64,000 nucleotides of DNA from NCBI GenBank assembly GCA_030425645.1, contig JAUHZK010000002.1, positions 124,001 to 188,000 of the forward strand, in the 5' to 3' direction. Every line of letters starts with the position of its first letter. The first letter of the stretch is position 1. A model generated the notes under the pieces. The model was given only the letters and a program-made list of their open reading frames with translations. It made no database searches and was not told where the DNA came from. Shown here in pieces: positions 1 through 64,000 of the stretch. The position numbers were made by a program, and so were the translations under genes. Source of the stretch: Gammaproteobacteria bacterium (GTDB taxonomy: Bacteria; Pseudomonadota; Gammaproteobacteria; JAPPPA01).

Positions 1-1754
1 TGACGGGTTTCTTCCGCCTTAGCGGCCTTCGCGGCAGGAGTATGGGTTGCCGCTTGATGGCTATCGCCCATAATCTGCAACTCAACCTGCAACGCCGGTA
101 GCTGCTGCTGCACAATTTCCACCAAACGCTGTCGTACACCATCCGGGCATACGGTGGCCATTTCTTGGCTGACACCCAGCACCAGTTGATTTTCTGTTTG
201 TTGGAGAATGGCGGTATTTTCAGCCAGCGCTACCAACATGCCTTTAAGCGGCAAACCGGCCGCAAACACTGCCCAGTCAATCGCAGCGGAATGCATTTCT
301 GATGCCGCGGACGGCTCAGCCACATACGACCCCTCTTGCATTGGCGCTTGTTCAGCTGGCTTTTCGATTGCTTTAGCAGGCGTTTCAAGCTCTGGCGCCG
401 AGCTCGCAGCGGGCTCTACCTTAGGCGTCGCTGAAGCTTTTGCTGGCGCCGCGGGATTCGCCTCTACGGTCGTCTTTGCGGCTAGTTCTTCTGCTAACGA
501 CTCATCATTTACTGTTTCTGATTCGGTAGCGGCCGCCGTAGCAACAGCTGGCGTTGCCGGATTTGCGTTACCTGGGCTCGCGTTAACTGGGCTGGCGTTG
601 CCTGCAGCTATACTCGCGGGGCTAGTTTGCGGTGTTTTTTTTTCTGCCGGCGCTGGCGCGCTTGCCGTCTGCGCTGGTTGAAATGCCAACATGCGCAACA
701 TAACCATTTCAAAGCCGGCCCGAGGCTCTGGTGCCAAATCCATATCACGTAGGCCGGCCACGGCGATCTGGTAATACAACTGAATATCCGCAGCCGACAG
801 TTGTGCAGCAAATTGTTTAACTGCTTCTAGCGCCGGGGTATCTTCCGGCAGCGCTTGTGGCGCTTGCTGACACACTGCGGCGCGTTGGCATAGCGAAGCC
901 AATTCCGACAGGCTAGCTTTCCAGTCGAAGCCAAAGCTCTGCAAATTTTCGATTTGTGCGAACGTGGCTGGCGCGTCGCCACTAATAATGGTCGATAACA
1001 ATTCCACGACCCGAGACTCGTCTACGGTGCCCAACATGGCACGTGTTTCCGCTTCAGCCAACTTGCCCGCACCAAAATTCAGAGCTTGATCCAACAGGCT
1101 TAATGAATCTCGTACCGAGCCGTCTGCTGCGCGTGCAATTAGACTCAATGCCGGTGACTCATAACTCACACCGTCTGCGTCTAATACCGCGGCCAAATGC
1201 GCCTTGATCTCGGAGGCGCTTAAACGGCGTAAATTAAACTGCAAGCAGCGCGACAGCACCGTCACCGGGATTTTTTGCGGATCAGTCGTCGCCAATAGAA
1301 ACTTAACGTGCTCAGGCGGCTCCTCAAGCGTTTTTAACAGCGCATTAAAGGCACTGTTTGAGAGCATGTGGACCTCATCGATTAGATACACCTTGTGGCG
1401 GCCACGTGTCGGCGCGTACTGGACGTTTTCAATCAACTCACGGATATCGTCAACACCTGTACGAGAAGCGGCGTCGATTTCGATTAGATCAACAAAGCGG
1501 CCGGCATCAATGTCGACGCAATGCGCGCATTCACCACAAGGATTAGCACTAACCCCTTTCTCGCAATTTAAGGCTTTAGAGAAAATACGTGCAATGGTGG
1601 TTTTGCCAACACCGCGGGTACCGGTGAATAAAAACGCATGGTGCACACGGTTAGCATCCAGGCCGTTAGCAAGCGCTTGTAACACATGCGACTGGCCAAC
1701 TACTTCAGAAAAATTACGCGGACGCGTTTTGCGTGCAAAAACCTGATAAGACAT
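1..1754 (-). CDS. dnaX: DNA polymerase III subunits tau/gamma (clamp loader), 3' end outside window
   Basis: Reads from ATG at 1754 leftwards through the window edge; 584 codons are present and the C-terminal part of tau is missing. The N-terminus MSYQVFARK, the Walker A motif GTRGVGKTT (about residues 45-53), four zinc-type cysteines just after it, the DEVHML Walker B region and the SRC sensor motif are those of the AAA+ clamp-loader ATPase that loads the beta sliding clamp. Domain III ends near residue 368 (LRMLAFQP). It is followed by a long Ala/Pro/Glu-rich linker typical of tau domain IV. A run of nine A in the message at codons 371-374 is a likely recoding site (separate entry). The 4.5S RNA gene lies upstream on the same strand. 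The family assignment is certain; only the end of the gene cannot be seen. Confidence 0.97.
   Translation of the reverse strand, partial: MSYQVFARKTRPRNFSEVVGQSHVLQALANGLDANRVHHAFLFTGTRGVGKTTIARIFSKALNCEKGVSANPCGECAHCVDIDAGRFVDLIEIDAASRTGVDDIRELIENVQYAPTRGRHKVYLIDEVHMLSNSAFNALLKTLEEPPEHVKFLLATTDPQKIPVTVLSRCLQFNLRRLSASEIKAHLAAVLDADGVSYESPALSLIARAADGSVRDSLSLLDQALNFGAGKLAEAETRAMLGTVDESRVVELLSTIISGDAPATFAQIENLQSFGFDWKASLSELASLCQRAAVCQQAPQALPEDTPALEAVKQFAAQLSAADIQLYYQIAVAGLRDMDLAPEPRAGFEMVMLRMLAFQPAQTASAPAPAEKKTPQTSPASIAAGNASPVNASPGNANPATPAVATAAATESETVNDESLAEELAAKTTVEANPAAPAKASATPKVEPAASSAPELETPAKAIEKPAEQAPMQEGSYVAEPSAASEMHSAAIDWAVFAAGLPLKGMLVALAENTAILQQTENQLVLGVSQEMATVCPDGVRQRLVEIVQQQLPALQVELQIMGDSHQAATHTPAAKAAKAEETR
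635..643 (-). promoter_or_regulatory. Nine-A slippery run in dnaX (predicted gamma-subunit frameshift or slippage site)
   Basis: On the coding strand the zero-frame codons are GAA AAA AAA ACA, which contains the heptamer A AAA AAA in the frame required for -1 slippage. It falls at residues 371-373, immediately after clamp-loader domain III. A -1 shift, or insertion of one A by RNA polymerase, adds Asn-Thr-Ala-Asn and meets TAG at 622-624, giving a 377-residue product. A +1 shift (one A lost) ends at TAG 608-610. In E. coli and Thermus, gamma is made from dnaX by ribosomal or transcriptional slippage on A-runs. No upstream Shine-Dalgarno-like stimulator or strong downstream stem was recognised, so which mechanism applies is open. 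Confidence 0.7.
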
Positions 1755-1836
1755 AGGGTACAGATGGGGTAAAACTGCTAATAATCAAGCAGTCACTGTA
1801 GCATTTTTGAGGGGATAAGCAGACGAAAAGATAAGG

Positions 1837-1950
1837 GTGGCAACCGACGCCAGCCGCACCCCGGCACCCGAGTCAGTTGCTACCGTTGCTTCCTTCCGGA
1901 CCTGGCGGGATTTACAACTTATCGTTGCGAGGGGACCGACGCCGGTCACC
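1837..1950 (-). ncRNA. ffs: Signal recognition particle 4.5S RNA
   Basis: The minus strand carries the highly conserved SRP RNA apical core CAGGTCCGGAAGGAAGCAAC (1886-1905 on the plus strand), which binds the Ffh M domain. The flanks close a long helix: about 13 consecutive pairs including G-U pair ACCGGCGTCGG near the 5' end with its partner near the 3' end, and GGTG at the extreme 5' end pairs with CCAC at the 3' end. Length of about 114 nt fits the bacterial 4.5S type without an Alu domain. Ends are set from the pairing and are good to a few bases. Its protein partner Ffh is encoded at 31 kb. The position between dnaX and a tRNA gene means it may share transcription with either. Confidence 0.95.
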
Positions 1951-1989
1951 ATTGAGCATTGCGCAGAAGCAAACGAACGGGATTGATTT

Positions 1990-2136
1990 GCGGCGTCCTG
2001 CCGCAAACCGCTTCGCGGCCGCTACGCGGTCCCAATCGGCAATCCTGCCGATTGGCCAAACCCAGAGGCAAAGCCTTGGGTTCAAATCTATCACTAACAC
2101 AAATTTTTAATAAGCGGCTTGCAACCGCTTCTTAAA
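1990..2136. repeat. Cluster of short palindromes between ffs and tRNA-Ser
   Basis: Six hairpin-forming units follow one another in about 150 bp: GCGGC/GCCGC (1990-2004), two tandem CCGC-N3-GCGG units (2008-2018 and 2019-2029), a perfect 9-bp stem CCAATCGGC/GCCGATTGG with a 6-nt loop (2032-2055), AACCCA/TGGGTT extended by AGGC/GCCT (2059-2082), and AAGCGG/CCGCTT inside a wider AT palindrome (about 2107-2138). No protein-coding frame is convincing here. The last unit directly follows the tRNA 3' end and could act as terminator or processing signal; the rest have no assigned role. Confidence 0.6.
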
Positions 2137-2139
2137 AAT

Positions 2140-2229
2140 TGGCGGAGAGAGAGGGATTCGAACCCTCGAAAGGTTTAACCCTTTACACGCGTTCCAGGCG
2201 AGCCCGTTCAACCACTCCGGCACCTCTCC
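2140..2229 (-). tRNA. tRNA-Ser, anticodon GGA
   Basis: A complete 90-nt class II tRNA. The acceptor GGAGAGG pairs with TCTCTCC (last pair G-U), and the discriminator G is followed by an encoded CCA. The D-stem is CCG/CGG, the anticodon loop CTGGAAC gives anticodon GGA (decoding UCC/UCU), the long variable arm has stem AAAGG/CCTTT, and the T-arm is GAGGG TTCGAAT CCCTC. The anticodon stem CTCGC/GCGTG has one T-T opposition at positions 28-42. The gene lies just upstream of the plus-strand Smr gene and on the opposite strand from it. Confidence 0.96.
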
Positions 2230-2291
2230 GCTATGGCACTCACCTAGGCAAATGCGAGGCGCGCAGTTTACTGGCTTACGGGGAAATTTCA

Positions 2292-2831
2292 ATGCAGAAT
2301 TGGCAAATGACTAACGATGGCGACAAACCTTTTGCGGAATTGATTAGCGATGTAAAGCCCCTACGTCGCTCGCAACGGGTTGTACCCCACAAACCCAAAC
2401 CAGCAGCTAAAGCCGTATTTAGCCAACGCGACCAACAATCGCTACTGGAAGAGAGCTTAAACGCGCCAGATTTCAGCCAAATTGAAACCGGCGACATTCT
2501 CAGTTGGCACCGTGATGGCATACAGAAGACCGTGCTGCGCAAACTTAGACGCGGGCACTACACGGCACATGACGAATTGGACCTTCACGGTCTCAACCAA
2601 ACCAAAGCCAAAACCGCGGTACAAAGCTTTCTCAACCACGCCGCATACCATCACCACAGCTGTGTTCGTATTGTGCATGGTAAAGGGAATCGCTCAGAGT
2701 ACGGCCCGGTCTTAAAAAGGGCCATCGGTGGCTGGTTGGTAAAGCGAAAGGATGTGATGGCCTTTGCCAGCACTCCAGCTCATGATGGTGGCACCGGCGC
2801 TATCTACGTGTTGTTAAAAACAGCGCGTTAA
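2292..2831 (+). CDS. Smr-domain protein (SmrA/YdaL-like putative DNA or RNA endonuclease)
   Basis: 179 residues from ATG 2292, which has GGGGAA upstream; the frame runs further 5' only through antisense tRNA sequence, so that extension is not real. The C-terminal half is an Smr domain, with LDLHG at 96-100, the HGKG signature at 129-132 and GGTGA followed by YVLLK at 166-176. The N-terminal 90 residues are the charged region seen in stand-alone gammaproteobacterial Smr proteins (SmrA/SmrB size class, about 180 residues). Smr domains have nicking or RNA-cleaving activity in relatives such as MutS2, SmrA and SmrB; the substrate here cannot be told from sequence. It converges on truD with a 17-bp gap and no evident terminator. 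Confidence 0.85.
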
Positions 2832-2848
2832 GGATCAAAATTTAAGGG

Positions 2849-3733
2849 CTAAACAAGCACCAGCTCTCTCAATACCGCCGTCGCATAACTACCTGCTGGC
2901 AAGCTAAAGCTTAACAGCGCATCGCTACCCTGCCACAGCAGCTGCGGTGCCTCTAAAGCCAATTGTAACGGCCGTTTTTGCATCTTACAGCCTTGCTTTA
3001 CCAGCCAGTCACTCTGGGCCTGATACTGGGTTAGCAGCGTTGCCAGCTCGGCCGGTGGATCAAATCGCATCGCACCCAGCAAAAACCCATCGGCTACCAA
3101 CTGCTTGTCAACGGCCTCAGCGGCTTGCAGGTTAAACAACCAAGCCCTTAAAGCACTGATCAAAAATCCCTTCTCAGCGCGGTTGCGCGGCCGATACTGC
3201 CCCTGGCGCCAACGTTCAGCCAACAACAAATTAGCGGCGCCATGTCCAAACCGTTGACTGCCAAAGTAATTCGGAACACCATCGGCGCACAGCGCGACAA
3301 ACCGCTTCTGCAAAAGATTGGGGTCATCAACATCACGCAAACGAATCTCAAAGCGGTTGCCTTGCAGCGCGCCTCTTTGCAGCTTTTTAGCCGCGGGCTG
3401 ATAGCTCATTAGCGTGACGCCGGGGATAGACAGCTTGGCGGCAAGCTCAGCGGCTCCTAGGCGGACTGAGAACCACTGTTGAGTAATGCCTTGGCGATCC
3501 TTCATGCCAGCGTAACTGACGTCAGCGCCAGGGCGTCGAAAATGTCGAGCTAGTTGCCCAGCAACCCAGGTCGTGTTCTGGCCCTGCTTTTGCAGTTCTA
3601 GCCACAAATGCTCTTGCTGCTGACCGACAGGAGGTTTGTATCCCAGGACCTCGGTTACTTTAAAGTCTTCCAGCTGCGCTTTAAAACGCCCTTTCGACAG
3701 CGGTCGGCCGTGGCGGTATGGCAACGCTGCCAT
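2849..3733 (-). CDS. truD: tRNA pseudouridine(13) synthase TruD
   Basis: TruD converts U13 in tRNA-Glu to pseudouridine. Family landmarks are the early FKVTEVLGY segment, the YAGMKDRQG block that contains the catalytic aspartate, and the NYFGSQRFG block. The frame is open back to 3847, but that would overlap ispF by 74 bp. ATG at 3733 gives 294 residues and puts the first conserved block at the usual distance; GTG at 3751 is the alternative. Neither has a strong ribosome-binding site, so the start is uncertain by six codons. It lies downstream of ispF as in pseudomonads. The genes that usually follow (surE, pcm, nlpD) are absent here. Confidence 0.9.
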   Translation of the reverse strand: MAALPYRHGRPLSKGRFKAQLEDFKVTEVLGYKPPVGQQQEHLWLELQKQGQNTTWVAGQLARHFRRPGADVSYAGMKDRQGITQQWFSVRLGAAELAAKLSIPGVTLMSYQPAAKKLQRGALQGNRFEIRLRDVDDPNLLQKRFVALCADGVPNYFGSQRFGHGAANLLLAERWRQGQYRPRNRAEKGFLISALRAWLFNLQAAEAVDKQLVADGFLLGAMRFDPPAELATLLTQYQAQSDWLVKQGCKMQKRPLQLALEAPQLLWQGSDALLSFSLPAGSYATAVLRELVLV

Positions 3734-3773
3734 TGCGTCGAAAACAAACACGCTTACGGGTCGGCTGGAAAGA

Positions 3774-4253
3774 CTAAATCGCCTGAAGCAGGCACACGGC
3801 AAAGGCCGCGATACCTTCTTTGCGACCCGTGAAGCCGAGGTGTTCACTCGTCGTGGCTTTAATATTCACGGCATTGGCTGGCAAATCGAGCAAGGCCGCC
3901 ACACGCGCCTTCATGGCGGCAATATATGGTGCCAATTTAGGTTGCTGGGCGACGATGGTTAGATCACAGTTACCCGTTTTCCAGCCCGCTTTCGCCACAT
4001 GCTCAACCACAGTAGTCAGTAGATCCGCACTATCTGCGCCCTTCCAAGCACTATCGGTATCCGGGAAATAATGGCCAATATCGCCTAGCCCGGCGGCGCC
4101 GAGCAAGGCATCTGCCAAAGCATGTAGCGCGACATCACCATCAGAATGCGCTTTAAAGCCTTGATTAAAATCAACTTTAACGCCACATAGCATTAGATGG
4201 TCACCAGCTTCAAAGGCATGAACATCAATACCCTGACCAATACGAATATTCAT
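3774..4253 (-). CDS. ispF: 2-C-methyl-D-erythritol 2,4-cyclodiphosphate synthase
   Basis: Fifth step of the MEP isoprenoid pathway: cyclisation of CDP-ME 2-phosphate with release of CMP. The protein has 159 residues from ATG 4253, the usual IspF length. The metal ligands D10, H12 (GIDVH) and H44 are visible, as are AHSDGD, the TTSEHLG motif and the C-terminal GRKEGI. A GTG at 4319 would add 22 Arg/Lys/Asn-rich residues, but those come from a 12-bp tandem repeat (separate entry) and are unlikely to be translated. GAGAGG, the last repeat unit, is placed to act as ribosome-binding site. ispD, the enzyme two steps earlier, is immediately upstream. Confidence 0.96.
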   Translation of the reverse strand: MNIRIGQGIDVHAFEAGDHLMLCGVKVDFNQGFKAHSDGDVALHALADALLGAAGLGDIGHYFPDTDSAWKGADSADLLTTVVEHVAKAGWKTGNCDLTIVAQQPKLAPYIAAMKARVAALLDLPANAVNIKATTSEHLGFTGRKEGIAAFAVCLLQAI

Positions 4254-4262
4254 CTTCTTAAG

Positions 4263-4298
4263 CCTCTCATTACGCTTCCCATTACGTTTCCGATTACG
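4263..4298 (-). repeat. 12-bp tandem repeat, three units, in the ispD-ispF gap
   Basis: On the coding strand the units are CGTAATCGGAAA, CGTAATGGGAAG and CGTAATGAGAGG, which share CGTAAT and end in a purine-rich hexamer. They fill the space between the ispD stop and the ispF ATG, and the last hexamer sits about 9 nt before the ATG. The unit length keeps any reading frame intact. Expansion or contraction would alter spacing and the number of Shine-Dalgarno-like purine tracts. Confidence 0.8.
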
Positions 4299-4311
4299 TT
4301 GTTGGGCGCTT

Positions 4312-5001
4312 TTAGACACGTCCCATATAGGCGGCTACTGCCACTAAATCTTCCGGCAAAGTTACTTTGATATTAGCGGCACTGCCCTGCACGATGACCA
4401 CCTCTAGCCCTCGGGCTTCAATAGCGGAGGCTTCATCGGTCACCACCACGCTTTGCTGGCGGCAATGCTCTAAAGCAGCCAGTAGAACACCCAAGGGCGC
4501 AGCCTGCGGCGTTAAGGCACGCCATAACTGACTACGATCAACGGTTTTTTCTACCCGCGAGTCAGCAGACACTTGCTTGATGGTGTCAGCCACCGGGGCC
4601 GCTAGAATCGCCGCGCCATCGTCAGGCACGCTTTCCAGCAAGGCGGCAACATCTTGTTTTGGCAAATATGGACGCGCGGCGTCATGTACCAGCACTAAGG
4701 CATCATCACTTACACCACTACTGCGCAGTGACTGCAAAGCGGCGAAAACGGAGTCGGCACGCTCAGCACCGCCCGTAACCGTGTTCAGCGGTACATCGAC
4801 GTTAGGCGATTGCCAATATTGGTCAGCTGCCGCCAATGCTACCGCCACCGACAGGCACTGGCCTCCGGCAAGACAAGCCTCAATGGCATGATGAATAATG
4901 GGTTTATTAGCAATGCTCGCGTATTGCTTAGGCTGCTGTGTACCAAAACGGCTGCCGATACCGGCCGCTGGCACTACCAAATGGAAACACCGTTGCGACA
5001 C
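4312..5001 (-). CDS. ispD: 2-C-methyl-D-erythritol 4-phosphate cytidylyltransferase
   Basis: Third step of the MEP pathway, transferring CMP from CTP to MEP. The nucleotide-binding start PAAGIGSRFG with PKQY, the VHDAARP motif and the ATP/TPQ-type segment near the middle identify IspD. I chose GTG at 5001, which overlaps the ftsB stop codon by one base (TAGTG) and is preceded by GGTG; it gives 229 residues. A TTG at 5022 is the other in-frame option but would overlap ftsB by 22 bp. The order ftsB-ispD-ispF-truD is the pseudomonad one, although enterics keep the same partners. Confidence 0.95.
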   Translation of the reverse strand: MSQRCFHLVVPAAGIGSRFGTQQPKQYASIANKPIIHHAIEACLAGGQCLSVAVALAAADQYWQSPNVDVPLNTVTGGAERADSVFAALQSLRSSGVSDDALVLVHDAARPYLPKQDVAALLESVPDDGAAILAAPVADTIKQVSADSRVEKTVDRSQLWRALTPQAAPLGVLLAALEHCRQQSVVVTDEASAIEARGLEVVIVQGSAANIKVTLPEDLVAVAAYMGRV

Positions 5002-5270
5002 TACTCGCCCACCGTTACCCAAGTTTCATCAGCATGAATTAAGCCCAAATCCTCGCGTGCGCGACGCTCTATTTCATCGGGGTCGTTTTTCAAGCCATCA
5101 ATCTGGTGCACCAAGGCGGCGTTATCCGCTTCGAGTTCGCGATTGTGCGACTCTTGCTCGGCAATCTGTTGCTCAAGGTGGCGTACCTCTGGCACACCAC
5201 CTTCGCGATTCCAAAGGCGCCATTGCAAACCAATTAACGCCAATGCCAACAGAATAATTAAAGGCCGCAT
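5001..5270 (-). CDS. ftsB: Cell division protein FtsB
   Basis: 89-residue bitopic inner-membrane protein. One hydrophobic segment (residues 3-17) is followed by a heptad-patterned coiled coil (about 25-62) rich in Glu, Gln and Leu, and a short periplasmic tail with the DPDEIERRAREDLG block typical of FtsB. FtsB forms a complex with FtsL and FtsQ at the division septum and links early and late divisome assembly. It is placed between eno and ispD, the standard location, with a one-base overlap with ispD that suggests translational coupling. Confidence 0.95.
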   Translation of the reverse strand: MRPLIILLALALIGLQWRLWNREGGVPEVRHLEQQIAEQESHNRELEADNAALVHQIDGLKNDPDEIERRAREDLGLIHADETWVTVGE

Positions 5271-5310
5271 GGGCTGGCTATATCGCTAACAATACGCGGC
5301 CTGGCCAACA

Positions 5311-9188
<3,878 letters not shown>

Positions 9189-9367
9189 ACGCTAAACAGA
9201 ATCACCGTGAAGACGGGCATACATGCTAACGGATTAGGCCCTTTTTCTCAATAAATTTAAGTGCTTTTAACGGAACATCTATCCAGCGCCCTTGTCCGAA
9301 GTTACAATGCGTGAATTGCTTAATTTCATAAGCAACACAAGAATTTCTTTTGGAGACACAGTAGCCC

Positions 9368-11146
9368 ATGCGCTTCACTACGCGAACGCTTACGCGCGCC
9401 CTTACCGCCGCCGGATTATCATTGCTTGTTGCAGCCTGTGACATTGGCGACGGGAATGGCATTGTTAGTCTAGAAATCGTTGAATTTGAAGGCGGTACCG
9501 ACTATGAAATGCGTGCTGACCAGTGTGAGGGCAAGCTGCTTGCTGCCATTGCCACCTTCACCGACGGGCAACGGGTGGCCTATACGCACCGTGTCGACTG
9601 GTCAATTGCTAGCGGCGACGCCAGCTTAGTGGAACTCCAGAACAGCTTTGGCACCACAACGGCGGCCGAAATTGTACCCACGCTAGACACCACCGCGGGC
9701 GATACCATTACAGTTAGCGCCAGCTATATTGATTTGAGCACCACTCGAGATATTTCGGTCACGGATATTTCCGTAGAAAGCCTACAAATCGAACCCGCCA
9801 ACTCAGCCGTTATTACCGGCGAGACCCAAGCCGTTTCTCTGATTATTACGCTTAGCGACGGCACTGTTATCGACAACCCCGCGCGCGCCATCACCTCAGA
9901 GCTGGATGACGAAACAGCATTTACTGTCGGCAGCATTAACGTTGCCGGCCAACAACAGCTAGTCAGCACTGAAACTACCGGTTCAGCTGAATTCACTGCA
10001 ACATTCTGCGCCCGCCTCGACGGCGACGACGCCAGCGCCAACACGCTACGCAAGACCGCGACAATGCAGGCCACTCACTACGCTGGCGACGACGCAGAGC
10101 TGAAAATTTTGCAAAACTTTAACGGCTTAGGCGCCGAAACCGTCGATGAAAATATCGATTACCGTCTACCAACCGACACCAGTTTTGGCATTGCTGGCCA
10201 ATTAATCTTTCCTAATGGTGTTACCCGCCAGCTCAGCGCCGGCTCGGTTACTTGGACAGCCTCAGATACCGAAGGCGAATGTAACGATGACAACGCCTGC
10301 GCCGCCACTATTGATGGTCTTGGCAATATTTCCAACAGTACCGCTGGCACAGTGGTTATCGACGGCAGTTTCAACACATTGGATGACGTTGCGCTTAGCG
10401 TGACAGACAAAATGACGCTGAATATTGTCGATATTAATTACCAAACACCGAGCTTCGAACTTCGCGACGAAAGCCGCGCGACCATCGACACATCAACTGA
10501 CCCTGCCGTTTCGCTCACCAATAACACGGTTCGCGTACTACGCTTTATCGCTCTCTTGGTTGATGACAAAGGCACCGCCGACACCGGCGACGACGAAACC
10601 TATGAGCTTCCAGTGAATCCTAACTTCGTACTGGATGACGCTAGCAATGCCGATTTACTGACCGCCTCCGGCAGCATTTTGTCCGCCAGCAGCGAAGGCA
10701 GTATCAGCAGCGCCACGATAAATATTAGCTCCGACCTTTTGCCCGGCAGCACAGAAGCTGGCTTTAGCAACAACATCCCTAGCTTTACGCTCGAGGTTCA
10801 CCAGCTAGAACCCGGCAACATCATGATTGACGCTGACGGCGACCTGAACGAACCCCGGGAAACAACCGCGACCATGACGGTTGGCGAGACGCTACAGCTT
10901 CAGAGCTTTCTGCCCTTTGCCGGCAAAGATTCTGTTTTGCAGACTGGCGTAACCAATTGGGTGGTTAACAACACTGATAGCGAATTTGTTAACGTGCAGA
11001 ACCTAACCTCCGACGGCTTAGTGACTGCACTCGCTGCCGGCACAGCAACAGTAACAGCCAAGCATCAGTTTGTTACGGCTAACGGTGACACGCACGACAG
11101 CGAAGCCGAAATCGTTATTACCGTTAACGCCGCACCGGCACCTTAG
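9368..11146 (+). CDS. Predicted lipoprotein with bacterial Ig-like domains, function unknown
   Basis: 592 residues. The N-terminus is a lipoprotein signal: basic residues, a hydrophobic stretch and the lipobox LVAAC with Cys24; the residue after Cys is Asp, the inner-membrane retention signal in E. coli terms. The rest is Thr/Ser/Asp-rich and beta-strand-like. It looks like several immunoglobulin-like (Big_2 type) modules; the clearest is the last one (about residues 495-585), ending in GLVTALAAGTATVTAKH. No enzyme motif is visible. GGAG lies 13 bp before ATG 9368, a rather long spacing. The gene breaks the usual pyrG-tilS neighbourhood and faces the opposite way. Its GC content looks like that of the neighbours. 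A surface or periplasmic adhesion/structural role is only a guess. Confidence 0.8.
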   Translation: MRFTTRTLTRALTAAGLSLLVAACDIGDGNGIVSLEIVEFEGGTDYEMRADQCEGKLLAAIATFTDGQRVAYTHRVDWSIASGDASLVELQNSFGTTTAAEIVPTLDTTAGDTITVSASYIDLSTTRDISVTDISVESLQIEPANSAVITGETQAVSLIITLSDGTVIDNPARAITSELDDETAFTVGSINVAGQQQLVSTETTGSAEFTATFCARLDGDDASANTLRKTATMQATHYAGDDAELKILQNFNGLGAETVDENIDYRLPTDTSFGIAGQLIFPNGVTRQLSAGSVTWTASDTEGECNDDNACAATIDGLGNISNSTAGTVVIDGSFNTLDDVALSVTDKMTLNIVDINYQTPSFELRDESRATIDTSTDPAVSLTNNTVRVLRFIALLVDDKGTADTGDDETYELPVNPNFVLDDASNADLLTASGSILSASSEGSISSATINISSDLLPGSTEAGFSNNIPSFTLEVHQLEPGNIMIDADGDLNEPRETTATMTVGETLQLQSFLPFAGKDSVLQTGVTNWVVNNTDSEFVNVQNLTSDGLVTALAAGTATVTAKHQFVTANGDTHDSEAEIVITVNAAPAP

Positions 11147-11160
11147 CCACAGAACTAAAG

Positions 11161-12135
11161 CTACCGCTTAATGCTGAGCCTGCGCCCTTTTACCCAGAGG
11201 GCGTAGCTCGGCGCGCTAAAAAAAGCCGATTGACCACGACCGGTGCCGAGCTCCAACTGTCGTAGCAACTCGTTAAAGCGGCTTTTAGGAAGCCCCACAC
11301 CCTGTCGCCCCAACCATCGCTTCAAGCGAAAACTGGCTAGCGCGGTGGGCGCTGACGGACCTGGCCATAGATAGTGATCGGCCGATTCGACATCGGCCGA
11401 TTCGACGCCCAGTTGGTGCTCTAATAGCCCAACGCTCTGTGTTGCTTTAGTGGCAGCCTCTAGCAATTGATTAGCCAGCGCTTGCGGTAACTGCGGAACG
11501 ACATGGTGCCGGTAATAATTCCGCTTTAAGCCCGTATCGCTATTACTCGGATCTTCTATCCAAGACTGCCCACTGCTATCCAAATAAGCTTCTAGCTCAG
11601 ACTTTTTCGCGGCCAGTAACGGCCTTACATGAGCCCTGCCCCATGCGCTCTCGCCTGACGCTAGACAAGCTCTCATACCACCTAGCCCGACCAGATCCGC
11701 GCCCCTTTCCAAGCGCATTAATAGGGTTTCTAGCTGATCGTCAGCATGGTGCGCAGTAACGAGCACGTGGTCGTCTTTCATTAACGATACCCCCGCCAGA
11801 TAACGCGCTTCGCGAGCCGCTGCTTCAAGTCCCATGCGTTTTTGCGAAGCGCCATCCAGCGTCACCTTTTGAGCAACAAAAGGCACGGAAACACGTTCAC
11901 ACAAGGCTTCGCAGAAGCCTTGCCAATGAGCACTGTCAGTATGCAACTGGTGATTAATATGAAAGACGCGCAACTGCTTCAGGAATGGCGAGTTCGCCAG
12001 CATTAGTAGCAACGCAACAGAGTCGGCACCGCCGCTCAACCCGAGCCATAGCGGCCGGTCGTTCGCCGCCAATTGCCGAAGCTGACTCCGCAAGGTCGCC
12101 AGCACCCGAGACTGTAAATCAGCCCCAGCATCCAT
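11161..12135 (-). CDS. tilS: tRNA(Ile)-lysidine synthase, short form
   Basis: TilS changes C34 of tRNA-Ile(CAU) to lysidine so that it reads AUA. The PP-loop SGGADS near residue 34, HHADDQLET and the substrate block WIEDPSNSD with RNYYRH are all present. At 324 residues it is about 100 shorter than the E. coli protein: the C-terminal TilS_C domain is reduced to a stub ending in SYALWVKGRR. A 15-bp tandem duplication near residues 244-253 repeats VESAD. No frameshift is seen, so it is probably a functional short form. Convergent with the lipoprotein gene (14-bp gap); accA lies 5 bp upstream. Confidence 0.93.
   Translation of the reverse strand: MDAGADLQSRVLATLRSQLRQLAANDRPLWLGLSGGADSVALLLMLANSPFLKQLRVFHINHQLHTDSAHWQGFCEALCERVSVPFVAQKVTLDGASQKRMGLEAAAREARYLAGVSLMKDDHVLVTAHHADDQLETLLMRLERGADLVGLGGMRACLASGESAWGRAHVRPLLAAKKSELEAYLDSSGQSWIEDPSNSDTGLKRNYYRHHVVPQLPQALANQLLEAATKATQSVGLLEHQLGVESADVESADHYLWPGPSAPTALASFRLKRWLGRQGVGLPKSRFNELLRQLELGTGRGQSAFFSAPSYALWVKGRRLSIKR
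11377..11406 (-). repeat. 15-bp tandem duplication inside tilS
   Basis: ATCGGCCGATTCGAC (plus strand) occurs twice without gap at 11377-11391 and 11392-11406. It duplicates five codons in frame (Val-Glu-Ser-Ala-Asp twice) in the region between the catalytic domain and the shortened C-terminus. Confidence 0.85.
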
Positions 12136-12140
12136 CTTGA

Positions 12141-13103
12141 TTAGGACGCCTCTGTGAAGCTACCCATGCTGGCAAAACGCCGATGCCGCGACTCAACCAA
12201 GTCCGCCACTGGCACTTTCACCAAGCGGCTTTTGGCGATTTCTAGGCGCTCAGCCAAGGTGGCCGCCATTGCCGGGGCGTCACGATGCGCTCCGCCCAAA
12301 GGCTCTGGAACAATTTCGTCAACCAATCCCAGCTGCTTGAGCTTGCCGGCGGTCATACCCATCGCCTCGGCGGCAATTTCGGCCTGTTTAGCGTCTTTCC
12401 ATAAAATAGAAGCGCAACCCTCAGGAGAGATAACCGAATAAACGCTATAGCCCAACATAATCACATGGTCTGCAACGCCAATGGCCAAAGCACCACCAGA
12501 GCCGCCCTCACCAATCACCGTGGCTATAATTGGAGTTTCCAAACGCGCCATTTCAAACAAATTGCGCGCAATCGCCTCGCTCTGGCCGCGCTCCTCTGCT
12601 TCAATCCCGGGATAGGCACCGGGAGTATCAATAAACGTAAAAATCGGCAGCTTAAAGCGTTCCGCCATTTTCATAATTCGCAGTGCTTTACGGTAACCCT
12701 CCGGATAAGGCATACCAAAATTACGACGAATTTTTTCCCGTGTTTCGCGACCTTTCTGCTGGCCAATGACGGCGACCGGTTCGCCATTTAAACGAGCAAC
12801 GCCGCAGACGATGGCCGGGTCATCCCGAAAAGCGCGATCACCGTGAAGCTCGTCAAAGTCGCTAAAGGCGTGCTCAATGTAATCCAAGGTGTAAGGCCGG
12901 CGCGGATGCCTAGCCAGCTGGGTCACCTGCCACGGACTGAGATCAGCAAAGATACTTTCCGTCAGGCGGTGACACTTATCTTGTAGCCGACTAATTTCCT
13001 CGCTTAGGCTGACCTCACTGCCGTCACCAACACGTCGCAACTCTTCTATTTTAGCTTCGAGCTCTGCGATGGGTTTTTCAAAATCGAGAAAATTCAAATT
13101 CAT
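12141..13103 (-). CDS. accA: Acetyl-CoA carboxylase carboxyltransferase subunit alpha
   Basis: 320 residues, the normal AccA length. With AccD (encoded at 38.7 kb) it forms the alpha2-beta2 carboxyltransferase that moves CO2 from carboxybiotin to acetyl-CoA, giving malonyl-CoA. Landmarks are the N-terminal NFLDFEKPI, the oxyanion-type segments [11 protein letters not shown] and [10 protein letters not shown], and DTPGAYPG. Its ATG overlaps the dnaE stop (ATGA), the arrangement found in E. coli and Pseudomonas, so translation is likely coupled to DnaE. Confidence 0.98.
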
Positions 13104-16100
13104 GCGGCTTTATCCTCAAACCGTTTCTGTTCTCTAGCATCATCTACTTTGCGACCATAGGCGACCCGCACAGCGTCATTGCCCAAATGTTTACGTAGCT
13201 GATGAATCAATGCGTCTTCTGGTCTTACGCGCCAAGCCTTGCCCAGCATAACCGAGGCGGTTGCCGAGATACCTCGGTAACAAATACGAATCGGCGTTTC
13301 GCCATGCTCTGTGTAGGGCGTTAACCAGTTTTGTAAGCGCGACACAAAATGTCTTTGCTGCTTGAGCGAGGCTTCGCTGGCGTCAGTAAGCCAATCGATT
13401 TCAATTCCCCGAACGCGCTCAAACCTAACTTGATCGATATCGGAGATATGGTCAGCAGATACGGAGTAACCGTTAATAAAGTCATCATAGGCCATGCCCC
13501 CTGTCACTACTAAGAGCTGATCGGTGGCGAAAAACTGCTCATGCTTTTGGTAATCCTCCCAAAACATCTGCACTTCAATACGCCCAGTCCGATCATCCAG
13601 CACCAGGGTGGCGCGTTTGCCTTGCTTCAACTTAACGCCAATCACCCAGCCGACGGTGGTCACAGGCACCCGCTTAGGCCGGCGGAATTTACGCTCTTCG
13701 CCATCGCGCGCTTTCTGTTGCTGTTGCGGTTGTTGCGCTTCTACCTGTGCTACCAATTGAGCAATGGTGCCAGTACGCAACTTAGCCGCCTCGGCCTCGT
13801 ACTCTAAGATTGGGTGACCGGTTAAATACAGCCCCAAGGCCGCTTTCTCCGCCGCTAGGCGTTCGCGCTCACCCCAATCTTCGCGGATATCATCGTCGCG
13901 TTTTGGCGCTTCCATATCGCGCACCTCGCCGAGACCAAACATGTCATTCTGCCCTGCCGCAGCGTTAGCGGCGGCCTGCTCAGCAGCATGAATGGCTTTC
14001 GGCAACTGCTCCATCAGCGTGGCACGGTTAGCGCCTAACTGATCGAGTGCGCCAGCCTCAATAAGCGTAACCAAAACCTTACGGCCGGTCTTTTTAAGAT
14101 CAATGCGCTCACAAAGTTGATAGATATCTTCGAAAGGCCCGTTCAAGTCACGCTCTTGAACAATCCCTTCAATCGCTGCCAAACCGACACCTTTAATAGC
14201 GCCTAAGCCGTACAGGATTTGGCTATCACCTACCGGCGTAAATTTGTATTGCGACTGGTTAACGTCAGGCGGCAACACTTCCAAGTCGTAACTATTGGCA
14301 TCGTGAATCAGCCATACCACTTTATCGGTGTTATCCAAATCGGCGGACATTACGGCGGCCATAAATTCCGACGGGTAGTGCTTTTTCAGCCATGCCGTTT
14401 GGTAAGTCAGCAAGGCATAGGCGGCCGAGTGCGATTTGTTAAAACCGTAACCAGCAAATTTTTCAATCAGGTCAAAAATATAGGCAGAGGTTTCGCGCGG
14501 CACACCATTTTCTTCGGCGCCATCAACAAAAATTGCTTTTTGTTGTTCCATCACCTCGACTTTTTTCTTACCCATGGCCCGGCGCAAAATATCCGCGCCG
14601 CCCAAGGTGTAGCCGGACAAGACCTGCGCAATCTGCATCACCTGCTCTTGATACAAAATCACACCGTAAGTCGGCTTTAGAATTTCTGTTAATGAGGGAT
14701 GTGGGTACTGAATTTCCTGTAAGCCGTGCTTACAAGCCACAAAGTCTTCCACCATGCCGGAACCCAGCGGGCCCGGGCGGAACAGCGCCACTAGCGCGAC
14801 GATATCTTCAAAGTTATCGGGTTTTAGCTGCGTTAGCAGCCGTTGCATACCACCCGATTCCAATTGGAATACTGCCGTGGTGCGGCCGCTTTGTAGCAAT
14901 TGATAGGTTTCGTCGTCACCGAGGCCGACGGTGTTGATATCTAAGGGTGCCTCGTCACGCGCCGCCTTACGTGCATTAATCGACTTTAAAGCCCAGTCGA
15001 TAATGGTTAGCGTACGCAGACCCAAGAAATCGAACTTCACCAAACCGGCGGCTTCAACGTCATCCTTATCAAACTGAGTAACGTATTGGTCGGTGCCAGC
15101 TTCACAGTACAGCGGTGTAAAGTCAGTCAGCTTGCTAGGCGCAATAACCACGCCGCCGGCGTGTTTGCCGACATTACGGGCAATGCCCTCTAAGGCTTTA
15201 GCACCGTGATAAAGCGGCGCGACTTCCTCGTCGTCTTCATCAATGCGCTGTTTTAACTCTTCGTTTTCGTCGAGCGCTTTGTCCAAAGTCATCCCAACAT
15301 CGTTAGGGATCATTTTGGCAACTTTATCTACTTGGCCAAACGGCAAACCGAACACGCGGCCAACATCACGGATTGACGCCTTCGCTGCCATGGTGCCGTA
15401 GGTGATGATCTGAGAAACCTTTTCACGACCATATTTTTGCGCTACGTAATCAATCACGCGGTCACGGCCTTCCATACAGAAGTCGACGTCAAAGTCGGGC
15501 ATCGATACCCGCTCAGGGTTCAAGAAACGCTCAAACAGCAACTCGTACTTGAGCGGATCGAGATCGGTAATTTTCAGCACATAAGCGACCAGTGAACCAG
15601 CACCAGAACCACGCCCCGGCCCTACCGGAATATCATTCGCCTTAGCCCACTGAATAAAGTCGGCAACGATCATGAAGTAACCGGGGAAATCCATACCCAC
15701 GATCACATCAAGCTCAACCTTTAAACGTTCAGCGTAGACGCGACGATCTTCATCTTCGTCATAGTCGCGGCCTTCGAGCTTATCCAACTGCCACTTCTGA
15801 GCTAAGCGCTCCTGCAATCCCAACTCGGACTGTTCAACCAAGTACGTCGCAACCGTATGCCCTTCGGGCACTTCAAAATCAGGCAGGAAGCTTTTGCCTA
15901 GCTGCAAGGTCACGTTGCAACGCTGAGCGATGGCAACGGTGTTATCTAGGGCCTCGGGCAAATCAGCAAACAACGCATCCATTTCTTCTGGGCTGCGCAG
16001 GTATTGCTGCTCGGTATAGTTTTTGGGCCGCCGTGGATCGGCCAACGTATAGCCATCGTGAATTGCGACGCGAGTTTCATGCGTTTCAAAATCACTGGCT

Positions 16101-16714
16101 TCAATAAAGCGCACATCATTGGTTGCAACCAACGGAATGCCCAATTCCGCCGCCAGCGGCGCTACGGCTTGAATGTAAGACTCTTGGTTAGCTTGGCCAG
16201 TACGCTGCAGCTGAATATAAAAGCGGTCTCCCAGCAGTGTTTGCCAACGCAGCGCAGCATCCCTTGCGGCGGCAAGGTGACCAGCGTTAATCAGCTGCCC
16301 TAACTCGCCCTCAAGGCCGCCACTAAGGGCTATCAAACCGGCTTGTTTTTCAACCAACCATTCGTAGCGCAGCACGGGGGTTAACTCAACATCCTGCCCT
16401 TCAACAAAACAGCGGCTAATAAGCTCCGCTAAATGCCGGTAGCCGTCGTTATTCATTGCAAACAGCGTCAATCGAGTTGATTGCTTAGCGTTAGGCATTA
16501 ACAAACGCACATCAACACCAACCAGCGGTTTTACACCTGTTCCCAGCGCGGCACGATAGAACTTAACCAGCCCGAATAGGTTGATGTGGTCAGTCATCGC
16601 GATCGCTGGCATCTGCATTTGCGCAGTAGCTTTCAGTAGCGGCTTAATACGCGCCACACTATCAACCAAAGAATATTCGGTATGAACGGCTAAATGAACG
16701 AAAGGACGTGGCAT
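13100..16714 (-). CDS. dnaE: DNA polymerase III alpha subunit
   Basis: Replicative C-family polymerase, 1204 residues (E. coli 1160). It has an N-terminal PHP domain starting [15 protein letters not shown], the [11 protein letters not shown] phosphate-binding loop, catalytic aspartates in PDFDVDF near residue 405, the [15 protein letters not shown] block, a helix-hairpin-helix region and an OB-fold near the C-terminus. Between about residues 975 and 1010 there is an insertion with consecutive glutamines (QQPQQQQ) followed by a basic patch, just before the OB domain; it probably accounts for part of the extra length. The start is ATG 16714 with GAACGAAAGGACG upstream. A divergent gsp operon begins 245 bp away. 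Confidence 0.98.
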
Positions 16715-16959
16715 ACGAAGTGCTTTAACGAGTTTCCTAGGTTTGCTGCTGAAAATGACTCAGTGTACAGAACCACAGTGTAATCAATTTGTCTGTTAAA
16801 CATGCGTCGTTTTTAGTGCATAAAGCGCTTCATGCTAGTCAGATAAATCCGTATGATGAGCGACTAATAAAGGACTTATTGCTAATCTAACTAGCTAACA
16901 AGCCCAAATAGAAATGGAGACCGGTTAGCCACCCCAGCTAACCAAAAGGACAAGGCGTC

Positions 16960-17865
16960 TTGCTACAGCAACTCAACCACAACCCAAGCGCTAAAGCTGC
17001 CCTAAACAATGTCGAGCAGCGACTGCCTAAACTAGTAACGCTTTTCTTGATGGGCCTATCACTATGGCTAGTCGCTGGCATTATTTGGCGCTGGATCCCG
17101 CACCCTGAGTTGCCCCCACCTCCAGCGCAACAAATCAAACCACAAGCGGCGGCAGACAGCCCGCGCGCCAACGTTAACCAACTTATCAATCAACAGCTAT
17201 TTGGCAAAGCAGTGGCCGCACCCACCGCCAAACCGGCACCTGACACCAGCAATGCGCCAGAAACCCGCCTCAACCTCAAGCTGGCTGGCGTAATTTTGTC
17301 TGAAAACCCAGATCTCTCTAGAGCGCTGATTGCCGACAACAATGGCAAACAAAAGTCCTATGCCGTCGGCGACCCTATTGAAGGTGCTAGTGCCTCTATT
17401 CACGAGATCTACGCTGACCATGTTGTGCTCGAGCGTAACGGCCGTTACGAGACCCTGAGACTGCAAAAACAAACTGCCAGCAGTCGCACCGCTAGTGTCA
17501 GCAGCTCATCACAGACCAGCTCTCGCGGCACTACAGGCGAAGGCGTTGCCAACGAACTTAAATCCGTTCGTGAGCAAATCCTAAAAGACCCTTCCAAAGC
17601 CGGCGACTTCATTCGTGTGCGCCCGGTTTACTCAAAGGGCGCCCTGACCGGCTATCGAATTTATCCGGGCAAAGACCGTGCCTTATTTAGAAAGGTCGGG
17701 CTGCGTTCCGGCGACCTAGTGCAGTCCATCAATGGACAGCAATTAAATGACCCGCAACAAGCTTTTAGCATGCTCTCTACGCTTAGCAGCGCCAGCAGCA
17801 TCACCTTAGAATTACAACGCCGAGGCCGCACAGAAACCGTTTCTGTAGACCTTGGCAGCGAATAA
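16960..17865 (+). CDS. gspC: Type II secretion system inner-membrane protein GspC
   Basis: 301 residues from a TTG start at 16960 with AAAGGA about 10 bp upstream; the nearby ATG frame ends at once, so TTG is the best choice. There is a single transmembrane segment (about 25-46), then a Pro/Ala-rich linker, a homology-region beta domain (about 85-170) that contacts the secretin, a Ser-rich hinge and a C-terminal PDZ domain (about 220-298: LRSGDLVQSINGQ). GspC bridges the inner-membrane platform and GspD and takes part in substrate recognition. First gene of a gspC-D-E-F run. The gap to dnaE (16715-16959) shows no further gene. Confidence 0.93.
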   Translation: MLQQLNHNPSAKAALNNVEQRLPKLVTLFLMGLSLWLVAGIIWRWIPHPELPPPPAQQIKPQAAADSPRANVNQLINQQLFGKAVAAPTAKPAPDTSNAPETRLNLKLAGVILSENPDLSRALIADNNGKQKSYAVGDPIEGASASIHEIYADHVVLERNGRYETLRLQKQTASSRTASVSSSSQTSSRGTTGEGVANELKSVREQILKDPSKAGDFIRVRPVYSKGALTGYRIYPGKDRALFRKVGLRSGDLVQSINGQQLNDPQQAFSMLSTLSSASSITLELQRRGRTETVSVDLGSE

Positions 17866-17882
17866 CCAACAAGTACGACATC

Positions 17883-19880
17883 ATGATTAAGCGATTTACT
17901 GGTTTCTTTCACGCGCTCTGGTTAGCAACAGCCACCGCTGCCACTTTGTTCATTGCAAGCAGCACGCTTTACGCCGACAGCATTACGCTGAACTTTAAAG
18001 ATGCGGATATCAACACTGTTATCGAAACCGTGAGTGAAACAACCGGCCGTAATTTTATTGTCGACCCGCGGGTAAAAGGCAAAGTAACCGTTATCTCTGC
18101 CGAACCGATGGATAGCAACGGTTTGTATCAAACCTTCCTATCCATTTTGGAAGTGCACGGCTTCGCCGCCATCCCATTTGGCGATACCACCAAAATCGTG
18201 CCGCAAAACGATGCCAAACAACTCGGCCGCGGCCCTAGCAGCACAGCTTATTCAGACGACCTAGTAACCCGCGCCGTCGCTATTCAGCATATTGCCGCCG
18301 CCCAGCTAGTGCCGATTCTAAGACCCCTACTACCTCAGTACGGCCACTTGGCTGCCTACGCGCCAAGCAACATCTTGATCATTTCCGATCGCCAAGCAAA
18401 CGTCGATCGAATTTTGGATATTGTTCAACGTATCGACCGTCCAGGCGACGCAGAAGTCGACGTGGTTACCCTGCAGCACGCCAGCGCCAGCGATGTCGTT
18501 AAAATGCTGCAAACGCTAGAGAAAGCCTCTGGCGCCAAGAATGCCCCCGAGACGACTAGTTTTATTGCCGACCCGCGCACCAACTCAGTTTTGGTCTCTG
18601 GCGATAAAGCAGACCGCATTCGTATTCGCGAGCTAATCAAACACCTCGACACACCCACAGATAGCAATAGCGGCAACACTAACGTTGTTTATTTGCGTTA
18701 CGCCAAAGCTGTCGATTTGGCCAAAATCCTGCAGGGTTATGCCAAGGCAAACGCCCAAGCCGAAGGCAAGAAAACCGCTAGCGACGTCACCATCTTTGCC
18801 GACGAAGCCACTAACTCTTTGGTCATTACCGCACCGCCACGTCTTGGCGAAGAAATCCGCGGCGTCATTGACCGCTTGGATATCCGTCGTGCACAAGTAC
18901 TGGTAGAAGCCATCATCGCCGAAATCAGCATTGATAAAACCTTCCAGCTTGGCTTTAACTATGCCGGCGCCGGTTCTACCGGTGGCTTTATTATGGAAGC
19001 TGGCGGACTCAGCACTGGCGCCTTAGCTGGCGCTATCGCCGACCCAAGCACCGCTGCCACCGCACTCGGATCGCTACCCGGCCTAACCTATGGCGGCGCT
19101 TCTATTAAAAACGGCGATATTGAATTCCTGGGCCTATTACGTGCAGTGGCTACCGACGCTGATAACAACGTTATCTCAACGCCTAGCTTGCTTGCCATGG
19201 ACAACCAAGAAGCAGAAATCAGCATTGGCCAGGAAGTACCATTTATTACCGGCCAGTTTAGTAATACTGGCGGCAACAATACGGTAAACCCATTCACAAC
19301 CATCGAACGTAAGGATGTTGGCGTTACGCTCAAAATCACGCCGCACGTTATCGACAACGGCACCGTTGAGCTGAAGATTTATCAAGAAATCTCTGGCGTT
19401 GTTCAGGGTGCCACAAGCACCGCAGACGTCGTCACCAACAAGCGCACCATCGACACTACCGTGATTGTAGATAACGGCGAAATCATTGCGCTTGGCGGAC
19501 TGCTACAAGACGACACCACTGACAGTCGTAGCAAAATTCCGGTACTCGGCGACATTCCGCTGCTTGGCGCACTGTTTAGAAGCAAGAACACCACCCGGAC
19601 TAAGCGTAATCTAATGGTCTTTATCCGACCAATCGTGTTGCAAGATGGCCAAGATCTCCGTCGCTACTCTGAGGATCGTTACAAGCTACTGCAGAAGCTG
19701 CAGCTTGAAGCAGCCAAGGTAAAAGGCGGCGTGCTACCGCAGTTCCCTAACGGCCAAACCGCAGCCACGCAGATTCCAGATAAGCGTCAAAGACAAGACG
19801 TCATTCCGCTTTACCAACCGCCTAGCGAGGCAGCGGATCGCGGCAATAAGAACAACCACCGTATTGGCCCGCGCAAGTAA
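17883..19880 (+). CDS. gspD: Type II secretion system secretin GspD
   Basis: 665 residues. The signal peptide ends near residue 31 (LYA|DS). It is followed by the N0 domain (INTVIETVSETTGRNFIVDP), N1-N3 repeats each with paired strands (about 125-340) and the C-terminal secretin barrel: VLVEAIIAEI, ISTPSLLAMDNQEA, VGVTLKITPHV and the LGDIPLLGALF motif (about residues 555-575). The last 80 residues are an S-domain-like tail rich in Gln and Pro. It forms the outer-membrane channel of the secreton. Starts 17 bp after gspC and ends 3 bp before gspE. No pilotin gene was recognised in the window. Confidence 0.96.
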   Translation: MIKRFTGFFHALWLATATAATLFIASSTLYADSITLNFKDADINTVIETVSETTGRNFIVDPRVKGKVTVISAEPMDSNGLYQTFLSILEVHGFAAIPFGDTTKIVPQNDAKQLGRGPSSTAYSDDLVTRAVAIQHIAAAQLVPILRPLLPQYGHLAAYAPSNILIISDRQANVDRILDIVQRIDRPGDAEVDVVTLQHASASDVVKMLQTLEKASGAKNAPETTSFIADPRTNSVLVSGDKADRIRIRELIKHLDTPTDSNSGNTNVVYLRYAKAVDLAKILQGYAKANAQAEGKKTASDVTIFADEATNSLVITAPPRLGEEIRGVIDRLDIRRAQVLVEAIIAEISIDKTFQLGFNYAGAGSTGGFIMEAGGLSTGALAGAIADPSTAATALGSLPGLTYGGASIKNGDIEFLGLLRAVATDADNNVISTPSLLAMDNQEAEISIGQEVPFITGQFSNTGGNNTVNPFTTIERKDVGVTLKITPHVIDNGTVELKIYQEISGVVQGATSTADVVTNKRTIDTTVIVDNGEIIALGGLLQDDTTDSRSKIPVLGDIPLLGALFRSKNTTRTKRNLMVFIRPIVLQDGQDLRRYSEDRYKLLQKLQLEAAKVKGGVLPQFPNGQTAATQIPDKRQRQDVIPLYQPPSEAADRGNKNNHRIGPRK

Positions 19881-19883
19881 ATC

Positions 19884-21389
19884 ATGACGGATATGAGCAG
19901 CACAGAACTCGACAACGAGGCTGCAGGCCCTCTGCCCTCGTTTGCTTTTTGTCGGCGCCAACGTGTCTTAGTACAAGCTAACGATGACGGCTACACCGTT
20001 TACGGTGACAGCTCTACTGGCCTGCCTGCGTTAGCAGAAGTACAGCGCACACTTGGCCAAGCTTTCCAGTTTGAGCGCCTAAATGCCGACGACTTTGACC
20101 GCAAGCTACAAGCAGCTTACGAAGGCTGCACCGACGACACCATGCAAATGGCCGCTGGGCTAGACGACGATATGGGCCTCGAGCAAGCCGTGCTAGATTT
20201 GCCCGAACCAGAAGACCTACTAGACGCCGAAGACGATGCCCCGATTATCCGTCTAATTAACGCGCTACTAACCGAAGCTATTAAAGCCGGATCATCTGAC
20301 ATCCACATCGAACCCTATGAAGATCGCCTAGTGGTGCGTTTCCGGGTCGACGGTGTGTTACGCGAGGTCTTAGAGCCGCGACGCGCTGTAGCGCCGCTAC
20401 TAGTATCGCGGATTAAGGTCATGGCGAGATTAGATATCGCCGAGAAACGCATCCCACAAGACGGCCGCATCGGCCTACGCATCGCCGGCCGCGCCGTCGA
20501 CGTGCGTGTATCAACAATGCCGTCTGCCCACGGCGAACGGGTCGTAATGCGTTTGTTAGATAAACAAGCCGGACGACTTGATCTAAGCCACTTAGGGCTA
20601 GATGACCGTGACCTGCCCCGCTGGCGAGACGCCATCGCAAAACCGCATGGCATTGTCTTGGTTACCGGGCCCACTGGTTCCGGTAAAACCACAACGCTAT
20701 ACGCCGCGTTAGCCGAACTGAATGATCGACGCCGTAACATCATGACCGTAGAAGACCCGGTCGAATACTATCTGGATGGCGTTGCGCAAACCCAGGTCAA
20801 CACTAAGGTGGACATGACCTTTGCCCGCGGTTTACGCGCGATTCTGCGTCAGGACCCTGATGTTGTTATGGTCGGCGAAGTACGTGACCTTGAGACAGCG
20901 GAAATCGCTGTCCAGGCCTCGTTAACCGGCCATATGGTGTTTTCTACCCTGCATACCAACAGTGCCGTCGGCGCGATTACGCGTTTGCGAGACATGGGTA
21001 TCGAGCCATTTCTGCTCTCCTCTTCGTTGGTCTCAATTTTGGCGCAGCGCTTAGTCCGCAAAGTCTGCCACCACTGCCGCGAACCCTATACCGCCCCCAA
21101 AGGCGAATGCGAAATTTTAGGCGTGGATGCGACAACGGCACCGACGCTCTACCATGCCCGCGGCTGCGAACATTGCAATCACAGCGGCTATAACGGCCGC
21201 TCCGGCATCTATGAGTTGATCACCATTGACAACAAGATGCGTGAACTCATTCACGACGGCGACTCCGAACAAGCGCTAACGCAACATGCCCGCCAACAAG
21301 GTTTAAGCCTGACCGAAGACGGCTATCAAAAGGTCTTAAATGGCGACACGACCTTAGAGGAAGTGCTGCGCGTTACCCGCGCCAACTAA
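19884..21389 (+). CDS. gspE: Type II secretion system ATPase GspE
   Basis: 501 residues, cytoplasmic hexameric ATPase that powers pseudopilus assembly. Walker A GPTGSGKTTT, the Asp box VEDPVEY, Walker B QDPDVVMVGEVRD and the His box TLHTNSA are in order between about residues 255 and 360. A CHHC...CEHC tetracysteine zinc module follows (about 393-435), as in true GspE rather than PilT. The N-terminal 100 residues are acidic and are the expected GspL-binding region. Start ATG 19884 lies 3 bp after the gspD stop. GspL itself is not in the window. Confidence 0.96.
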   Translation: MTDMSSTELDNEAAGPLPSFAFCRRQRVLVQANDDGYTVYGDSSTGLPALAEVQRTLGQAFQFERLNADDFDRKLQAAYEGCTDDTMQMAAGLDDDMGLEQAVLDLPEPEDLLDAEDDAPIIRLINALLTEAIKAGSSDIHIEPYEDRLVVRFRVDGVLREVLEPRRAVAPLLVSRIKVMARLDIAEKRIPQDGRIGLRIAGRAVDVRVSTMPSAHGERVVMRLLDKQAGRLDLSHLGLDDRDLPRWRDAIAKPHGIVLVTGPTGSGKTTTLYAALAELNDRRRNIMTVEDPVEYYLDGVAQTQVNTKVDMTFARGLRAILRQDPDVVMVGEVRDLETAEIAVQASLTGHMVFSTLHTNSAVGAITRLRDMGIEPFLLSSSLVSILAQRLVRKVCHHCREPYTAPKGECEILGVDATTAPTLYHARGCEHCNHSGYNGRSGIYELITIDNKMRELIHDGDSEQALTQHARQQGLSLTEDGYQKVLNGDTTLEEVLRVTRAN

Positions 21390-21392
21390 ACC

Positions 21393-22616
21393 ATGGCCGC
21401 ATACGAATACCTTGCCTTAACTGCCAGCGGCAAACGCAAGAAAGGCGTTTTAGAAGCCGATAGCGCTCGCCAAACAAGGCAGATGCTGCGCGAGCAAGGC
21501 TTGGTTCCCATGGAAGTCGAGGAGACCGTAGAAAAGTCTCGTGGCGGCAGCACAGCGGCACGCAAACCGCTATTCCAAAGAGGTGTTAGCGTTGCCGATA
21601 TGTCGTTGTTAATGCGACAAATTTCGACCCTAGTGCAGTCCGGCATGCCAGTCGAAGAATCGCTTAGCGCCGTTGCGCAACAGACCGAGAAAGCCCACGT
21701 CAAAAACATGGTCTTAGCGATGCGCGCTAAAGTATTGGAAGGCCACTCCCTAGCCACTGGCATGGCCGAATACCCGCATGTTTTTGGTGACCTTTATCGC
21801 GCTACGACCGATGCCGGCGAACAGTCCGGCCACCTAGACATTGTGCTTGAGCGTCTCGCCGACTACGCCGAAAACCGGCAGAAGGTGCGTAAACAAGCCA
21901 TGGGCGCCTTAATCTATCCGCTCATTCTCACAGCCTTTGCCACTGCCGTAGTAATCGCCATGATGGTCTCGGTGGTACCAATGGTGGTGCAAACCTTTGA
22001 CAGCCGTGGCGCTGAGCTACCCATGCTGACCACGATCGTTATCGCCCTTAGCGATTTTTTAGTCGACAACGGCGTTGCGTTACTGCTCATCTTCTTACTG
22101 GCCCTGCTCGCCGCTAGAGCGACCTTTACGCGGCCAGGCCCCAAAGCTTGGTTACACCGGCAGTATCTACGCGTACCGTTAATTTCAAAACTCATTCGCG
22201 GCCTCAATGCGGCGCGGTTTGGCAGCACTTTAAGCATTCTCAGTGCCAGCGGTGTGCCGGTGCTTCAAGCCATGAATGTGAGTCGCCAAGTGATCACCAA
22301 TATCCCCATTGGCAAGGGCATTGAAACGGCAACCGACCGAGTGCGCGAAGGACAGCCGATTCATAAAGCGCTATCGGCGTCTGGTCACTTTCCGCCGATG
22401 ATGATCCACTTAATCGCTAACGGCGAAACCAGTGGCGAACTCGACGCAATGTTGGCGCGAGCCTCAAACAACCAAGAACAAGAACTCGAAGGTACGCTGA
22501 ATACCTTTATGGGTATTTTAGGACCGGCCGTCATCCTACTCATGGGCGGCCTAGTGCTATTAATTGTGCTTGCAATCCTATTGCCAATCTTTAACCTCAA
22601 TAGCTTAGTTCAATAA
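21393..22616 (+). CDS. gspF: Type II secretion system inner-membrane platform protein GspF
   Basis: 407 residues with the N-terminal AAYEYLALTASGKRKKGVLEA, two repeated cytoplasmic T2SF domains and three membrane-spanning segments (about 170-195, 220-245 and 375-400), which is the GspF/PilC topology. GspF is the polytopic platform protein contacted by GspE and GspL. It is the last gsp gene here: the usual followers (gspG to gspM/N) are absent from this window, and the run continues with a small membrane gene and bioA. Confidence 0.95.
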   Translation: MAAYEYLALTASGKRKKGVLEADSARQTRQMLREQGLVPMEVEETVEKSRGGSTAARKPLFQRGVSVADMSLLMRQISTLVQSGMPVEESLSAVAQQTEKAHVKNMVLAMRAKVLEGHSLATGMAEYPHVFGDLYRATTDAGEQSGHLDIVLERLADYAENRQKVRKQAMGALIYPLILTAFATAVVIAMMVSVVPMVVQTFDSRGAELPMLTTIVIALSDFLVDNGVALLLIFLLALLAARATFTRPGPKAWLHRQYLRVPLISKLIRGLNAARFGSTLSILSASGVPVLQAMNVSRQVITNIPIGKGIETATDRVREGQPIHKALSASGHFPPMMIHLIANGETSGELDAMLARASNNQEQELEGTLNTFMGILGPAVILLMGGLVLLIVLAILLPIFNLNSLVQ

Positions 22617-22645
22617 GCTAACCCTACAAGCGGGAGGATCCACAC

Positions 22646-22771
22646 GTGGAACCCTTTGAGATTGTTATCACCATCATTTGCCTGGTGGCCATTATCGGCC
22701 CAATCCTAACGCTGTATTACACCCGGCATATCGCCCAAGTAGACAAACACAAATATCAAAACTGGCGCTAA
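22646..22771 (+). CDS. Small single-pass membrane protein, 41 residues, unknown function
   Basis: A short gene in the gspF-bioA gap. The start GTG at 22646 has a very strong ribosome-binding site (GGGAGGA, 7 bp spacing) and the stop TAA at 22769-22771 is 4 bp before the bioA GTG. The product begins MEPFEIVITIICLVAI, has one hydrophobic segment (residues 5-24) and a polar basic tail ending QNWR; by the positive-inside rule the N-terminus is probably periplasmic. I do not recognise a family. The ribosome-binding site, the tight spacing and the clear membrane protein composition argue that it is translated. It could be an accessory of the gsp platform or unrelated. Confidence 0.7.
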   Translation: MEPFEIVITIICLVAIIGPILTLYYTRHIAQVDKHKYQNWR

Positions 22772-22775
22772 TACC

Positions 22776-24134
22776 GTGACCTCTCAGCACAACCAAAGCC
22801 TTGCCGAACGTGACCTAGCGGTGCTTTGGCACCCCTGCACGCAAATGAAAGATCATGCCGAGGCACCGCCTATCCCTATTCGCTCGGCGCAAGGCGTTTG
22901 GCTGGAGGACTTCGACGGTAGACGTTACATTGACGCAGTCAGTTCTTGGTGGGTGAATCTATTTGGCCACAGCAACCCAGCCATTGCAGAAGCTATCGGC
23001 CAGCAAGCCAAAAACCTTGAGCATGTCATCCTCGCTGGTTTCACTCACGAACCCATCGTAGAGCTGTCTGAAAAGCTGGTTGCATTGACTCCCAAGGGTC
23101 TAAATCGCTGCTTTTATAGTGACAACGGCTCTTCCGCCGTCGAAGTGGCGTTGAAGATGAGCTTTCACTACTGGTTAAACAAGAACGGCAATCAACAAAA
23201 ACAGTATTTTATTAACCTCGCCAATTCTTATCATGGCGAGACCTTAGGTGCCTTAGCGGTCGGTGACGTAGGGCTATATAAAGACACCTACGACCCATTG
23301 CTACTAAAGCCGATTACCGCGCCGTCACCTGACGCTTATTTACGCGAATCTGGCGAAAGCGCCGACGACTTTGCTGACCGCCAAGCGGATGCTTTGGCCG
23401 CGCTATTAGAGCAGCATGCACAGGATTGCTGCGCCGTAATTGTCGAGCCTTTAATCCAATGCGCCGGTTATATGCGCATGTATTCGCCCCAGTATTTGCG
23501 GCGACTGCGCGCGCTATGCGATGAATACAACGTGCACCTTATTGCAGACGAAGTGGCCGTGGGCTTTGGTCGCACAGGCACCCTATTCGCCTGCGAACAA
23601 GCCGACATCAGCCCGGACTTTATGTGCTTATCTAAAGGCCTAACTGGCGGCTTTATGCCTCTGTCGGTCACTTTGACTACCGACCAAGTCTACGACGCTT
23701 TTTATGATGACTACGATCAGTTGAAGGCATTCCTGCACTCACACAGCTACTCCGGCAATCCTCTCGGTTGCGCAGCAGCGTTGGCCACCCTGAAGGAATT
23801 TGAACAGCGCAATGCCATTCAGAACAACCGCCAGTTAGCCGCCTATATGGGTCAGAAACTCAGCCGCTTTGAGAGCCACCCAAACGTAGCTGACATCCGC
23901 CAAACCGGCATGGTCGCGGCTATCGAATTGACGCCGGACGGTAGCCGACAAACAGAGTACCCCTGGCAAGAGCGCCGCGGTTTACGTGTATTCAAACACG
24001 GCTTGGAAAATGAGGCTTTGCTTCGCCCGCTTGGCAACGTCATCTACCTCATGCCCCCCTATGTGATCAATGAGTCTGAAATTGACCAGCTGGTAGACGT
24101 CATTAGCGCTGGTATTGAAATCGCCGTGCGTTAG
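22776..24134 (+). CDS. bioA: Adenosylmethionine-8-amino-7-oxononanoate aminotransferase
   Basis: 452 residues from GTG 22776. PLP-dependent class III aminotransferase that makes 7,8-diaminopelargonate in biotin synthesis, with SAM as usual amino donor. Diagnostic are the N-terminal WHPCTQMKDH, SSWWVNLFGH, SYHGETLGA, ADEVAVGFGRTG and the PLP lysine in CLSKGLTGG. Other bio genes are not in the window, so bioA stands alone in a run behind gspF and the 41-residue gene, and 2 bp before the peptidase gene. Biotin made with it is needed by the acetyl-CoA carboxylase whose accA and accD genes are in the window. Confidence 0.95.
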   Translation: MTSQHNQSLAERDLAVLWHPCTQMKDHAEAPPIPIRSAQGVWLEDFDGRRYIDAVSSWWVNLFGHSNPAIAEAIGQQAKNLEHVILAGFTHEPIVELSEKLVALTPKGLNRCFYSDNGSSAVEVALKMSFHYWLNKNGNQQKQYFINLANSYHGETLGALAVGDVGLYKDTYDPLLLKPITAPSPDAYLRESGESADDFADRQADALAALLEQHAQDCCAVIVEPLIQCAGYMRMYSPQYLRRLRALCDEYNVHLIADEVAVGFGRTGTLFACEQADISPDFMCLSKGLTGGFMPLSVTLTTDQVYDAFYDDYDQLKAFLHSHSYSGNPLGCAAALATLKEFEQRNAIQNNRQLAAYMGQKLSRFESHPNVADIRQTGMVAAIELTPDGSRQTEYPWQERRGLRVFKHGLENEALLRPLGNVIYLMPPYVINESEIDQLVDVISAGIEIAVR

Positions 24135-24136
24135 CC

Positions 24137-25447
24137 ATGTGTGACACCCACGTCGTTCTTAGCGCGCAGGGAAACTGGTTTGCGAAAAACAGTGACCGCG
24201 AACCCAGCGAACCCCAACACATGGAATACCACCCTCGCGTTCGCGGGGACAAGGCTCAGGCGCAAACCTGTAGTTACATTGATGTAGCCCAAGTGGCTGA
24301 TCGACATGCCTATTTTCTGAGCCGACCAAGTTGGCTCTGGGGCGGCGAAATGGGCGTTAATGAAAAAGGCGTCGGCATTGGCAACGAAGCCATTTTCAGC
24401 AAAACAAAATCGTTAACGCCCGCCCTACTCGGCATGGACTTACTCAGGCTGGCGTTACAGCGTGCATCCTCGGCTAACGAAGCTCTGAATATCATCACTC
24501 AGCTACTTAGCGAATACGGCCAAGGCGGGCCCGCTGGTTTCCGTAACAAGCGTTTTCATTACGACAGCAGCTTTCTGATTGTTGATAGCGAACGTTGCTG
24601 GAAACTCGAAACAGCGGGACGTCATTGGGTCGCAAAGCATTACCAACGTAGCGCCGGGGCCAAGCTGAGCGTCAGCATTTCCAATCGCTACACCATTAGC
24701 ACCGATTTCGAGCGAAGCTCAGAAGGCATTCAAGACTACGCCAAAGACAAAAACTGGTGGGATGGCAAACAAGCTTTCAACTTCGCCAAAGCTTTTGACA
24801 GCAAGTTACTGCCTTGGCTGGCAGCCGCCGCGAAGCGCCAGCAACAGGGGCAAAATCAACTACAAGGTCTGGCATCCTCAGCTAACAGCCAAGAGCTAAA
24901 TTGGTCTGATTTCGCCACGCTTTTAAGAACGCACGCCCAAACAGGGGGAGCCCCATCAGACGGCTCTAACGCCGACCTCTGCATGCACGCTGCCGGCCCG
25001 GTTCGCCAGAGTCAGACAACCGCGAGCCTGATTGCGCGGATCCAGAATGACGACATTCGCTTAGCGGCAACCGGCACTTCTGCCCCCTGCCTGTCACTCT
25101 TTCGGCCATTAAGCTTCGAGGCAGACAACTGGAGCGTGCTACAGGCGCCTCACCAGGGCCATTACAGCCTTTGGCATGAACATGAGGGGATTCATCGCCG
25201 GGCACTGTTCAACGAGAGCCTAAGGAACAGCATAAGGGGCGATATCAGCTTAAGCCAGCCCAAGGTGTTTGAGGCGCTAGATAGCCCCGCAGCCACCTTA
25301 ACCACCGCACTCAGCCAAGCGGACTTACACTGCATGGAATGGCAGCAGCGCCAGCTCGCCAGAGCTGAACATATGCCGCTGCTAACGCAAGGCGGCCTCT
25401 ACGGGTATTATTGGAGCCGCCTTAATAAAAAAGACCACATAGAATAA
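24137..25447 (+). CDS. Secernin-family peptidase (C69/U34, N-terminal nucleophile hydrolase)
   Basis: 436 residues. It starts MCDTHVV, so after removal of Met the Cys2 is the expected N-terminal nucleophile of the C69 dipeptidase/secernin family. The next family blocks KNSDREPSEPQ, SRPSWLWGGEMGVNEKGV and GIGNEAIF follow within the first 95 residues. No signal peptide is present, so it is probably cytoplasmic. Bacterial members are dipeptidases, and mammalian secernins have a less clear role; the substrate here is unknown. The stop TAA overlaps the ATG of the amine oxidase by one base (TAATG), which suggests coupling. Confidence 0.85.
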   Translation: MCDTHVVLSAQGNWFAKNSDREPSEPQHMEYHPRVRGDKAQAQTCSYIDVAQVADRHAYFLSRPSWLWGGEMGVNEKGVGIGNEAIFSKTKSLTPALLGMDLLRLALQRASSANEALNIITQLLSEYGQGGPAGFRNKRFHYDSSFLIVDSERCWKLETAGRHWVAKHYQRSAGAKLSVSISNRYTISTDFERSSEGIQDYAKDKNWWDGKQAFNFAKAFDSKLLPWLAAAAKRQQQGQNQLQGLASSANSQELNWSDFATLLRTHAQTGGAPSDGSNADLCMHAAGPVRQSQTTASLIARIQNDDIRLAATGTSAPCLSLFRPLSFEADNWSVLQAPHQGHYSLWHEHEGIHRRALFNESLRNSIRGDISLSQPKVFEALDSPAATLTTALSQADLHCMEWQQRQLARAEHMPLLTQGGLYGYYWSRLNKKDHIE

Positions 25448-26832
25448 TGAGCGTTTCTCGCCACGACACTGAATACGATGTTTGCGTTATTGGCGCGGGC
25501 TTGAGTGGTCTAACCGCTGCACGCGAATTAGCCCGCACCGGCCAACGGGTCATCGTCTTAGAAGCCCGCGACCGAATTGGCGGTCGAGGTTTTACCGTCA
25601 CCAGTGATGACGGCACAACCGTCGACGTGGGCGGCCAATGGGTAGGCCCAAGCCAACATAAAATATTGGCATTGCTGAAAGAGCTCGACATTGAGACTTA
25701 CAAGCAATACACCCAAGGCAAACACCTACTGGATATCAATGGCCGACAAACACAGTTTACCGGCAGCATTCCTAAAATCGGCCCAGCAGCATTATTAGAC
25801 CTGCAACGAGTGATATGGAAAGTGGATCGTTTAGCACGCTCAGTCAATGCCAACGAAACTCACATTAGCGAAAAACTCGCCGTTTTAGATAACATCACCG
25901 TAGCCGGATGGATGCAGCGGCATGTTTTTAGCAAAACCAGTCGCGCGGTATTAACGGCCGCCGTTAACGCCGTTTTCGCCGCTGAGCCTGAGGAAATGTC
26001 GTTCCTGTTCTTTTTGCAGTACGTTAACTCAGCCGGTGGCCTGATGCCGCTGATAGAAAGTGAAAATGGCGCGCAAGATAGCCGCGTGGTCGGCGGCATG
26101 AGCAACGTTGCTGAAGCATTAGCCGAAAAAGCTGAGCAACATGGCGCCATGATTCTACGTAACAGCCCAGTGACCAAGGTATTCCTTAAAGCCGACCATG
26201 TTCGCGTGCTTACCGCCGATAACGTCTACGGCGTCCATCGCGTAATCGTTGCCATGTCTCCGCGAGACGCCAACCGTATTGACTGGCAGCCGGCGCTACC
26301 AATAGCAAAACGGCGGTTAATGAAAAACATGCCCATGGGCTCGGTAATTAAGACCATCGCCATCTATCCAACAGCATTTTGGCGACAGCAAGGCCTGTCC
26401 GGCGAAATGGTCTGTGACCGCGAACCGCTACGTATGTGTTTTGATGCAACACCCTATAGTAAAAACGGCGAGCCCACTCACGGTGCCTTAGTCGGCTTTA
26501 TGCTCGGCAAAGAAGCTCGCCATTGGAGCGAACAAGGGCCAGAAAAAAGACGCGCTGCGGTACTTAACCAATTAGCCGCTTACTTTGGCGACAAAGCTAA
26601 ACAGCCCAGTGACTATATTGAAAAAGACTGGTGCGCAGACGAGTGGACGGAAGGCTGTTATACCGGCCTAATGCCAGCGGGCCTGCTCAGCCAATACGGC
26701 GAACAACTACGCAAACCTCATCAACGCATCCACTGGGCTGGTACTGAAACCGCCAGTGAATGGATGGGCTATTTTGATGGCGCCATCCAGGCTGGCGAAC
26801 GTGCTGCGGCAGAGGTTTTGAGTAAACTTTAA
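25447..26832 (+). CDS. Flavin-dependent amine oxidase (monoamine oxidase-like)
   Basis: 461 residues. The N-terminal Rossmann motif VIGAGLSGL (about 15-23) is followed by LEARDRIGGR and DVGGQWVGP. Near the C-terminus HWAGTETASEWMGYFDGAIQ is the FAD-binding block of the MAO/polyamine oxidase family. Such enzymes oxidise primary or secondary amines with O2 and release aldehyde, ammonia and hydrogen peroxide. No signal peptide or C-terminal membrane anchor is seen. The substrate is unknown. It shares the final four bases with oxyR, which is encoded convergently, and oxyR encodes the peroxide sensor; the pairing is suggestive but may be chance. Confidence 0.88.
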   Translation: MSVSRHDTEYDVCVIGAGLSGLTAARELARTGQRVIVLEARDRIGGRGFTVTSDDGTTVDVGGQWVGPSQHKILALLKELDIETYKQYTQGKHLLDINGRQTQFTGSIPKIGPAALLDLQRVIWKVDRLARSVNANETHISEKLAVLDNITVAGWMQRHVFSKTSRAVLTAAVNAVFAAEPEEMSFLFFLQYVNSAGGLMPLIESENGAQDSRVVGGMSNVAEALAEKAEQHGAMILRNSPVTKVFLKADHVRVLTADNVYGVHRVIVAMSPRDANRIDWQPALPIAKRRLMKNMPMGSVIKTIAIYPTAFWRQQGLSGEMVCDREPLRMCFDATPYSKNGEPTHGALVGFMLGKEARHWSEQGPEKRRAAVLNQLAAYFGDKAKQPSDYIEKDWCADEWTEGCYTGLMPAGLLSQYGEQLRKPHQRIHWAGTETASEWMGYFDGAIQAGERAAAEVLSKL

Positions 26833-27743
26833 GCCGAAGCTGCCGCTTCAGATAGCGGCTCAGCCACCGCAGCTGCCACCGCGTCCACCACTGCCTGCAT
26901 TAACGCGGTGCGCGGCGAAGTGCTACGCCAAACCAAACGCATCACTCGGCTTGGATTACCACGCAGCGGCTTCACTTCCAGTTGCGCGCTCAAATCCGCC
27001 CACGGGCCGCGAATCGCCAGCTCAGGCAGTAAGGTTAGTCCCGCGCCTACCGCCGTCATATGTCTTAGGGTTTCTAAGCTAGTCGCACGGAACTCCTGAT
27101 GCTCTCTTAACTCAGCGCTGTCACAAATCGTTAGCGCTTGGTCACGCAGGCAGTGACCCTCCTCTAGCAGCAGCATCGGCTCACTAGATAGGCTATCCAA
27201 CTTAATATTGGCTTTGTCGGCTAGAGCATGACCTTTAGGCATTGCCAGCCAGAATGGCTCTTCAAATATAGCCGCTGAATCGCAACCATCAGGCGCTTCT
27301 GTTGCCAATACACAGGCGTCCAACTCTCCTTTCGCCAAACGTGATAGCAATACCGCGGTCTGCGATTCCTCGATAATCCAATTCACGCGAGGCAAAGCGG
27401 CCTCTAACGGCCGCATAATCAGCGGCAATAGATACGGCCCAGAAGTTGGAATAACGCCCAAACGAAAACGACCTTGCAGAGGGTCCTGATGCTGCTTAGC
27501 GAGCTCTACCAAACTGTCTGCCTCGGCATCAATCGCAGCAGCACGTTGTGCGATCAACTCGCCCACTTCCGTCAGCCGCACATTACGGCGATTACGCTCC
27601 ACTAGCGGCACGCCCAAGTATTGCTCAAGCTTTTTAATTTGCGCCGACAGCGTCGGTTGCGTCACAAAACAAGCCTCGGCCGCTTTGCCGAAGTGTTTGT
27701 AGCGAGCTAGTGCAGCTAAATAGCGGAGGTCACGAAGGTTCAT
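26829..27743 (-). CDS. oxyR: LysR-type hydrogen peroxide sensor OxyR
   Basis: 304 residues. The N-terminal winged helix MNLRDLRYLAAL with QPTLSAQIKKLE and a LysR effector domain align well to OxyR. The two redox cysteines of E. coli OxyR (C199 and C208) are present as GHCLRDQALTIC with the same spacing of nine, and the following FRATSLETLRHM block is OxyR-specific. Peroxide would form the disulfide and switch on catalase and peroxiredoxin genes, none of which is next to it here. An imperfect dyad lies in the upstream region (separate entry). Its stop codon overlaps that of the amine oxidase on the other strand. Confidence 0.92.
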   Translation of the reverse strand: MNLRDLRYLAALARYKHFGKAAEACFVTQPTLSAQIKKLEQYLGVPLVERNRRNVRLTEVGELIAQRAAAIDAEADSLVELAKQHQDPLQGRFRLGVIPTSGPYLLPLIMRPLEAALPRVNWIIEESQTAVLLSRLAKGELDACVLATEAPDGCDSAAIFEEPFWLAMPKGHALADKANIKLDSLSSEPMLLLEEGHCLRDQALTICDSAELREHQEFRATSLETLRHMTAVGAGLTLLPELAIRGPWADLSAQLEVKPLRGNPSRVMRLVWRSTSPRTALMQAVVDAVAAAVAEPLSEAAASA

Positions 27744-27749
27744 ACTGGC

Positions 27750-27777
27750 CTATCTATATAAGTTTGATAATTGATAG
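27750..27777 (-). promoter_or_regulatory. Dyad upstream of oxyR, candidate autoregulatory operator
   Basis: CTATC (27750-27754) and GATAG (27773-27777) face each other across 18 bp of AT-rich sequence that also contains TATATA, 7-34 bp before the oxyR ATG. LysR-type regulators usually bind such interrupted dyads near their own start, and the half-sites share ATAG/CTAT with known OxyR sites. Spacing differs from the E. coli consensus, so this is only a candidate. Confidence 0.3.
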
Positions 27778-27800
27778 TTTACACAAAAGAATCACGCACA

Positions 27801-27838
27801 AAAAAACCGACCCTTAAAATCAGCGGGGTCGGCTTTTT
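27801..27838 (-). terminator. Rho-independent terminator of the rpsP-rimM-trmD-rplS operon
   Basis: On the minus strand GCCGACCC and GGGTCGGT form an 8-bp stem with a 12-nt loop, followed by seven T. A T-run on the other side makes it potentially bidirectional. It lies beyond rplS and the inverted repeat and before the oxyR promoter region. Confidence 0.9.
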
Positions 27839-27844
27839 GTGGGG

Positions 27845-27989
27845 AAAACGCGCGTAAAAAGTGCGATTCGTTGCCTCTGGCAAGGCGCGGATAAGGCCGA
27901 GCGCGCAGTGTATTAGTTATACATGAGCACTCGCAGCTTATTCGCAACGCCGCCAGAGGTGACGAAGCGTGCTTATTACGTGTATTTTT
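27845..27989. repeat. Long imperfect inverted repeat (about 145 bp) after rplS
   Basis: Two arms of about 70 bp are imperfect reverse complements around a centre at about 27916 (GTAT-TAGTT-ATAC). Matching blocks include CCTCTGGC on both arms, GATTCGTTG against GCTTCGTCA, GCGGATAAG against GCGAATAAG, and AAAACGCGCGTAA against AAAATACACGTAA. The right arm ends on the rplS stop codon. No reading frame of note is inside. It resembles the palindromic intergenic elements scattered in marine gammaproteobacteria and may be mobile or act as a 3' structure of the operon transcript. Confidence 0.75.
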
Positions 27990-28335
27990 AGCCCAACTTC
28001 TCTTTGATACGTGCTTTCTTACCACGCAGTGCACGCAAGTAGTACAACTTGGCGCGACGAACGTCACCACGACGCTTCACGGTAATGGTATCTACCAATG
28101 GGCTGTAAGTTTGGAAGCTACGCTCCACGCCTACACCACTAGAAATTTTACGTACGGTAAAAGCAGAGTTTAGGCCACGGTTACGCTTAGCAATAACCAC
28201 ACCTTCGTAAGCCTGTAGACGCTCACGTGTGCCCTCTTTTACACGAACCTGAACAACAACAGTGTCACCAGGGCCGAATGCAGGTACTTCTTTCTGCATT
28301 TGCTCTTCATTAATCTCGCGAATGATCGGATTCAT
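27988..28335 (-). CDS. rplS: 50S ribosomal protein L19
   Basis: 115 residues, normal length. L19 sits at the 30S-50S interface. Sequence blocks [33 protein letters not shown] and FTVRKIS are diagnostic. Last gene of rpsP-rimM-trmD-rplS, 24 bp after trmD. A long inverted repeat begins at its stop codon and a strong terminator follows about 150 bp downstream. Confidence 0.98.
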
Positions 28336-28359
28336 CTCGCATACCTCTATCTAAGTTTT

Positions 28360-29088
28360 CTATTCAGAACCAGAGGACCGCGGCTTCGATGGGTTATCCG
28401 TAGATAACAAATCTGGGCGACGTTCATTCGTTCGCTTTATTGACTGCGCCTGACGCCATTCAGCAATCGCTGCATGGTCGCCTGACAACAGAACCGGTGG
28501 CACTTCACGCCCCTGCCACTCAGCAGGTCTGGTGTAGTGCGGACAATCCAACAAACCATTGGCGAAGGAGTCTTGCTCCGCAGAGTCTTCGTGACCCAAT
28601 ATGCCAGGCAGCTGTCTTGCCACTGCATCTGCTACTACTAAGGCGGGCAATTCGCCGCCGCTGAGCACATAATCGCCAATCGACACTTCTATGCTCACAT
28701 GCTTTTCCAGTAAACGCTCATCAACGCCTTCATAGCGTCCACATAACAGCGTTATGGCTGGCAAAGCCGATAACTCTTTTACCAACGCTTGATCCAAGCG
28801 TCGCCCCTGCGGGCTAAGGTAAATAATGGGTGACTGTTCCACACCCGCTGCCTGCTGTTGCTGCTGCATTTCAACAATGCAATCATCCAACGGCTGCGGC
28901 AGCATTAACATGCCCGGTCCGCCGCCAAATGGGCGGTCATCCACCGTGCGATGTTTGTTCGAGGTGTAGTCCCGAGGGTTCCAGTAATGCGACTCAATCG
29001 CACCCTTATCCACGGCTCTACCGACCACGCCAACACTCAGTGCTGGTTTTAACATCTCTGGAAACAGGCTGATGAAATCGAGACGCAT
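28360..29088 (-). CDS. trmD: tRNA (guanine-N1)-methyltransferase
   Basis: 242 residues. TrmD makes m1G37 in tRNAs reading CNN and CGG codons and prevents +1 frameshifting. The SPOUT-class trefoil knot is marked by [12 protein letters not shown] and [13 protein letters not shown]; the N-terminus [12 protein letters not shown] and [11 protein letters not shown] are also typical. The last 12 residues are Ser/Pro-rich. Third gene of the ribosomal operon, 15 bp after rimM. Confidence 0.98.
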
Positions 29089-29103
29089 GAGATACCAATA
29101 CGC

Positions 29104-29625
29104 TTACAAGTACTCAGGATCCCAGTCGACCAGAATCGTTCCGGCCTCTACATCAACCTGTTTTACGATTGGCCCGGTCACAAACGGAATCAATACCGCC
29201 TCTGCGCCCTGCCCAATCACTAATACATCATTGGCACCGGTTTCTTGCATTGAAGTCACTGCGCCAAGTTCAACGCCGGCTTGGTTAATGACTTGCAGGC
29301 CAATCAGTTCTGACCAGTACCAGCCTTCATCCAACTCCGGTAACTGCTCGGGTTTGATCGCGACACGCTTACCAATTAGGCCAGCGGCTTGGTCACGGTC
29401 ATCCAAGCCCTCAAACTGGGCAACAATGGTGCGCCCCTGAGGTCTTGCCTGTAACACTTTTTGTGCCTGCCATTGTCCCGGCTTTAGCTCAATCCAAAGC
29501 GGGTCGTAGCTGACAATGTTGTCGCGTGGCTGGGTCCAAGAAAAAAGCTTGATCCAGCCTTTAACACCGTGCACGCCAGACACTTTCCCAACAATGATAG
29601 GTTTATCATTGGGTTGTTCAGTCAT
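29104..29625 (-). CDS. rimM: Ribosome maturation factor RimM
   Basis: 173 residues in two beta-barrel domains: the N-terminal GKVSGVHGVKGWIKL is the RimM signature, and the C-terminal PRC barrel has NDVLVIGQG, LIPFV and the closing VDWDPEYL. RimM binds S19 and helps fold the head of the 30S subunit. It lies between rpsP and trmD as in all relatives; the 51-bp gap to rpsP shows no further gene. Confidence 0.97.
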   Translation of the reverse strand: MTEQPNDKPIIVGKVSGVHGVKGWIKLFSWTQPRDNIVSYDPLWIELKPGQWQAQKVLQARPQGRTIVAQFEGLDDRDQAAGLIGKRVAIKPEQLPELDEGWYWSELIGLQVINQAGVELGAVTSMQETGANDVLVIGQGAEAVLIPFVTGPIVKQVDVEAGTILVDWDPEYL

Positions 29626-29676
29626 CTGTCGTGCCTGCTGCTTGCCCCTGGCTTAGCCGCGGACAAGCTGCCAACA

Positions 29677-29949
29677 TTAAGCGTTTTCTGCTGGTGCAGC
29701 GGCTACCGCAGCAACCCAGTCTTTGTGCAGCTTTTTAACACGATCAGAAGTCTGAGCGCCCTGGCCAATCCAGTGCTCATAACGATCGCCTTTAATTTCA
29801 ATGCGTTTCTCAGCACCACGTGCCATTGGGTTGAAGTAACCCAAACGCTCAATAAAACGACCGTCGCGCGGGTTGCGCTTATCTGCCGCTACAATGTGAT
29901 AAAACGGGCGCTTCAAAGAGCCGCCACGAGCCAAACGAATGGTAACCAT
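29677..29949 (-). CDS. rpsP: 30S ribosomal protein S16
   Basis: 90 residues beginning [20 protein letters not shown], the S16 start. S16 stabilises the 5' domain of 16S rRNA. First gene of the four-gene operon; the upstream gap (29950-30142) carries TACAAT on the minus strand at 30007-30002 as a possible -10 element, but no clear -35. The C-terminus is Ala-rich as is common. Confidence 0.98.
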
Positions 29950-30142
29950 CGCGATTATTTACCTATAAAAAACAAGGCGACCAGCGCCAATAAGGGCGCG
30001 TATTGTACGTAAAACCAATGAAAATAAAAGAGAAATAGTGCCTTATTACAAGATTAAAGCGCTATATATGGTCTTTGGCCTTAGCAAGGCTGGCAATAAG
30101 CCCTATTCAGCCCCCAAGTGGAGCGAATGTCGAGCGGTAGAT

Positions 30143-30910
30143 TTAGACCGTTGTCTGTAGGCTTTGCAGAACCAATTTAGTGCCCAACCAGGCCACCCAC
30201 AAAGCCAACCAGCCGCCAACAATCCAGTGTGCAGCCGTTTTCTCGCGCCATCCGCGAAAACGTCGCCCAAGCAATAATGCGGACAGCAGCAACCAAGCCA
30301 GCACGGCGAAGAATATTTTATGACTTAGGTGCTGTGACAGCACGTCATACACCGACGGCACGCCAGAAACGATAGCAATCAATACCGCCCACCAAGCTAC
30401 CTGAGTGAAACCCAACCAAGCCCGTTCGTTATCTTCCAAGCTACCCGCGCCGGCGTAACTACCTAAGCGGTGCCGCTTGATCTGCAACGACAGCCAGACC
30501 ACTACTACCGACTGCAATGCAGCCAATGTAAACGCGGCGAAAGCGACTCCGGCCGCAACGATATGCAACACAGTAGAGACTGCCAACGGCTGATCAACTG
30601 TAGCGCCGACGGACTCTATAAAATAAAGCGGCGACAATGTCACAAACGAGGCCAGCGCAGATAAGCCGCCGGCCATAGGCGCCGAACGCCACATATTAAG
30701 GGGCAACCACAAGGCACTGGTTAATACGGTTGCCAGCGCCGCGCTGCTAAAAGCGTCCTGCGCACCCTGCGGCCATAGCAACAACGCGGAGGCGACGGCT
30801 AGCGCCAGCATTAATGCAGGCAATGAATCGGGCGCGGCGGACTTAGCCGCACGCCAAGCCGCTATAGCAGCGCTCGCAAATAGAAGCTGGGTCACAATTA
30901 GATGAATCAT
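30143..30910 (-). CDS. CcsA/YpjD-like cytochrome c assembly family membrane protein
   Basis: 255 residues with about eight hydrophobic segments spread over the whole length. The pattern and the position next to ffh match the YpjD (CorE) family, a CcsA/CcmC-related integral inner-membrane protein. The conserved LSHKIFFAVLAW helix near residues 195-206 contains the family histidine. In E. coli ypjD lies beside ffh and has been linked to metal ion resistance with CorB; heme transport has been suggested for CcsA relatives, and which applies here is not known. Divergent from ffh (144-bp gap). Confidence 0.8.
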   Translation of the reverse strand: MIHLIVTQLLFASAAIAAWRAAKSAAPDSLPALMLALAVASALLLWPQGAQDAFSSAALATVLTSALWLPLNMWRSAPMAGGLSALASFVTLSPLYFIESVGATVDQPLAVSTVLHIVAAGVAFAAFTLAALQSVVVVWLSLQIKRHRLGSYAGAGSLEDNERAWLGFTQVAWWAVLIAIVSGVPSVYDVLSQHLSHKIFFAVLAWLLLSALLLGRRFRGWREKTAAHWIVGGWLALWVAWLGTKLVLQSLQTTV

Positions 30911-30984
30911 AGGCGAATGGTGGCATAGGCGTTTGCCTACGCCAAGCCTTATTCAGAGAGTTATTCAGTCAGCGCCGCATTAGT

Positions 30985-31013
30985 CCGTCAAAAGCCGCGG
31001 CCTTAGTTATAAT
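30985..31013 (+). promoter_or_regulatory. Candidate promoter of ffh
   Basis: A perfect -10 hexamer TATAAT (31008-31013) lies 41 bp before the ffh ATG. The -35 position at 17 bp spacing reads CCGTCA, matching the consensus at three of six positions only. Location and -10 quality are the main support. Confidence 0.45.
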
Positions 31014-31054
31014 GCGCGGCTAATTTTAGAATTAATCAGACTTCCGAAAACGCT

Positions 31055-32503
31055 ATGTTTAACAATCTGAGCGAACGCCTATCTGGTGCTTTAAAGACCA
31101 TTGGTGGCAAAAACAAACTCACCGAAGCCAATATCAGCGACAGCCTGCGCGAAGTGCGCATGGCGCTACTGGAAGCCGATGTTGCGCTACCGGTAGTAAT
31201 GGCCTTTATTGATCAAGTTAAGGCCCGCGCGCTCGGCACCGAAGTGGCCACCAGCCTCTCAGCCGGCCAGACCTTTATTAAGATTGTTAATGAAGAGCTA
31301 ACCAAGCTAATGGGTGAGGCGAATGAGAGCCTTAACCTAGCGACCCAGCCACCAGCCGTTATTTTGATGGCAGGCCTTCAAGGTGCGGGTAAAACCACCA
31401 GCACCGCCAAGTTGGCTAAGCACCTAATCGAGAAAGAAAAGAAAAAAGTCTTATTGGTTAGCGCCGACGTTTATCGCCCTGCTGCGATCGACCAACTGGA
31501 AACCTTAGCGGGCCAGGTGGGCGCCGAGTTCTTCCCTTCCCAGATTAAGCAAAAGCCGGTCAAAATCGCTCAAGCAGCGATTAAACATGCGCGCAAAACC
31601 GCAGCTGACGTAGTGATTGTCGATACCGCCGGTCGCCTAGCGATTGATGCTGAGATGATGGCGGAAATCAAAGCCGTTCACAAAGCAGCCAACCCGGTAG
31701 AGACGCTATTTGTTGTCGACAGCATGACCGGCCAAGATGCAGCCAACACCGCGAAAGCCTTCCATGACGCCCTACCCTTAACCGGCGTTATTCTGACTAA
31801 AGCGGATGGCGACGCCCGTGGCGGTGCTGCACTATCGATTCGCTTTATTACCGGCAAGCCAATCAAGTTTATTGGTACTGGCGAAAAGGCCGAGGCTTTA
31901 GAGCCATTTCACCCTGACCGTCTTGCCTCACGCATTCTCGGTATGGGCGACGTTTTGTCGCTGATCGAAGAAGTTGAGCAAAAAGTTGATCAGCAAAAAG
32001 CCGAAAAACTCGCCCGCAAAATCAGCAAGGGTAAAGGTTTTACCTTGGTTGATATGAAAGAGCAGCTTGAACAGGTAGCCGGTATGGGCGATCTAGCTGG
32101 CATGCTCGGCAAACTACCCGGAATGGGTCAAATGGCCGGACAAATTAACAATGCCAATATGAATAAGGACATGCGCCGTCAAATTGCCATTATTAATAGC
32201 ATGACGCCGAAAGAACGCCGCAATCCGTTGATTATCTCTGGCTCGCGCAAGCGCCGTATTGCCAATGGCTCAGGCCTGCAAATTGCCGACGTGAACCGTC
32301 TGCTTAAACAGCATAAGCAGATGGAAAAGATGATGAAAAAAATGGGCAAAGGCGGCATGGCCAAAATGATGCGTGGCATGGGCGGCGGCGGAATGCCTCC
32401 CGGCGGCATGGGCGGGGGTATGCCGCCCGGGGGTGGCTTACCTCCCGGCATGGGGGGCGGAATGCCTCCTATGGGCGGTGGTGGAAACTTCCCCTTCAAA
32501 TAA
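31055..32503 (+). CDS. ffh: Signal recognition particle protein Ffh
   Basis: 482 residues. The NG GTPase has GLQGAGKTT (about 108-116), DVYRPAAI, DTAGR and TKADGDARGG. The M domain from about 325 is Met-rich (GDLAGMLGKLPGMG, KMMKKMGKGGMAKMM) and binds 4.5S RNA, encoded at 1.8 kb, and signal sequences. The last 45 residues are a Gly/Pro/Met tail made of repeated MPPGG-like units, longer than in E. coli. Ffh delivers inner-membrane proteins to the translocon through FtsY. A strong terminator starts two bases after the stop. Confidence 0.98.
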   Translation: MFNNLSERLSGALKTIGGKNKLTEANISDSLREVRMALLEADVALPVVMAFIDQVKARALGTEVATSLSAGQTFIKIVNEELTKLMGEANESLNLATQPPAVILMAGLQGAGKTTSTAKLAKHLIEKEKKKVLLVSADVYRPAAIDQLETLAGQVGAEFFPSQIKQKPVKIAQAAIKHARKTAADVVIVDTAGRLAIDAEMMAEIKAVHKAANPVETLFVVDSMTGQDAANTAKAFHDALPLTGVILTKADGDARGGAALSIRFITGKPIKFIGTGEKAEALEPFHPDRLASRILGMGDVLSLIEEVEQKVDQQKAEKLARKISKGKGFTLVDMKEQLEQVAGMGDLAGMLGKLPGMGQMAGQINNANMNKDMRRQIAIINSMTPKERRNPLIISGSRKRRIANGSGLQIADVNRLLKQHKQMEKMMKKMGKGGMAKMMRGMGGGGMPPGGMGGGMPPGGGLPPGMGGGMPPMGGGGNFPFK

Positions 32504-32504
32504 T

Positions 32505-32532
32505 AAAAAAGCCCGCTGCAGCGGGCTTTTTT
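32505..32532. terminator. Bidirectional rho-independent terminator between ffh and the DUF455 gene
   Basis: A perfect palindrome: six A, GCCCGC, TGCA, GCGGGC and six T. It ends ffh (+) and, 21 bp from the DUF455 stop, the convergent minus-strand gene. Confidence 0.95.
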
Positions 32533-32553
32533 ATTGGCTTTATTGTCGCTTAA

Positions 32554-33345
32554 CTATAAGCAGGCAAGTTGTTCTAACTCCCACTCACTAAAGCCACTTT
32601 GCAATCTTGCTGACTCATTAAAGGGCCCTCTCACCGCACCGTTAGCGTATTTGCGTAACAGTTCAATAAACGTGCTCTCGGCTTCCAAACCACGTTGTTC
32701 ACAACAGTAACGAAACCAGCGACTACCGATTTCAACATGCCGCACTTCTTCCGCCAAAATCACATTGAGCACGGCAACGGACTCTTCGTCACCAGCCGCC
32801 GTCAATTTGGCAATAATGCCCGGGGTTACGTCTAGGCCACGCGCCTCTAATACTCGCGGCACCAAGGCCATGCGCACCATCACATCATGATCAGTGTCGC
32901 AGGCGGCTTCCCAGAGGCCGTTATGCGCGTCGATATAGCCATAATCAATGCCCAAGTCACGCATACGGCCTTGCAGCAATTGAAAATGTTTAGCCTCATC
33001 GTCGGCCACGCTTAACCAGTCGACGTAATACTGATCAGGCATATCACGGAAACGCCAAGCTGCATCCAACGCTAAGTTGATGGCATTAAATTCAATATGA
33101 GCAACCGCGTGCAGTAGTGTTTTGCGCCCACGAAGCGTATTTAGACCACGGTTTTTGGTGAATCTCGGTGGCACCAGCTCGGGTTTGGGCGGGCGCCCAG
33201 GAACAGGCACCGCAAGCACTGGAGACTGTTCCGCGTCAGCCGCGCTAAAACCGTCCACTTGGGCTGTGCGGTGTAACTGTTTGACTAAGGCAATCTTTTC
33301 CTCAATGTCATTACACATTAAGGCCTGATGGATCGTTACAAACAT
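32554..33345 (-). CDS. Ferritin-like DUF455 family protein
   Basis: 263 residues. The pattern HIEFNAINLALDA, DDEAKHFQLL, PRVLEARGLDVTP and LAEEVRHVEIGSRWF supplies repeated Glu and E-x-x-H residues spaced as in ferritin-like four-helix bundles that hold a di-iron centre. The order and context match the DUF455 family, which is distantly related to the tRNA hydroxylase MiaE; the reaction is unknown. It is predicted to be soluble. It stands alone on the minus strand between the ffh terminator and metZ. The region 33346-33396 upstream is a short palindrome-rich gap. Confidence 0.8.
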   Translation of the reverse strand: MFVTIHQALMCNDIEEKIALVKQLHRTAQVDGFSAADAEQSPVLAVPVPGRPPKPELVPPRFTKNRGLNTLRGRKTLLHAVAHIEFNAINLALDAAWRFRDMPDQYYVDWLSVADDEAKHFQLLQGRMRDLGIDYGYIDAHNGLWEAACDTDHDVMVRMALVPRVLEARGLDVTPGIIAKLTAAGDEESVAVLNVILAEEVRHVEIGSRWFRYCCEQRGLEAESTFIELLRKYANGAVRGPFNESARLQSGFSEWELEQLACL

Positions 33346-33396
33346 GGAGTGTAGCCGACGCGCTAGCGCCGCCGATTCGGCAGACCTAGGCTAGGC

Positions 33397-34584
33397 CTAA
33401 GCTAGCCCACGGACAATATCAGCAATAATATCGTCGGCGTCTTCCAAGCCCACAGCAATACGGATCAAGCCTTCGGTGACACCGGCTTTGGCTTTTTCTT
33501 CGTCGCTAACACGGCCATGCGTGGTGGTAGCTGGATGCGTAATCGTGGTGCGCGTATCACCTAGGTTGGCGGTAATCGACAACATACTGGTGTTGTTAAT
33601 GATTTTCCATGCAGCCTCACGGCCACCTTCGACCTCAAACGAGACAATGGCACCAAAACCACTTTGTTGAGACTTGGCTAATTCATGTTGCGGATGCGAG
33701 CTTAGACCCGGATAAAACACCTGTTTTACATTCGGTTGCGTGTTTAAAAACTCCGCCACTTTCTGTGCGTTTTCACAGTGACCTTTCATCCGCAAACTGA
33801 GAATTTCTAAGCCTTTGGTGAATACCCAGGCATTAAATGGGCTCATGGTTGGGCCGGTGGTACGCACAAACTTACGAATAGTTTCTTCTTGCTCAGGCTT
33901 GTTGCCCAAAATGGCGCCGCCGATACAACGCCCCTGCCCGTCTAGATATTTAGTGGCTGAATGAATAACGTAATCTGCACCAAACTCAAACGGACGTTGT
34001 AAGGCTGGCGTACAGAAACAGTTATCAACTGCCAATTCAGCGCCCGCTTGATGCGCAATATCGGCAATGGCGCGCAAGTCGCCTATGGCAGTCTGTGGGT
34101 TTGAAGGTGTTTCTAAAAACAGCAGTTTGGTATTGTCTTTAATGGCGGCTTGCCAATCGGCCACATCAGCCAAATCAACAAAGCTCACTTCAATTCCATA
34201 ACGCGGCAGAATGCTGTCAAACAGCACATTGATGGTGCCAAAAATACTACGCGAAGCAACGAGGTGGTCGCCTTGCTGTAATACTGCCAGACACAAACCA
34301 GTAACGGCTGCCATGCCGCTGGCGGTGCCTTGGCACCAAGCGCCATTCTCTAGCGCCGTTAAACGATCTTCAAAAACACGCACTGAGGGATTCGTGAAGC
34401 GCGAATAAATATTGCCCGGCTCATCACCCGAAAACCGTGCTTCGGCCTGCTCGGCACTATCAAATAGAAAGCTAGAGGTCGTAAAGATCGGCGTTGAGTG
34501 CTCGCCCTCATTAGTCGGCGCCAAACCCGCACGCACCGCGCGGGTATTAAAAGCCCAATCTGAAATGTCTTTTTGCTCTGCCAT
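33397..34584 (-). CDS. metZ: O-succinylhomoserine sulfhydrylase
   Basis: 395 residues, PLP enzyme of the Cys/Met metabolism family. Substrate contact and cofactor motifs are SRFTNPSV, ASGMAAVTG and the PLP lysine in HSATKYLDGQGR. The last motif, with its DGQGR ending, is typical of MetZ rather than MetB or MetC. It makes homocysteine directly from O-succinylhomoserine and sulfide. It lies 14 bp downstream of purF, which is the pseudomonad order. Aspartate semialdehyde from asd (46.6 kb) leads into the same pathway. Confidence 0.95.
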   Translation of the reverse strand: MAEQKDISDWAFNTRAVRAGLAPTNEGEHSTPIFTTSSFLFDSAEQAEARFSGDEPGNIYSRFTNPSVRVFEDRLTALENGAWCQGTASGMAAVTGLCLAVLQQGDHLVASRSIFGTINVLFDSILPRYGIEVSFVDLADVADWQAAIKDNTKLLFLETPSNPQTAIGDLRAIADIAHQAGAELAVDNCFCTPALQRPFEFGADYVIHSATKYLDGQGRCIGGAILGNKPEQEETIRKFVRTTGPTMSPFNAWVFTKGLEILSLRMKGHCENAQKVAEFLNTQPNVKQVFYPGLSSHPQHELAKSQQSGFGAIVSFEVEGGREAAWKIINNTSMLSITANLGDTRTTITHPATTTHGRVSDEEKAKAGVTEGLIRIAVGLEDADDIIADIVRGLA

Positions 34585-34598
34585 GTTTCTCTATCTAT

Positions 34599-36128
34599 TT
34601 AGGCGTGACTAACGTTACGAATATCTAATGTAGCGTCTTTGTTTAAGCCTGCGCTGGTTTTTGCTTTGGCGTCATCATTTCGAGCCGCCTCAAGTTGCGC
34701 CAAATATTCTTTGCTGACCCCACCAGTGACATATTCGCCATCAAATACCGAGGTGTCGAACTGGTTAATCAGACTATTGCCTGCCGCAACTGCGTCCTTC
34801 AGACCGTCTAGTTCGAGATAGAACAGACGATCGGCACCAATTAAGTCAGCGATTTCTTCGGTGCTGCGGCCATGCGCGATCAGCTCTGATGCGCTTGGCA
34901 TGTCAATGCCGTAAACATTTGGGTAGCGAACCGCAGGCGCCGCAGAGGCCATATACACATTCTTGGCACCGGCCTCACGAGCCATCTGAATAATCTGCCG
35001 CGAGGTTGTACCGCGTACAATCGAGTCATCAACTAAGAGTACGTTCTTGCCACGGAACTCGAGATCAATCGCATTCAGCTTTTGACGCACGGATTTTTTA
35101 CGCTGGGTCTGGCCCGGCATAATAAAGGTGCGACCGATATAACGGTTTTTAATAAAGCCTTCGCGGTATTTCACACCTAAGTGATAAGCCACCTGCACCG
35201 CCGATGTACGGCTGGTATCAGGAATCGGCATCACCACGTCAATATCATGATCCGGCCACGCCTGTTTGATCTGCTCGCCTAAGTTGTCACCCATGCGTAG
35301 GCGCGCTTTATAAACCGAAATATCATCAATAATAGAGTCCGGCCGCGCCATATAAACAAATTCAAACAAGCATGGCGCTAGGCTGGCGTCGTCAGCACAT
35401 TGCTTAAAGTGCATTTGCCCATCAAGCGTGACCACTAGGGCTTCACCTGGTGCAACATCCCGCAAAAGCTCAAACTCAACCGAATCTAGCACTACGCTTT
35501 CTGATGCCACCATGACATCGTCGTGACCGCCGTCGCGTTTACGTGTACCGACCACCAACGGACGAATACCTAAACGATCGCGAAAAGCCACCAAACCGAA
35601 ATTAGGAATCAGGGCAACCACGGCATAAGCGCCATTGCAACGACGATGCACGCCTCTGACCGCTTCAAAAATATGCGCCGGCGTTAACGCTGGCGTGCCG
35701 GCTTTTTGCAATTCACCAGCAAAGATATTCAGCAACACCTCAGAGTCTGAGGTGGTATTTAGGTAACGCAGGTCTTTATTACGCAGGTCGTCGCGCAACT
35801 CGTCCACGTTCACTAAGTTGCCGTTATGGGCCAAGGAAATGCCATAGGGCGAATTTACATAAAACGGCTGCGCCTCAGCGGAGCTGGAGCAACCCGCCGT
35901 TGGGTAACGCACGTGGCCAATACCATAGTTACCCTGAAGCTCGTTCATATTGGCCTGGCTAAATACGTCTTTAACCATGCCGTTGTCTTTACGCAGATGC
36001 AGACGGCCATCGGGCTCGCAAGTCATCATACCGCCAGCATCTTGACCGCGGTGTTGCAGTACCGAAAGCCCGTCGTACAACAGCTGATTAACCGGCTGCG
36101 TGCTTACAAGACCGACAATGCCACACAT
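34599..36128 (-). CDS. purF: Amidophosphoribosyltransferase
   Basis: 509 residues. The first committed step of purine synthesis: PRPP and glutamine give phosphoribosylamine. After Met removal, Cys2 (MCGIVGL) is the glutaminase nucleophile. Further motifs are [23 protein letters not shown] and the PRPP loop [14 protein letters not shown]. The C-terminal 40 residues are a polar tail. It follows cvpA by 30 bp, the conserved cvpA-purF pair. Confidence 0.98.
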
Positions 36129-36158
36129 AATAACTTCCTATCTAATTAATCTAGCGGC

Positions 36159-36806
36159 TTAGCTAGCCGGCGTTTCAGACGTTTCAGCAACCGGCGGATT
36201 AGGGGTCGCCTCAGCCTCCCCCGCAGGTTCATCAGCTGGCGCTGGCGTCTCGGTAACAGATACCTCAGTACCGCCCGTTGTTGGCTCGGCCGCGACTTCG
36301 GTGCCTGCACTTGGCCCTACGCTGTCGCCCCAACCAGCTGTCATGTCTGAACCAACTTGCCAGAGCCACTCAGAGAACTGAGCGAAATGAGGATATACCT
36401 TAGCTTCACTTCCCCATTGATCTAACGGCAGTGAAATCACCTTGCCACCAAGCAATAGCAAAGCCACAACCACAGCGCCTCGCGCGCCGCCTAGCAAAAT
36501 ACCTAGAGAGCGATCAGTACCGCTGGTGCCGAACTCGCTAAAGAACTGGCTAAGCAACCAATTCACAACACCACAGGCAAATAATGTAATCAGGAATAAA
36601 ACGACCACCGCTGCCCAATATTGCAACGTTGTGTCTGCCAGCCACTGGCCGAAAAAGGGAGCCGCTTCACCGGCAAATTTGAAGGCCACGATAATGGCCA
36701 CAGTCCAAGCGATCAAAGACAGCGCCTCGCGCAAGAAACCGCGGGCAAAACTAACCAAAGCCGAAATAACAACAACTGCGATAATGACGTAATCAATAAC
36801 GGCCAT
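36159..36806 (-). CDS. cvpA: CvpA family inner-membrane protein
   Basis: 215 residues. Four hydrophobic segments fill the first 130 residues, with VIDYVIIAVVVISAL and FARGFLREALSLIAW at the start as in CvpA. The C-terminal 65 residues are an acidic Pro/Ala/Glu/Thr tail (GTEVSVTET, EATPNPP) absent in the 162-residue E. coli protein. CvpA was first linked to colicin V export and later to membrane stress tolerance. The position just before purF supports the call. Confidence 0.9.
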   Translation of the reverse strand: MAVIDYVIIAVVVISALVSFARGFLREALSLIAWTVAIIVAFKFAGEAAPFFGQWLADTTLQYWAAVVVLFLITLFACGVVNWLLSQFFSEFGTSGTDRSLGILLGGARGAVVVALLLLGGKVISLPLDQWGSEAKVYPHFAQFSEWLWQVGSDMTAGWGDSVGPSAGTEVAAEPTTGGTEVSVTETPAPADEPAGEAEATPNPPVAETSETPAS

Positions 36807-36914
36807 AGATCTAGGGGAACCTACTTTGGTAACTCAAGCACTAATACGGCGTATTTTAACTTGATTGTGTCGCTGGCGGGTTTTATCCGCGCGGATTTTT
36901 CGCCCAAGCCGCAG

Positions 36915-37493
36915 CTATTTAGTGGCTTTCACCACTAACGGTTGCAGCCCGTAGGAATTCGCCAGCTTGTCGGCGACTTTCTGAGCTTGTTGCTTACTAC
37001 CGTATGCGGGCACACGCACCGAATACAGCAGCCCTGACTGGCGCTGCAATGTAGAGACTTCTACCTGAGACGCTGAGGGCGCAACTTTCTTCGCCAAACC
37101 ATCGGCGTTCTCTATTTGCGAAAAGGTCGCCAACAATATCCAGTAAGCTGGCGTTGCATTACGTTCTGGGGCAGCAACATTTTCTAGCTCGACCGTTTCT
37201 ACCAGCAAGCCTTCAGCGGCATCCGTCGTTACTGCAGCAGGCGCTGTCTCCTGTTGAGCCCGAGCCGCGCCATCGGCACTTAAACGCGGACCGTCCTTAT
37301 CAAACCACACACTACGCTTGTCCTCGGCGACCGGCACTGGATCATTCTCTGCATCACTATCCACCGCCTTCCAAAACAGCAAGATCAATAACAGCAAAAC
37401 GCCCAAACCAAGTAGCAACAACATTAATAGCTTTTCTTCACTCAAGTTTTGCCAGCGGCTCGCCGCTGCGTCTTGTTCAACCGTGTCTGTCAT
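36915..37493 (-). CDS. SPOR-domain membrane protein (DedD-like)
   Basis: 192 residues from ATG 37493; the frame is open further upstream inside folC but has no homology there. A basic N-terminus and one transmembrane helix (about 25-42: LMLLLLGLGVLLLL) are followed by a flexible linker and a C-terminal SPOR domain (about 110-190: AYWILLATFSQIENADGLAKK). SPOR domains bind denuded peptidoglycan at the septum. DedD in E. coli has the same layout and the same folC-dedD-cvpA order. It starts 10 bp after folC. Confidence 0.88.
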   Translation of the reverse strand: MTDTVEQDAAASRWQNLSEEKLLMLLLLGLGVLLLLILLFWKAVDSDAENDPVPVAEDKRSVWFDKDGPRLSADGAARAQQETAPAAVTTDAAEGLLVETVELENVAAPERNATPAYWILLATFSQIENADGLAKKVAPSASQVEVSTLQRQSGLLYSVRVPAYGSKQQAQKVADKLANSYGLQPLVVKATK

Positions 37494-37503
37494 ATGATTA
37501 TCT

Positions 37504-38709
37504 TTATTCCTGCAAATGCGCCTGCATGACTGCAGACACCGTCTCGAATGAGCCAAATACAATGATACCGCTGTCACCATCGTGCTGGTCCGCGACCGCC
37601 CGCTTCCACGCCAGCCCCGGCGACTTGGCGTTATCAGCCACCTCGGCACCGGCGGCCTCTAAAATTGCCGCCAGCTCGGCCACAGGCTTTGCCCTTGGAC
37701 TGTCTAGCTGACAGCAATACCAAGAATCGATCACATCTAGCAAAGGCGAAACAGCTGCTTCAATCGGCTTGTCGCTATACGCGGCAAACACGGCAGACCA
37801 ACGGCGAACCGTCTTATGGCTACGAAGCTTAGCCGCTAATAAGTTAGTTGCTTCCGCATTATGCGCGACATCAACAATCGTCGTCGGCGTTGTCGACAAG
37901 GTCTGAAAACGGCCGTCTAGACTGACATTAGCAAACCCCTCAGCGCGCTGTTCCGGACTGACTTGCAAGATTTCAGGCAACGCCTCTAACAGTGCCTGCG
38001 CACCCCAACGAATAGTATGTGGCACGCCATGAAGCTGAGGGGTCTTTTCCGCCACTTCCTCAGCGTTGTAACAACGCAAACGGGCACCGCATTCAGCCGC
38101 AACCTCGACGACGGTCTGAACCGGGTCGTCGTCGGCATAAATAGCTGGCCGCTGCGATCTAAAAACACCAGCCTTTTCACGACCAATGGCTTCCCGCGTA
38201 TCGCCGAGCCAATCCATATGGTCGAGTCCGACATTGGTCACTATGGACACAATAGGATCAAACACATTAACGGCATCTAGGCGCCCACCCAAGCCGACCT
38301 CCAACAGCGCCAAGTCGACCTGCCGGGTAGCGAAATAATAGGCCGCCGCCAAGGTAATAAATTCAAAGTATGTCAACGCAGTGTCGCCACGAGCTTGCTC
38401 GACTGCATTCAGGGCGTCGACAAAATCTGAATCCGTGATTGGCTGCTGATTAATCGCGATACGCTCATTCAAGCGCAACAAATGCGGCGAGGTATAGGCC
38501 GCCACTTGGTAGCCTCCGGCCATTAATGCCGCTTGGCACAAAGCAACTGTACTACCCTTACCATTAGTGCCCGCGATGAGCACTACCGGCGGCATTTCAA
38601 GCGTTCTAAACAACGCTGCGCGGACGCGCTCTACCCGCGCCAAACCCAACTCAATGCGACTCGGGTCGAGGCTATTCAGCCGCTGTTCCCAGGCTGTTAA
38701 GGTTTCCAC
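37504..38709 (-). CDS. folC: Folylpolyglutamate synthase / dihydrofolate synthase
   Basis: 401 residues, Mur-ligase fold. The P-loop GTNGKGST (about 45-52), ERIAINQQP, LLEVGLGGRLDAVN and VDVAHNAEA mark the bifunctional enzyme that adds glutamate to dihydropteroate and to tetrahydrofolate. It is placed between accD (18 bp upstream) and the SPOR gene as in Pseudomonas and E. coli. No unusual feature. Confidence 0.96.
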   Translation of the reverse strand: METLTAWEQRLNSLDPSRIELGLARVERVRAALFRTLEMPPVVLIAGTNGKGSTVALCQAALMAGGYQVAAYTSPHLLRLNERIAINQQPITDSDFVDALNAVEQARGDTALTYFEFITLAAAYYFATRQVDLALLEVGLGGRLDAVNVFDPIVSIVTNVGLDHMDWLGDTREAIGREKAGVFRSQRPAIYADDDPVQTVVEVAAECGARLRCYNAEEVAEKTPQLHGVPHTIRWGAQALLEALPEILQVSPEQRAEGFANVSLDGRFQTLSTTPTTIVDVAHNAEATNLLAAKLRSHKTVRRWSAVFAAYSDKPIEAAVSPLLDVIDSWYCCQLDSPRAKPVAELAAILEAAGAEVADNAKSPGLAWKRAVADQHDGDSGIIVFGSFETVSAVMQAHLQE

Positions 38710-38727
38710 AGTGTAAGAAAAACGGAG

Positions 38728-39579
38728 CTAGGCAGCGTGGTGCATCAGCTTGGCAAGCAAGCCGTGGATACGGTCACGCATTTGGCGGCGATCAACAATC
38801 ATGTCGATGGCGCCATGCTCAAGTAGAAACTCGGCGCTCTGAAAGCCCTTCGGCAGCTCTTGTTTCACCGTTTGCTGAATCACGCGCTTACCGGCGAAGC
38901 CGATAGTGGCTTTAGGCTCGGCGATATTGACATCACCAAGCATAGCGAACGACGCCGAAACACCGCCCGTTGTAGGATGACACAGCACTGAAACATAGGG
39001 CACACCAGCATCGCTTAAACGCGCCAAAGCACTACTTGTTTTAGCCATTTGCATCAACGACATAAGCGCTTCTTGCATGCGCGCCCCGCCGCTGGCAGAG
39101 AAACAGATAAGGGGGATTTTTTTAGCCAAGCAAACCTCAGCCGCACGAAGAAACTTCTCCCCGACCACACTGCCCATGCTGCCGCCCATAAAGCGGAAAT
39201 CGAATGCCGCGACAACTACCTCTAAGCCTTTTACGCGGCCCTGCATCACAACTAAGGCATCTTTCTCGGTGGTCGATTTTTGCGCCGCGACTAGGCGGTC
39301 TTTGTAGCGTTTGCTGTCTTTAAACTTCAGCGGATCAACCGCTTCGAGGTTGGCGAACAACTCTTCACGGCTGTCTTCGTCTAAAAACAGCTCTAGGCGT
39401 TGGCGGCCGGTAACCGCCTGATGGCCGTTACATTTTGGGCAAACATTTAAGTTACGTTCTAGCTCTGCGCGGTAGAGAATTTCATCGCAATCTTTGCATT
39501 TAACCCACAGGCCTTCTGGGACAGATTTGGACTGTCCAGTGGCTTCTATTTTAGGGACAAGTTTTTCAAACCAACTCAT
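38728..39579 (-). CDS. accD: Acetyl-CoA carboxylase carboxyltransferase subunit beta
   Basis: 283 residues. The N-terminal zinc ribbon is C-x2-C and C-x2-C (CKDCDE and CPKCNG, about residues 28-53), followed by the crotonase-like body with [22 protein letters not shown] and [12 protein letters not shown]. It pairs with AccA (12.1 kb) to form malonyl-CoA. In E. coli the subunits regulate their own translation by binding mRNA. The order trpA-accD-folC here is a usual neighbourhood. Confidence 0.98.
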
Positions 39580-39627
39580 GCCACGAATATACCTGAGATT
39601 GCCTGTAGTGGAATTACTATAGCTGGA

Positions 39628-40431
39628 TTAGTTGTCGAGTGCTGCCCGCACCTCAGACAAAAATTCACTAGCCGCCGCTTCCAACGCTGGCGTATTAGGC
39701 TCCGCCTGCTGCAACTTCTGAATCATCGCCGAGCCAATAATTACCGCGTCAGCAACGCCAGCAACCGCCGCTGCGGTTGCGCCGTCACTAATACCAAAAC
39801 CAACACCTACTGGCAGCGCTGTGTATTCGCGAATTTGATCAACTTTGTTCGCCACAGCGTCCACGTCCAAGGCGGCGGATCCGGTAACACCTTTGAGAGA
39901 GACGTAATAAACAAAGCCGGTCGCTTCCGCACAAATAGACTGCAACCGGGCTGGCGTGCTCGTAGGCGCAATCAAAAACACAGGATCCAAGCCCTCTGCG
40001 CGCATAGCCGCAAACGCAGATTTACCCGCCTCTGGCGGCATATCTACCGTCAATACGCCGTCAACACCAGCCGCAGCAGCGGCTTTAGCGAAAGCCTCGT
40101 AACCAGTAACCTCAATCGGGTTGCAATACCCCATCAACACCACTGGTGTCTCCTGGTCTTGCTCACGAAACTTGCTCACCATTGACAGTACATCCGTCAA
40201 GGTAACGTTATGCTTTAAGGCGCGCTCACAAGCTGCCTGAATTACAGGGCCGTCAGCCATAGGGTCCGAAAACGGTACACCCAGTTCTAACACGTCGGCG
40301 CCAGCCGCTACGCTAGCGTGCATAATGGCAACCGTATGTTCAGGCGCAGGATCGCCGGCGGTCACATAGGGAATCAGGGCTTTGCGGCCACTGGCTTTTA
40401 ACGCAGCAAAACGCGTTTGCAGGCGGCTCAT
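39628..40431 (-). CDS. trpA: Tryptophan synthase alpha subunit
   Basis: 267 residues, TIM barrel. Alpha cleaves indole-3-glycerol phosphate and passes indole through a tunnel to TrpB. Landmarks are [24 protein letters not shown] with the catalytic Glu/Asp, [10 protein letters not shown] and VGFGISDG. Its ATG overlaps the trpB stop by four bases (ATGA). No other defect. The trpF-trpB-trpA arrangement in this locus differs from P. aeruginosa, where trpBA is elsewhere. Confidence 0.98.
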
Positions 40432-41657
40432 AGTTCAATTCCTTCTACACGAGCAATGGTATTCACATCCTTGTCGCCACGGCCAGACAAGTTCACCAAA
40501 ATTTTCTGGCCTTTACCCAGTTCGCTGGCAAGCTTGGTCGCAAATGCGATGGCGTGGCTACTCTCTAGAGCCGGCACAATGCCCTCGCAGCGTGTTAGCT
40601 GGTGAAATGCAGCTAAGGCCTCTTTGTCAGTCGCAGCCACGTAGCGCGCACGACCAACATCCTTCAACCACGAATGCTCGGGACCCACTCCGGGGTAATC
40701 TAAACCGGCGGAAATGGAGTGCGTACCGATAATCTGACCCGCATCATCTTCCATTAAATAGGTGCGGTTACCGTGCAGTACGCCAGGGCGTCCAGCACAT
40801 AAAGGCGCCGCATGACGACCGGTTTCAACGCCGTCGCCGGCTGCTTCTACACCATATAAATCAACGGCACTATCCGCCAAGAACGGATGAAAAATACCAA
40901 TGGCGTTAGAGCCACCGCCAATACAGGCAACCACGGCATCTGGCAGACCACCAGCCTGTTCAGTCATCTGGCGGCGTGCTTCTTTACCAATAACGGTATG
41001 GAATTCACGCACCATTTCCGGGTACGGCGCCGGCCCAGCCACGGTACCAATGATGTAAAACGTGTTATCAATATTGGTTACCCAATCACGCATTGCCTCA
41101 TTCAGTGCATCTTTCAGCGTTGCGGTACCAGACGTCACGGGAACAACTTTGGCTCCCAGCATTTTCATTCGGTAAACGTTAGGCGCCTGACGCTCCACGT
41201 CTTCCGCGCCCATATAAACAACGCACTCAAGTCCTAGGCGGGCCGCTACTGTTGCGGTCGCAACACCGTGCTGGCCAGCGCCGGTTTCAGCAATAATGCG
41301 TTGTTTGCCCATACGCTTAGCTAGCAGCGCCTGACCAATGCAGTTATTAATCTTATGCGCGCCGGTATGGTTTAAATCTTCACGCTTTAACCAAATCTCG
41401 GCACCACCGGCTTCTTCGGTCAATCGCTTCGCCAGATACAGCGCTGATGGGCGACCAACGTAATGCTTGAGGTCATCTTCGTACTCCGCTAAAAACTGCG
41501 GATCGTGACGGTACTTTTGCCAAGCGTCCATCAGCTCTGCCAGTGGCTCCATGAGCGTTTCGGCAACAAACTGGCCACCATAAGGGCCAAAATGTCCGTT
41601 CGCATCCGGCATGCTTACATTGGGATCAAATCCATCCGCTAAGTTTTTCGCAGTCAT
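40428..41657 (-). CDS. trpB: Tryptophan synthase beta subunit
   Basis: 409 residues. PLP-dependent; the Schiff-base lysine is in HTGAHKINN (about residues 93-101), with [19 protein letters not shown] and SGRGDKD as phosphate and substrate contacts. It condenses indole with serine to make tryptophan. Begins 29 bp after trpF and overlaps trpA, so the three genes form one unit. No leader peptide or attenuator was noticed upstream of trpF. Confidence 0.98.
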
Positions 41658-41686
41658 CTAAATGATTACTCGTTAGGACTTCAGCA

Positions 41687-42325
41687 CTAGCTCAAGTCAG
41701 CTTGATAGAGCGCTGCCATAAAGGCAGCAATTTTTGCTTGGTTTTTGACGCCGGGGCTGGTTTCAACACCGCTACTGATGTCGACCGCCCAAGGCTGCAA
41801 TCGGTTAACAGCTTCAGCAACGTTATCTGCGTTTAAGCCACCAGCCAAAATAAATCGGCCGCGCAAAGAGTCTGGCACCAACGACCAGTCAAATGCTTTA
41901 CCACTGCCTCCCGCTTTACTGGCACTGTGCGAATCCAGCAACAGGCCTCTAGCCCCAGCAAATGGCTCGGCCGCGCAGGCAACTTCGGCCGGGTCAGCGA
42001 CATCACTCATTCCCAGCGCTTTCAGCCACGGGCGTTGAAACTGTTCGCAAAACTCAGCGCTTTCATCGCCATGAAATTGCAACATATCGGGCTGCACCAG
42101 CTGACAAACTTGTTGCACGAGGCCGGCGCTAGGATTACGAAACAGCGCTACTACGGTCACGAATGCGGGGACTGCGTTAGCAATTTCACGGGCCAACGAG
42201 ATATTCACGGAGCGTGGGCTAGGCGCATAGAACACTATGCCTATTGCATCGGCACCCGCCTGCACAGCCCATTGCGCTTGAGCAACAGAAGTAATACCGC
42301 AAATTTTTACGCGTGTTTTGGTCAC
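41687..42325 (-). CDS. trpF: Phosphoribosylanthranilate isomerase
   Basis: 212 residues, TIM barrel. It carries KICGITSVAQ with the catalytic Cys, GADAIGIVFY, QFHGDES, LAGGLNADNV and DISSGVETSPGVK, all typical of TrpF. It catalyses the Amadori rearrangement of PRA to CdRP in tryptophan synthesis. It is separate from TrpC, unlike in enterics where the two are fused. The 112-bp gap to truA (42326-42437) has no feature I can support. Confidence 0.97.
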   Translation of the reverse strand: MTKTRVKICGITSVAQAQWAVQAGADAIGIVFYAPSPRSVNISLAREIANAVPAFVTVVALFRNPSAGLVQQVCQLVQPDMLQFHGDESAEFCEQFQRPWLKALGMSDVADPAEVACAAEPFAGARGLLLDSHSASKAGGSGKAFDWSLVPDSLRGRFILAGGLNADNVAEAVNRLQPWAVDISSGVETSPGVKNQAKIAAFMAALYQADLS

Positions 42326-42437
42326 TGGATCAAACGAAGACTTAATAGCTGAGCACTAACAGCAGGTCAGTACAGGCGGTTAAGTTTACTGCATTGCAAC
42401 ACCGCGGTCAGCAGCCGGGGCCACATAAAACAGGCTT

Positions 42438-43232
42438 TTAGATTGGCAATAGTAAACGACTAACGTCCCTACCACTGTATGGCAGCGTAAACTCTTCAGG
42501 GTAGAAGGCATTTACAAAATATAGACCGTCAGGCTCGGCAGTAACGCCGGCAATAGTGCGATCCTTCTGAGCCAGCACATCGGCCACCCAATCGACCTCT
42601 GCCTCTCCTCGCCCGACCTTCATTAAGCTGCCGGCGATATTTCGAACCATATGGTGCAGAAAAGCGTTCGCGGTCAGGTCCAAGACAACATAATCGCCAT
42701 GCCGTCTAACGGAAATTGCAGACACCAAACGCCGTGCGTGTGCAGCTTGGCAATGAGCGGCACGGAAGCTACTGAAATCATGCTCACCCAGTAAATGTTG
42801 AGCCGCGTTGTGCATACGCTCAGCGTCTAACGGATAGCGATGCCAATTGGCGCGCTTAGCCATTAGCGCAGAACGCATCTGACTATTCAAAATCACGTAT
42901 TGATAACGGCGCGCATAAGCCTTGAAGCGAGCATGGAAGTTTTCATCCACTTCAGTCGCCCAATGCACATTCACCGTCGCTGGCATTTTTGTATTGGTGC
43001 CCTGAATCCAATTGAAGGGTTTTCGCTGTGCAGTAGTATCAAAATGTACTACTTGCTCCAGCGCATGTACGCCAGTGTCAGTACGGCCGGCACAATGCAC
43101 ACGAATAGGCTCATCAGCAATAACCGCCAAGGCCTTCTCGAGGTCAGCTTGGACGGATGGAGAATGGTCTTGCAGCTGCCAGCCACAATAGGCACTGCCA
43201 TCGTATTCAACACCTAAGACAACTCTGGGCAC
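42438..43232 (-). CDS. truA: tRNA pseudouridine(38-40) synthase
   Basis: 264 residues from GTG 43232 (MPRVVLGVEYDGS), which comes 2 bp after the previous gene's stop; an ATG at 43310 would overlap that gene by 76 bp and adds a hydrophobic stretch not found in TruA. Catalytic Asp in CAGRTDTGVHA, plus YDGSAYCGWQ, and FLHHMVRNIAG are diagnostic. Modifies the anticodon stem-loop of many tRNAs. Lies after fimV and an EcfT-like gene, with trpF downstream. Confidence 0.93.
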   Translation of the reverse strand: MPRVVLGVEYDGSAYCGWQLQDHSPSVQADLEKALAVIADEPIRVHCAGRTDTGVHALEQVVHFDTTAQRKPFNWIQGTNTKMPATVNVHWATEVDENFHARFKAYARRYQYVILNSQMRSALMAKRANWHRYPLDAERMHNAAQHLLGEHDFSSFRAAHCQAAHARRLVSAISVRRHGDYVVLDLTANAFLHHMVRNIAGSLMKVGRGEAEVDWVADVLAQKDRTIAGVTAEPDGLYFVNAFYPEEFTLPYSGRDVSRLLLPI

Positions 43233-43234
43233 AG

Positions 43235-43924
43235 CTAAACAAGCCTCGGCAGTTGAGAAACCAATAGAAACAACAGCGAATACAAGGCAAACCTCAAGCC
43301 ATCCAGCCATATCGGCGAAACCAAAACCTCGCCATCTTCATGACTTGCCACAACAAGGTCATCCCGTTCAATCGCCAAAATCAACTTGCCAAAGCGTGCC
43401 TGCCAATCTCGCTGGCCACGTTGTGCCAATTCTTCTTGCAATGTGGTTACTGCATTTAACGTGAGCGCGAGTCGCTGCGCAAAAACATCGATCCGAATGC
43501 CCAATGCAGTAAGTGGCGACAGCAACCGAGTCAACGCGGTCGCCAGCACCGCTGCCGAGAGCGGTTTTACTAGCCAGGTTACTGCCGCCACTAACGCGCC
43601 CAGCAACAGCGAGCGCTCCAACGCCAACCACAAGCCTTCTCTCGTCGGCATATTGACTGACACCACCTCAACCAACGGCAATCCCGGTGTAAACCAACCG
43701 TAAAGCAGCGCAATAGAAATTAGCAGCCATTTCAGCCGCAGGAAAGAACTCCACCAAGTTGCTAGTTGGCCGTTTTGAAAACATGCCAACAACAATACGA
43801 CCATTAAAGAGACTAAGGGCAATAGCGACAGCTGCGGCAATAATACTGCCAGCACAAGCAACAGCATTATCCGGTACTGGGGGTGTAAGAAAGCGAACGC
43901 CGCCATCGGCACAAACAAACCCAA
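43235..43924 (-). CDS. Integral membrane protein, EcfT/CbiQ-like
   Basis: 229 residues with about five hydrophobic segments (roughly 6-48, 63-80, 104-122, 125-145, 208-226). Between them (about 145-195) is an amphipathic stretch with ALTRLLSPLTALGI, LALTLNAV and ELAQRGQRDW. This resembles the coupling helices and Ala-Arg-Gly-type motif of energy-coupling-factor T components (CbiQ family), but the match is partial. No ATPase or S-component partner is nearby. It sits 17 bp after fimV and 2 bp before truA, so it is in the same transcript. The alternative is an unrelated polytopic protein. Confidence 0.5.
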   Translation of the reverse strand: MGLFVPMAAFAFLHPQYRIMLLLVLAVLLPQLSLLPLVSLMVVLLLACFQNGQLATWWSSFLRLKWLLISIALLYGWFTPGLPLVEVVSVNMPTREGLWLALERSLLLGALVAAVTWLVKPLSAAVLATALTRLLSPLTALGIRIDVFAQRLALTLNAVTTLQEELAQRGQRDWQARFGKLILAIERDDLVVASHEDGEVLVSPIWLDGLRFALYSLLFLLVSQLPRLV

Positions 43925-43941
43925 CTAACGTAAGCCAAGCA

Positions 43942-46494
43942 CTAGCTTAGGCTATCGATAATCGTCTGTGCTTCGCGCTGCTGAGTGTCATCGCCATCAC
44001 GTAAAACCTCAGCAAGAATACTCCGCGCCTCTTGTGCGTCACCCATATCGGCATAAACACGCGCCAAATCCAGCTTGGTGGCCACTTGGTCTCCGCCGCT
44101 AAAGTCACTTACGTCAACGGCGTTATCTATGGCTGGAATACTTTCATCCGTAACCAGATCCTCGCCCGGTGCCGACAGACCTGCGTCAAGCTCAATCGTG
44201 TCTAAATCTGACTCTGTGGCAACGGCGACCTCCGGTAGCTCTTCCGCTACTGCGGCTTCGGCGTCAAGCTCTGGAAGGTCCAGGCCCTCTTCGTTCAACG
44301 ACGGTTCTAGGGTCGCCTCATCCAGAGTTGCTTCGTCTAGGGTCACTTCAGCGGCCAGCAGCTCAGCTGCGCTATCGGCGTCCAAGCCAGAGTCAGCCGT
44401 CAAATCGAGCGCAGTTTCGTCGAGCTCAAGCGCTGCTTCAGGTTCCGGGTCAGGCAACACAATATCGCTCAGTAATTCGTCATCGACATCAGCAGCCTCT
44501 GACGCTAACGAGCTAGCCCCGACTTCTGGTTCTGGCGCACTCGTCTCGGCAACGTAACTTTCAATATCAAACTCTAATGGCGTGTCGTCCACCTGCTCAC
44601 GCCGCTCTTCTAGGTCAGTGCCGTCCAAATCTGGCACCGAGTCGGCCGGCGTTAGGTTAGCTGCTCCAGCCTCTGCTTGAGGCTCCGCTTGTTCCTGACG
44701 ACCATCAGCCGACGTCACTATTACAGGCGCATCCGCTTCGTCAGAATAGCCTTCACCAGCGAAGTTCTCACTAGACGAGTCTTCGCCAGCCTCATCTGCA
44801 TCGCCGGCTGAATCAGCCACTGCAGGCGGCGGTGCAGAGCTGAAAATCGGCTGCGCCGGTTTTTTTCGCTCGACCGGGACGACCTGACGGTCGTCATCGT
44901 CGCCAGCACTAGCAACGACATCTTCCTCTTGCTCACGGTCAGCGGAGTAACGCGTTGGCAATACAGAGGGTTCAACGGTTTGTTTATCTTTTCTTGTTAG
45001 CAGTACTAGCAACAACACCAATAGCAGCAGAATCAGCAAGGCCAACGCCAACAGCAACCACCAAAACCAGCCAATCGCTTGAGGAGTCTGCGTCGCAGCT
45101 ACCGATTCAGAGGATGATGCTTTACGTTCAACGGATTCAAGGCGCTGCTGTAAATCAGCCAACTGCTCGGAACGGGCCGCCAACAAACCTCGGATTTCTT
45201 TCAATAAGGCTTCGGTCTCATTAATGCGTTCACGCAAGAGCTCATTTTCGGCGGCCAATGCCCGTTCACGCCGGTTGCCAGCATTGGTATCGGAGCCTGA
45301 ACCTGCGACATCAGCTTGAGGCGATTGCGCTGATGTCGACACAGCCGCTTCAGGCTCAGAGCCTGAAGACGGCTCTTCAGAGACTGACTCCGACTCAGGA
45401 GCGGGCTCCAGCGGTAGCAACTCAAGCTTGTCGACCTGACTTCTGTCGGCAGAAGCTGCCGACTCTGTTGCCGCTGTTGCCGTACCCTGCTCTGCACTTT
45501 CCGCTTGAGCCGATCCCGCTTGAGCCGACGTGGCATCGTTGGCGGCCGCCCCCGTTACAGGACGCTCACCTTCCGCAGCTACTGAATCTAACTGGCGATC
45601 GCTAGTCGCCGCCTCGGCCTCTAAGCCGTCCGCAGACTCAACCGTGTCTGAAGGCTCCGACTCAGCGGGCTTGACGGTTGTCTGCGCCGCTGCATTCCTG
45701 ACCAAGCTCGTAGCCGCCTGAGGAGGAACAGCGGCCACCTCATCGTAATTGGGCAACGCCAAGGTGGCGCCAACATTGAGTAGATTGATATTACCGTCAG
45801 CAAAAGCATCAGCATTCAACTGAAATAACGCCCACATCATTTGGTGGCGCTTGAGGCCGGTTCCATCAATCAGCTCTTCAGCGATTAACGAAAGGCTTTG
45901 CCCCCTATTTACAGGGCCATACGACGAAGCCAAACCCGGCTTACCAGGTTCGGGGACACTAATAGGCTGGGCTGTCGGACGTGCCGGCTGGATGGCGGCA
46001 GACGTTTCGATCACCGGCGTTTGCACAGGGGCCGGCTGTTTAACCGTTAATGATGCTGGGTCGAGGAATATCGTGTACTCCCGCAGTAAATGACCACTAC
46101 TCCAAGCTGCGTCCAGCAAGAACACCAGTAACGGCTCTTTAATGGACTCATCGGTACGCAAGGTAACGGCTAGATTACCGTTACCGGTAGCGATAAAACC
46201 GAAGCGGATATTAGCCGCACTACCCTGAGGCGTAAGGCCCGCACGTTGCCAGTCTTGCTCACCGGCCAAACCTACACGTAGGCTACCTATTTCAGCTGCG
46301 GTCGCAGACAACACCTCAATTTGCGCGACAAGCGGCTCATTAAGCTTCGACTGCACTTCCACGTCGCCCAAACTAAGCGCCTGCGCAGAACTCACAAACA
46401 GTGACAGCGAAACTGCTGCAAGCAAACCAGCACAGTGCTGTAACCACTTTGCTGGTGCTTTAACCCAACCGACTAAGGGACTTTTGTAAGTCAC
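43942..46494 (-). CDS. fimV: FimV-like polar/peptidoglycan-binding protein
   Basis: 850 residues from GTG 46494 (AAGGTGGGG upstream). A signal peptide ends near ALSLGDVEVQS, the FimV N-terminal domain. A LysM-like region follows (about 195-250: QSLSLIAEEL), then an acidic disordered stretch, a coiled coil (about 410-450), one transmembrane helix (about 470-495), a long cytoplasmic acidic region with short Leu-Asp-Glu-Ala-Thr repeats, and a C-terminal TPR-like FimV domain (last 50 residues: ATKLDLARVYADMGD). In Pseudomonas FimV places twitching and type IV pilus or T2SS regulators at the pole. The asd-fimV-truA order fits. Confidence 0.92.
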   Translation of the reverse strand: MTYKSPLVGWVKAPAKWLQHCAGLLAAVSLSLFVSSAQALSLGDVEVQSKLNEPLVAQIEVLSATAAEIGSLRVGLAGEQDWQRAGLTPQGSAANIRFGFIATGNGNLAVTLRTDESIKEPLLVFLLDAAWSSGHLLREYTIFLDPASLTVKQPAPVQTPVIETSAAIQPARPTAQPISVPEPGKPGLASSYGPVNRGQSLSLIAEELIDGTGLKRHQMMWALFQLNADAFADGNINLLNVGATLALPNYDEVAAVPPQAATSLVRNAAAQTTVKPAESEPSDTVESADGLEAEAATSDRQLDSVAAEGERPVTGAAANDATSAQAGSAQAESAEQGTATAATESAASADRSQVDKLELLPLEPAPESESVSEEPSSGSEPEAAVSTSAQSPQADVAGSGSDTNAGNRRERALAAENELLRERINETEALLKEIRGLLAARSEQLADLQQRLESVERKASSSESVAATQTPQAIGWFWWLLLALALLILLLLVLLLVLLTRKDKQTVEPSVLPTRYSADREQEEDVVASAGDDDDRQVVPVERKKPAQPIFSSAPPPAVADSAGDADEAGEDSSSENFAGEGYSDEADAPVIVTSADGRQEQAEPQAEAGAANLTPADSVPDLDGTDLEERREQVDDTPLEFDIESYVAETSAPEPEVGASSLASEAADVDDELLSDIVLPDPEPEAALELDETALDLTADSGLDADSAAELLAAEVTLDEATLDEATLEPSLNEEGLDLPELDAEAAVAEELPEVAVATESDLDTIELDAGLSAPGEDLVTDESIPAIDNAVDVSDFSGGDQVATKLDLARVYADMGDAQEARSILAEVLRDGDDTQQREAQTIIDSLS

Positions 46495-46553
46495 GACCCC
46501 ACCTTTTTTCGGTATGTTCGTCTCAGCGTCTTCTACCGTGATCCGTCTGAGAG

Positions 46554-47576
46554 CTATAAATACTGCTCCGCTAAAATTTCAGCGATTTGAACACTGTTTA
46601 GTGCAGCGCCTTTACGAACATTATCGGCAACCACCCATAGGTTCAAGCCACGGTCGTCAGAAATATCTTCACGGATACGGCTAACAAATGTCGCATCGTT
46701 ACCTGCTGACTCGGTTACCGCTGTGGCATAACCACCATCATTGCGGTCATCTAACACAGTTACGCCAGGCGCATTACTGAGCAACTCAGTCGCAACTTCA
46801 GCGCTAATTTTTTCGCGGGTTTCAATATGAACCGCTTCAGAATGACCATAGAACACCGGCACACGAACGCAAGTTGGGTTCACGCGAATTTCATCGTCTT
46901 CCATGATCTTGTTGGTTTCCCACACCATTTTCATTTCTTCTTTGGTGTAGCCATTGTCTTGGAATACATCGATATGCGGCAGACAGTTAAAGGCAATCTG
47001 CTTTGGATAAACCTTAGCTTCGGCTTCTTGGCCATTCAGCAATTTGGCAGTTTGGCCAGCCAGCTCTTCAATCGCTGCTTTACCAGTGCCAGATACCGCT
47101 TGGTAAGTACAAACGTTAATACGGGTAATGCCGGCCGCATCATGCAATGGCTTTAGTGCAACCAACATTTGGATGGTTGAGCAATTAGGGTTGGCGATAA
47201 TGCCGCGCGTGGTGTAGTTACCAATCGCGTGAGGGTTTACCTCTGGCACGACCAATGGCACGTCTTCGTCGTAACGGAAATGCGAGGTGTTGTCGATTAC
47301 TACACAGCCGGCTTCAGCCGCAATCGGCGCCCACTTCTCTGATACTGAACCACCGGCGCTAAACAGGCCGATTTGTACTTGCGACCAATCAAAGTCATCT
47401 ACGTTAAGTACGGTAATGTTTTTGCCGTTGAACTGTACCTTGCCGCCAGCAGAACGCTCTGACGCCAGTGGATAAAGGTTGCGAACTGGAAACTGGCGTT
47501 GCTCCAGAATCGAGATCATAGTTTCGCCTACCGCACCGGTAGCACCTAAAACGGCAACGTCGAATTGCTTACTCAT
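46554..47576 (-). CDS. asd: Aspartate-semialdehyde dehydrogenase
   Basis: 340 residues. The NADP motif GATGAVGETM, active-site Cys in NPNCSTIQM and the His region RVPVFYGHSEAVH are present. Reduces aspartyl phosphate to the semialdehyde used for Lys, Thr, Met and diaminopimelate. The start is ATG 47576. The 104-bp gap to leuB holds a palindromic repeat. The fimV start is 59 bp downstream. Confidence 0.97.
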   Translation of the reverse strand: MSKQFDVAVLGATGAVGETMISILEQRQFPVRNLYPLASERSAGGKVQFNGKNITVLNVDDFDWSQVQIGLFSAGGSVSEKWAPIAAEAGCVVIDNTSHFRYDEDVPLVVPEVNPHAIGNYTTRGIIANPNCSTIQMLVALKPLHDAAGITRINVCTYQAVSGTGKAAIEELAGQTAKLLNGQEAEAKVYPKQIAFNCLPHIDVFQDNGYTKEEMKMVWETNKIMEDDEIRVNPTCVRVPVFYGHSEAVHIETREKISAEVATELLSNAPGVTVLDDRNDGGYATAVTESAGNDATFVSRIREDISDDRGLNLWVVADNVRKGAALNSVQIAEILAEQYL

Positions 47577-47593
47577 CTTTAATTCCTAAGACA

Positions 47594-47660
47594 ATGGCCA
47601 CGAAATCCACCAAACCCACGAAAAATTTATTTCGTGTTTTTTCGTGGGGTTCGTGGCTAT
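47594..47660. repeat. Palindromic CCACGAA repeat between leuB and asd
   Basis: ATGGCCACGAA at the left end and TTCGTGGCTAT at the right end pair, with inner copies of CCCACGAAAAA and TCGTGTTTTTTCGTGG adding further complementarity, so about 67 bp can fold into one long hairpin. A second copy of the same type lies at 48763-48829. The downstream part contains a short direct repeat TATAAAGCC inside the leuB end. Confidence 0.8.
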
Positions 47661-47680
47661 AAAAATCTATAAAGCCAAAC

Positions 47681-48751
47681 CTATAAAGCCGCGACTACTG
47701 CGTCGCCCATATCAGTGCATGTTGCCGTGCCGCCAATATCGCCCGTACGTAAACCGCTATCCAATACGGTGTTAACCGCGGCATCAATACGATCAGCCAG
47801 ATCAGCACGATCCAAGCTGTAACGTAGCAACATGCTTAAACTCAAAATGGTAGCCAATGGATTGGCGATGTTTTGGCCCGCAATATCTGGTGCCGAACCA
47901 TGCACTGGCTCGTACATGCCGAAACCACTGGAGTTCAACGACGCCGATGGCAACATACCAATCGAGCCAGATAGCATGGATGCTTGATCAGACAAGATGT
48001 CGCCGAATAAGTTGTCAGCCACCATCACGTCAAACTGTTTAGGCGCGCGTACCAACTGCATGGCGGCGTTATCAACATACATATGGCTGAGTTCTACCTC
48101 TGGGTAGTCTTTCGCCACACGCTCCATCACTTCGCGCCAAAGCTCAGATACTTCTAATACGTTAGCCTTATCGATTGAGCAAACACGCTTGTCGCGTTTC
48201 ATTGCGATTTCAAAGGCACGACGACCGATACGCTCAATTTCAAACTCGGTGTAGGTCAGCGCATTCCAAGCGTGGCGGCCACCTTCTTTTTGTGCGCCCT
48301 CGCCTTCAATGCCACGCGGCTGACCGAAGTAAATACCGCTGGTTAGCTCACGCACAATCATGATATCCAAGCCAGCAACCACTTCTGGCTTCAAGCTAGA
48401 AGCTTCGGCAAGCTGTGGGTACAACATCGCCGGGCGTAGGTTTGCAAATAGGTCCAAGTCAGCACGAATCGCTAGCAAACCACGCTCTGGGCGTAACGGG
48501 CGATCAATCGCTTCCCATTTGGGGCCGCCCACGGCACCTAGCAGAATGGCGTCAGCTTCACGTGCTTGTTGTTGGGTTTTTTCTGGGTACGGGTTGCCCA
48601 AGGCATCCGTGGCGCAACCGCCCAATAGGCCGTGCTCTAGCTCAACTTCAAAATCGCTAGTCTCAACTAGCTTATTCAGTACTTTTTCTGCCTCAGCAAC
48701 AATCTCTGGGCCAATGCCGTCACCCGGCAATAAAAGAATCTTTTTACTCAT
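47681..48751 (-). CDS. leuB: 3-isopropylmalate dehydrogenase
   Basis: 356 residues. Oxidative decarboxylation of 3-isopropylmalate in leucine synthesis. LPGDGIGPE, the [14 protein letters not shown] loop, the catalytic Lys/Tyr region, [11 protein letters not shown] and [12 protein letters not shown] are all there. The start ATG 48751 has no strong ribosome-binding site evident. Palindromic repeats flank the gene on both sides, in the leuD-leuB and leuB-asd gaps. Confidence 0.98.
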
Positions 48752-48762
48752 CGTTCTCGTTC

Positions 48763-48829
48763 ATTGGCCACGAAACCCACGAAACCCACTAAAAAACATT
48801 TCGTGGATTCCGTGGATTTCGGGGCTATT
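48763..48829. repeat. Palindromic CCACGAA repeat between leuD and leuB
   Basis: ATTGGCCACGAAACCCACGAAACC on the left arm is mirrored by GATTCCGTGGATTTCGGGGCTAT on the right arm, with several copies of the heptamer CCACGAA or TTCGTGG. It is the second copy of the element at 47594-47660 and lies in the same transcript, one gene earlier. Confidence 0.8.
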
Positions 48830-48832
48830 GTC

Positions 48833-49462
48833 TTAATTAAATAGCCAAGGCGCTGTTTGTTTACGCTGCGCTTCGTAGGTTTTGATCTTGTCGGCTTTTT
48901 GTAGAGTTAGGCCAATGTCGTCCAAACCTTCCAGCAAGCAATGCTTGCGGAATGGGTCGATCTCGAATTCCCAAGCCTTTCCGGCTGCGCGCACTTCCTG
49001 CGTTGGCAAATCAATGGTGATTTCCTCACCCTGCTCTGCCGCAGAAAATAACTCGTCCATCACCTCGTCAGCCAGAATCACCGGCAACAAGCCGTTCTTA
49101 AAGCTGTTGTTAAAGAAGATGTCAGCAAAGGTCGGCGCAATCACCGCACGAATGCCGTAATCCGTTAAGGCCCATACCGCGTGCTCACGTGAAGAACCGC
49201 AGCCGAAGTTTTCACGTGCCAGCAATACCGAGCCGCCTTGGTAAGCGTCTTGGTTCAGCACAAACTCGCTGTTGATTTCACGGGTACTAACATCAATATC
49301 CAAATCGCCCGGCGTGTTGTAGCGCCAGTCATCAAACAAAAACGGACCAAAGCCGGTGCGCTTGATTGACTTAAGGTATTGCTTAGGAATAATCGCGTCG
49401 GTGTCGACGTTATTCCTGTTCAGCGGGATGGCCTTGCCAATGTGTGTTACAAATTTTTCCAT
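48833..49462 (-). CDS. leuD: 3-isopropylmalate dehydratase small subunit
   Basis: 209 residues from ATG 49462; a TTG 12 codons upstream is not needed and would place the GGGGACAG repeat in the protein. Aconitase swivel domain: [24 protein letters not shown] and the FKNGLLP segment. It pairs with LeuC to isomerise 2-isopropylmalate to 3-isopropylmalate. The ribosome-binding site is weak, perhaps because of the adjacent repeat. Overall length is normal. Confidence 0.96.
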
Positions 49463-49475
49463 GTTTCGAGAAAAA

Positions 49476-49553
49476 GGGGACAGACCCCTTCCTTCCAATC
49501 TGTATTAAATTAATTTTTCACCAACAGCCTCGTTCGAAGCGGGGTCTGTCCCC
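49476..49553. repeat. Inverted repeat GGGGACAGACCCC in the leuC-leuD gap
   Basis: GGGGACAGACCCC (49476-49488) and its exact reverse complement GGGGTCTGTCCCC (49541-49553) enclose about 52 bp; each 13-mer is itself almost palindromic (GGGG...CCCC). It fills the gap between leuC stop and leuD start. This sequence type resembles scattered intergenic repeats in other gammaproteobacteria, some associated with REP-type transposases, but no transposase is in the window. Confidence 0.8.
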
Positions 49554-49556
49554 GTA

Positions 49557-50963
49557 CTAGATAGACCTCACGTCTACGAAATGCCCATTCACCGCAGCCG
49601 CGGCGGCCATTGCAGGACTAACCAAATGCGTGCGACCGCCCTTACCTTGGCGGCTTTCGAAATTACGGTTAGAAGTTGATGCACAACGCTCGCCGGGCTC
49701 TAGGCGGTCAGCATTCATCGCCAAACACATAGAGCAGCCGGGCTCGCGCCATTCAAAACCTGCTTCAACAAAAACCTTGTCCAGACCTTCAGCCTCGGCT
49801 TGTTGTTTCACCAGGCCAGAACCCGGCACAACCAAAGCCAACTTAATGTTGTCGGCTACTTTGCGGCCTTTAGCCACATCTGCCGCCGCACGTAAATCTT
49901 CGATACGTGAGTTAGTACAAGAGCCGATAAAGACTTTATCAACCGAAATCTGATCAATTGGCGTACCGGCTTGTAAATCCATATACGCCAACGCCTTGCG
50001 CATGCCTTCGGCTTTAACGCTATCGGCTTCCTCATCAGGATTCGGCACCACAGTATCTACCGGCACCACCATCTCTGGCGAGGTGCCCCAGGTCACTTGC
50101 GGCTGAATATCAGCACCATTTAGCTCAACGACCTTGTCGAACTCGGCGTCAGCGTCGGAATGCAAGGTGCGCCATTCGGCCACTGCTTGTTCCCACTGCT
50201 CATCGGTTGGGCCATAAGGACGGCCCTTAACGTAATCAATCGTGGTCTGATCAACCGCAACCATGCCAGCGCGCGCACCGCCTTCGATTGCCATATTGCA
50301 GACCGTCATACGGCCTTCCATGCTTAGCGCTTCAATCGCTTCGCCGGCAAATTCAATCGCGTAGCCGGTACCGCCTGCGGTACCGATTTCGCCGATAATG
50401 GCCAAGACAATATCTTTAGCGGTTACGCCAGCGCCAACATTGCCGTCGACGCGCACTAACATCGACTTGGACTTCTTTTGCACCAAACACTGGGTGGCGA
50501 GCACATGCTCAACTTCTGAGGTGCCGATACCAAACGCCAAGGAACCAAAAGCGCCATGTGTGGCGGTATGCGAATCACCACAAACCACGGTCATCCCCGG
50601 CAGCGTTGCACCCTGCTCCGGGCCTACTACGTGCACAATGCCTTGGCGTAGATCGTTCATTTTGAATTCGGTAATACCAAACTCGTCACAGTTCGCGTCT
50701 AGCGCGTCCACCTGTGCTTTTGAAATCGGGTCTTTAATACCGTTTACGCGATCAGCCGTAGTCGGCACGTTATGGTCAGCCACAGCGAGGTTAGCATTCA
50801 GCTTCCACGGCAGGCGATTAGCCATGCGCAGGCCTTCAAATGCCTGAGGCGACGTGACCTCATGAACCAAATGACGATCGATATAAATTAGTGAGGCACC
50901 GTTTTCATCGGTATCCACCAAGTGTATATCCCACAATTTGTCGTAAAGCGTTTTGCCGCCCAT
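49557..50963 (-). CDS. leuC: 3-isopropylmalate dehydratase large subunit
   Basis: 468 residues. Aconitase family, binds a [4Fe-4S] cluster through Cys in [14 protein letters not shown] and in GCSMCLAMN (C-x2-C). The N-terminus [12 protein letters not shown] is the family start. First gene of leuC-leuD-leuB-asd-fimV, a pseudomonad order; leuA is elsewhere. A terminator-like hairpin lies 43 bp upstream of the start (separate entry). Confidence 0.97.
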
Positions 50964-51006
50964 AACCTAATAAACCGTGTAGTAACGTGTCGTAAAAACC
51001 TGAAAC

Positions 51007-51039
51007 AAAAAAAGCCTGCCAGAACCTCGTTCTAACGGC
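51007..51039 (-). terminator. Rho-independent terminator between the MFS gene and leuC
   Basis: On the minus strand GCC-GTTAGAAC and GTTCTGGC-AGGC form an 11-bp stem (with one bulged A and two G-U pairs) around a GAG loop, followed by seven T. It ends transcription from prmB-aroC-MFS. Because it sits in the leuC leader it might also act as an attenuator, but no leucine-rich leader peptide was seen upstream. Confidence 0.85.
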
Positions 51040-51069
51040 CTCTCCCATTGTTTTTTTGGGTTGCGAATT

Positions 51070-52239
51070 CTACAGGCTAGCGCGCCGAAAACCTAGCCAC
51101 GCGAGGCCTAATCCGCCAACTGCAACCATCGACGCGATGGTAAAGGTTGCCTCTGGTCCAACGCCTTCCCAAGCATGCCCCATCGCATAAGCACCGATCG
51201 CCCCACCTAGCCCGAAGCTAATACTGCTGTATAAGCCCTGACCACGAGCGTCTAGGCCGCCTTTAAAGTAACGGTGCACCAGCTGAATCGCGGCGGCGTG
51301 ATAAACGCCATAAGTGACTGCATGCAAAGCCTGTGCAAACAATACAGCGGTTAGCGTTTCGGGCAACCAAGCCGTGATTTGCCACCTCAGCGCAGTCACG
51401 AACAGAGAAAACAGCAATAGGGTTTCTGCGCTCCAGCGCCTTAGCAAGCGGCCAGTCACCCAAAAAACTAGGATTTCAGCCACCACACCCAGCGACCACA
51501 AGCCACCTATCGCCGCGCCGCTATAGCCATGCTGCTCCATCCATAGCGAATAGAACGTGTAATAAACCGCATGACTGACCTGCATTAAACAAACAGCCAC
51601 AAACAACCCGATCACGGCCGGCTGTTTAAGCACTTGAAATAGGTCGCGCTTAGCGCCTTGCTCATGGTCGGCCTCACTAACCGGCACCCACCAAGCAGCC
51701 ACAGCAATTAGTAATAAACTTGGCCAAACCAGACTTGGCATTTGGGTATAACCCACTCGCTCTAAGATCTCACCGCCGAGCAGCACCGCAACCACAAAAC
51801 CGATTGAACCCCAAGCCCGTAAGCGCCCATATTCGTCATGGTCTTGCCCCAAGAACTTAAGCGTAACGGCTTCAAACTGCGGCAAAGTTGCATTCCAGAA
51901 CCACCCCATCGCCGCCAACATTAGCGCCATTTGCCAAAACGTATCGGCAACATAAACCCACAAGAACGACAGCAACGCCAGAGCGCTAGTTAAGCGAATA
52001 ATCTGCACGGGCTGATTGCGCTTGTCGGCTACCCAGCCCCAAAAATTAGGCGAAATAATCCGCGTTGCCAGCAACACCGCCAGCAGCTCACCAATTTCGA
52101 CCGGTGTAAAACCTTCAGCCTGCAGATATAGCGGCCAAAACGGCAGAAAGAGGCCGAGAATAATAAAGTTGAAAAAATAGAAGCTCGCTAGCCGCCGCAG
52201 TGGAACCTGCGACGGATTAACGGGCTGTGCGCTTGGCAT
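51070..52239 (-). CDS. MFS permease (HcaT/LacY-like)
   Basis: 389 residues with twelve hydrophobic segments and no signal peptide. The start RRLASFYFFNFIILGLFLPFWPLYL and later FWNATLPQFEAVTLKFLG are typical of the small MFS_1-like subfamily that includes the putative phenylpropionate permease HcaT. The substrate is unknown. The gene follows aroC by 3 bp, an association found in several pseudomonads, which may hint at an aromatic or shikimate-related compound but is only inference. Confidence 0.82.
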   Translation of the reverse strand: MPSAQPVNPSQVPLRRLASFYFFNFIILGLFLPFWPLYLQAEGFTPVEIGELLAVLLATRIISPNFWGWVADKRNQPVQIIRLTSALALLSFLWVYVADTFWQMALMLAAMGWFWNATLPQFEAVTLKFLGQDHDEYGRLRAWGSIGFVVAVLLGGEILERVGYTQMPSLVWPSLLLIAVAAWWVPVSEADHEQGAKRDLFQVLKQPAVIGLFVAVCLMQVSHAVYYTFYSLWMEQHGYSGAAIGGLWSLGVVAEILVFWVTGRLLRRWSAETLLLFSLFVTALRWQITAWLPETLTAVLFAQALHAVTYGVYHAAAIQLVHRYFKGGLDARGQGLYSSISFGLGGAIGAYAMGHAWEGVGPEATFTIASMVAVGGLGLAWLGFRRASL

Positions 52240-52242
52240 TTT

Positions 52243-53343
52243 TTAGGGTGCTTCCGCGGCAATAACCGGCGTACTCACTTGTACGTCTGCATTCTGGCCG
52301 CGTTGACGCAAAATTTGGTCAATCAGCACCAGGGCCATCATGGCCTCGGCAATCGGTGTGGCGCGAATACCCACACAAGGATCGTGACGGCCCTTGGTGC
52401 GAACCTCAGCCGGATTACCTTCAATATCGATGGTTTGACCCGGCAAGTGGATACTAGAGGTTGGCTTCAACGCAATATGCGCTATCACATCTTGACCTGA
52501 TGAAATACCGCCCAACACACCACCGGCGTGATTAGAGGTAAAACCTTCAGGCGTTAGCTCATCGCGGTTTTCGGTACCCTTAAGATTGACCACACCAAAA
52601 CCGTCGCCAATTTCCACACCCTTAACAGCATTAATGCTCATTAAGGCTTGCGCCAACTCGGCGTCCAAACGATCGAAAATCGGCTCGCCAATTCCCGGTG
52701 GCACACCTTTAGCGATCACTGTGATTTTGGCACCGATGGAGTCACCGGACTTGCGCAGCGCCTGCATGTAATCTTCCAACTCGGGAATTTTGCTAGCTTC
52801 GGCACAGAAAAACGGATTGTCGTTGACAATGCTTAGGTCTTCACCGGCGCATTCAATTGGCCCCAGCTGACTCATATAGCCTTGCACGCTAATTCCATAG
52901 CGCTCTTTTAGCCATTTTTTGGCAATGGCACCGGCAGCAACCCGCATTGCGGTTTCACGCGCTGAAGAGCGACCGCCGCCACGATAATCGCGCAAGCCAT
53001 ATTTATGGTGATAGGCATAGTCCGCATGTGCTGGGCGAAACAGGTCTTTGATGTCTGAGTAGTCTTTACTGCGTTGATCTTGGTTACGGATCAACAAACC
53101 AATCGGCGTGCCAGTGGTTTTACCTTCGAACACACCCGATAGGATTTCGACTTCGTCTGGTTCTTTCCGTTGGGTTACAAATTTGGATTGGCCAGGCTTG
53201 CGGCGGTCCAATTCTTTTTGTAAATCTTCTGCGCTGATTTCTAAACCCGGTGGGCAACCGTCAACCACACAGCCAAGCGCTGGGCCGTGGCTTTCACCAA
53301 AGGTAGAAACAACAAAGAGTTTGCCGAAGCTATTGCCAGACAT
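52243..53343 (-). CDS. aroC: Chorismate synthase
   Basis: 366 residues. [20 protein letters not shown] with the first conserved His, the GGRSSARET block and the C-terminal [18 protein letters not shown] are the three signatures. Final step of the shikimate pathway, needing reduced FMN. It starts directly after the prmB stop (TAA ATG with no gap) and is followed by the MFS gene, so the three are cotranscribed. AroA and TyrA from 61.6-63.9 kb act just before and just after chorismate formation. Confidence 0.98.
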
Positions 53344-54255
53344 TTATAAGCCTTCTACTAAATCACTCAGACTGTCGTCTGAAAAATCATTTTTATGCGC
53401 CACAAGTTGCTCGCAGCTCAATGTATATACGCCAGAACCGCCGTTGCTGAATTCAATCCATTCAAACGGCACTTCAGGAAAACAGTTTGCCAGATACTCA
53501 TCAGTATTGCCGACTTCGATAAACACCCGGCCACCCTCATTTAAATAATTAGGCGCCTGCAACATCATCGGAATCACCAAATCCAAACCATCCTCACCGG
53601 CCACCAAGCTCATTTCGGGCTCGCGGTGATACTCCGCTGGCAAAGCATCGTATTCCCACTGTGGCACATACGGTGGATTAGAAAGGATTAAATCGTAAGT
53701 GCCTTCGGCATGGGCAAAGAGATCAGACTCGATCGCCCGCACCCGCCCCTGCAACTGGTGACGCTCGATATTACTGCGTGCCACGTCCAGCGCATCCGGC
53801 GACAAGTCAATAATATCGACCTGCGCTTCAGGAAAGGCCATTGCCGCGGCAATCCCCATACAACCGGAACCACAGCACAGATCCAACACCCGCTTTGGCG
53901 GCTCAGATAGCCACGGCTTAAACTTGTTGAGGATTAATTCAGCAAACGGTGAGCGCGGCACAATCACGCGCTCATCGACATTAAACGGCAAGCCAGCAAA
54001 CCAACACTCACCCAGCAGATAGGCTGCGGGTTGTCGTGTCTCAACGCGCTTCTCGAGTATTGCTTGCACTGTCGTTTCAGCCGCCGCATCTACTGCCTGT
54101 TCAAGCTCCGCCGCGGCGGTTTCCCAATCCAGACCTAAAGCACCCAGCACCAGCCAACGCGCCTCCTGCTCGGCAGAGTCAGTACCGTGACCAAAGTAAA
54201 GGGGTTGTTTTGTTAGTGCCTGGGTGGCTTGCTCGATGAGCTGTATCACTGTCAT
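53344..54255 (-). CDS. prmB: Ribosomal protein L3 glutamine methyltransferase
   Basis: 303 residues. The SAM motif LDLCCGSGCMGIA (about 133-145) and the NPPYVPQWEYDALPAEY block identify PrmB, rather than the release-factor methyltransferase PrmC, whose motif reads NPPYI and lacks the EYD segment. It methylates a glutamine of ribosomal protein L3. The conserved prmB-aroC pair supports the call. The start is ATG 54255. The divergent SCO1 gene begins 80 bp away. Confidence 0.95.
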   Translation of the reverse strand: MTVIQLIEQATQALTKQPLYFGHGTDSAEQEARWLVLGALGLDWETAAAELEQAVDAAAETTVQAILEKRVETRQPAAYLLGECWFAGLPFNVDERVIVPRSPFAELILNKFKPWLSEPPKRVLDLCCGSGCMGIAAAMAFPEAQVDIIDLSPDALDVARSNIERHQLQGRVRAIESDLFAHAEGTYDLILSNPPYVPQWEYDALPAEYHREPEMSLVAGEDGLDLVIPMMLQAPNYLNEGGRVFIEVGNTDEYLANCFPEVPFEWIEFSNGGSGVYTLSCEQLVAHKNDFSDDSLSDLVEGL

Positions 54256-54335
54256 GCGCCTATTCTATCGCTTGCAACCTAAACACAACAGCGCAAATTA
54301 CTTGTAGAAAAACAGGAAGCGCATAAACTGCGCGC

Positions 54336-54986
54336 ATGAAAAATCATTCCAACACCAGTAAATCCCCTAAACAAGGCGGCATTACGCTTAGCACCTACAT
54401 TCTCGTTATTGGTATCGCGCTCATTCTTGGCCTAGTGCTTGGCTGGATTGCTCAGGGCGACAAAGACACAGAGGTTAAAGCCACCGTACTACCAGAAAGC
54501 CGCCCGCTACCAGCATTTGAGCTTGAAGGCACACATGGCTCCCCTATCAATCCTGAGACTCTAAAAGGCAATTGGACTTGGGTATTCTTCGGCTTTACGC
54601 ATTGCCCCGACGTCTGCCCCGGCACACTCTCCGCGATTAGAGATGGACTACCCCTAATTGAAGGTGAAGCGCCCGATGTGCTGTTCATTTCTTTAGACCC
54701 GGAGCGCGACACGCTCACTAAGCTTGCCGAATATGTTGAATGGTTTAACCCAGACTTCAAAGCCGCCACTGGCGACATCCCCGCACTTAACAAAGCCGCG
54801 CAGGCGATGGGCATTGCTTGGAGCAAAGTTGAAACCGAAAGCAGCAACTATCAAATCGCCCACACTTCTTGGGTGATTCTGCTGAACCCTAGCGCACAAA
54901 TTCAAGCCTGGTTCTCGCCGCCGCATCTACCAAATGAAATGGCGCAAGACTTTATGACTATTCGCGACAATCACCAACAACCTTAA
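54336..54986 (+). CDS. SCO1/SenC family copper-binding protein
   Basis: 216 residues with one N-terminal transmembrane helix (about 20-38) and a periplasmic thioredoxin-like fold. The copper ligands are C90 and C94 (CPDVCP) and H176 (YQIAHTS). SCO proteins deliver copper to the CuA centre of cytochrome c oxidase or serve in redox protection. No oxidase genes are near. First gene of a plus-strand run with psd, about 22 bp upstream of it. Confidence 0.92.
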   Translation: MKNHSNTSKSPKQGGITLSTYILVIGIALILGLVLGWIAQGDKDTEVKATVLPESRPLPAFELEGTHGSPINPETLKGNWTWVFFGFTHCPDVCPGTLSAIRDGLPLIEGEAPDVLFISLDPERDTLTKLAEYVEWFNPDFKAATGDIPALNKAAQAMGIAWSKVETESSNYQIAHTSWVILLNPSAQIQAWFSPPHLPNEMAQDFMTIRDNHQQP

Positions 54987-55008
54987 GCAGTAACGGACAA
55001 ACGTAGAA

Positions 55009-55887
55009 ATGAGTTCAACTAACAAGCCCAAAGCCAACGTTATTGATTACAGCTTTAGCGCACCGCAATACCTATTGCCACATCAGGCATTGTCTAAAGT
55101 TATGCATAAGGCCACCCGCAGCCGTCTAAAGCCATTTAAGTCAGCCGTCATCGGCGGCTTTACGCGCATCTACGGCATCAATATGCAAGAGGCCGAACAC
55201 GAAAGCGGCAAGAGTTATAACAGCGTCAATGCGTTCTTCACCCGCGCCCTTAAGGCCGGTGCCCGACCAATTGACCAAGATCCCGAAGCCATCGTCTCAC
55301 CAGTAGATGGAACAGTGAGCGAGTCAGCACCGATTCGAGACCAACAAATTATTCAAGCCAAGGGGCGCGAATACAGCGTTCTTGAATTACTAGGTGGCGA
55401 CAAAGCCTTGGCCGAACAGTTTAAAGACGGCGACTTCTCAACAATCTACCTTTCGCCAAAAGACTATCACCGCATCCACATGCCCTGCGACGGTCGCCTA
55501 GTCAGCATGCGCCACGTACCCGGCCGACTATTTAGCGTAAACCCTCGCACCACCCGTTCAGTACCACGCCTGTTTGCTCGCAACGAACGCGTTATCAATA
55601 TCTTTGAGACCGAGTTCGGTCCAATGGCTCTCATTATGGTCGGTGCTATTTTCGTCTCAAGCATGGAAACGGTTTGGCACGGCGAAGTAAACACCACACG
55701 ACGCGGCAATATTCGGCAGTGGGAATACGACGGCAGCCTTAAGCTAGCCAAGGGTGATGAAATGGGCCGATTCAATATGGGCTCTACCGTTATCTTGCTC
55801 TACCCTCAAGGTGCAGTTGAACAAAACGCACTGATGGAATCTGGCCAAGCACTGCGCCTCGGCCAGCGCATTGCAGACCTCGTCTAA
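55009..55887 (+). CDS. psd: Phosphatidylserine decarboxylase (pyruvoyl type)
   Basis: 292 residues, the proteobacterial size. Self-processing site is MGST: cleavage before Ser259 would create the pyruvoyl group on a 34-residue alpha subunit. Other motifs are SPVDGTVSE, LSPKDYHRIHMP and GRLFSVNP. Makes phosphatidylethanolamine at the inner membrane. The usual LGST reads MGST here, which keeps the Gly-Ser cut. It lies between the SCO1 gene and a quinone oxidoreductase. Confidence 0.97.
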   Translation: MSSTNKPKANVIDYSFSAPQYLLPHQALSKVMHKATRSRLKPFKSAVIGGFTRIYGINMQEAEHESGKSYNSVNAFFTRALKAGARPIDQDPEAIVSPVDGTVSESAPIRDQQIIQAKGREYSVLELLGGDKALAEQFKDGDFSTIYLSPKDYHRIHMPCDGRLVSMRHVPGRLFSVNPRTTRSVPRLFARNERVINIFETEFGPMALIMVGAIFVSSMETVWHGEVNTTRRGNIRQWEYDGSLKLAKGDEMGRFNMGSTVILLYPQGAVEQNALMESGQALRLGQRIADLV

Positions 55888-55908
55888 GCAGCAATTTCAA
55901 GCCGCCTG

Positions 55909-56958
55909 ATGAACGCCCAAAAAATCGTTATCGACAAACCCGGCAGCTATGACGCCCTGTCATTAACAGACTTTGATTGCCCACCGCCAAGTGCCGACGA
56001 AGTCGCCATTAAAGTCCACGCCGCCGGTGTTAATTACGCCGATTGCGTCATACGGATGGGGCTTTATAAATCTGCCAATGAATTGCACGGCTTTCCCATT
56101 ACTCCGGGCTTCGAAGTCGCTGGCGAAATTATCGCCGTTGGAAAGAATGTAGACAATTTTTGTATCGGTGACCGGGTGCTTGGTGTCACGCTTTTTGGTG
56201 GATATTGCAGTCAAATCAACCTCATAGCATCGCAAGTTTTCCCAATCCCTGAAAATCTTAATTATGCGGAGGCAGCCGGCACCCCGACAGTCTATTTAAC
56301 GGCCTGGTTTGCATTGCATTATCTAGCCAATATTAAGGCCGATGAAAAGGTGCTAGTGCACTCCGGCGCTGGCGGCGTTGGCTTGGCCGCGCTGCAGCTA
56401 GCTAAACAGGCAGGCGCGCATCCCGTAGCTGTGGTTGGCGCTGAGCATAAAATCCAAACAGCCAAACAATATGGTGCCTATGCTGTCATCGACAAATCCA
56501 ACGAAGATTTATGGAAAAGCGCCGAGAGCATTGCCACAGAAGGCTTTCAAGCCATTCTTGATCCAAATGGCTACAGCACTTTGCAAGCCAGCTATGAACA
56601 TTTAGCACCACTCGGCAGGTTGGTTATCTATGGTTTTCATAGCATGCTGCCGAAATCAAGCACTTACAGCAAAGGTCGACCAAACTACTTGAAGTTGGCC
56701 CGAGATTGGTTGCGCACTCCGCGTTTTAACCCCCTCGAAATGACAGCTGATAACAAATCCGTGATGGCCTTCAATTTGAGCTTCGTCAGCAGCCGCGTTG
56801 AGCTCATGCAAACTGCCATGACGGAGATCCTAAATGGCCTCAAACACGGACAGCTAAAGCCTCTCCCGGTTCAAACCTATCCGCTAAAGGAGGCCGCAGT
56901 TGCGCAGCAAAATTTAGAAACCGCCCGAACGATCGGGAAGTTAATTTTGACCAACTAA
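55909..56958 (+). CDS. Zinc-type alcohol dehydrogenase-like quinone oxidoreductase
   Basis: 349 residues. Medium-chain dehydrogenase/reductase fold: an N-terminal GroES-like domain (GVNYADCVIRMGLY, FPITPGFEVAGEI) and a Rossmann domain with VHSGAGGVGLAALQLA. Zinc ligands are lacking, as in NADPH:quinone reductases and the VAT-1-like subgroup, which the C-terminal FNLSFVSSRVELM fits. Substrate unknown. It follows psd by 21 bp. An AT-rich small inverted repeat (56965-56980) after its stop is too weak to call a terminator. Confidence 0.85.
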   Translation: MNAQKIVIDKPGSYDALSLTDFDCPPPSADEVAIKVHAAGVNYADCVIRMGLYKSANELHGFPITPGFEVAGEIIAVGKNVDNFCIGDRVLGVTLFGGYCSQINLIASQVFPIPENLNYAEAAGTPTVYLTAWFALHYLANIKADEKVLVHSGAGGVGLAALQLAKQAGAHPVAVVGAEHKIQTAKQYGAYAVIDKSNEDLWKSAESIATEGFQAILDPNGYSTLQASYEHLAPLGRLVIYGFHSMLPKSSTYSKGRPNYLKLARDWLRTPRFNPLEMTADNKSVMAFNLSFVSSRVELMQTAMTEILNGLKHGQLKPLPVQTYPLKEAAVAQQNLETARTIGKLILTN

Positions 56959-56987
56959 AAAAAACTTATCGATATTGATAAAAGCAT

Positions 56988-57017
56988 TTGTAATGAGCCA
57001 CCGCTTTCGCTTAGATT
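56988..57017 (+). promoter_or_regulatory. Candidate promoter of the FecR-SPOR gene
   Basis: TTGTAA (56988-56993) and TAGATT (57012-57017) are 18 bp apart and the -10 lies about 35 bp before the ATG. Consensus match is four of six for each. The gene has a good ribosome-binding site, GGGGAG, 11 bp before ATG 57053. Confidence 0.4.
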
Positions 57018-57052
57018 AGACTCACAGCTACTAACTGGGGAGTCCAAATAAC

Positions 57053-58609
57053 ATGACGGACATTAGTGGGCGAACGCGCCTTTCCGTATCGTACATTGCG
57101 TTAGTCTTAGTCATCCTTTTTGGAGCCATTACCTTCACCGCGCAAGCCATAGATAACAGTAGCTATCTAGCCGCCATTGACCACCCCGCCCAGCTCACTC
57201 GAGACGGCCTTAGAAGCGACGCTCTCGCTGGCCAAGAAATCAAAAAAGAAGATCGTTTAGAAACCGGAACCAAAGGTCGCGCCAATATCGCTTTAGGTAG
57301 CGATATGCAAATTTACCTTGCGTCCAACTCCGGCATTTTAGTGCGCCAGCTGCATTCTAGTAGCGGCGACGACGGCGGCCTTAAAGGCATTCTTACCGTC
57401 GAAAAAGGCATGGTAAGGGTCAGCAGCCGTGTCAACTCACGGCCGTTACATCTACGTATTGAACAAGAAACGCTCAAGGCAGACATTAAAAAGCCGGCGT
57501 CATTTATGGTGAACCACAACGCTGGCACCGACATCATATGCCTGTTTACCGGCGAGATTAACGTCAAAGCCAACAACGACAGCCGCGTACTCAAGACACC
57601 TAACACCTGCTTCTTATACAACGGCGCAACCGGAGCCAGCTCCGTCCGCAATATCGAGAACAAGCAGATACAAGCCGTAATCGCGCTTACCAGAGTGTCC
57701 TCTCCTACACGGCAACCACTGTTCGCCTCGCGCACAGTTAAGCCAGAAACTCGCGTTGTTACCACCACGCAAGTAACACCAACCCAAATCGCAGCAGCCG
57801 AGAACACCACAAAGGTCTTACCACCATCGGCAGCCACAAATGCTCCAGCAGCAGTAGCCGCCTCGGCTCCAGAAACTGCAGCCGTGACCCAAACAGCCGC
57901 CGCGGCCAACCCAACAGCTGCAAATAACCCTCCGGCCACGACGACCAAGCCCACCACGACCCATGCTGGCGGCGTTGACACCGAAGCCGGTGCTGGGCTC
58001 TTAAATATGATGCGGCGTCCTGCACCAGGGCAAGAGCTAAGCAATGACGACGCCACACCCAAGCAAACGGTTGTCGCCACTTCGCGTCATCAGGAAACGC
58101 TGAGTACAACTCAGCCCACGCCAACAAGCAAAACAACGGCTACTGCCCCGGTAACGAGCAGTAAGCCACCCGTCGTGACCGCAAACGAGGCCACAGCCAG
58201 CCCTAGCCAGCCAGCAGCGACACGCAGCCGACCGACAATCTCAGCCGCACCCAAACAACCTGCCGCAGCAATCACCGCAACAAACACAAGCAAACCAACT
58301 CGCGCCAAACCCCAGCGCCGCCAAGCAAGCAAACGCTACCCCACACCATCCGGAAAATTAGAGCAGTGGACAATCAATTTGGCCGCGTATAGCCAGCCTA
58401 CTAACGCCACTGCGCTGATCGTAAAACTACGGAAGTTGGGCTATAAACCGATCATGCGCAAGATTACAACGCGCAATAAGAGCTCTCTATACCGGCTCAG
58501 TATTTCCGGCCTTAAAAGCCGCATCGCCGCAGAAGCCGAGGCCCGTAAAGTGCTAGCAGAGACTTCAATTTCCAATTACTGGCTTGAGAATATTTATTTA
58601 AGTCGTTAG
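57053..58609 (+). CDS. FecR-domain and SPOR-domain protein, novel architecture
   Basis: 518 residues. A signal anchor or cleavable signal covers about residues 10-32 (YIALVLVILFGAITFTAQA). Residues 40-215 look like a FecR domain: ALAGQEIKKEDRLETGTKGRANIAL, VEKGMVRVSSR, GEINVKAN. Then about 220 residues (roughly 215-435) of Ala/Thr/Pro/Gln-rich linker end in a basic patch (KPQRRQASKRYP), and a SPOR domain occupies about 438-518 (EQWTINLAAYSQPTNATALIVKLRKLGY). This suggests an exported protein that binds peptidoglycan and carries a ligand- or polymer-binding FecR fold. No sigma factor or TonB receptor is adjacent, so it is not a FecIR system. The function is unknown. Confidence 0.82.
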   Translation: MTDISGRTRLSVSYIALVLVILFGAITFTAQAIDNSSYLAAIDHPAQLTRDGLRSDALAGQEIKKEDRLETGTKGRANIALGSDMQIYLASNSGILVRQLHSSSGDDGGLKGILTVEKGMVRVSSRVNSRPLHLRIEQETLKADIKKPASFMVNHNAGTDIICLFTGEINVKANNDSRVLKTPNTCFLYNGATGASSVRNIENKQIQAVIALTRVSSPTRQPLFASRTVKPETRVVTTTQVTPTQIAAAENTTKVLPPSAATNAPAAVAASAPETAAVTQTAAAANPTAANNPPATTTKPTTTHAGGVDTEAGAGLLNMMRRPAPGQELSNDDATPKQTVVATSRHQETLSTTQPTPTSKTTATAPVTSSKPPVVTANEATASPSQPAATRSRPTISAAPKQPAAAITATNTSKPTRAKPQRRQASKRYPTPSGKLEQWTINLAAYSQPTNATALIVKLRKLGYKPIMRKITTRNKSSLYRLSISGLKSRIAAEAEARKVLAETSISNYWLENIYLSR

Positions 58610-58637
58610 CGCGTTCTGGCGCAGCAAGCCAAGACCA

Positions 58638-58670
58638 TAAAAAAGGCCGAGCAACAGCTCGGCCTTTTTT
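58638..58670. terminator. Bidirectional terminator between the FecR-SPOR gene and ihfB
   Basis: GGCCGAG (58645-58651) pairs with CTCGGCC (58658-58664) around CAACAG; flanking runs of six A and six T make a terminator in both directions, for the plus-strand gene and for ihfB. Confidence 0.93.
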
Positions 58671-58690
58671 ATACCCAATCTAGCAACGCA

Positions 58691-58984
58691 TTACAGGTTA
58701 TTAACGCGCTCTCGCATCTCTTTACCCGGCTTAAAGTAAGCCACATAGCGGCTGTCTAGCTCTACCGCTTCACCGGTCTTAGGGTTTCGTCCCATACGCG
58801 GCTTACGGTAACGCAAGGTGAAGCTACCAAAACCACGAATTTCAATTCGACCGTTATCAGCCAAGCTGTCGGCTAAATGATCGAGTATCGCTTTAACTGA
58901 AAACTCAACATCACGATAGCCGAGATGTCGCTGCTGCTCTGATAGCGCATTAATGATTTCAGATTTTGTTACCGCGTCATCCAT
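58691..58984 (-). CDS. ihfB: Integration host factor beta subunit
   Basis: 97 residues from ATG 58984, chosen because GGGGAAG lies 6 bp before it and the next residues align with IHF-beta; the frame is open to 59050 but with no homology. The core [10 protein letters not shown], the DNA-intercalating arm RNPKTGE and [11 protein letters not shown] are typical. With IhfA it bends DNA sharply at promoters and recombination sites. Follows rpsA as in E. coli, but a strong terminator separates them, so it probably has its own promoter. Confidence 0.96.
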
Positions 58985-59048
58985 CTGACTTCCCCAAGGT
59001 GTTGTTTGGAAATACAACAGTCCAAACTCAAGTGCATGAATTCTATAC

Positions 59049-59085
59049 AAAAAAAACGGGTAGCACTATGGCTACCCGCTTTTTT
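59049..59085 (-). terminator. Terminator downstream of rpsA
   Basis: CGGGTAGC and GCTACCCG form a perfect 8-bp stem with a six-base loop; on the minus strand eight T follow. A T-run on the other side also exists. It ends the cmk-rpsA transcript before ihfB. Confidence 0.93.
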
Positions 59086-59131
59086 ATGTTCTCGCTACCT
59101 AAGTAGCGAGTGACGAACTAACAGCTAACTG

Positions 59132-60799
59132 CTACTTGTCGTCTAGCTGTTGACGTAGCAAGTCGCCCAACGAGGTAGAGGCTGAGTCAGCACTCTTGTA
59201 CTCGTCCATTACAGCTTGCTCTTCAGCAACTTCTTTGGCTTTCACAGACAGTGAAATTGAACGGCTCTTACGGTCAATGCCAACGAAGCGAGCTTCGATT
59301 TCTTCACCTTCTTTCAGTACAGTGCGCGCATCTTCAACACGCTCACGTGAAAGCTCAGAAGCACGTACATAACCTTCAACACCTTCAGCAAGCTCTACAG
59401 TTGCGCCTTTAGGCTCAACCTCAAGAATCTTACCAGTCACGATGCTACCTTTAGGGTTAGCAGCGATGTAGTTGCTGAATGGGTCTTGGTCTAGTTGCTT
59501 AACGCCAAGTGAGATGCGCTCACGCTCTGCGTCAACAGAAAGCACAACAGCTTCAACTTCTTGACCTTTCTTGAAGTTACGCACAGCGTCTTCACCGGTG
59601 TCGTCCCAAGTAAGGTCAGACAAGTGAACAAGGCCGTCGATGCCGCCTTCAAGACCAACGAAGATACCAAAGTCAGTAATAGACTTGATTGCGCCAGTCA
59701 CTTTGTCGCCCTTGTTGAAGTTCATGCTGAACTGTTCCCAAGGATTCGCGTGACACTGCTTCATGCCTAGTGAGATACGACGACGTTCTGCGTCAATATC
59801 CAACACCATAACTTCAACTTCTTGACCAACGGTAACCACTTTCGCAGGGTTAACGTTCTTGTTAGTCCAATCCATTTCAGAAACGTGTACCAGACCTTCA
59901 ACACCGTCTTCTAGCTCAACGAAGCAGCCGTAGTCGGTTAGGTTGGTTACTTTACCCGCTAGGCGTGTGCCCACTGGGTAGCCGTTGGCAACTTCAACCC
60001 AAGGATCTGAGCCCATTTGCTTAAGGCCAAGAGAAACACGTACTTTCTCTTTGTCGAACGATAGAACCTTAACTTCGATCTCATCACCGATAGCAACAAC
60101 CTCAGATGGGTGCTTAACGCGTTTCCACGCCATGTCGGTAATGTGAAGCAGGCCGTCGATGCCGCCCAAGTCAACAAACGCACCGTAGTCGGTAAGGTTT
60201 TTAACCACACCTTTAACGGTTGCGCCTTCAGCAAGAGTCTCAAGTAGAGCTTCGCGCTCAGCGCTGTACTCTTCTTCAACCACTGCACGACGAGAAACAA
60301 CAACGTTGTTACGTTTTTGGTCTAGCTTGATTACTTTGAACTCAAGCTCTTTGCCTTCTAGGTAAGCGGTGTCGCGTACAGGACGTACATCAACAAGCGA
60401 ACCTGGTAGGAAGGCACGGATAAGACCGATTTCTACAGTGAAACCACCCTTAACCTTACCGGTCAATAGACCAGTAATAATGTCTTGGTTTTCGTGAGCT
60501 TTTTCTAGCTCAGTCCACGCACGTGCACGTACCGCTTTCTCGCGTGACAGACGGGTTTCACCGAAACCATCTTCAACCGCGTCTAGGGCTACTTCAATGG
60601 TGTCGCCAACAGCAACTTGTAGTTCGCCGTTTTCGTCTTTGAATTGCTCTAGAGGTACTACGCCTTCAGATTTAAGGCCAGCGTGGATAATGACAACGTC
60701 ATTATTAATATCAACGATTACACCGTCGATGATGGAGCCGATTTGCATCGACTTGTCGTGTAAGCTTTCTTCAAAAAGCTCAGCAAAAGATTGAGTCAT
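59132..60799 (-). CDS. rpsA: 30S ribosomal protein S1
   Basis: 555 residues from ATG 60799 ([12 protein letters not shown]). ATG 60808, three codons earlier, is the alternative but leaves no room for the GGTGA ribosome-binding site. Six S1 repeats are visible, each with a G-x-V...YGAF/CFVEL pattern: the first two bind the ribosome, the others bind mRNA. S1 recruits leadered mRNAs to the 30S and in E. coli represses its own translation. A hairpin with an AGGA loop is found in its leader (separate entry). It lies 104 bp after cmk. Confidence 0.98.
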
Positions 60800-60860
60800 G
60801 TTACTCATTCACCAGTTTTAACCGCAGCGCCATCCAATGCATCACGGGTTTTTAACAACG

Positions 60861-60880
60861 TCGATTCATCCTTGAATCAA
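60861..60880 (-). promoter_or_regulatory. Hairpin with AGGA tetraloop in the rpsA leader
   Basis: The mRNA reads TTGATTCA-AGGA-TGAATCGA: an 8-bp stem (one G-U pair) with AGGA in the loop, ending 61 nt before the start codon. In E. coli the rpsA initiation region is built of hairpins with GGA in the loops, which serve S1 autoregulation; this one has that form. It has no T-run, so it is not a terminator of cmk. Confidence 0.55.
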
Positions 60881-60903
60881 CAGAAAAATTCTTTCGACTG
60901 CGC

Positions 60904-61629
60904 TTATCGCGCTTTAATGCCCAGCTTGCGCTCACATAGGGCCGTTACTTCGGCAAGCACTGCGGCTGCCGGCATCGAACTCGTATCTAGCTGCAAAGCC
61001 CCTTCTGCCGGGACTAAAGGCGATTCTTTACGAGTTCGGTCACGCTCATCACGCTCGCGAATTTCATCCGCCACTTGCGCAGTAAGCGCGCGCATTCTAC
61101 TTGGGTCTAGATCTGCGGGCAACTTTCCTAATTCTTGCAGTTGCTTGGTACGCCGTTTAGCGCGCTCTTCCGGCGACGCTGTTAGGAAAACTTTAACTTC
61201 AGCCTCAGGAAAGATAACCGTGCCCATATCACGGCCATCTGCTACTAGCCCAGGCGCCTTGCGAGCTGCATGTTGCACATTCACTAACTCAGCTCGCAAT
61301 TCTGGCAATACCGCTACTTGGCTCGCTAACTCACCAGTTTTCTCTTCGCGTACACGATGCGTCACATCTTCGCCGTCCAAACAAATACGCTCGGCACCGT
61401 TCTCATCAGCGCCGAAACTCACATCCATTTGCCGAGCCACCGCCGCGACCGCAGCACCGTCAGTGAACACAACGCCTTTAGCCTGAGCTGCCAGCGCAGA
61501 TAAGCGATACAAGGCGCCGCTATCTAACAAGGAAAACCCAAACTGCTGGGCCAGACGCCGACAAAGGGTGCCTTTGCCAGACCCACTAGGGCCATCAATG
61601 GCGATCACCGGAATCGTTGCCGTAGTCAT
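60904..61629 (-). CDS. cmk: Cytidylate kinase
   Basis: 241 residues from ATG 61629, 2 bp after the aroA stop with GGAG about 10 bp upstream; a GTG at 61638 overlapping aroA is possible but less likely. P-loop DGPSGSGKGT, the CMP-contact DGRDMGTV and the lid region RRTKQLQELG identify Cmk, which makes CDP and dCDP. Part of tyrA-aroA-cmk-rpsA, the pseudomonad order, and cmk-rpsA-ihfB is shared with E. coli. Confidence 0.96.
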   Translation of the reverse strand: MTTATIPVIAIDGPSGSGKGTLCRRLAQQFGFSLLDSGALYRLSALAAQAKGVVFTDGAAVAAVARQMDVSFGADENGAERICLDGEDVTHRVREEKTGELASQVAVLPELRAELVNVQHAARKAPGLVADGRDMGTVIFPEAEVKVFLTASPEERAKRRTKQLQELGKLPADLDPSRMRALTAQVADEIRERDERDRTRKESPLVPAEGALQLDTSSMPAAAVLAEVTALCERKLGIKAR

Positions 61630-61631
61630 AA

Positions 61632-62957
61632 CTAACACTCCGACAGCTGGGCGCCTAAACGCGCCATCAGCGGGAAGAACGTAGGGAATGACGTATTCAC
61701 CGTTTCGCAGCCTTGCACGGTAATGTCGCAGCGGCTCATCAAAGAGGCGATGACAAAACTCATAGCAATACGGTGGTCATGCTGCGCATCGATAACGACG
61801 CCCCCGGCCGGTGCCTTCTGCGACAAACCTTGCACCACCATGCCATCAGCCGTGGCTTCAACCTCAATACCCATCGATTGTAAGCCGTCGGCCATGACCT
61901 GAATTCGGTCGCTTTCTTTAACGCGTAGTTCCTCGGCACCAGTCACCACGGTTTCGCCTTCGGCAAAGCTAGCGGCGACGAACAGCGCTGGAAACTCATC
62001 AATGGCTAGCGGCACCAGCTCTTCTGGCACATGAATGCCTTTCAGCCCGCAATAACGAACCTGTAAATCAGCGACTGGCTCCCCACCCTGCAGGCGTTCG
62101 TTATGAACTTCAATATCGGCACCCATTAGGCGCAGGATGTCGATCACGCCGGTGCGTGTTGGGTTCATGCCAATATTGTGGAGCAGTAGGTCAGAACCCG
62201 GTGTAATGCTTGCCGCTACCAACAAAAATGCCGCCGAAGAAATATCGGCCGGCACATTGATTGCGGTCGCAGTTAAACGGCCACCACCTTTTAAGGCCGC
62301 ATATTGAGGTTTGCTATCCACTTCGTAGCCGAAGCCCTGCAACATGCGCTCGGTATGATCGCGGCTCAAGCCCGGCTCGGTAACAACTGTTTCGCCTTCT
62401 GCGTAAAGGCCCGCCAACAAGATGGCCGACTTAACTTGGGCGCTAGCGACTGGCGAATCGTAGTGTAATGCCTGTAGCGCCTGACCGCCCTGTACCTTTA
62501 ACGGCGCCGTGCCATTTGAGGTGGTTTCAATCGCTGCCCCCATCGCCGCCAACGGATCAGTCACACGCCGCATCGGGCGTTTGCTTAGCGAGGCATCGCC
62601 GGTCAGTACCGAGTCAAAACCTTGGCCGGACAAGATGCCGGACATTAAACGCATAGAGGTACCGGAGTTACCTAAATCGAGCGCTTCAGTAGGCGCCACG
62701 AGGCCGTCAATACCGACGCCATGCACTGTTAATGAGGTTGCGCTTAAGGTATCCACCTTAACGCCCATCGCCTCGAAGGCGCGCTGCGTGCTCAGGCAGT
62801 CTTCACCATTTAGGAAGCCCGTCACCTCGGTAACGCCATCCGCCAAGGCGCCAAACATAATGGCACGATGAGAAATAGATTTATCGCCGGGTACGCGCAC
62901 CTCGCCGTTCAGGGCGACACGACCAGACAAACCATTCGCAAGGTAATTAAGACTCAT
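61632..62957 (-). CDS. aroA: 3-phosphoshikimate 1-carboxyvinyltransferase (EPSP synthase), class II type
   Basis: 441 residues from ATG 62957. Transfers enolpyruvate from PEP to shikimate 3-phosphate. The sequence contains the four class II motifs: GDKS (GDKSISHR), SAQVK, RDHTE and NPTR (NPTRTG), while class I enzymes such as E. coli AroA differ. At the PEP pocket it reads LGNSGTSMR with Gly, where the CP4 enzyme has Ala, so glyphosate sensitivity cannot be deduced. In Pseudomonas aroA is fused behind tyrA; here tyrA lies 80 bp upstream as a separate gene. Confidence 0.96.
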   Translation of the reverse strand: MSLNYLANGLSGRVALNGEVRVPGDKSISHRAIMFGALADGVTEVTGFLNGEDCLSTQRAFEAMGVKVDTLSATSLTVHGVGIDGLVAPTEALDLGNSGTSMRLMSGILSGQGFDSVLTGDASLSKRPMRRVTDPLAAMGAAIETTSNGTAPLKVQGGQALQALHYDSPVASAQVKSAILLAGLYAEGETVVTEPGLSRDHTERMLQGFGYEVDSKPQYAALKGGGRLTATAINVPADISSAAFLLVAASITPGSDLLLHNIGMNPTRTGVIDILRLMGADIEVHNERLQGGEPVADLQVRYCGLKGIHVPEELVPLAIDEFPALFVAASFAEGETVVTGAEELRVKESDRIQVMADGLQSMGIEVEATADGMVVQGLSQKAPAGGVVIDAQHDHRIAMSFVIASLMSRCDITVQGCETVNTSFPTFFPLMARLGAQLSEC

Positions 62958-63037
62958 AAAAGAACAGCCGGGAAATAGAGTAGATAGACGGCAAAAATAA
63001 GGCTGCAAATTTTATCGCAGCCGACTGCTATATGTTT

Positions 63038-63925
63038 TTATTTTGCGCTGTCGGAACGTTTTTTTGCGGCCTGTGCGGCGGCAAACACCTGTTCTAGGCG
63101 CTCACCAGAGTTAGCAACCGCCAAGGTGTCTCGCATTTGCTGCAGGTCGGCCAAGTATTGGTCTAATACTGGCAAGATCGCGTCTCGGTTCTGCAAACAG
63201 ATATCACGCCACATCACCGGGTCAGAGGCAGCAATACGGGTAAAGTCACGAAAACCGCCAGCGGCATAGGCGAATATCTCGCGTTTGTCTTCCATCTCCG
63301 CGAGCGTACTCACTAGCTGGTAGGCCAGTAAGTGCGGAAGATGGCTAGTAGCGGCTAGCACCTCATCATGATGATCCGGTGTCATATTCTGCACGGTGGC
63401 ACCAGCCAGTTCCCAAACCGCAGCAACCTGCTTAACAGCGGCGTCGGTGTTTTCTTGGAGCGGCGTTAAAATCACCCGATGCGCATCGAACAAATCGGCT
63501 TTAGCCGCGGCCGCCCCACTCTTTTCACGCCCGGCAATTGGGTGACCTGGGACAAAGCGGTCCAACAAATCGGCTTCAGGGTGCTTAGCGGCAACGCGCT
63601 TAATCTGTTCAACTACGGCGGATTTAGCACTACCCACATCGGTTAGCAAGGTATGCGAGGAAATATGCGGCGCCAATTCATCAACAACTGATTCCATTGC
63701 CCCCAATGGCGTAGCAATAACAATCAAATCGCAGTCGCCAAGATCAGCAAGATGCGCCGCACGGTCAGTAATTACGCCGTGCTCTTTGGCCCAATCTAAA
63801 TTGGCGGTATTACGGCCATAGCCCAACACCTTTAACTCAGGCATTACGCGTTTAAGCGACAGCGCCAAGGAGCCACCAATTAGGCCGACACCAACAATAC
63901 CGAGACTACGAATGGAATGATTCAT
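63038..63925 (-). CDS. tyrA: Prephenate dehydrogenase family protein (TyrA)
   Basis: 295 residues. The Rossmann motif GIVGVGLIGGSLALSL, DVGSAKS, FVPGHPIAGREKSG and the AYAAGGFRDFTRIAAS block mark the TyrA/arogenate dehydrogenase family. Oxidises prephenate (or arogenate) in tyrosine synthesis. It lies 9 bp after hisC and 80 bp before aroA. The gene is a single-domain form, without the ACT or chorismate mutase domains seen in some relatives and without the AroA fusion of Pseudomonas. Confidence 0.93.
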   Translation of the reverse strand: MNHSIRSLGIVGVGLIGGSLALSLKRVMPELKVLGYGRNTANLDWAKEHGVITDRAAHLADLGDCDLIVIATPLGAMESVVDELAPHISSHTLLTDVGSAKSAVVEQIKRVAAKHPEADLLDRFVPGHPIAGREKSGAAAAKADLFDAHRVILTPLQENTDAAVKQVAAVWELAGATVQNMTPDHHDEVLAATSHLPHLLAYQLVSTLAEMEDKREIFAYAAGGFRDFTRIAASDPVMWRDICLQNRDAILPVLDQYLADLQQMRDTLAVANSGERLEQVFAAAQAAKKRSDSAK

Positions 63926-63934
63926 GCCTACAGT

Positions 63935-64000
63935 CTAGTGGGTTGTTAAGGCTTCTTGCAGGGCTTTAATCGCAAAATCATTTTGCTCAGCCGTACCAAT
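63935..64000 (-). CDS. hisC: Histidinol-phosphate aminotransferase, C-terminal end only
   Basis: Only the last 21 codons and stop (63937-63935) are inside the window. The visible sequence IGTAEQNDFAIKALQEAL matches the C-terminal end of HisC (usual form VSIGT-EQN). The position directly upstream of tyrA agrees with the hisC-tyrA-aroA-cmk series. The rest lies beyond the right edge, so the call rests on a short stretch plus context. Confidence 0.75.
   Translation of the reverse strand: MGTAEQNDFAIKALQEALTTH

Follow-up and report, generated by a model that had tools for sequence, protein, structure and literature searches.

The dnaX gene at the start of the window (the whole 64,000-nucleotide stretch of Gammaproteobacteria bacterium DNA analysed here) carries a run of nine adenines (A9) in the linker that follows clamp-loader domain III, and this run is probably a selected site of transcriptional slippage, at which a short gamma protein consisting of domains I–III would be made. 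The gene starts with an ATG at position 1754 and its 3′ end lies beyond the first base of the window, so that the final ~35 codons of the 619-amino acid open reading frame (L002:1897-3754:-) are outside it. The features of the gene, all on the minus strand, are as follows.

1..1754, minus strand: dnaX (tau/gamma of DNA polymerase III), 619 codons, from the open frame and Pfam matches PF13177, PF22608, PF12169, and PF12170
672..1055, minus strand: clamp-loader domain III, residues 234–361 (PF12169, E 2.9e-23)
279..671, minus strand: linker between domains III and V, Ala/Pro-rich and low-complexity, residues 362–492 (Pfam and sequence)
635..643, minus strand: candidate A9 slippage run, phase xAA AAA AAA Axx, codons 371–374 (sequence; conserved in congener L004)
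622..624, minus strand: TAG that ends the frame entered through one extra A or a -1 shift (NTAN-stop); 377-amino acid product
608..610, minus strand: TAG that ends the frame entered through one lost A or a +1 shift (HRKLAPRV-stop); 381-amino acid product
1..278, minus strand: tau domain V (alpha-binding), residues 493–614, cut by the window edge (PF12170, E 3.9e-10)

In the proposed mechanism, RNA polymerase would stutter on A9 and produce a mixed population of messages. Those with 9 + 3n adenines would encode full tau with domain V, and all other run lengths would lead to a stop 4 or 8 codons further on and to a gamma of ~377–381 residues. Such a gamma, comprised of domains I–III, would load clamps and would be unable to bind the polymerase core. 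We infer the occurrence of slippage, its rate, and the function of gamma alike.

The initial annotation had described a nine-A run in dnaX with an in-frame A AAA AAA, had placed it just behind clamp-loader domain III, and had predicted termination after four codons, at 377 residues, following an extra A or a -1 shift, and within nine codons following a lost A; each of these points agrees with the gene as read here. The plus strand T9 at 635–643, which is the longest A/T run in the 64-kb window, corresponds to A9 in the dnaX message, where codons 371–374 are GAA AAA AAA ACA and the A_AAA_AAA heptamer is in frame. The run is located 12 codons past the end of domain III (residue 361, PF12169), with the wrong-frame stops 4 codons (-1) and 8 codons (+1) beyond it. 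Domain V is missing from the predicted short product. The expectation that gamma would lack domain IV was also right, but Pfam finds no match to this DnaB-binding domain even in the full-length tau of the window gene, although domain V is matched. The E. coli gamma terminates at residue 431, a short way into domain IV; DnaB and alpha are bound by domains IV and V (PMC11470591). In this genus, whose tau gives no domain IV match in the dnaX linker, the connection to the helicase may differ from that of E. coli.

Near stops by themselves are weak evidence for selection. Within dnaX, a -1 stop is found within 4 codons at 35% of positions and both wrong-frame stops are equally close at 19% of linker positions (within-gene test, p = 0.19, not significant). 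Were chance responsible, the run would be a functionless AAA-coded Lys-Lys pair in a disordered linker. Lys is encoded mostly by AAA here (59%), near stops are frequent in the -1 frame, and a naive estimate predicts 0.83 A/T runs of at least nine in 60 kb of coding sequence, close to the one seen. Because the gene alone gives no clear signal, the case for more than chance rests on comparison.

Searches of the genus, family, and order yielded one other genome, so that the comparison with a congener has n = 1. The initial annotation had called for a check on whether synonymous changes break the run in relatives, and in this sole congener the nine A are intact and the wrong-frame stops are nearer still. 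At the corresponding position its dnaX (L004) has the codons CAA AAA AAA ACT, with exactly nine A and the phase unchanged; the -1 frame is closed after 1 codon and the +1 frame after 2. The two Lys codons of the run are identical in both species, and the flanking codons differ on both sides (GAA to CAA and ACA to ACT). The wrong-frame stops of the two species differ in place and letters and close the same frames. Between the two genes, third bases are conserved at 41–44% of identical residues, and identity is 35% in the linker, against 82% over the portion of domains I–III that was compared. Retention of exactly nine A despite this third-base turnover and linker divergence favours slippage, and with third positions near saturation it argues against chance. 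The in-frame run length is equal in both congeners, and phase variation through replication slippage was rejected for that reason.

The 2.75-Mb genome contains about 409, 72, and 14 A/T runs of at least 7, 8, and 9 nucleotides, respectively. About three of the 14 distinct runs of at least 9 are coding, namely the dnaX A9, a T9 in recF, and an A10 in an ABC-transporter gene, and the remainder are mostly intergenic or at terminators. Synonymous resampling, scaled up to the genome from the window genes, gives an expectation of about 34 such coding runs, a depletion of approximately tenfold. It follows that runs of this length have been purged from genes, with dnaX as an exception; such purging was seen in many bacteria by Baranov et al. 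(PMC1088944). The purging of these runs elsewhere in the genome favours slippage at dnaX and counts against a chance origin of the run; replication slippage could also be the cause of the depletion. The recF T9 is close to the start of its coding sequence (L121:1501-1509; G000:C2:53502-53510). The A10 is found ~30 codons into an ABC-transporter/exporter-like gene (L135:1501-1510; G000:C16:154112-154121) and is either a possible slippage site or a sign of a misplaced start codon.

A survey of gammaproteobacterial dnaX comprised 191 and later 210 genes (197 once near copies were removed), with the end of domain III set by alignment column and later by a regular expression (17 loci dropped). The sole short dnaX open reading frame met in the survey, whose open reading frame rule misses any dnaX with tau split in two, had no A run. 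The linkers of the 197 genes contain 33 A6, 14 A7, 6 A8, 14 A9, and 3 A10 runs, compared with 36 A6, 5 A7, 1 A8, and no A9 in domains I–III, across three times the sequence. For A9 in the linker, the 14 observed exceed both the 4.3 expected from synonymous resampling (maximum 10 in 200 draws) and the 0.7 expected under codon-order shuffling. A replicate set of 25 genes, too small to assess a spike at nine alone, yielded one A9 and two A10. On the dnaX tree, where E. coli K-12 was scored "none" as its locus was cut (its A6G site is visible otherwise), A9 requires 11 changes, of which at least 8 are forced by supported branches. This class-wide excess and recurrence favour slippage at the window site, and together with the conserved run and the depletion in coding sequence they make a chance Lys-Lys pair very improbable. 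In a separate observation, pairs of related genomes each conserve A9 or A10 in the dnaX linkers L186, L187, L188, L202, L096, and L251.

The survey also bears on the position of the site. Seven of the 18 A9+ sites are within 15 codons of domain III, where 2.2 are expected at random (p = 0.002), which makes a gamma that ends right behind domain III a repeated choice. The early position of the window site, pointed out by the initial annotation relative to E. coli (12 and 68 codons after domain III, respectively), is real but not odd.

Sites of two designs are present in these genes. A6G sites, found in 22 of about 200, have a strong upstream Shine-Dalgarno in 91% of cases (within-gene Fisher p = 3e-10; median duplex -7.95 kcal/mol), a downstream hairpin with a median z of -1.7, and a -1 stop at a median of 2 codons, the +1 frame being left open (median 24.5). 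A9+ sites (n = 18) have a strong Shine-Dalgarno in 17% of cases (Fisher p = 0.34), a hairpin z of -0.44, and both frames closed at medians of 4 and 3.5 codons. Differences between the two groups are significant for the Shine-Dalgarno (p = 2.5e-7), the +1 stop (p = 5.7e-5), and the z of the hairpin (p = 0.003). The A+T content of A9 genes may be higher, and a high A+T content shortens frames; the within-gene test of double closure takes this into account and remains significant (Fisher p = 0.0009), although a few of the sites come from related genomes. At the window site, no upstream Shine-Dalgarno (best duplex -1.7 kcal/mol) and no stable downstream hairpin (z of 0.12 over 50 nt and -0.66 over 60 nt) was found, and by every feature the window dnaX belongs to the A9+ class. 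A search of Rfam (threshold E 5) revealed no frameshift element at the A9 site, the only nearby matches being a small SRP RNA gene and a tRNA gene directly upstream of dnaX on the minus strand (1845-1941 and 2143-2229). The survey of these sequences shows selection for A9 in the linker and distinguishes between the two routes that the initial annotation had left open, as the window site has no stimulators of the ribosomal route and shares the closure of both frames with the slippage design.

Programmed -1 ribosomal frameshifting on A_AAA_AAA, acting on a uniform mRNA, would also give the 377-residue gamma. In its favour, A_AAA_AAA lies in the required frame with a -1 stop 4 codons on, and A6G sites are frequent in Gammaproteobacteria. 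This explanation is nevertheless unlikely, as the Shine-Dalgarno duplex is weak (-1.7 against the A6G median of -7.95 kcal/mol), a stable hairpin is absent, and the heptamer ends in A rather than G, A_AAA_AAA being weaker than A_AAA_AAG in E. coli (PMC5009743). It also leaves unexplained why the +1 frame is closed and why there are nine A rather than seven. Alternatively, gamma could derive from slippage by RNA polymerase together with an unassisted shift by the ribosome. A ribosomal heptamer is inherent in any A9, and Thermus dnaX has been described with both signatures (PMC4320859), but no selected ribosomal stimulator is present at the window site and such a combination appears quite doubtful. 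Closure of both frames at A9+ sites, with neither Shine-Dalgarno nor hairpin, instead favours slippage by RNA polymerase.

Slippage of this kind is known from the dnaX of Thermus thermophilus (Larsen 2000), which, as described in later papers, has A9, stops in both frames, and two forms of gamma (PMC4320859), with slippage accounting for ~50% of product (PMC1088944); this precedent further favours slippage at the window site. The two genes have in common a tau encoded in a single open reading frame, A9 on the sense strand, and two predicted gamma lengths, with the wrong-frame stops at 2 and 16 codons in Thermus and at 4 and 8 in the window gene. As in the Thermus type, the window dnaX has at least nine sense-strand A after domain III, stops in both frames, and no ribosomal stimulators; it differs in its host, a gammaproteobacterium, in the location of the site directly behind domain III, and in that its slippage is predicted from sequence. 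In two-ORF dnaX genes with 10 A, poly-A is thought to act by transcriptional realignment (Antonov 2013, PMC3711429). There tau is the slippage product, whereas in the window dnaX tau is the templated product and gamma is predicted to arise by slippage.

The comparison with E. coli dnaX is mixed. The gene is the same, the predicted outcome is tau plus a truncated gamma, the heptamer is in frame, and a -1 stop (TAG, 4 codons) follows right after the site. Unlike E. coli dnaX, with its A_AAA_AAG, Shine-Dalgarno ~10 nt upstream, and stem-loop, the window gene has A9, lacks all three of these elements, and closes both frames. Counting against slippage are the absence of the run from Lysobacterales, the nearest outside relatives; the 60 nt downstream of the run in the congener, which fold somewhat better than shuffles (z of -2.0); and the preference of E. 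coli RNA polymerase for T runs, its slippage being lower on A runs (PMC6260861).

The slippage mechanism is already known, and the window dnaX site is new. According to one review, the production of gamma via a frameshift is confined to enterobacteria (PMC4456610), and according to another the dnaX frameshift signature is absent from most bacteria (PMC3290774); Antonov et al. found the signature in Neisseria and Vibrio also (PMC3711429). A literature search, to which most subscription papers were out of reach, found no report of the two dnaX designs alternating across the class. On balance, it appears that gammaproteobacterial dnaX has repeatedly gained, lost, or swapped two recoding designs, a ribosomal one (A6G with Shine-Dalgarno and hairpin) and one acting through RNA polymerase (A9 with both frames closed), and that gamma is a widely selected trait, attained through different mechanisms and well beyond the enterobacteria. 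That a single class draws repeatedly on both designs is of more interest than a single new site, and Marinobacterium, Microbulbifer, Spongiibacter, Oleiphilus, and Cycloclasticus are candidate genera for testing. The function of gamma is a disputed matter; the repeated and independent occurrence of A9 and A6G sites, accompanied in each case by the features that the respective mechanism requires, argues that a truncated DnaX has been selected in many lineages.
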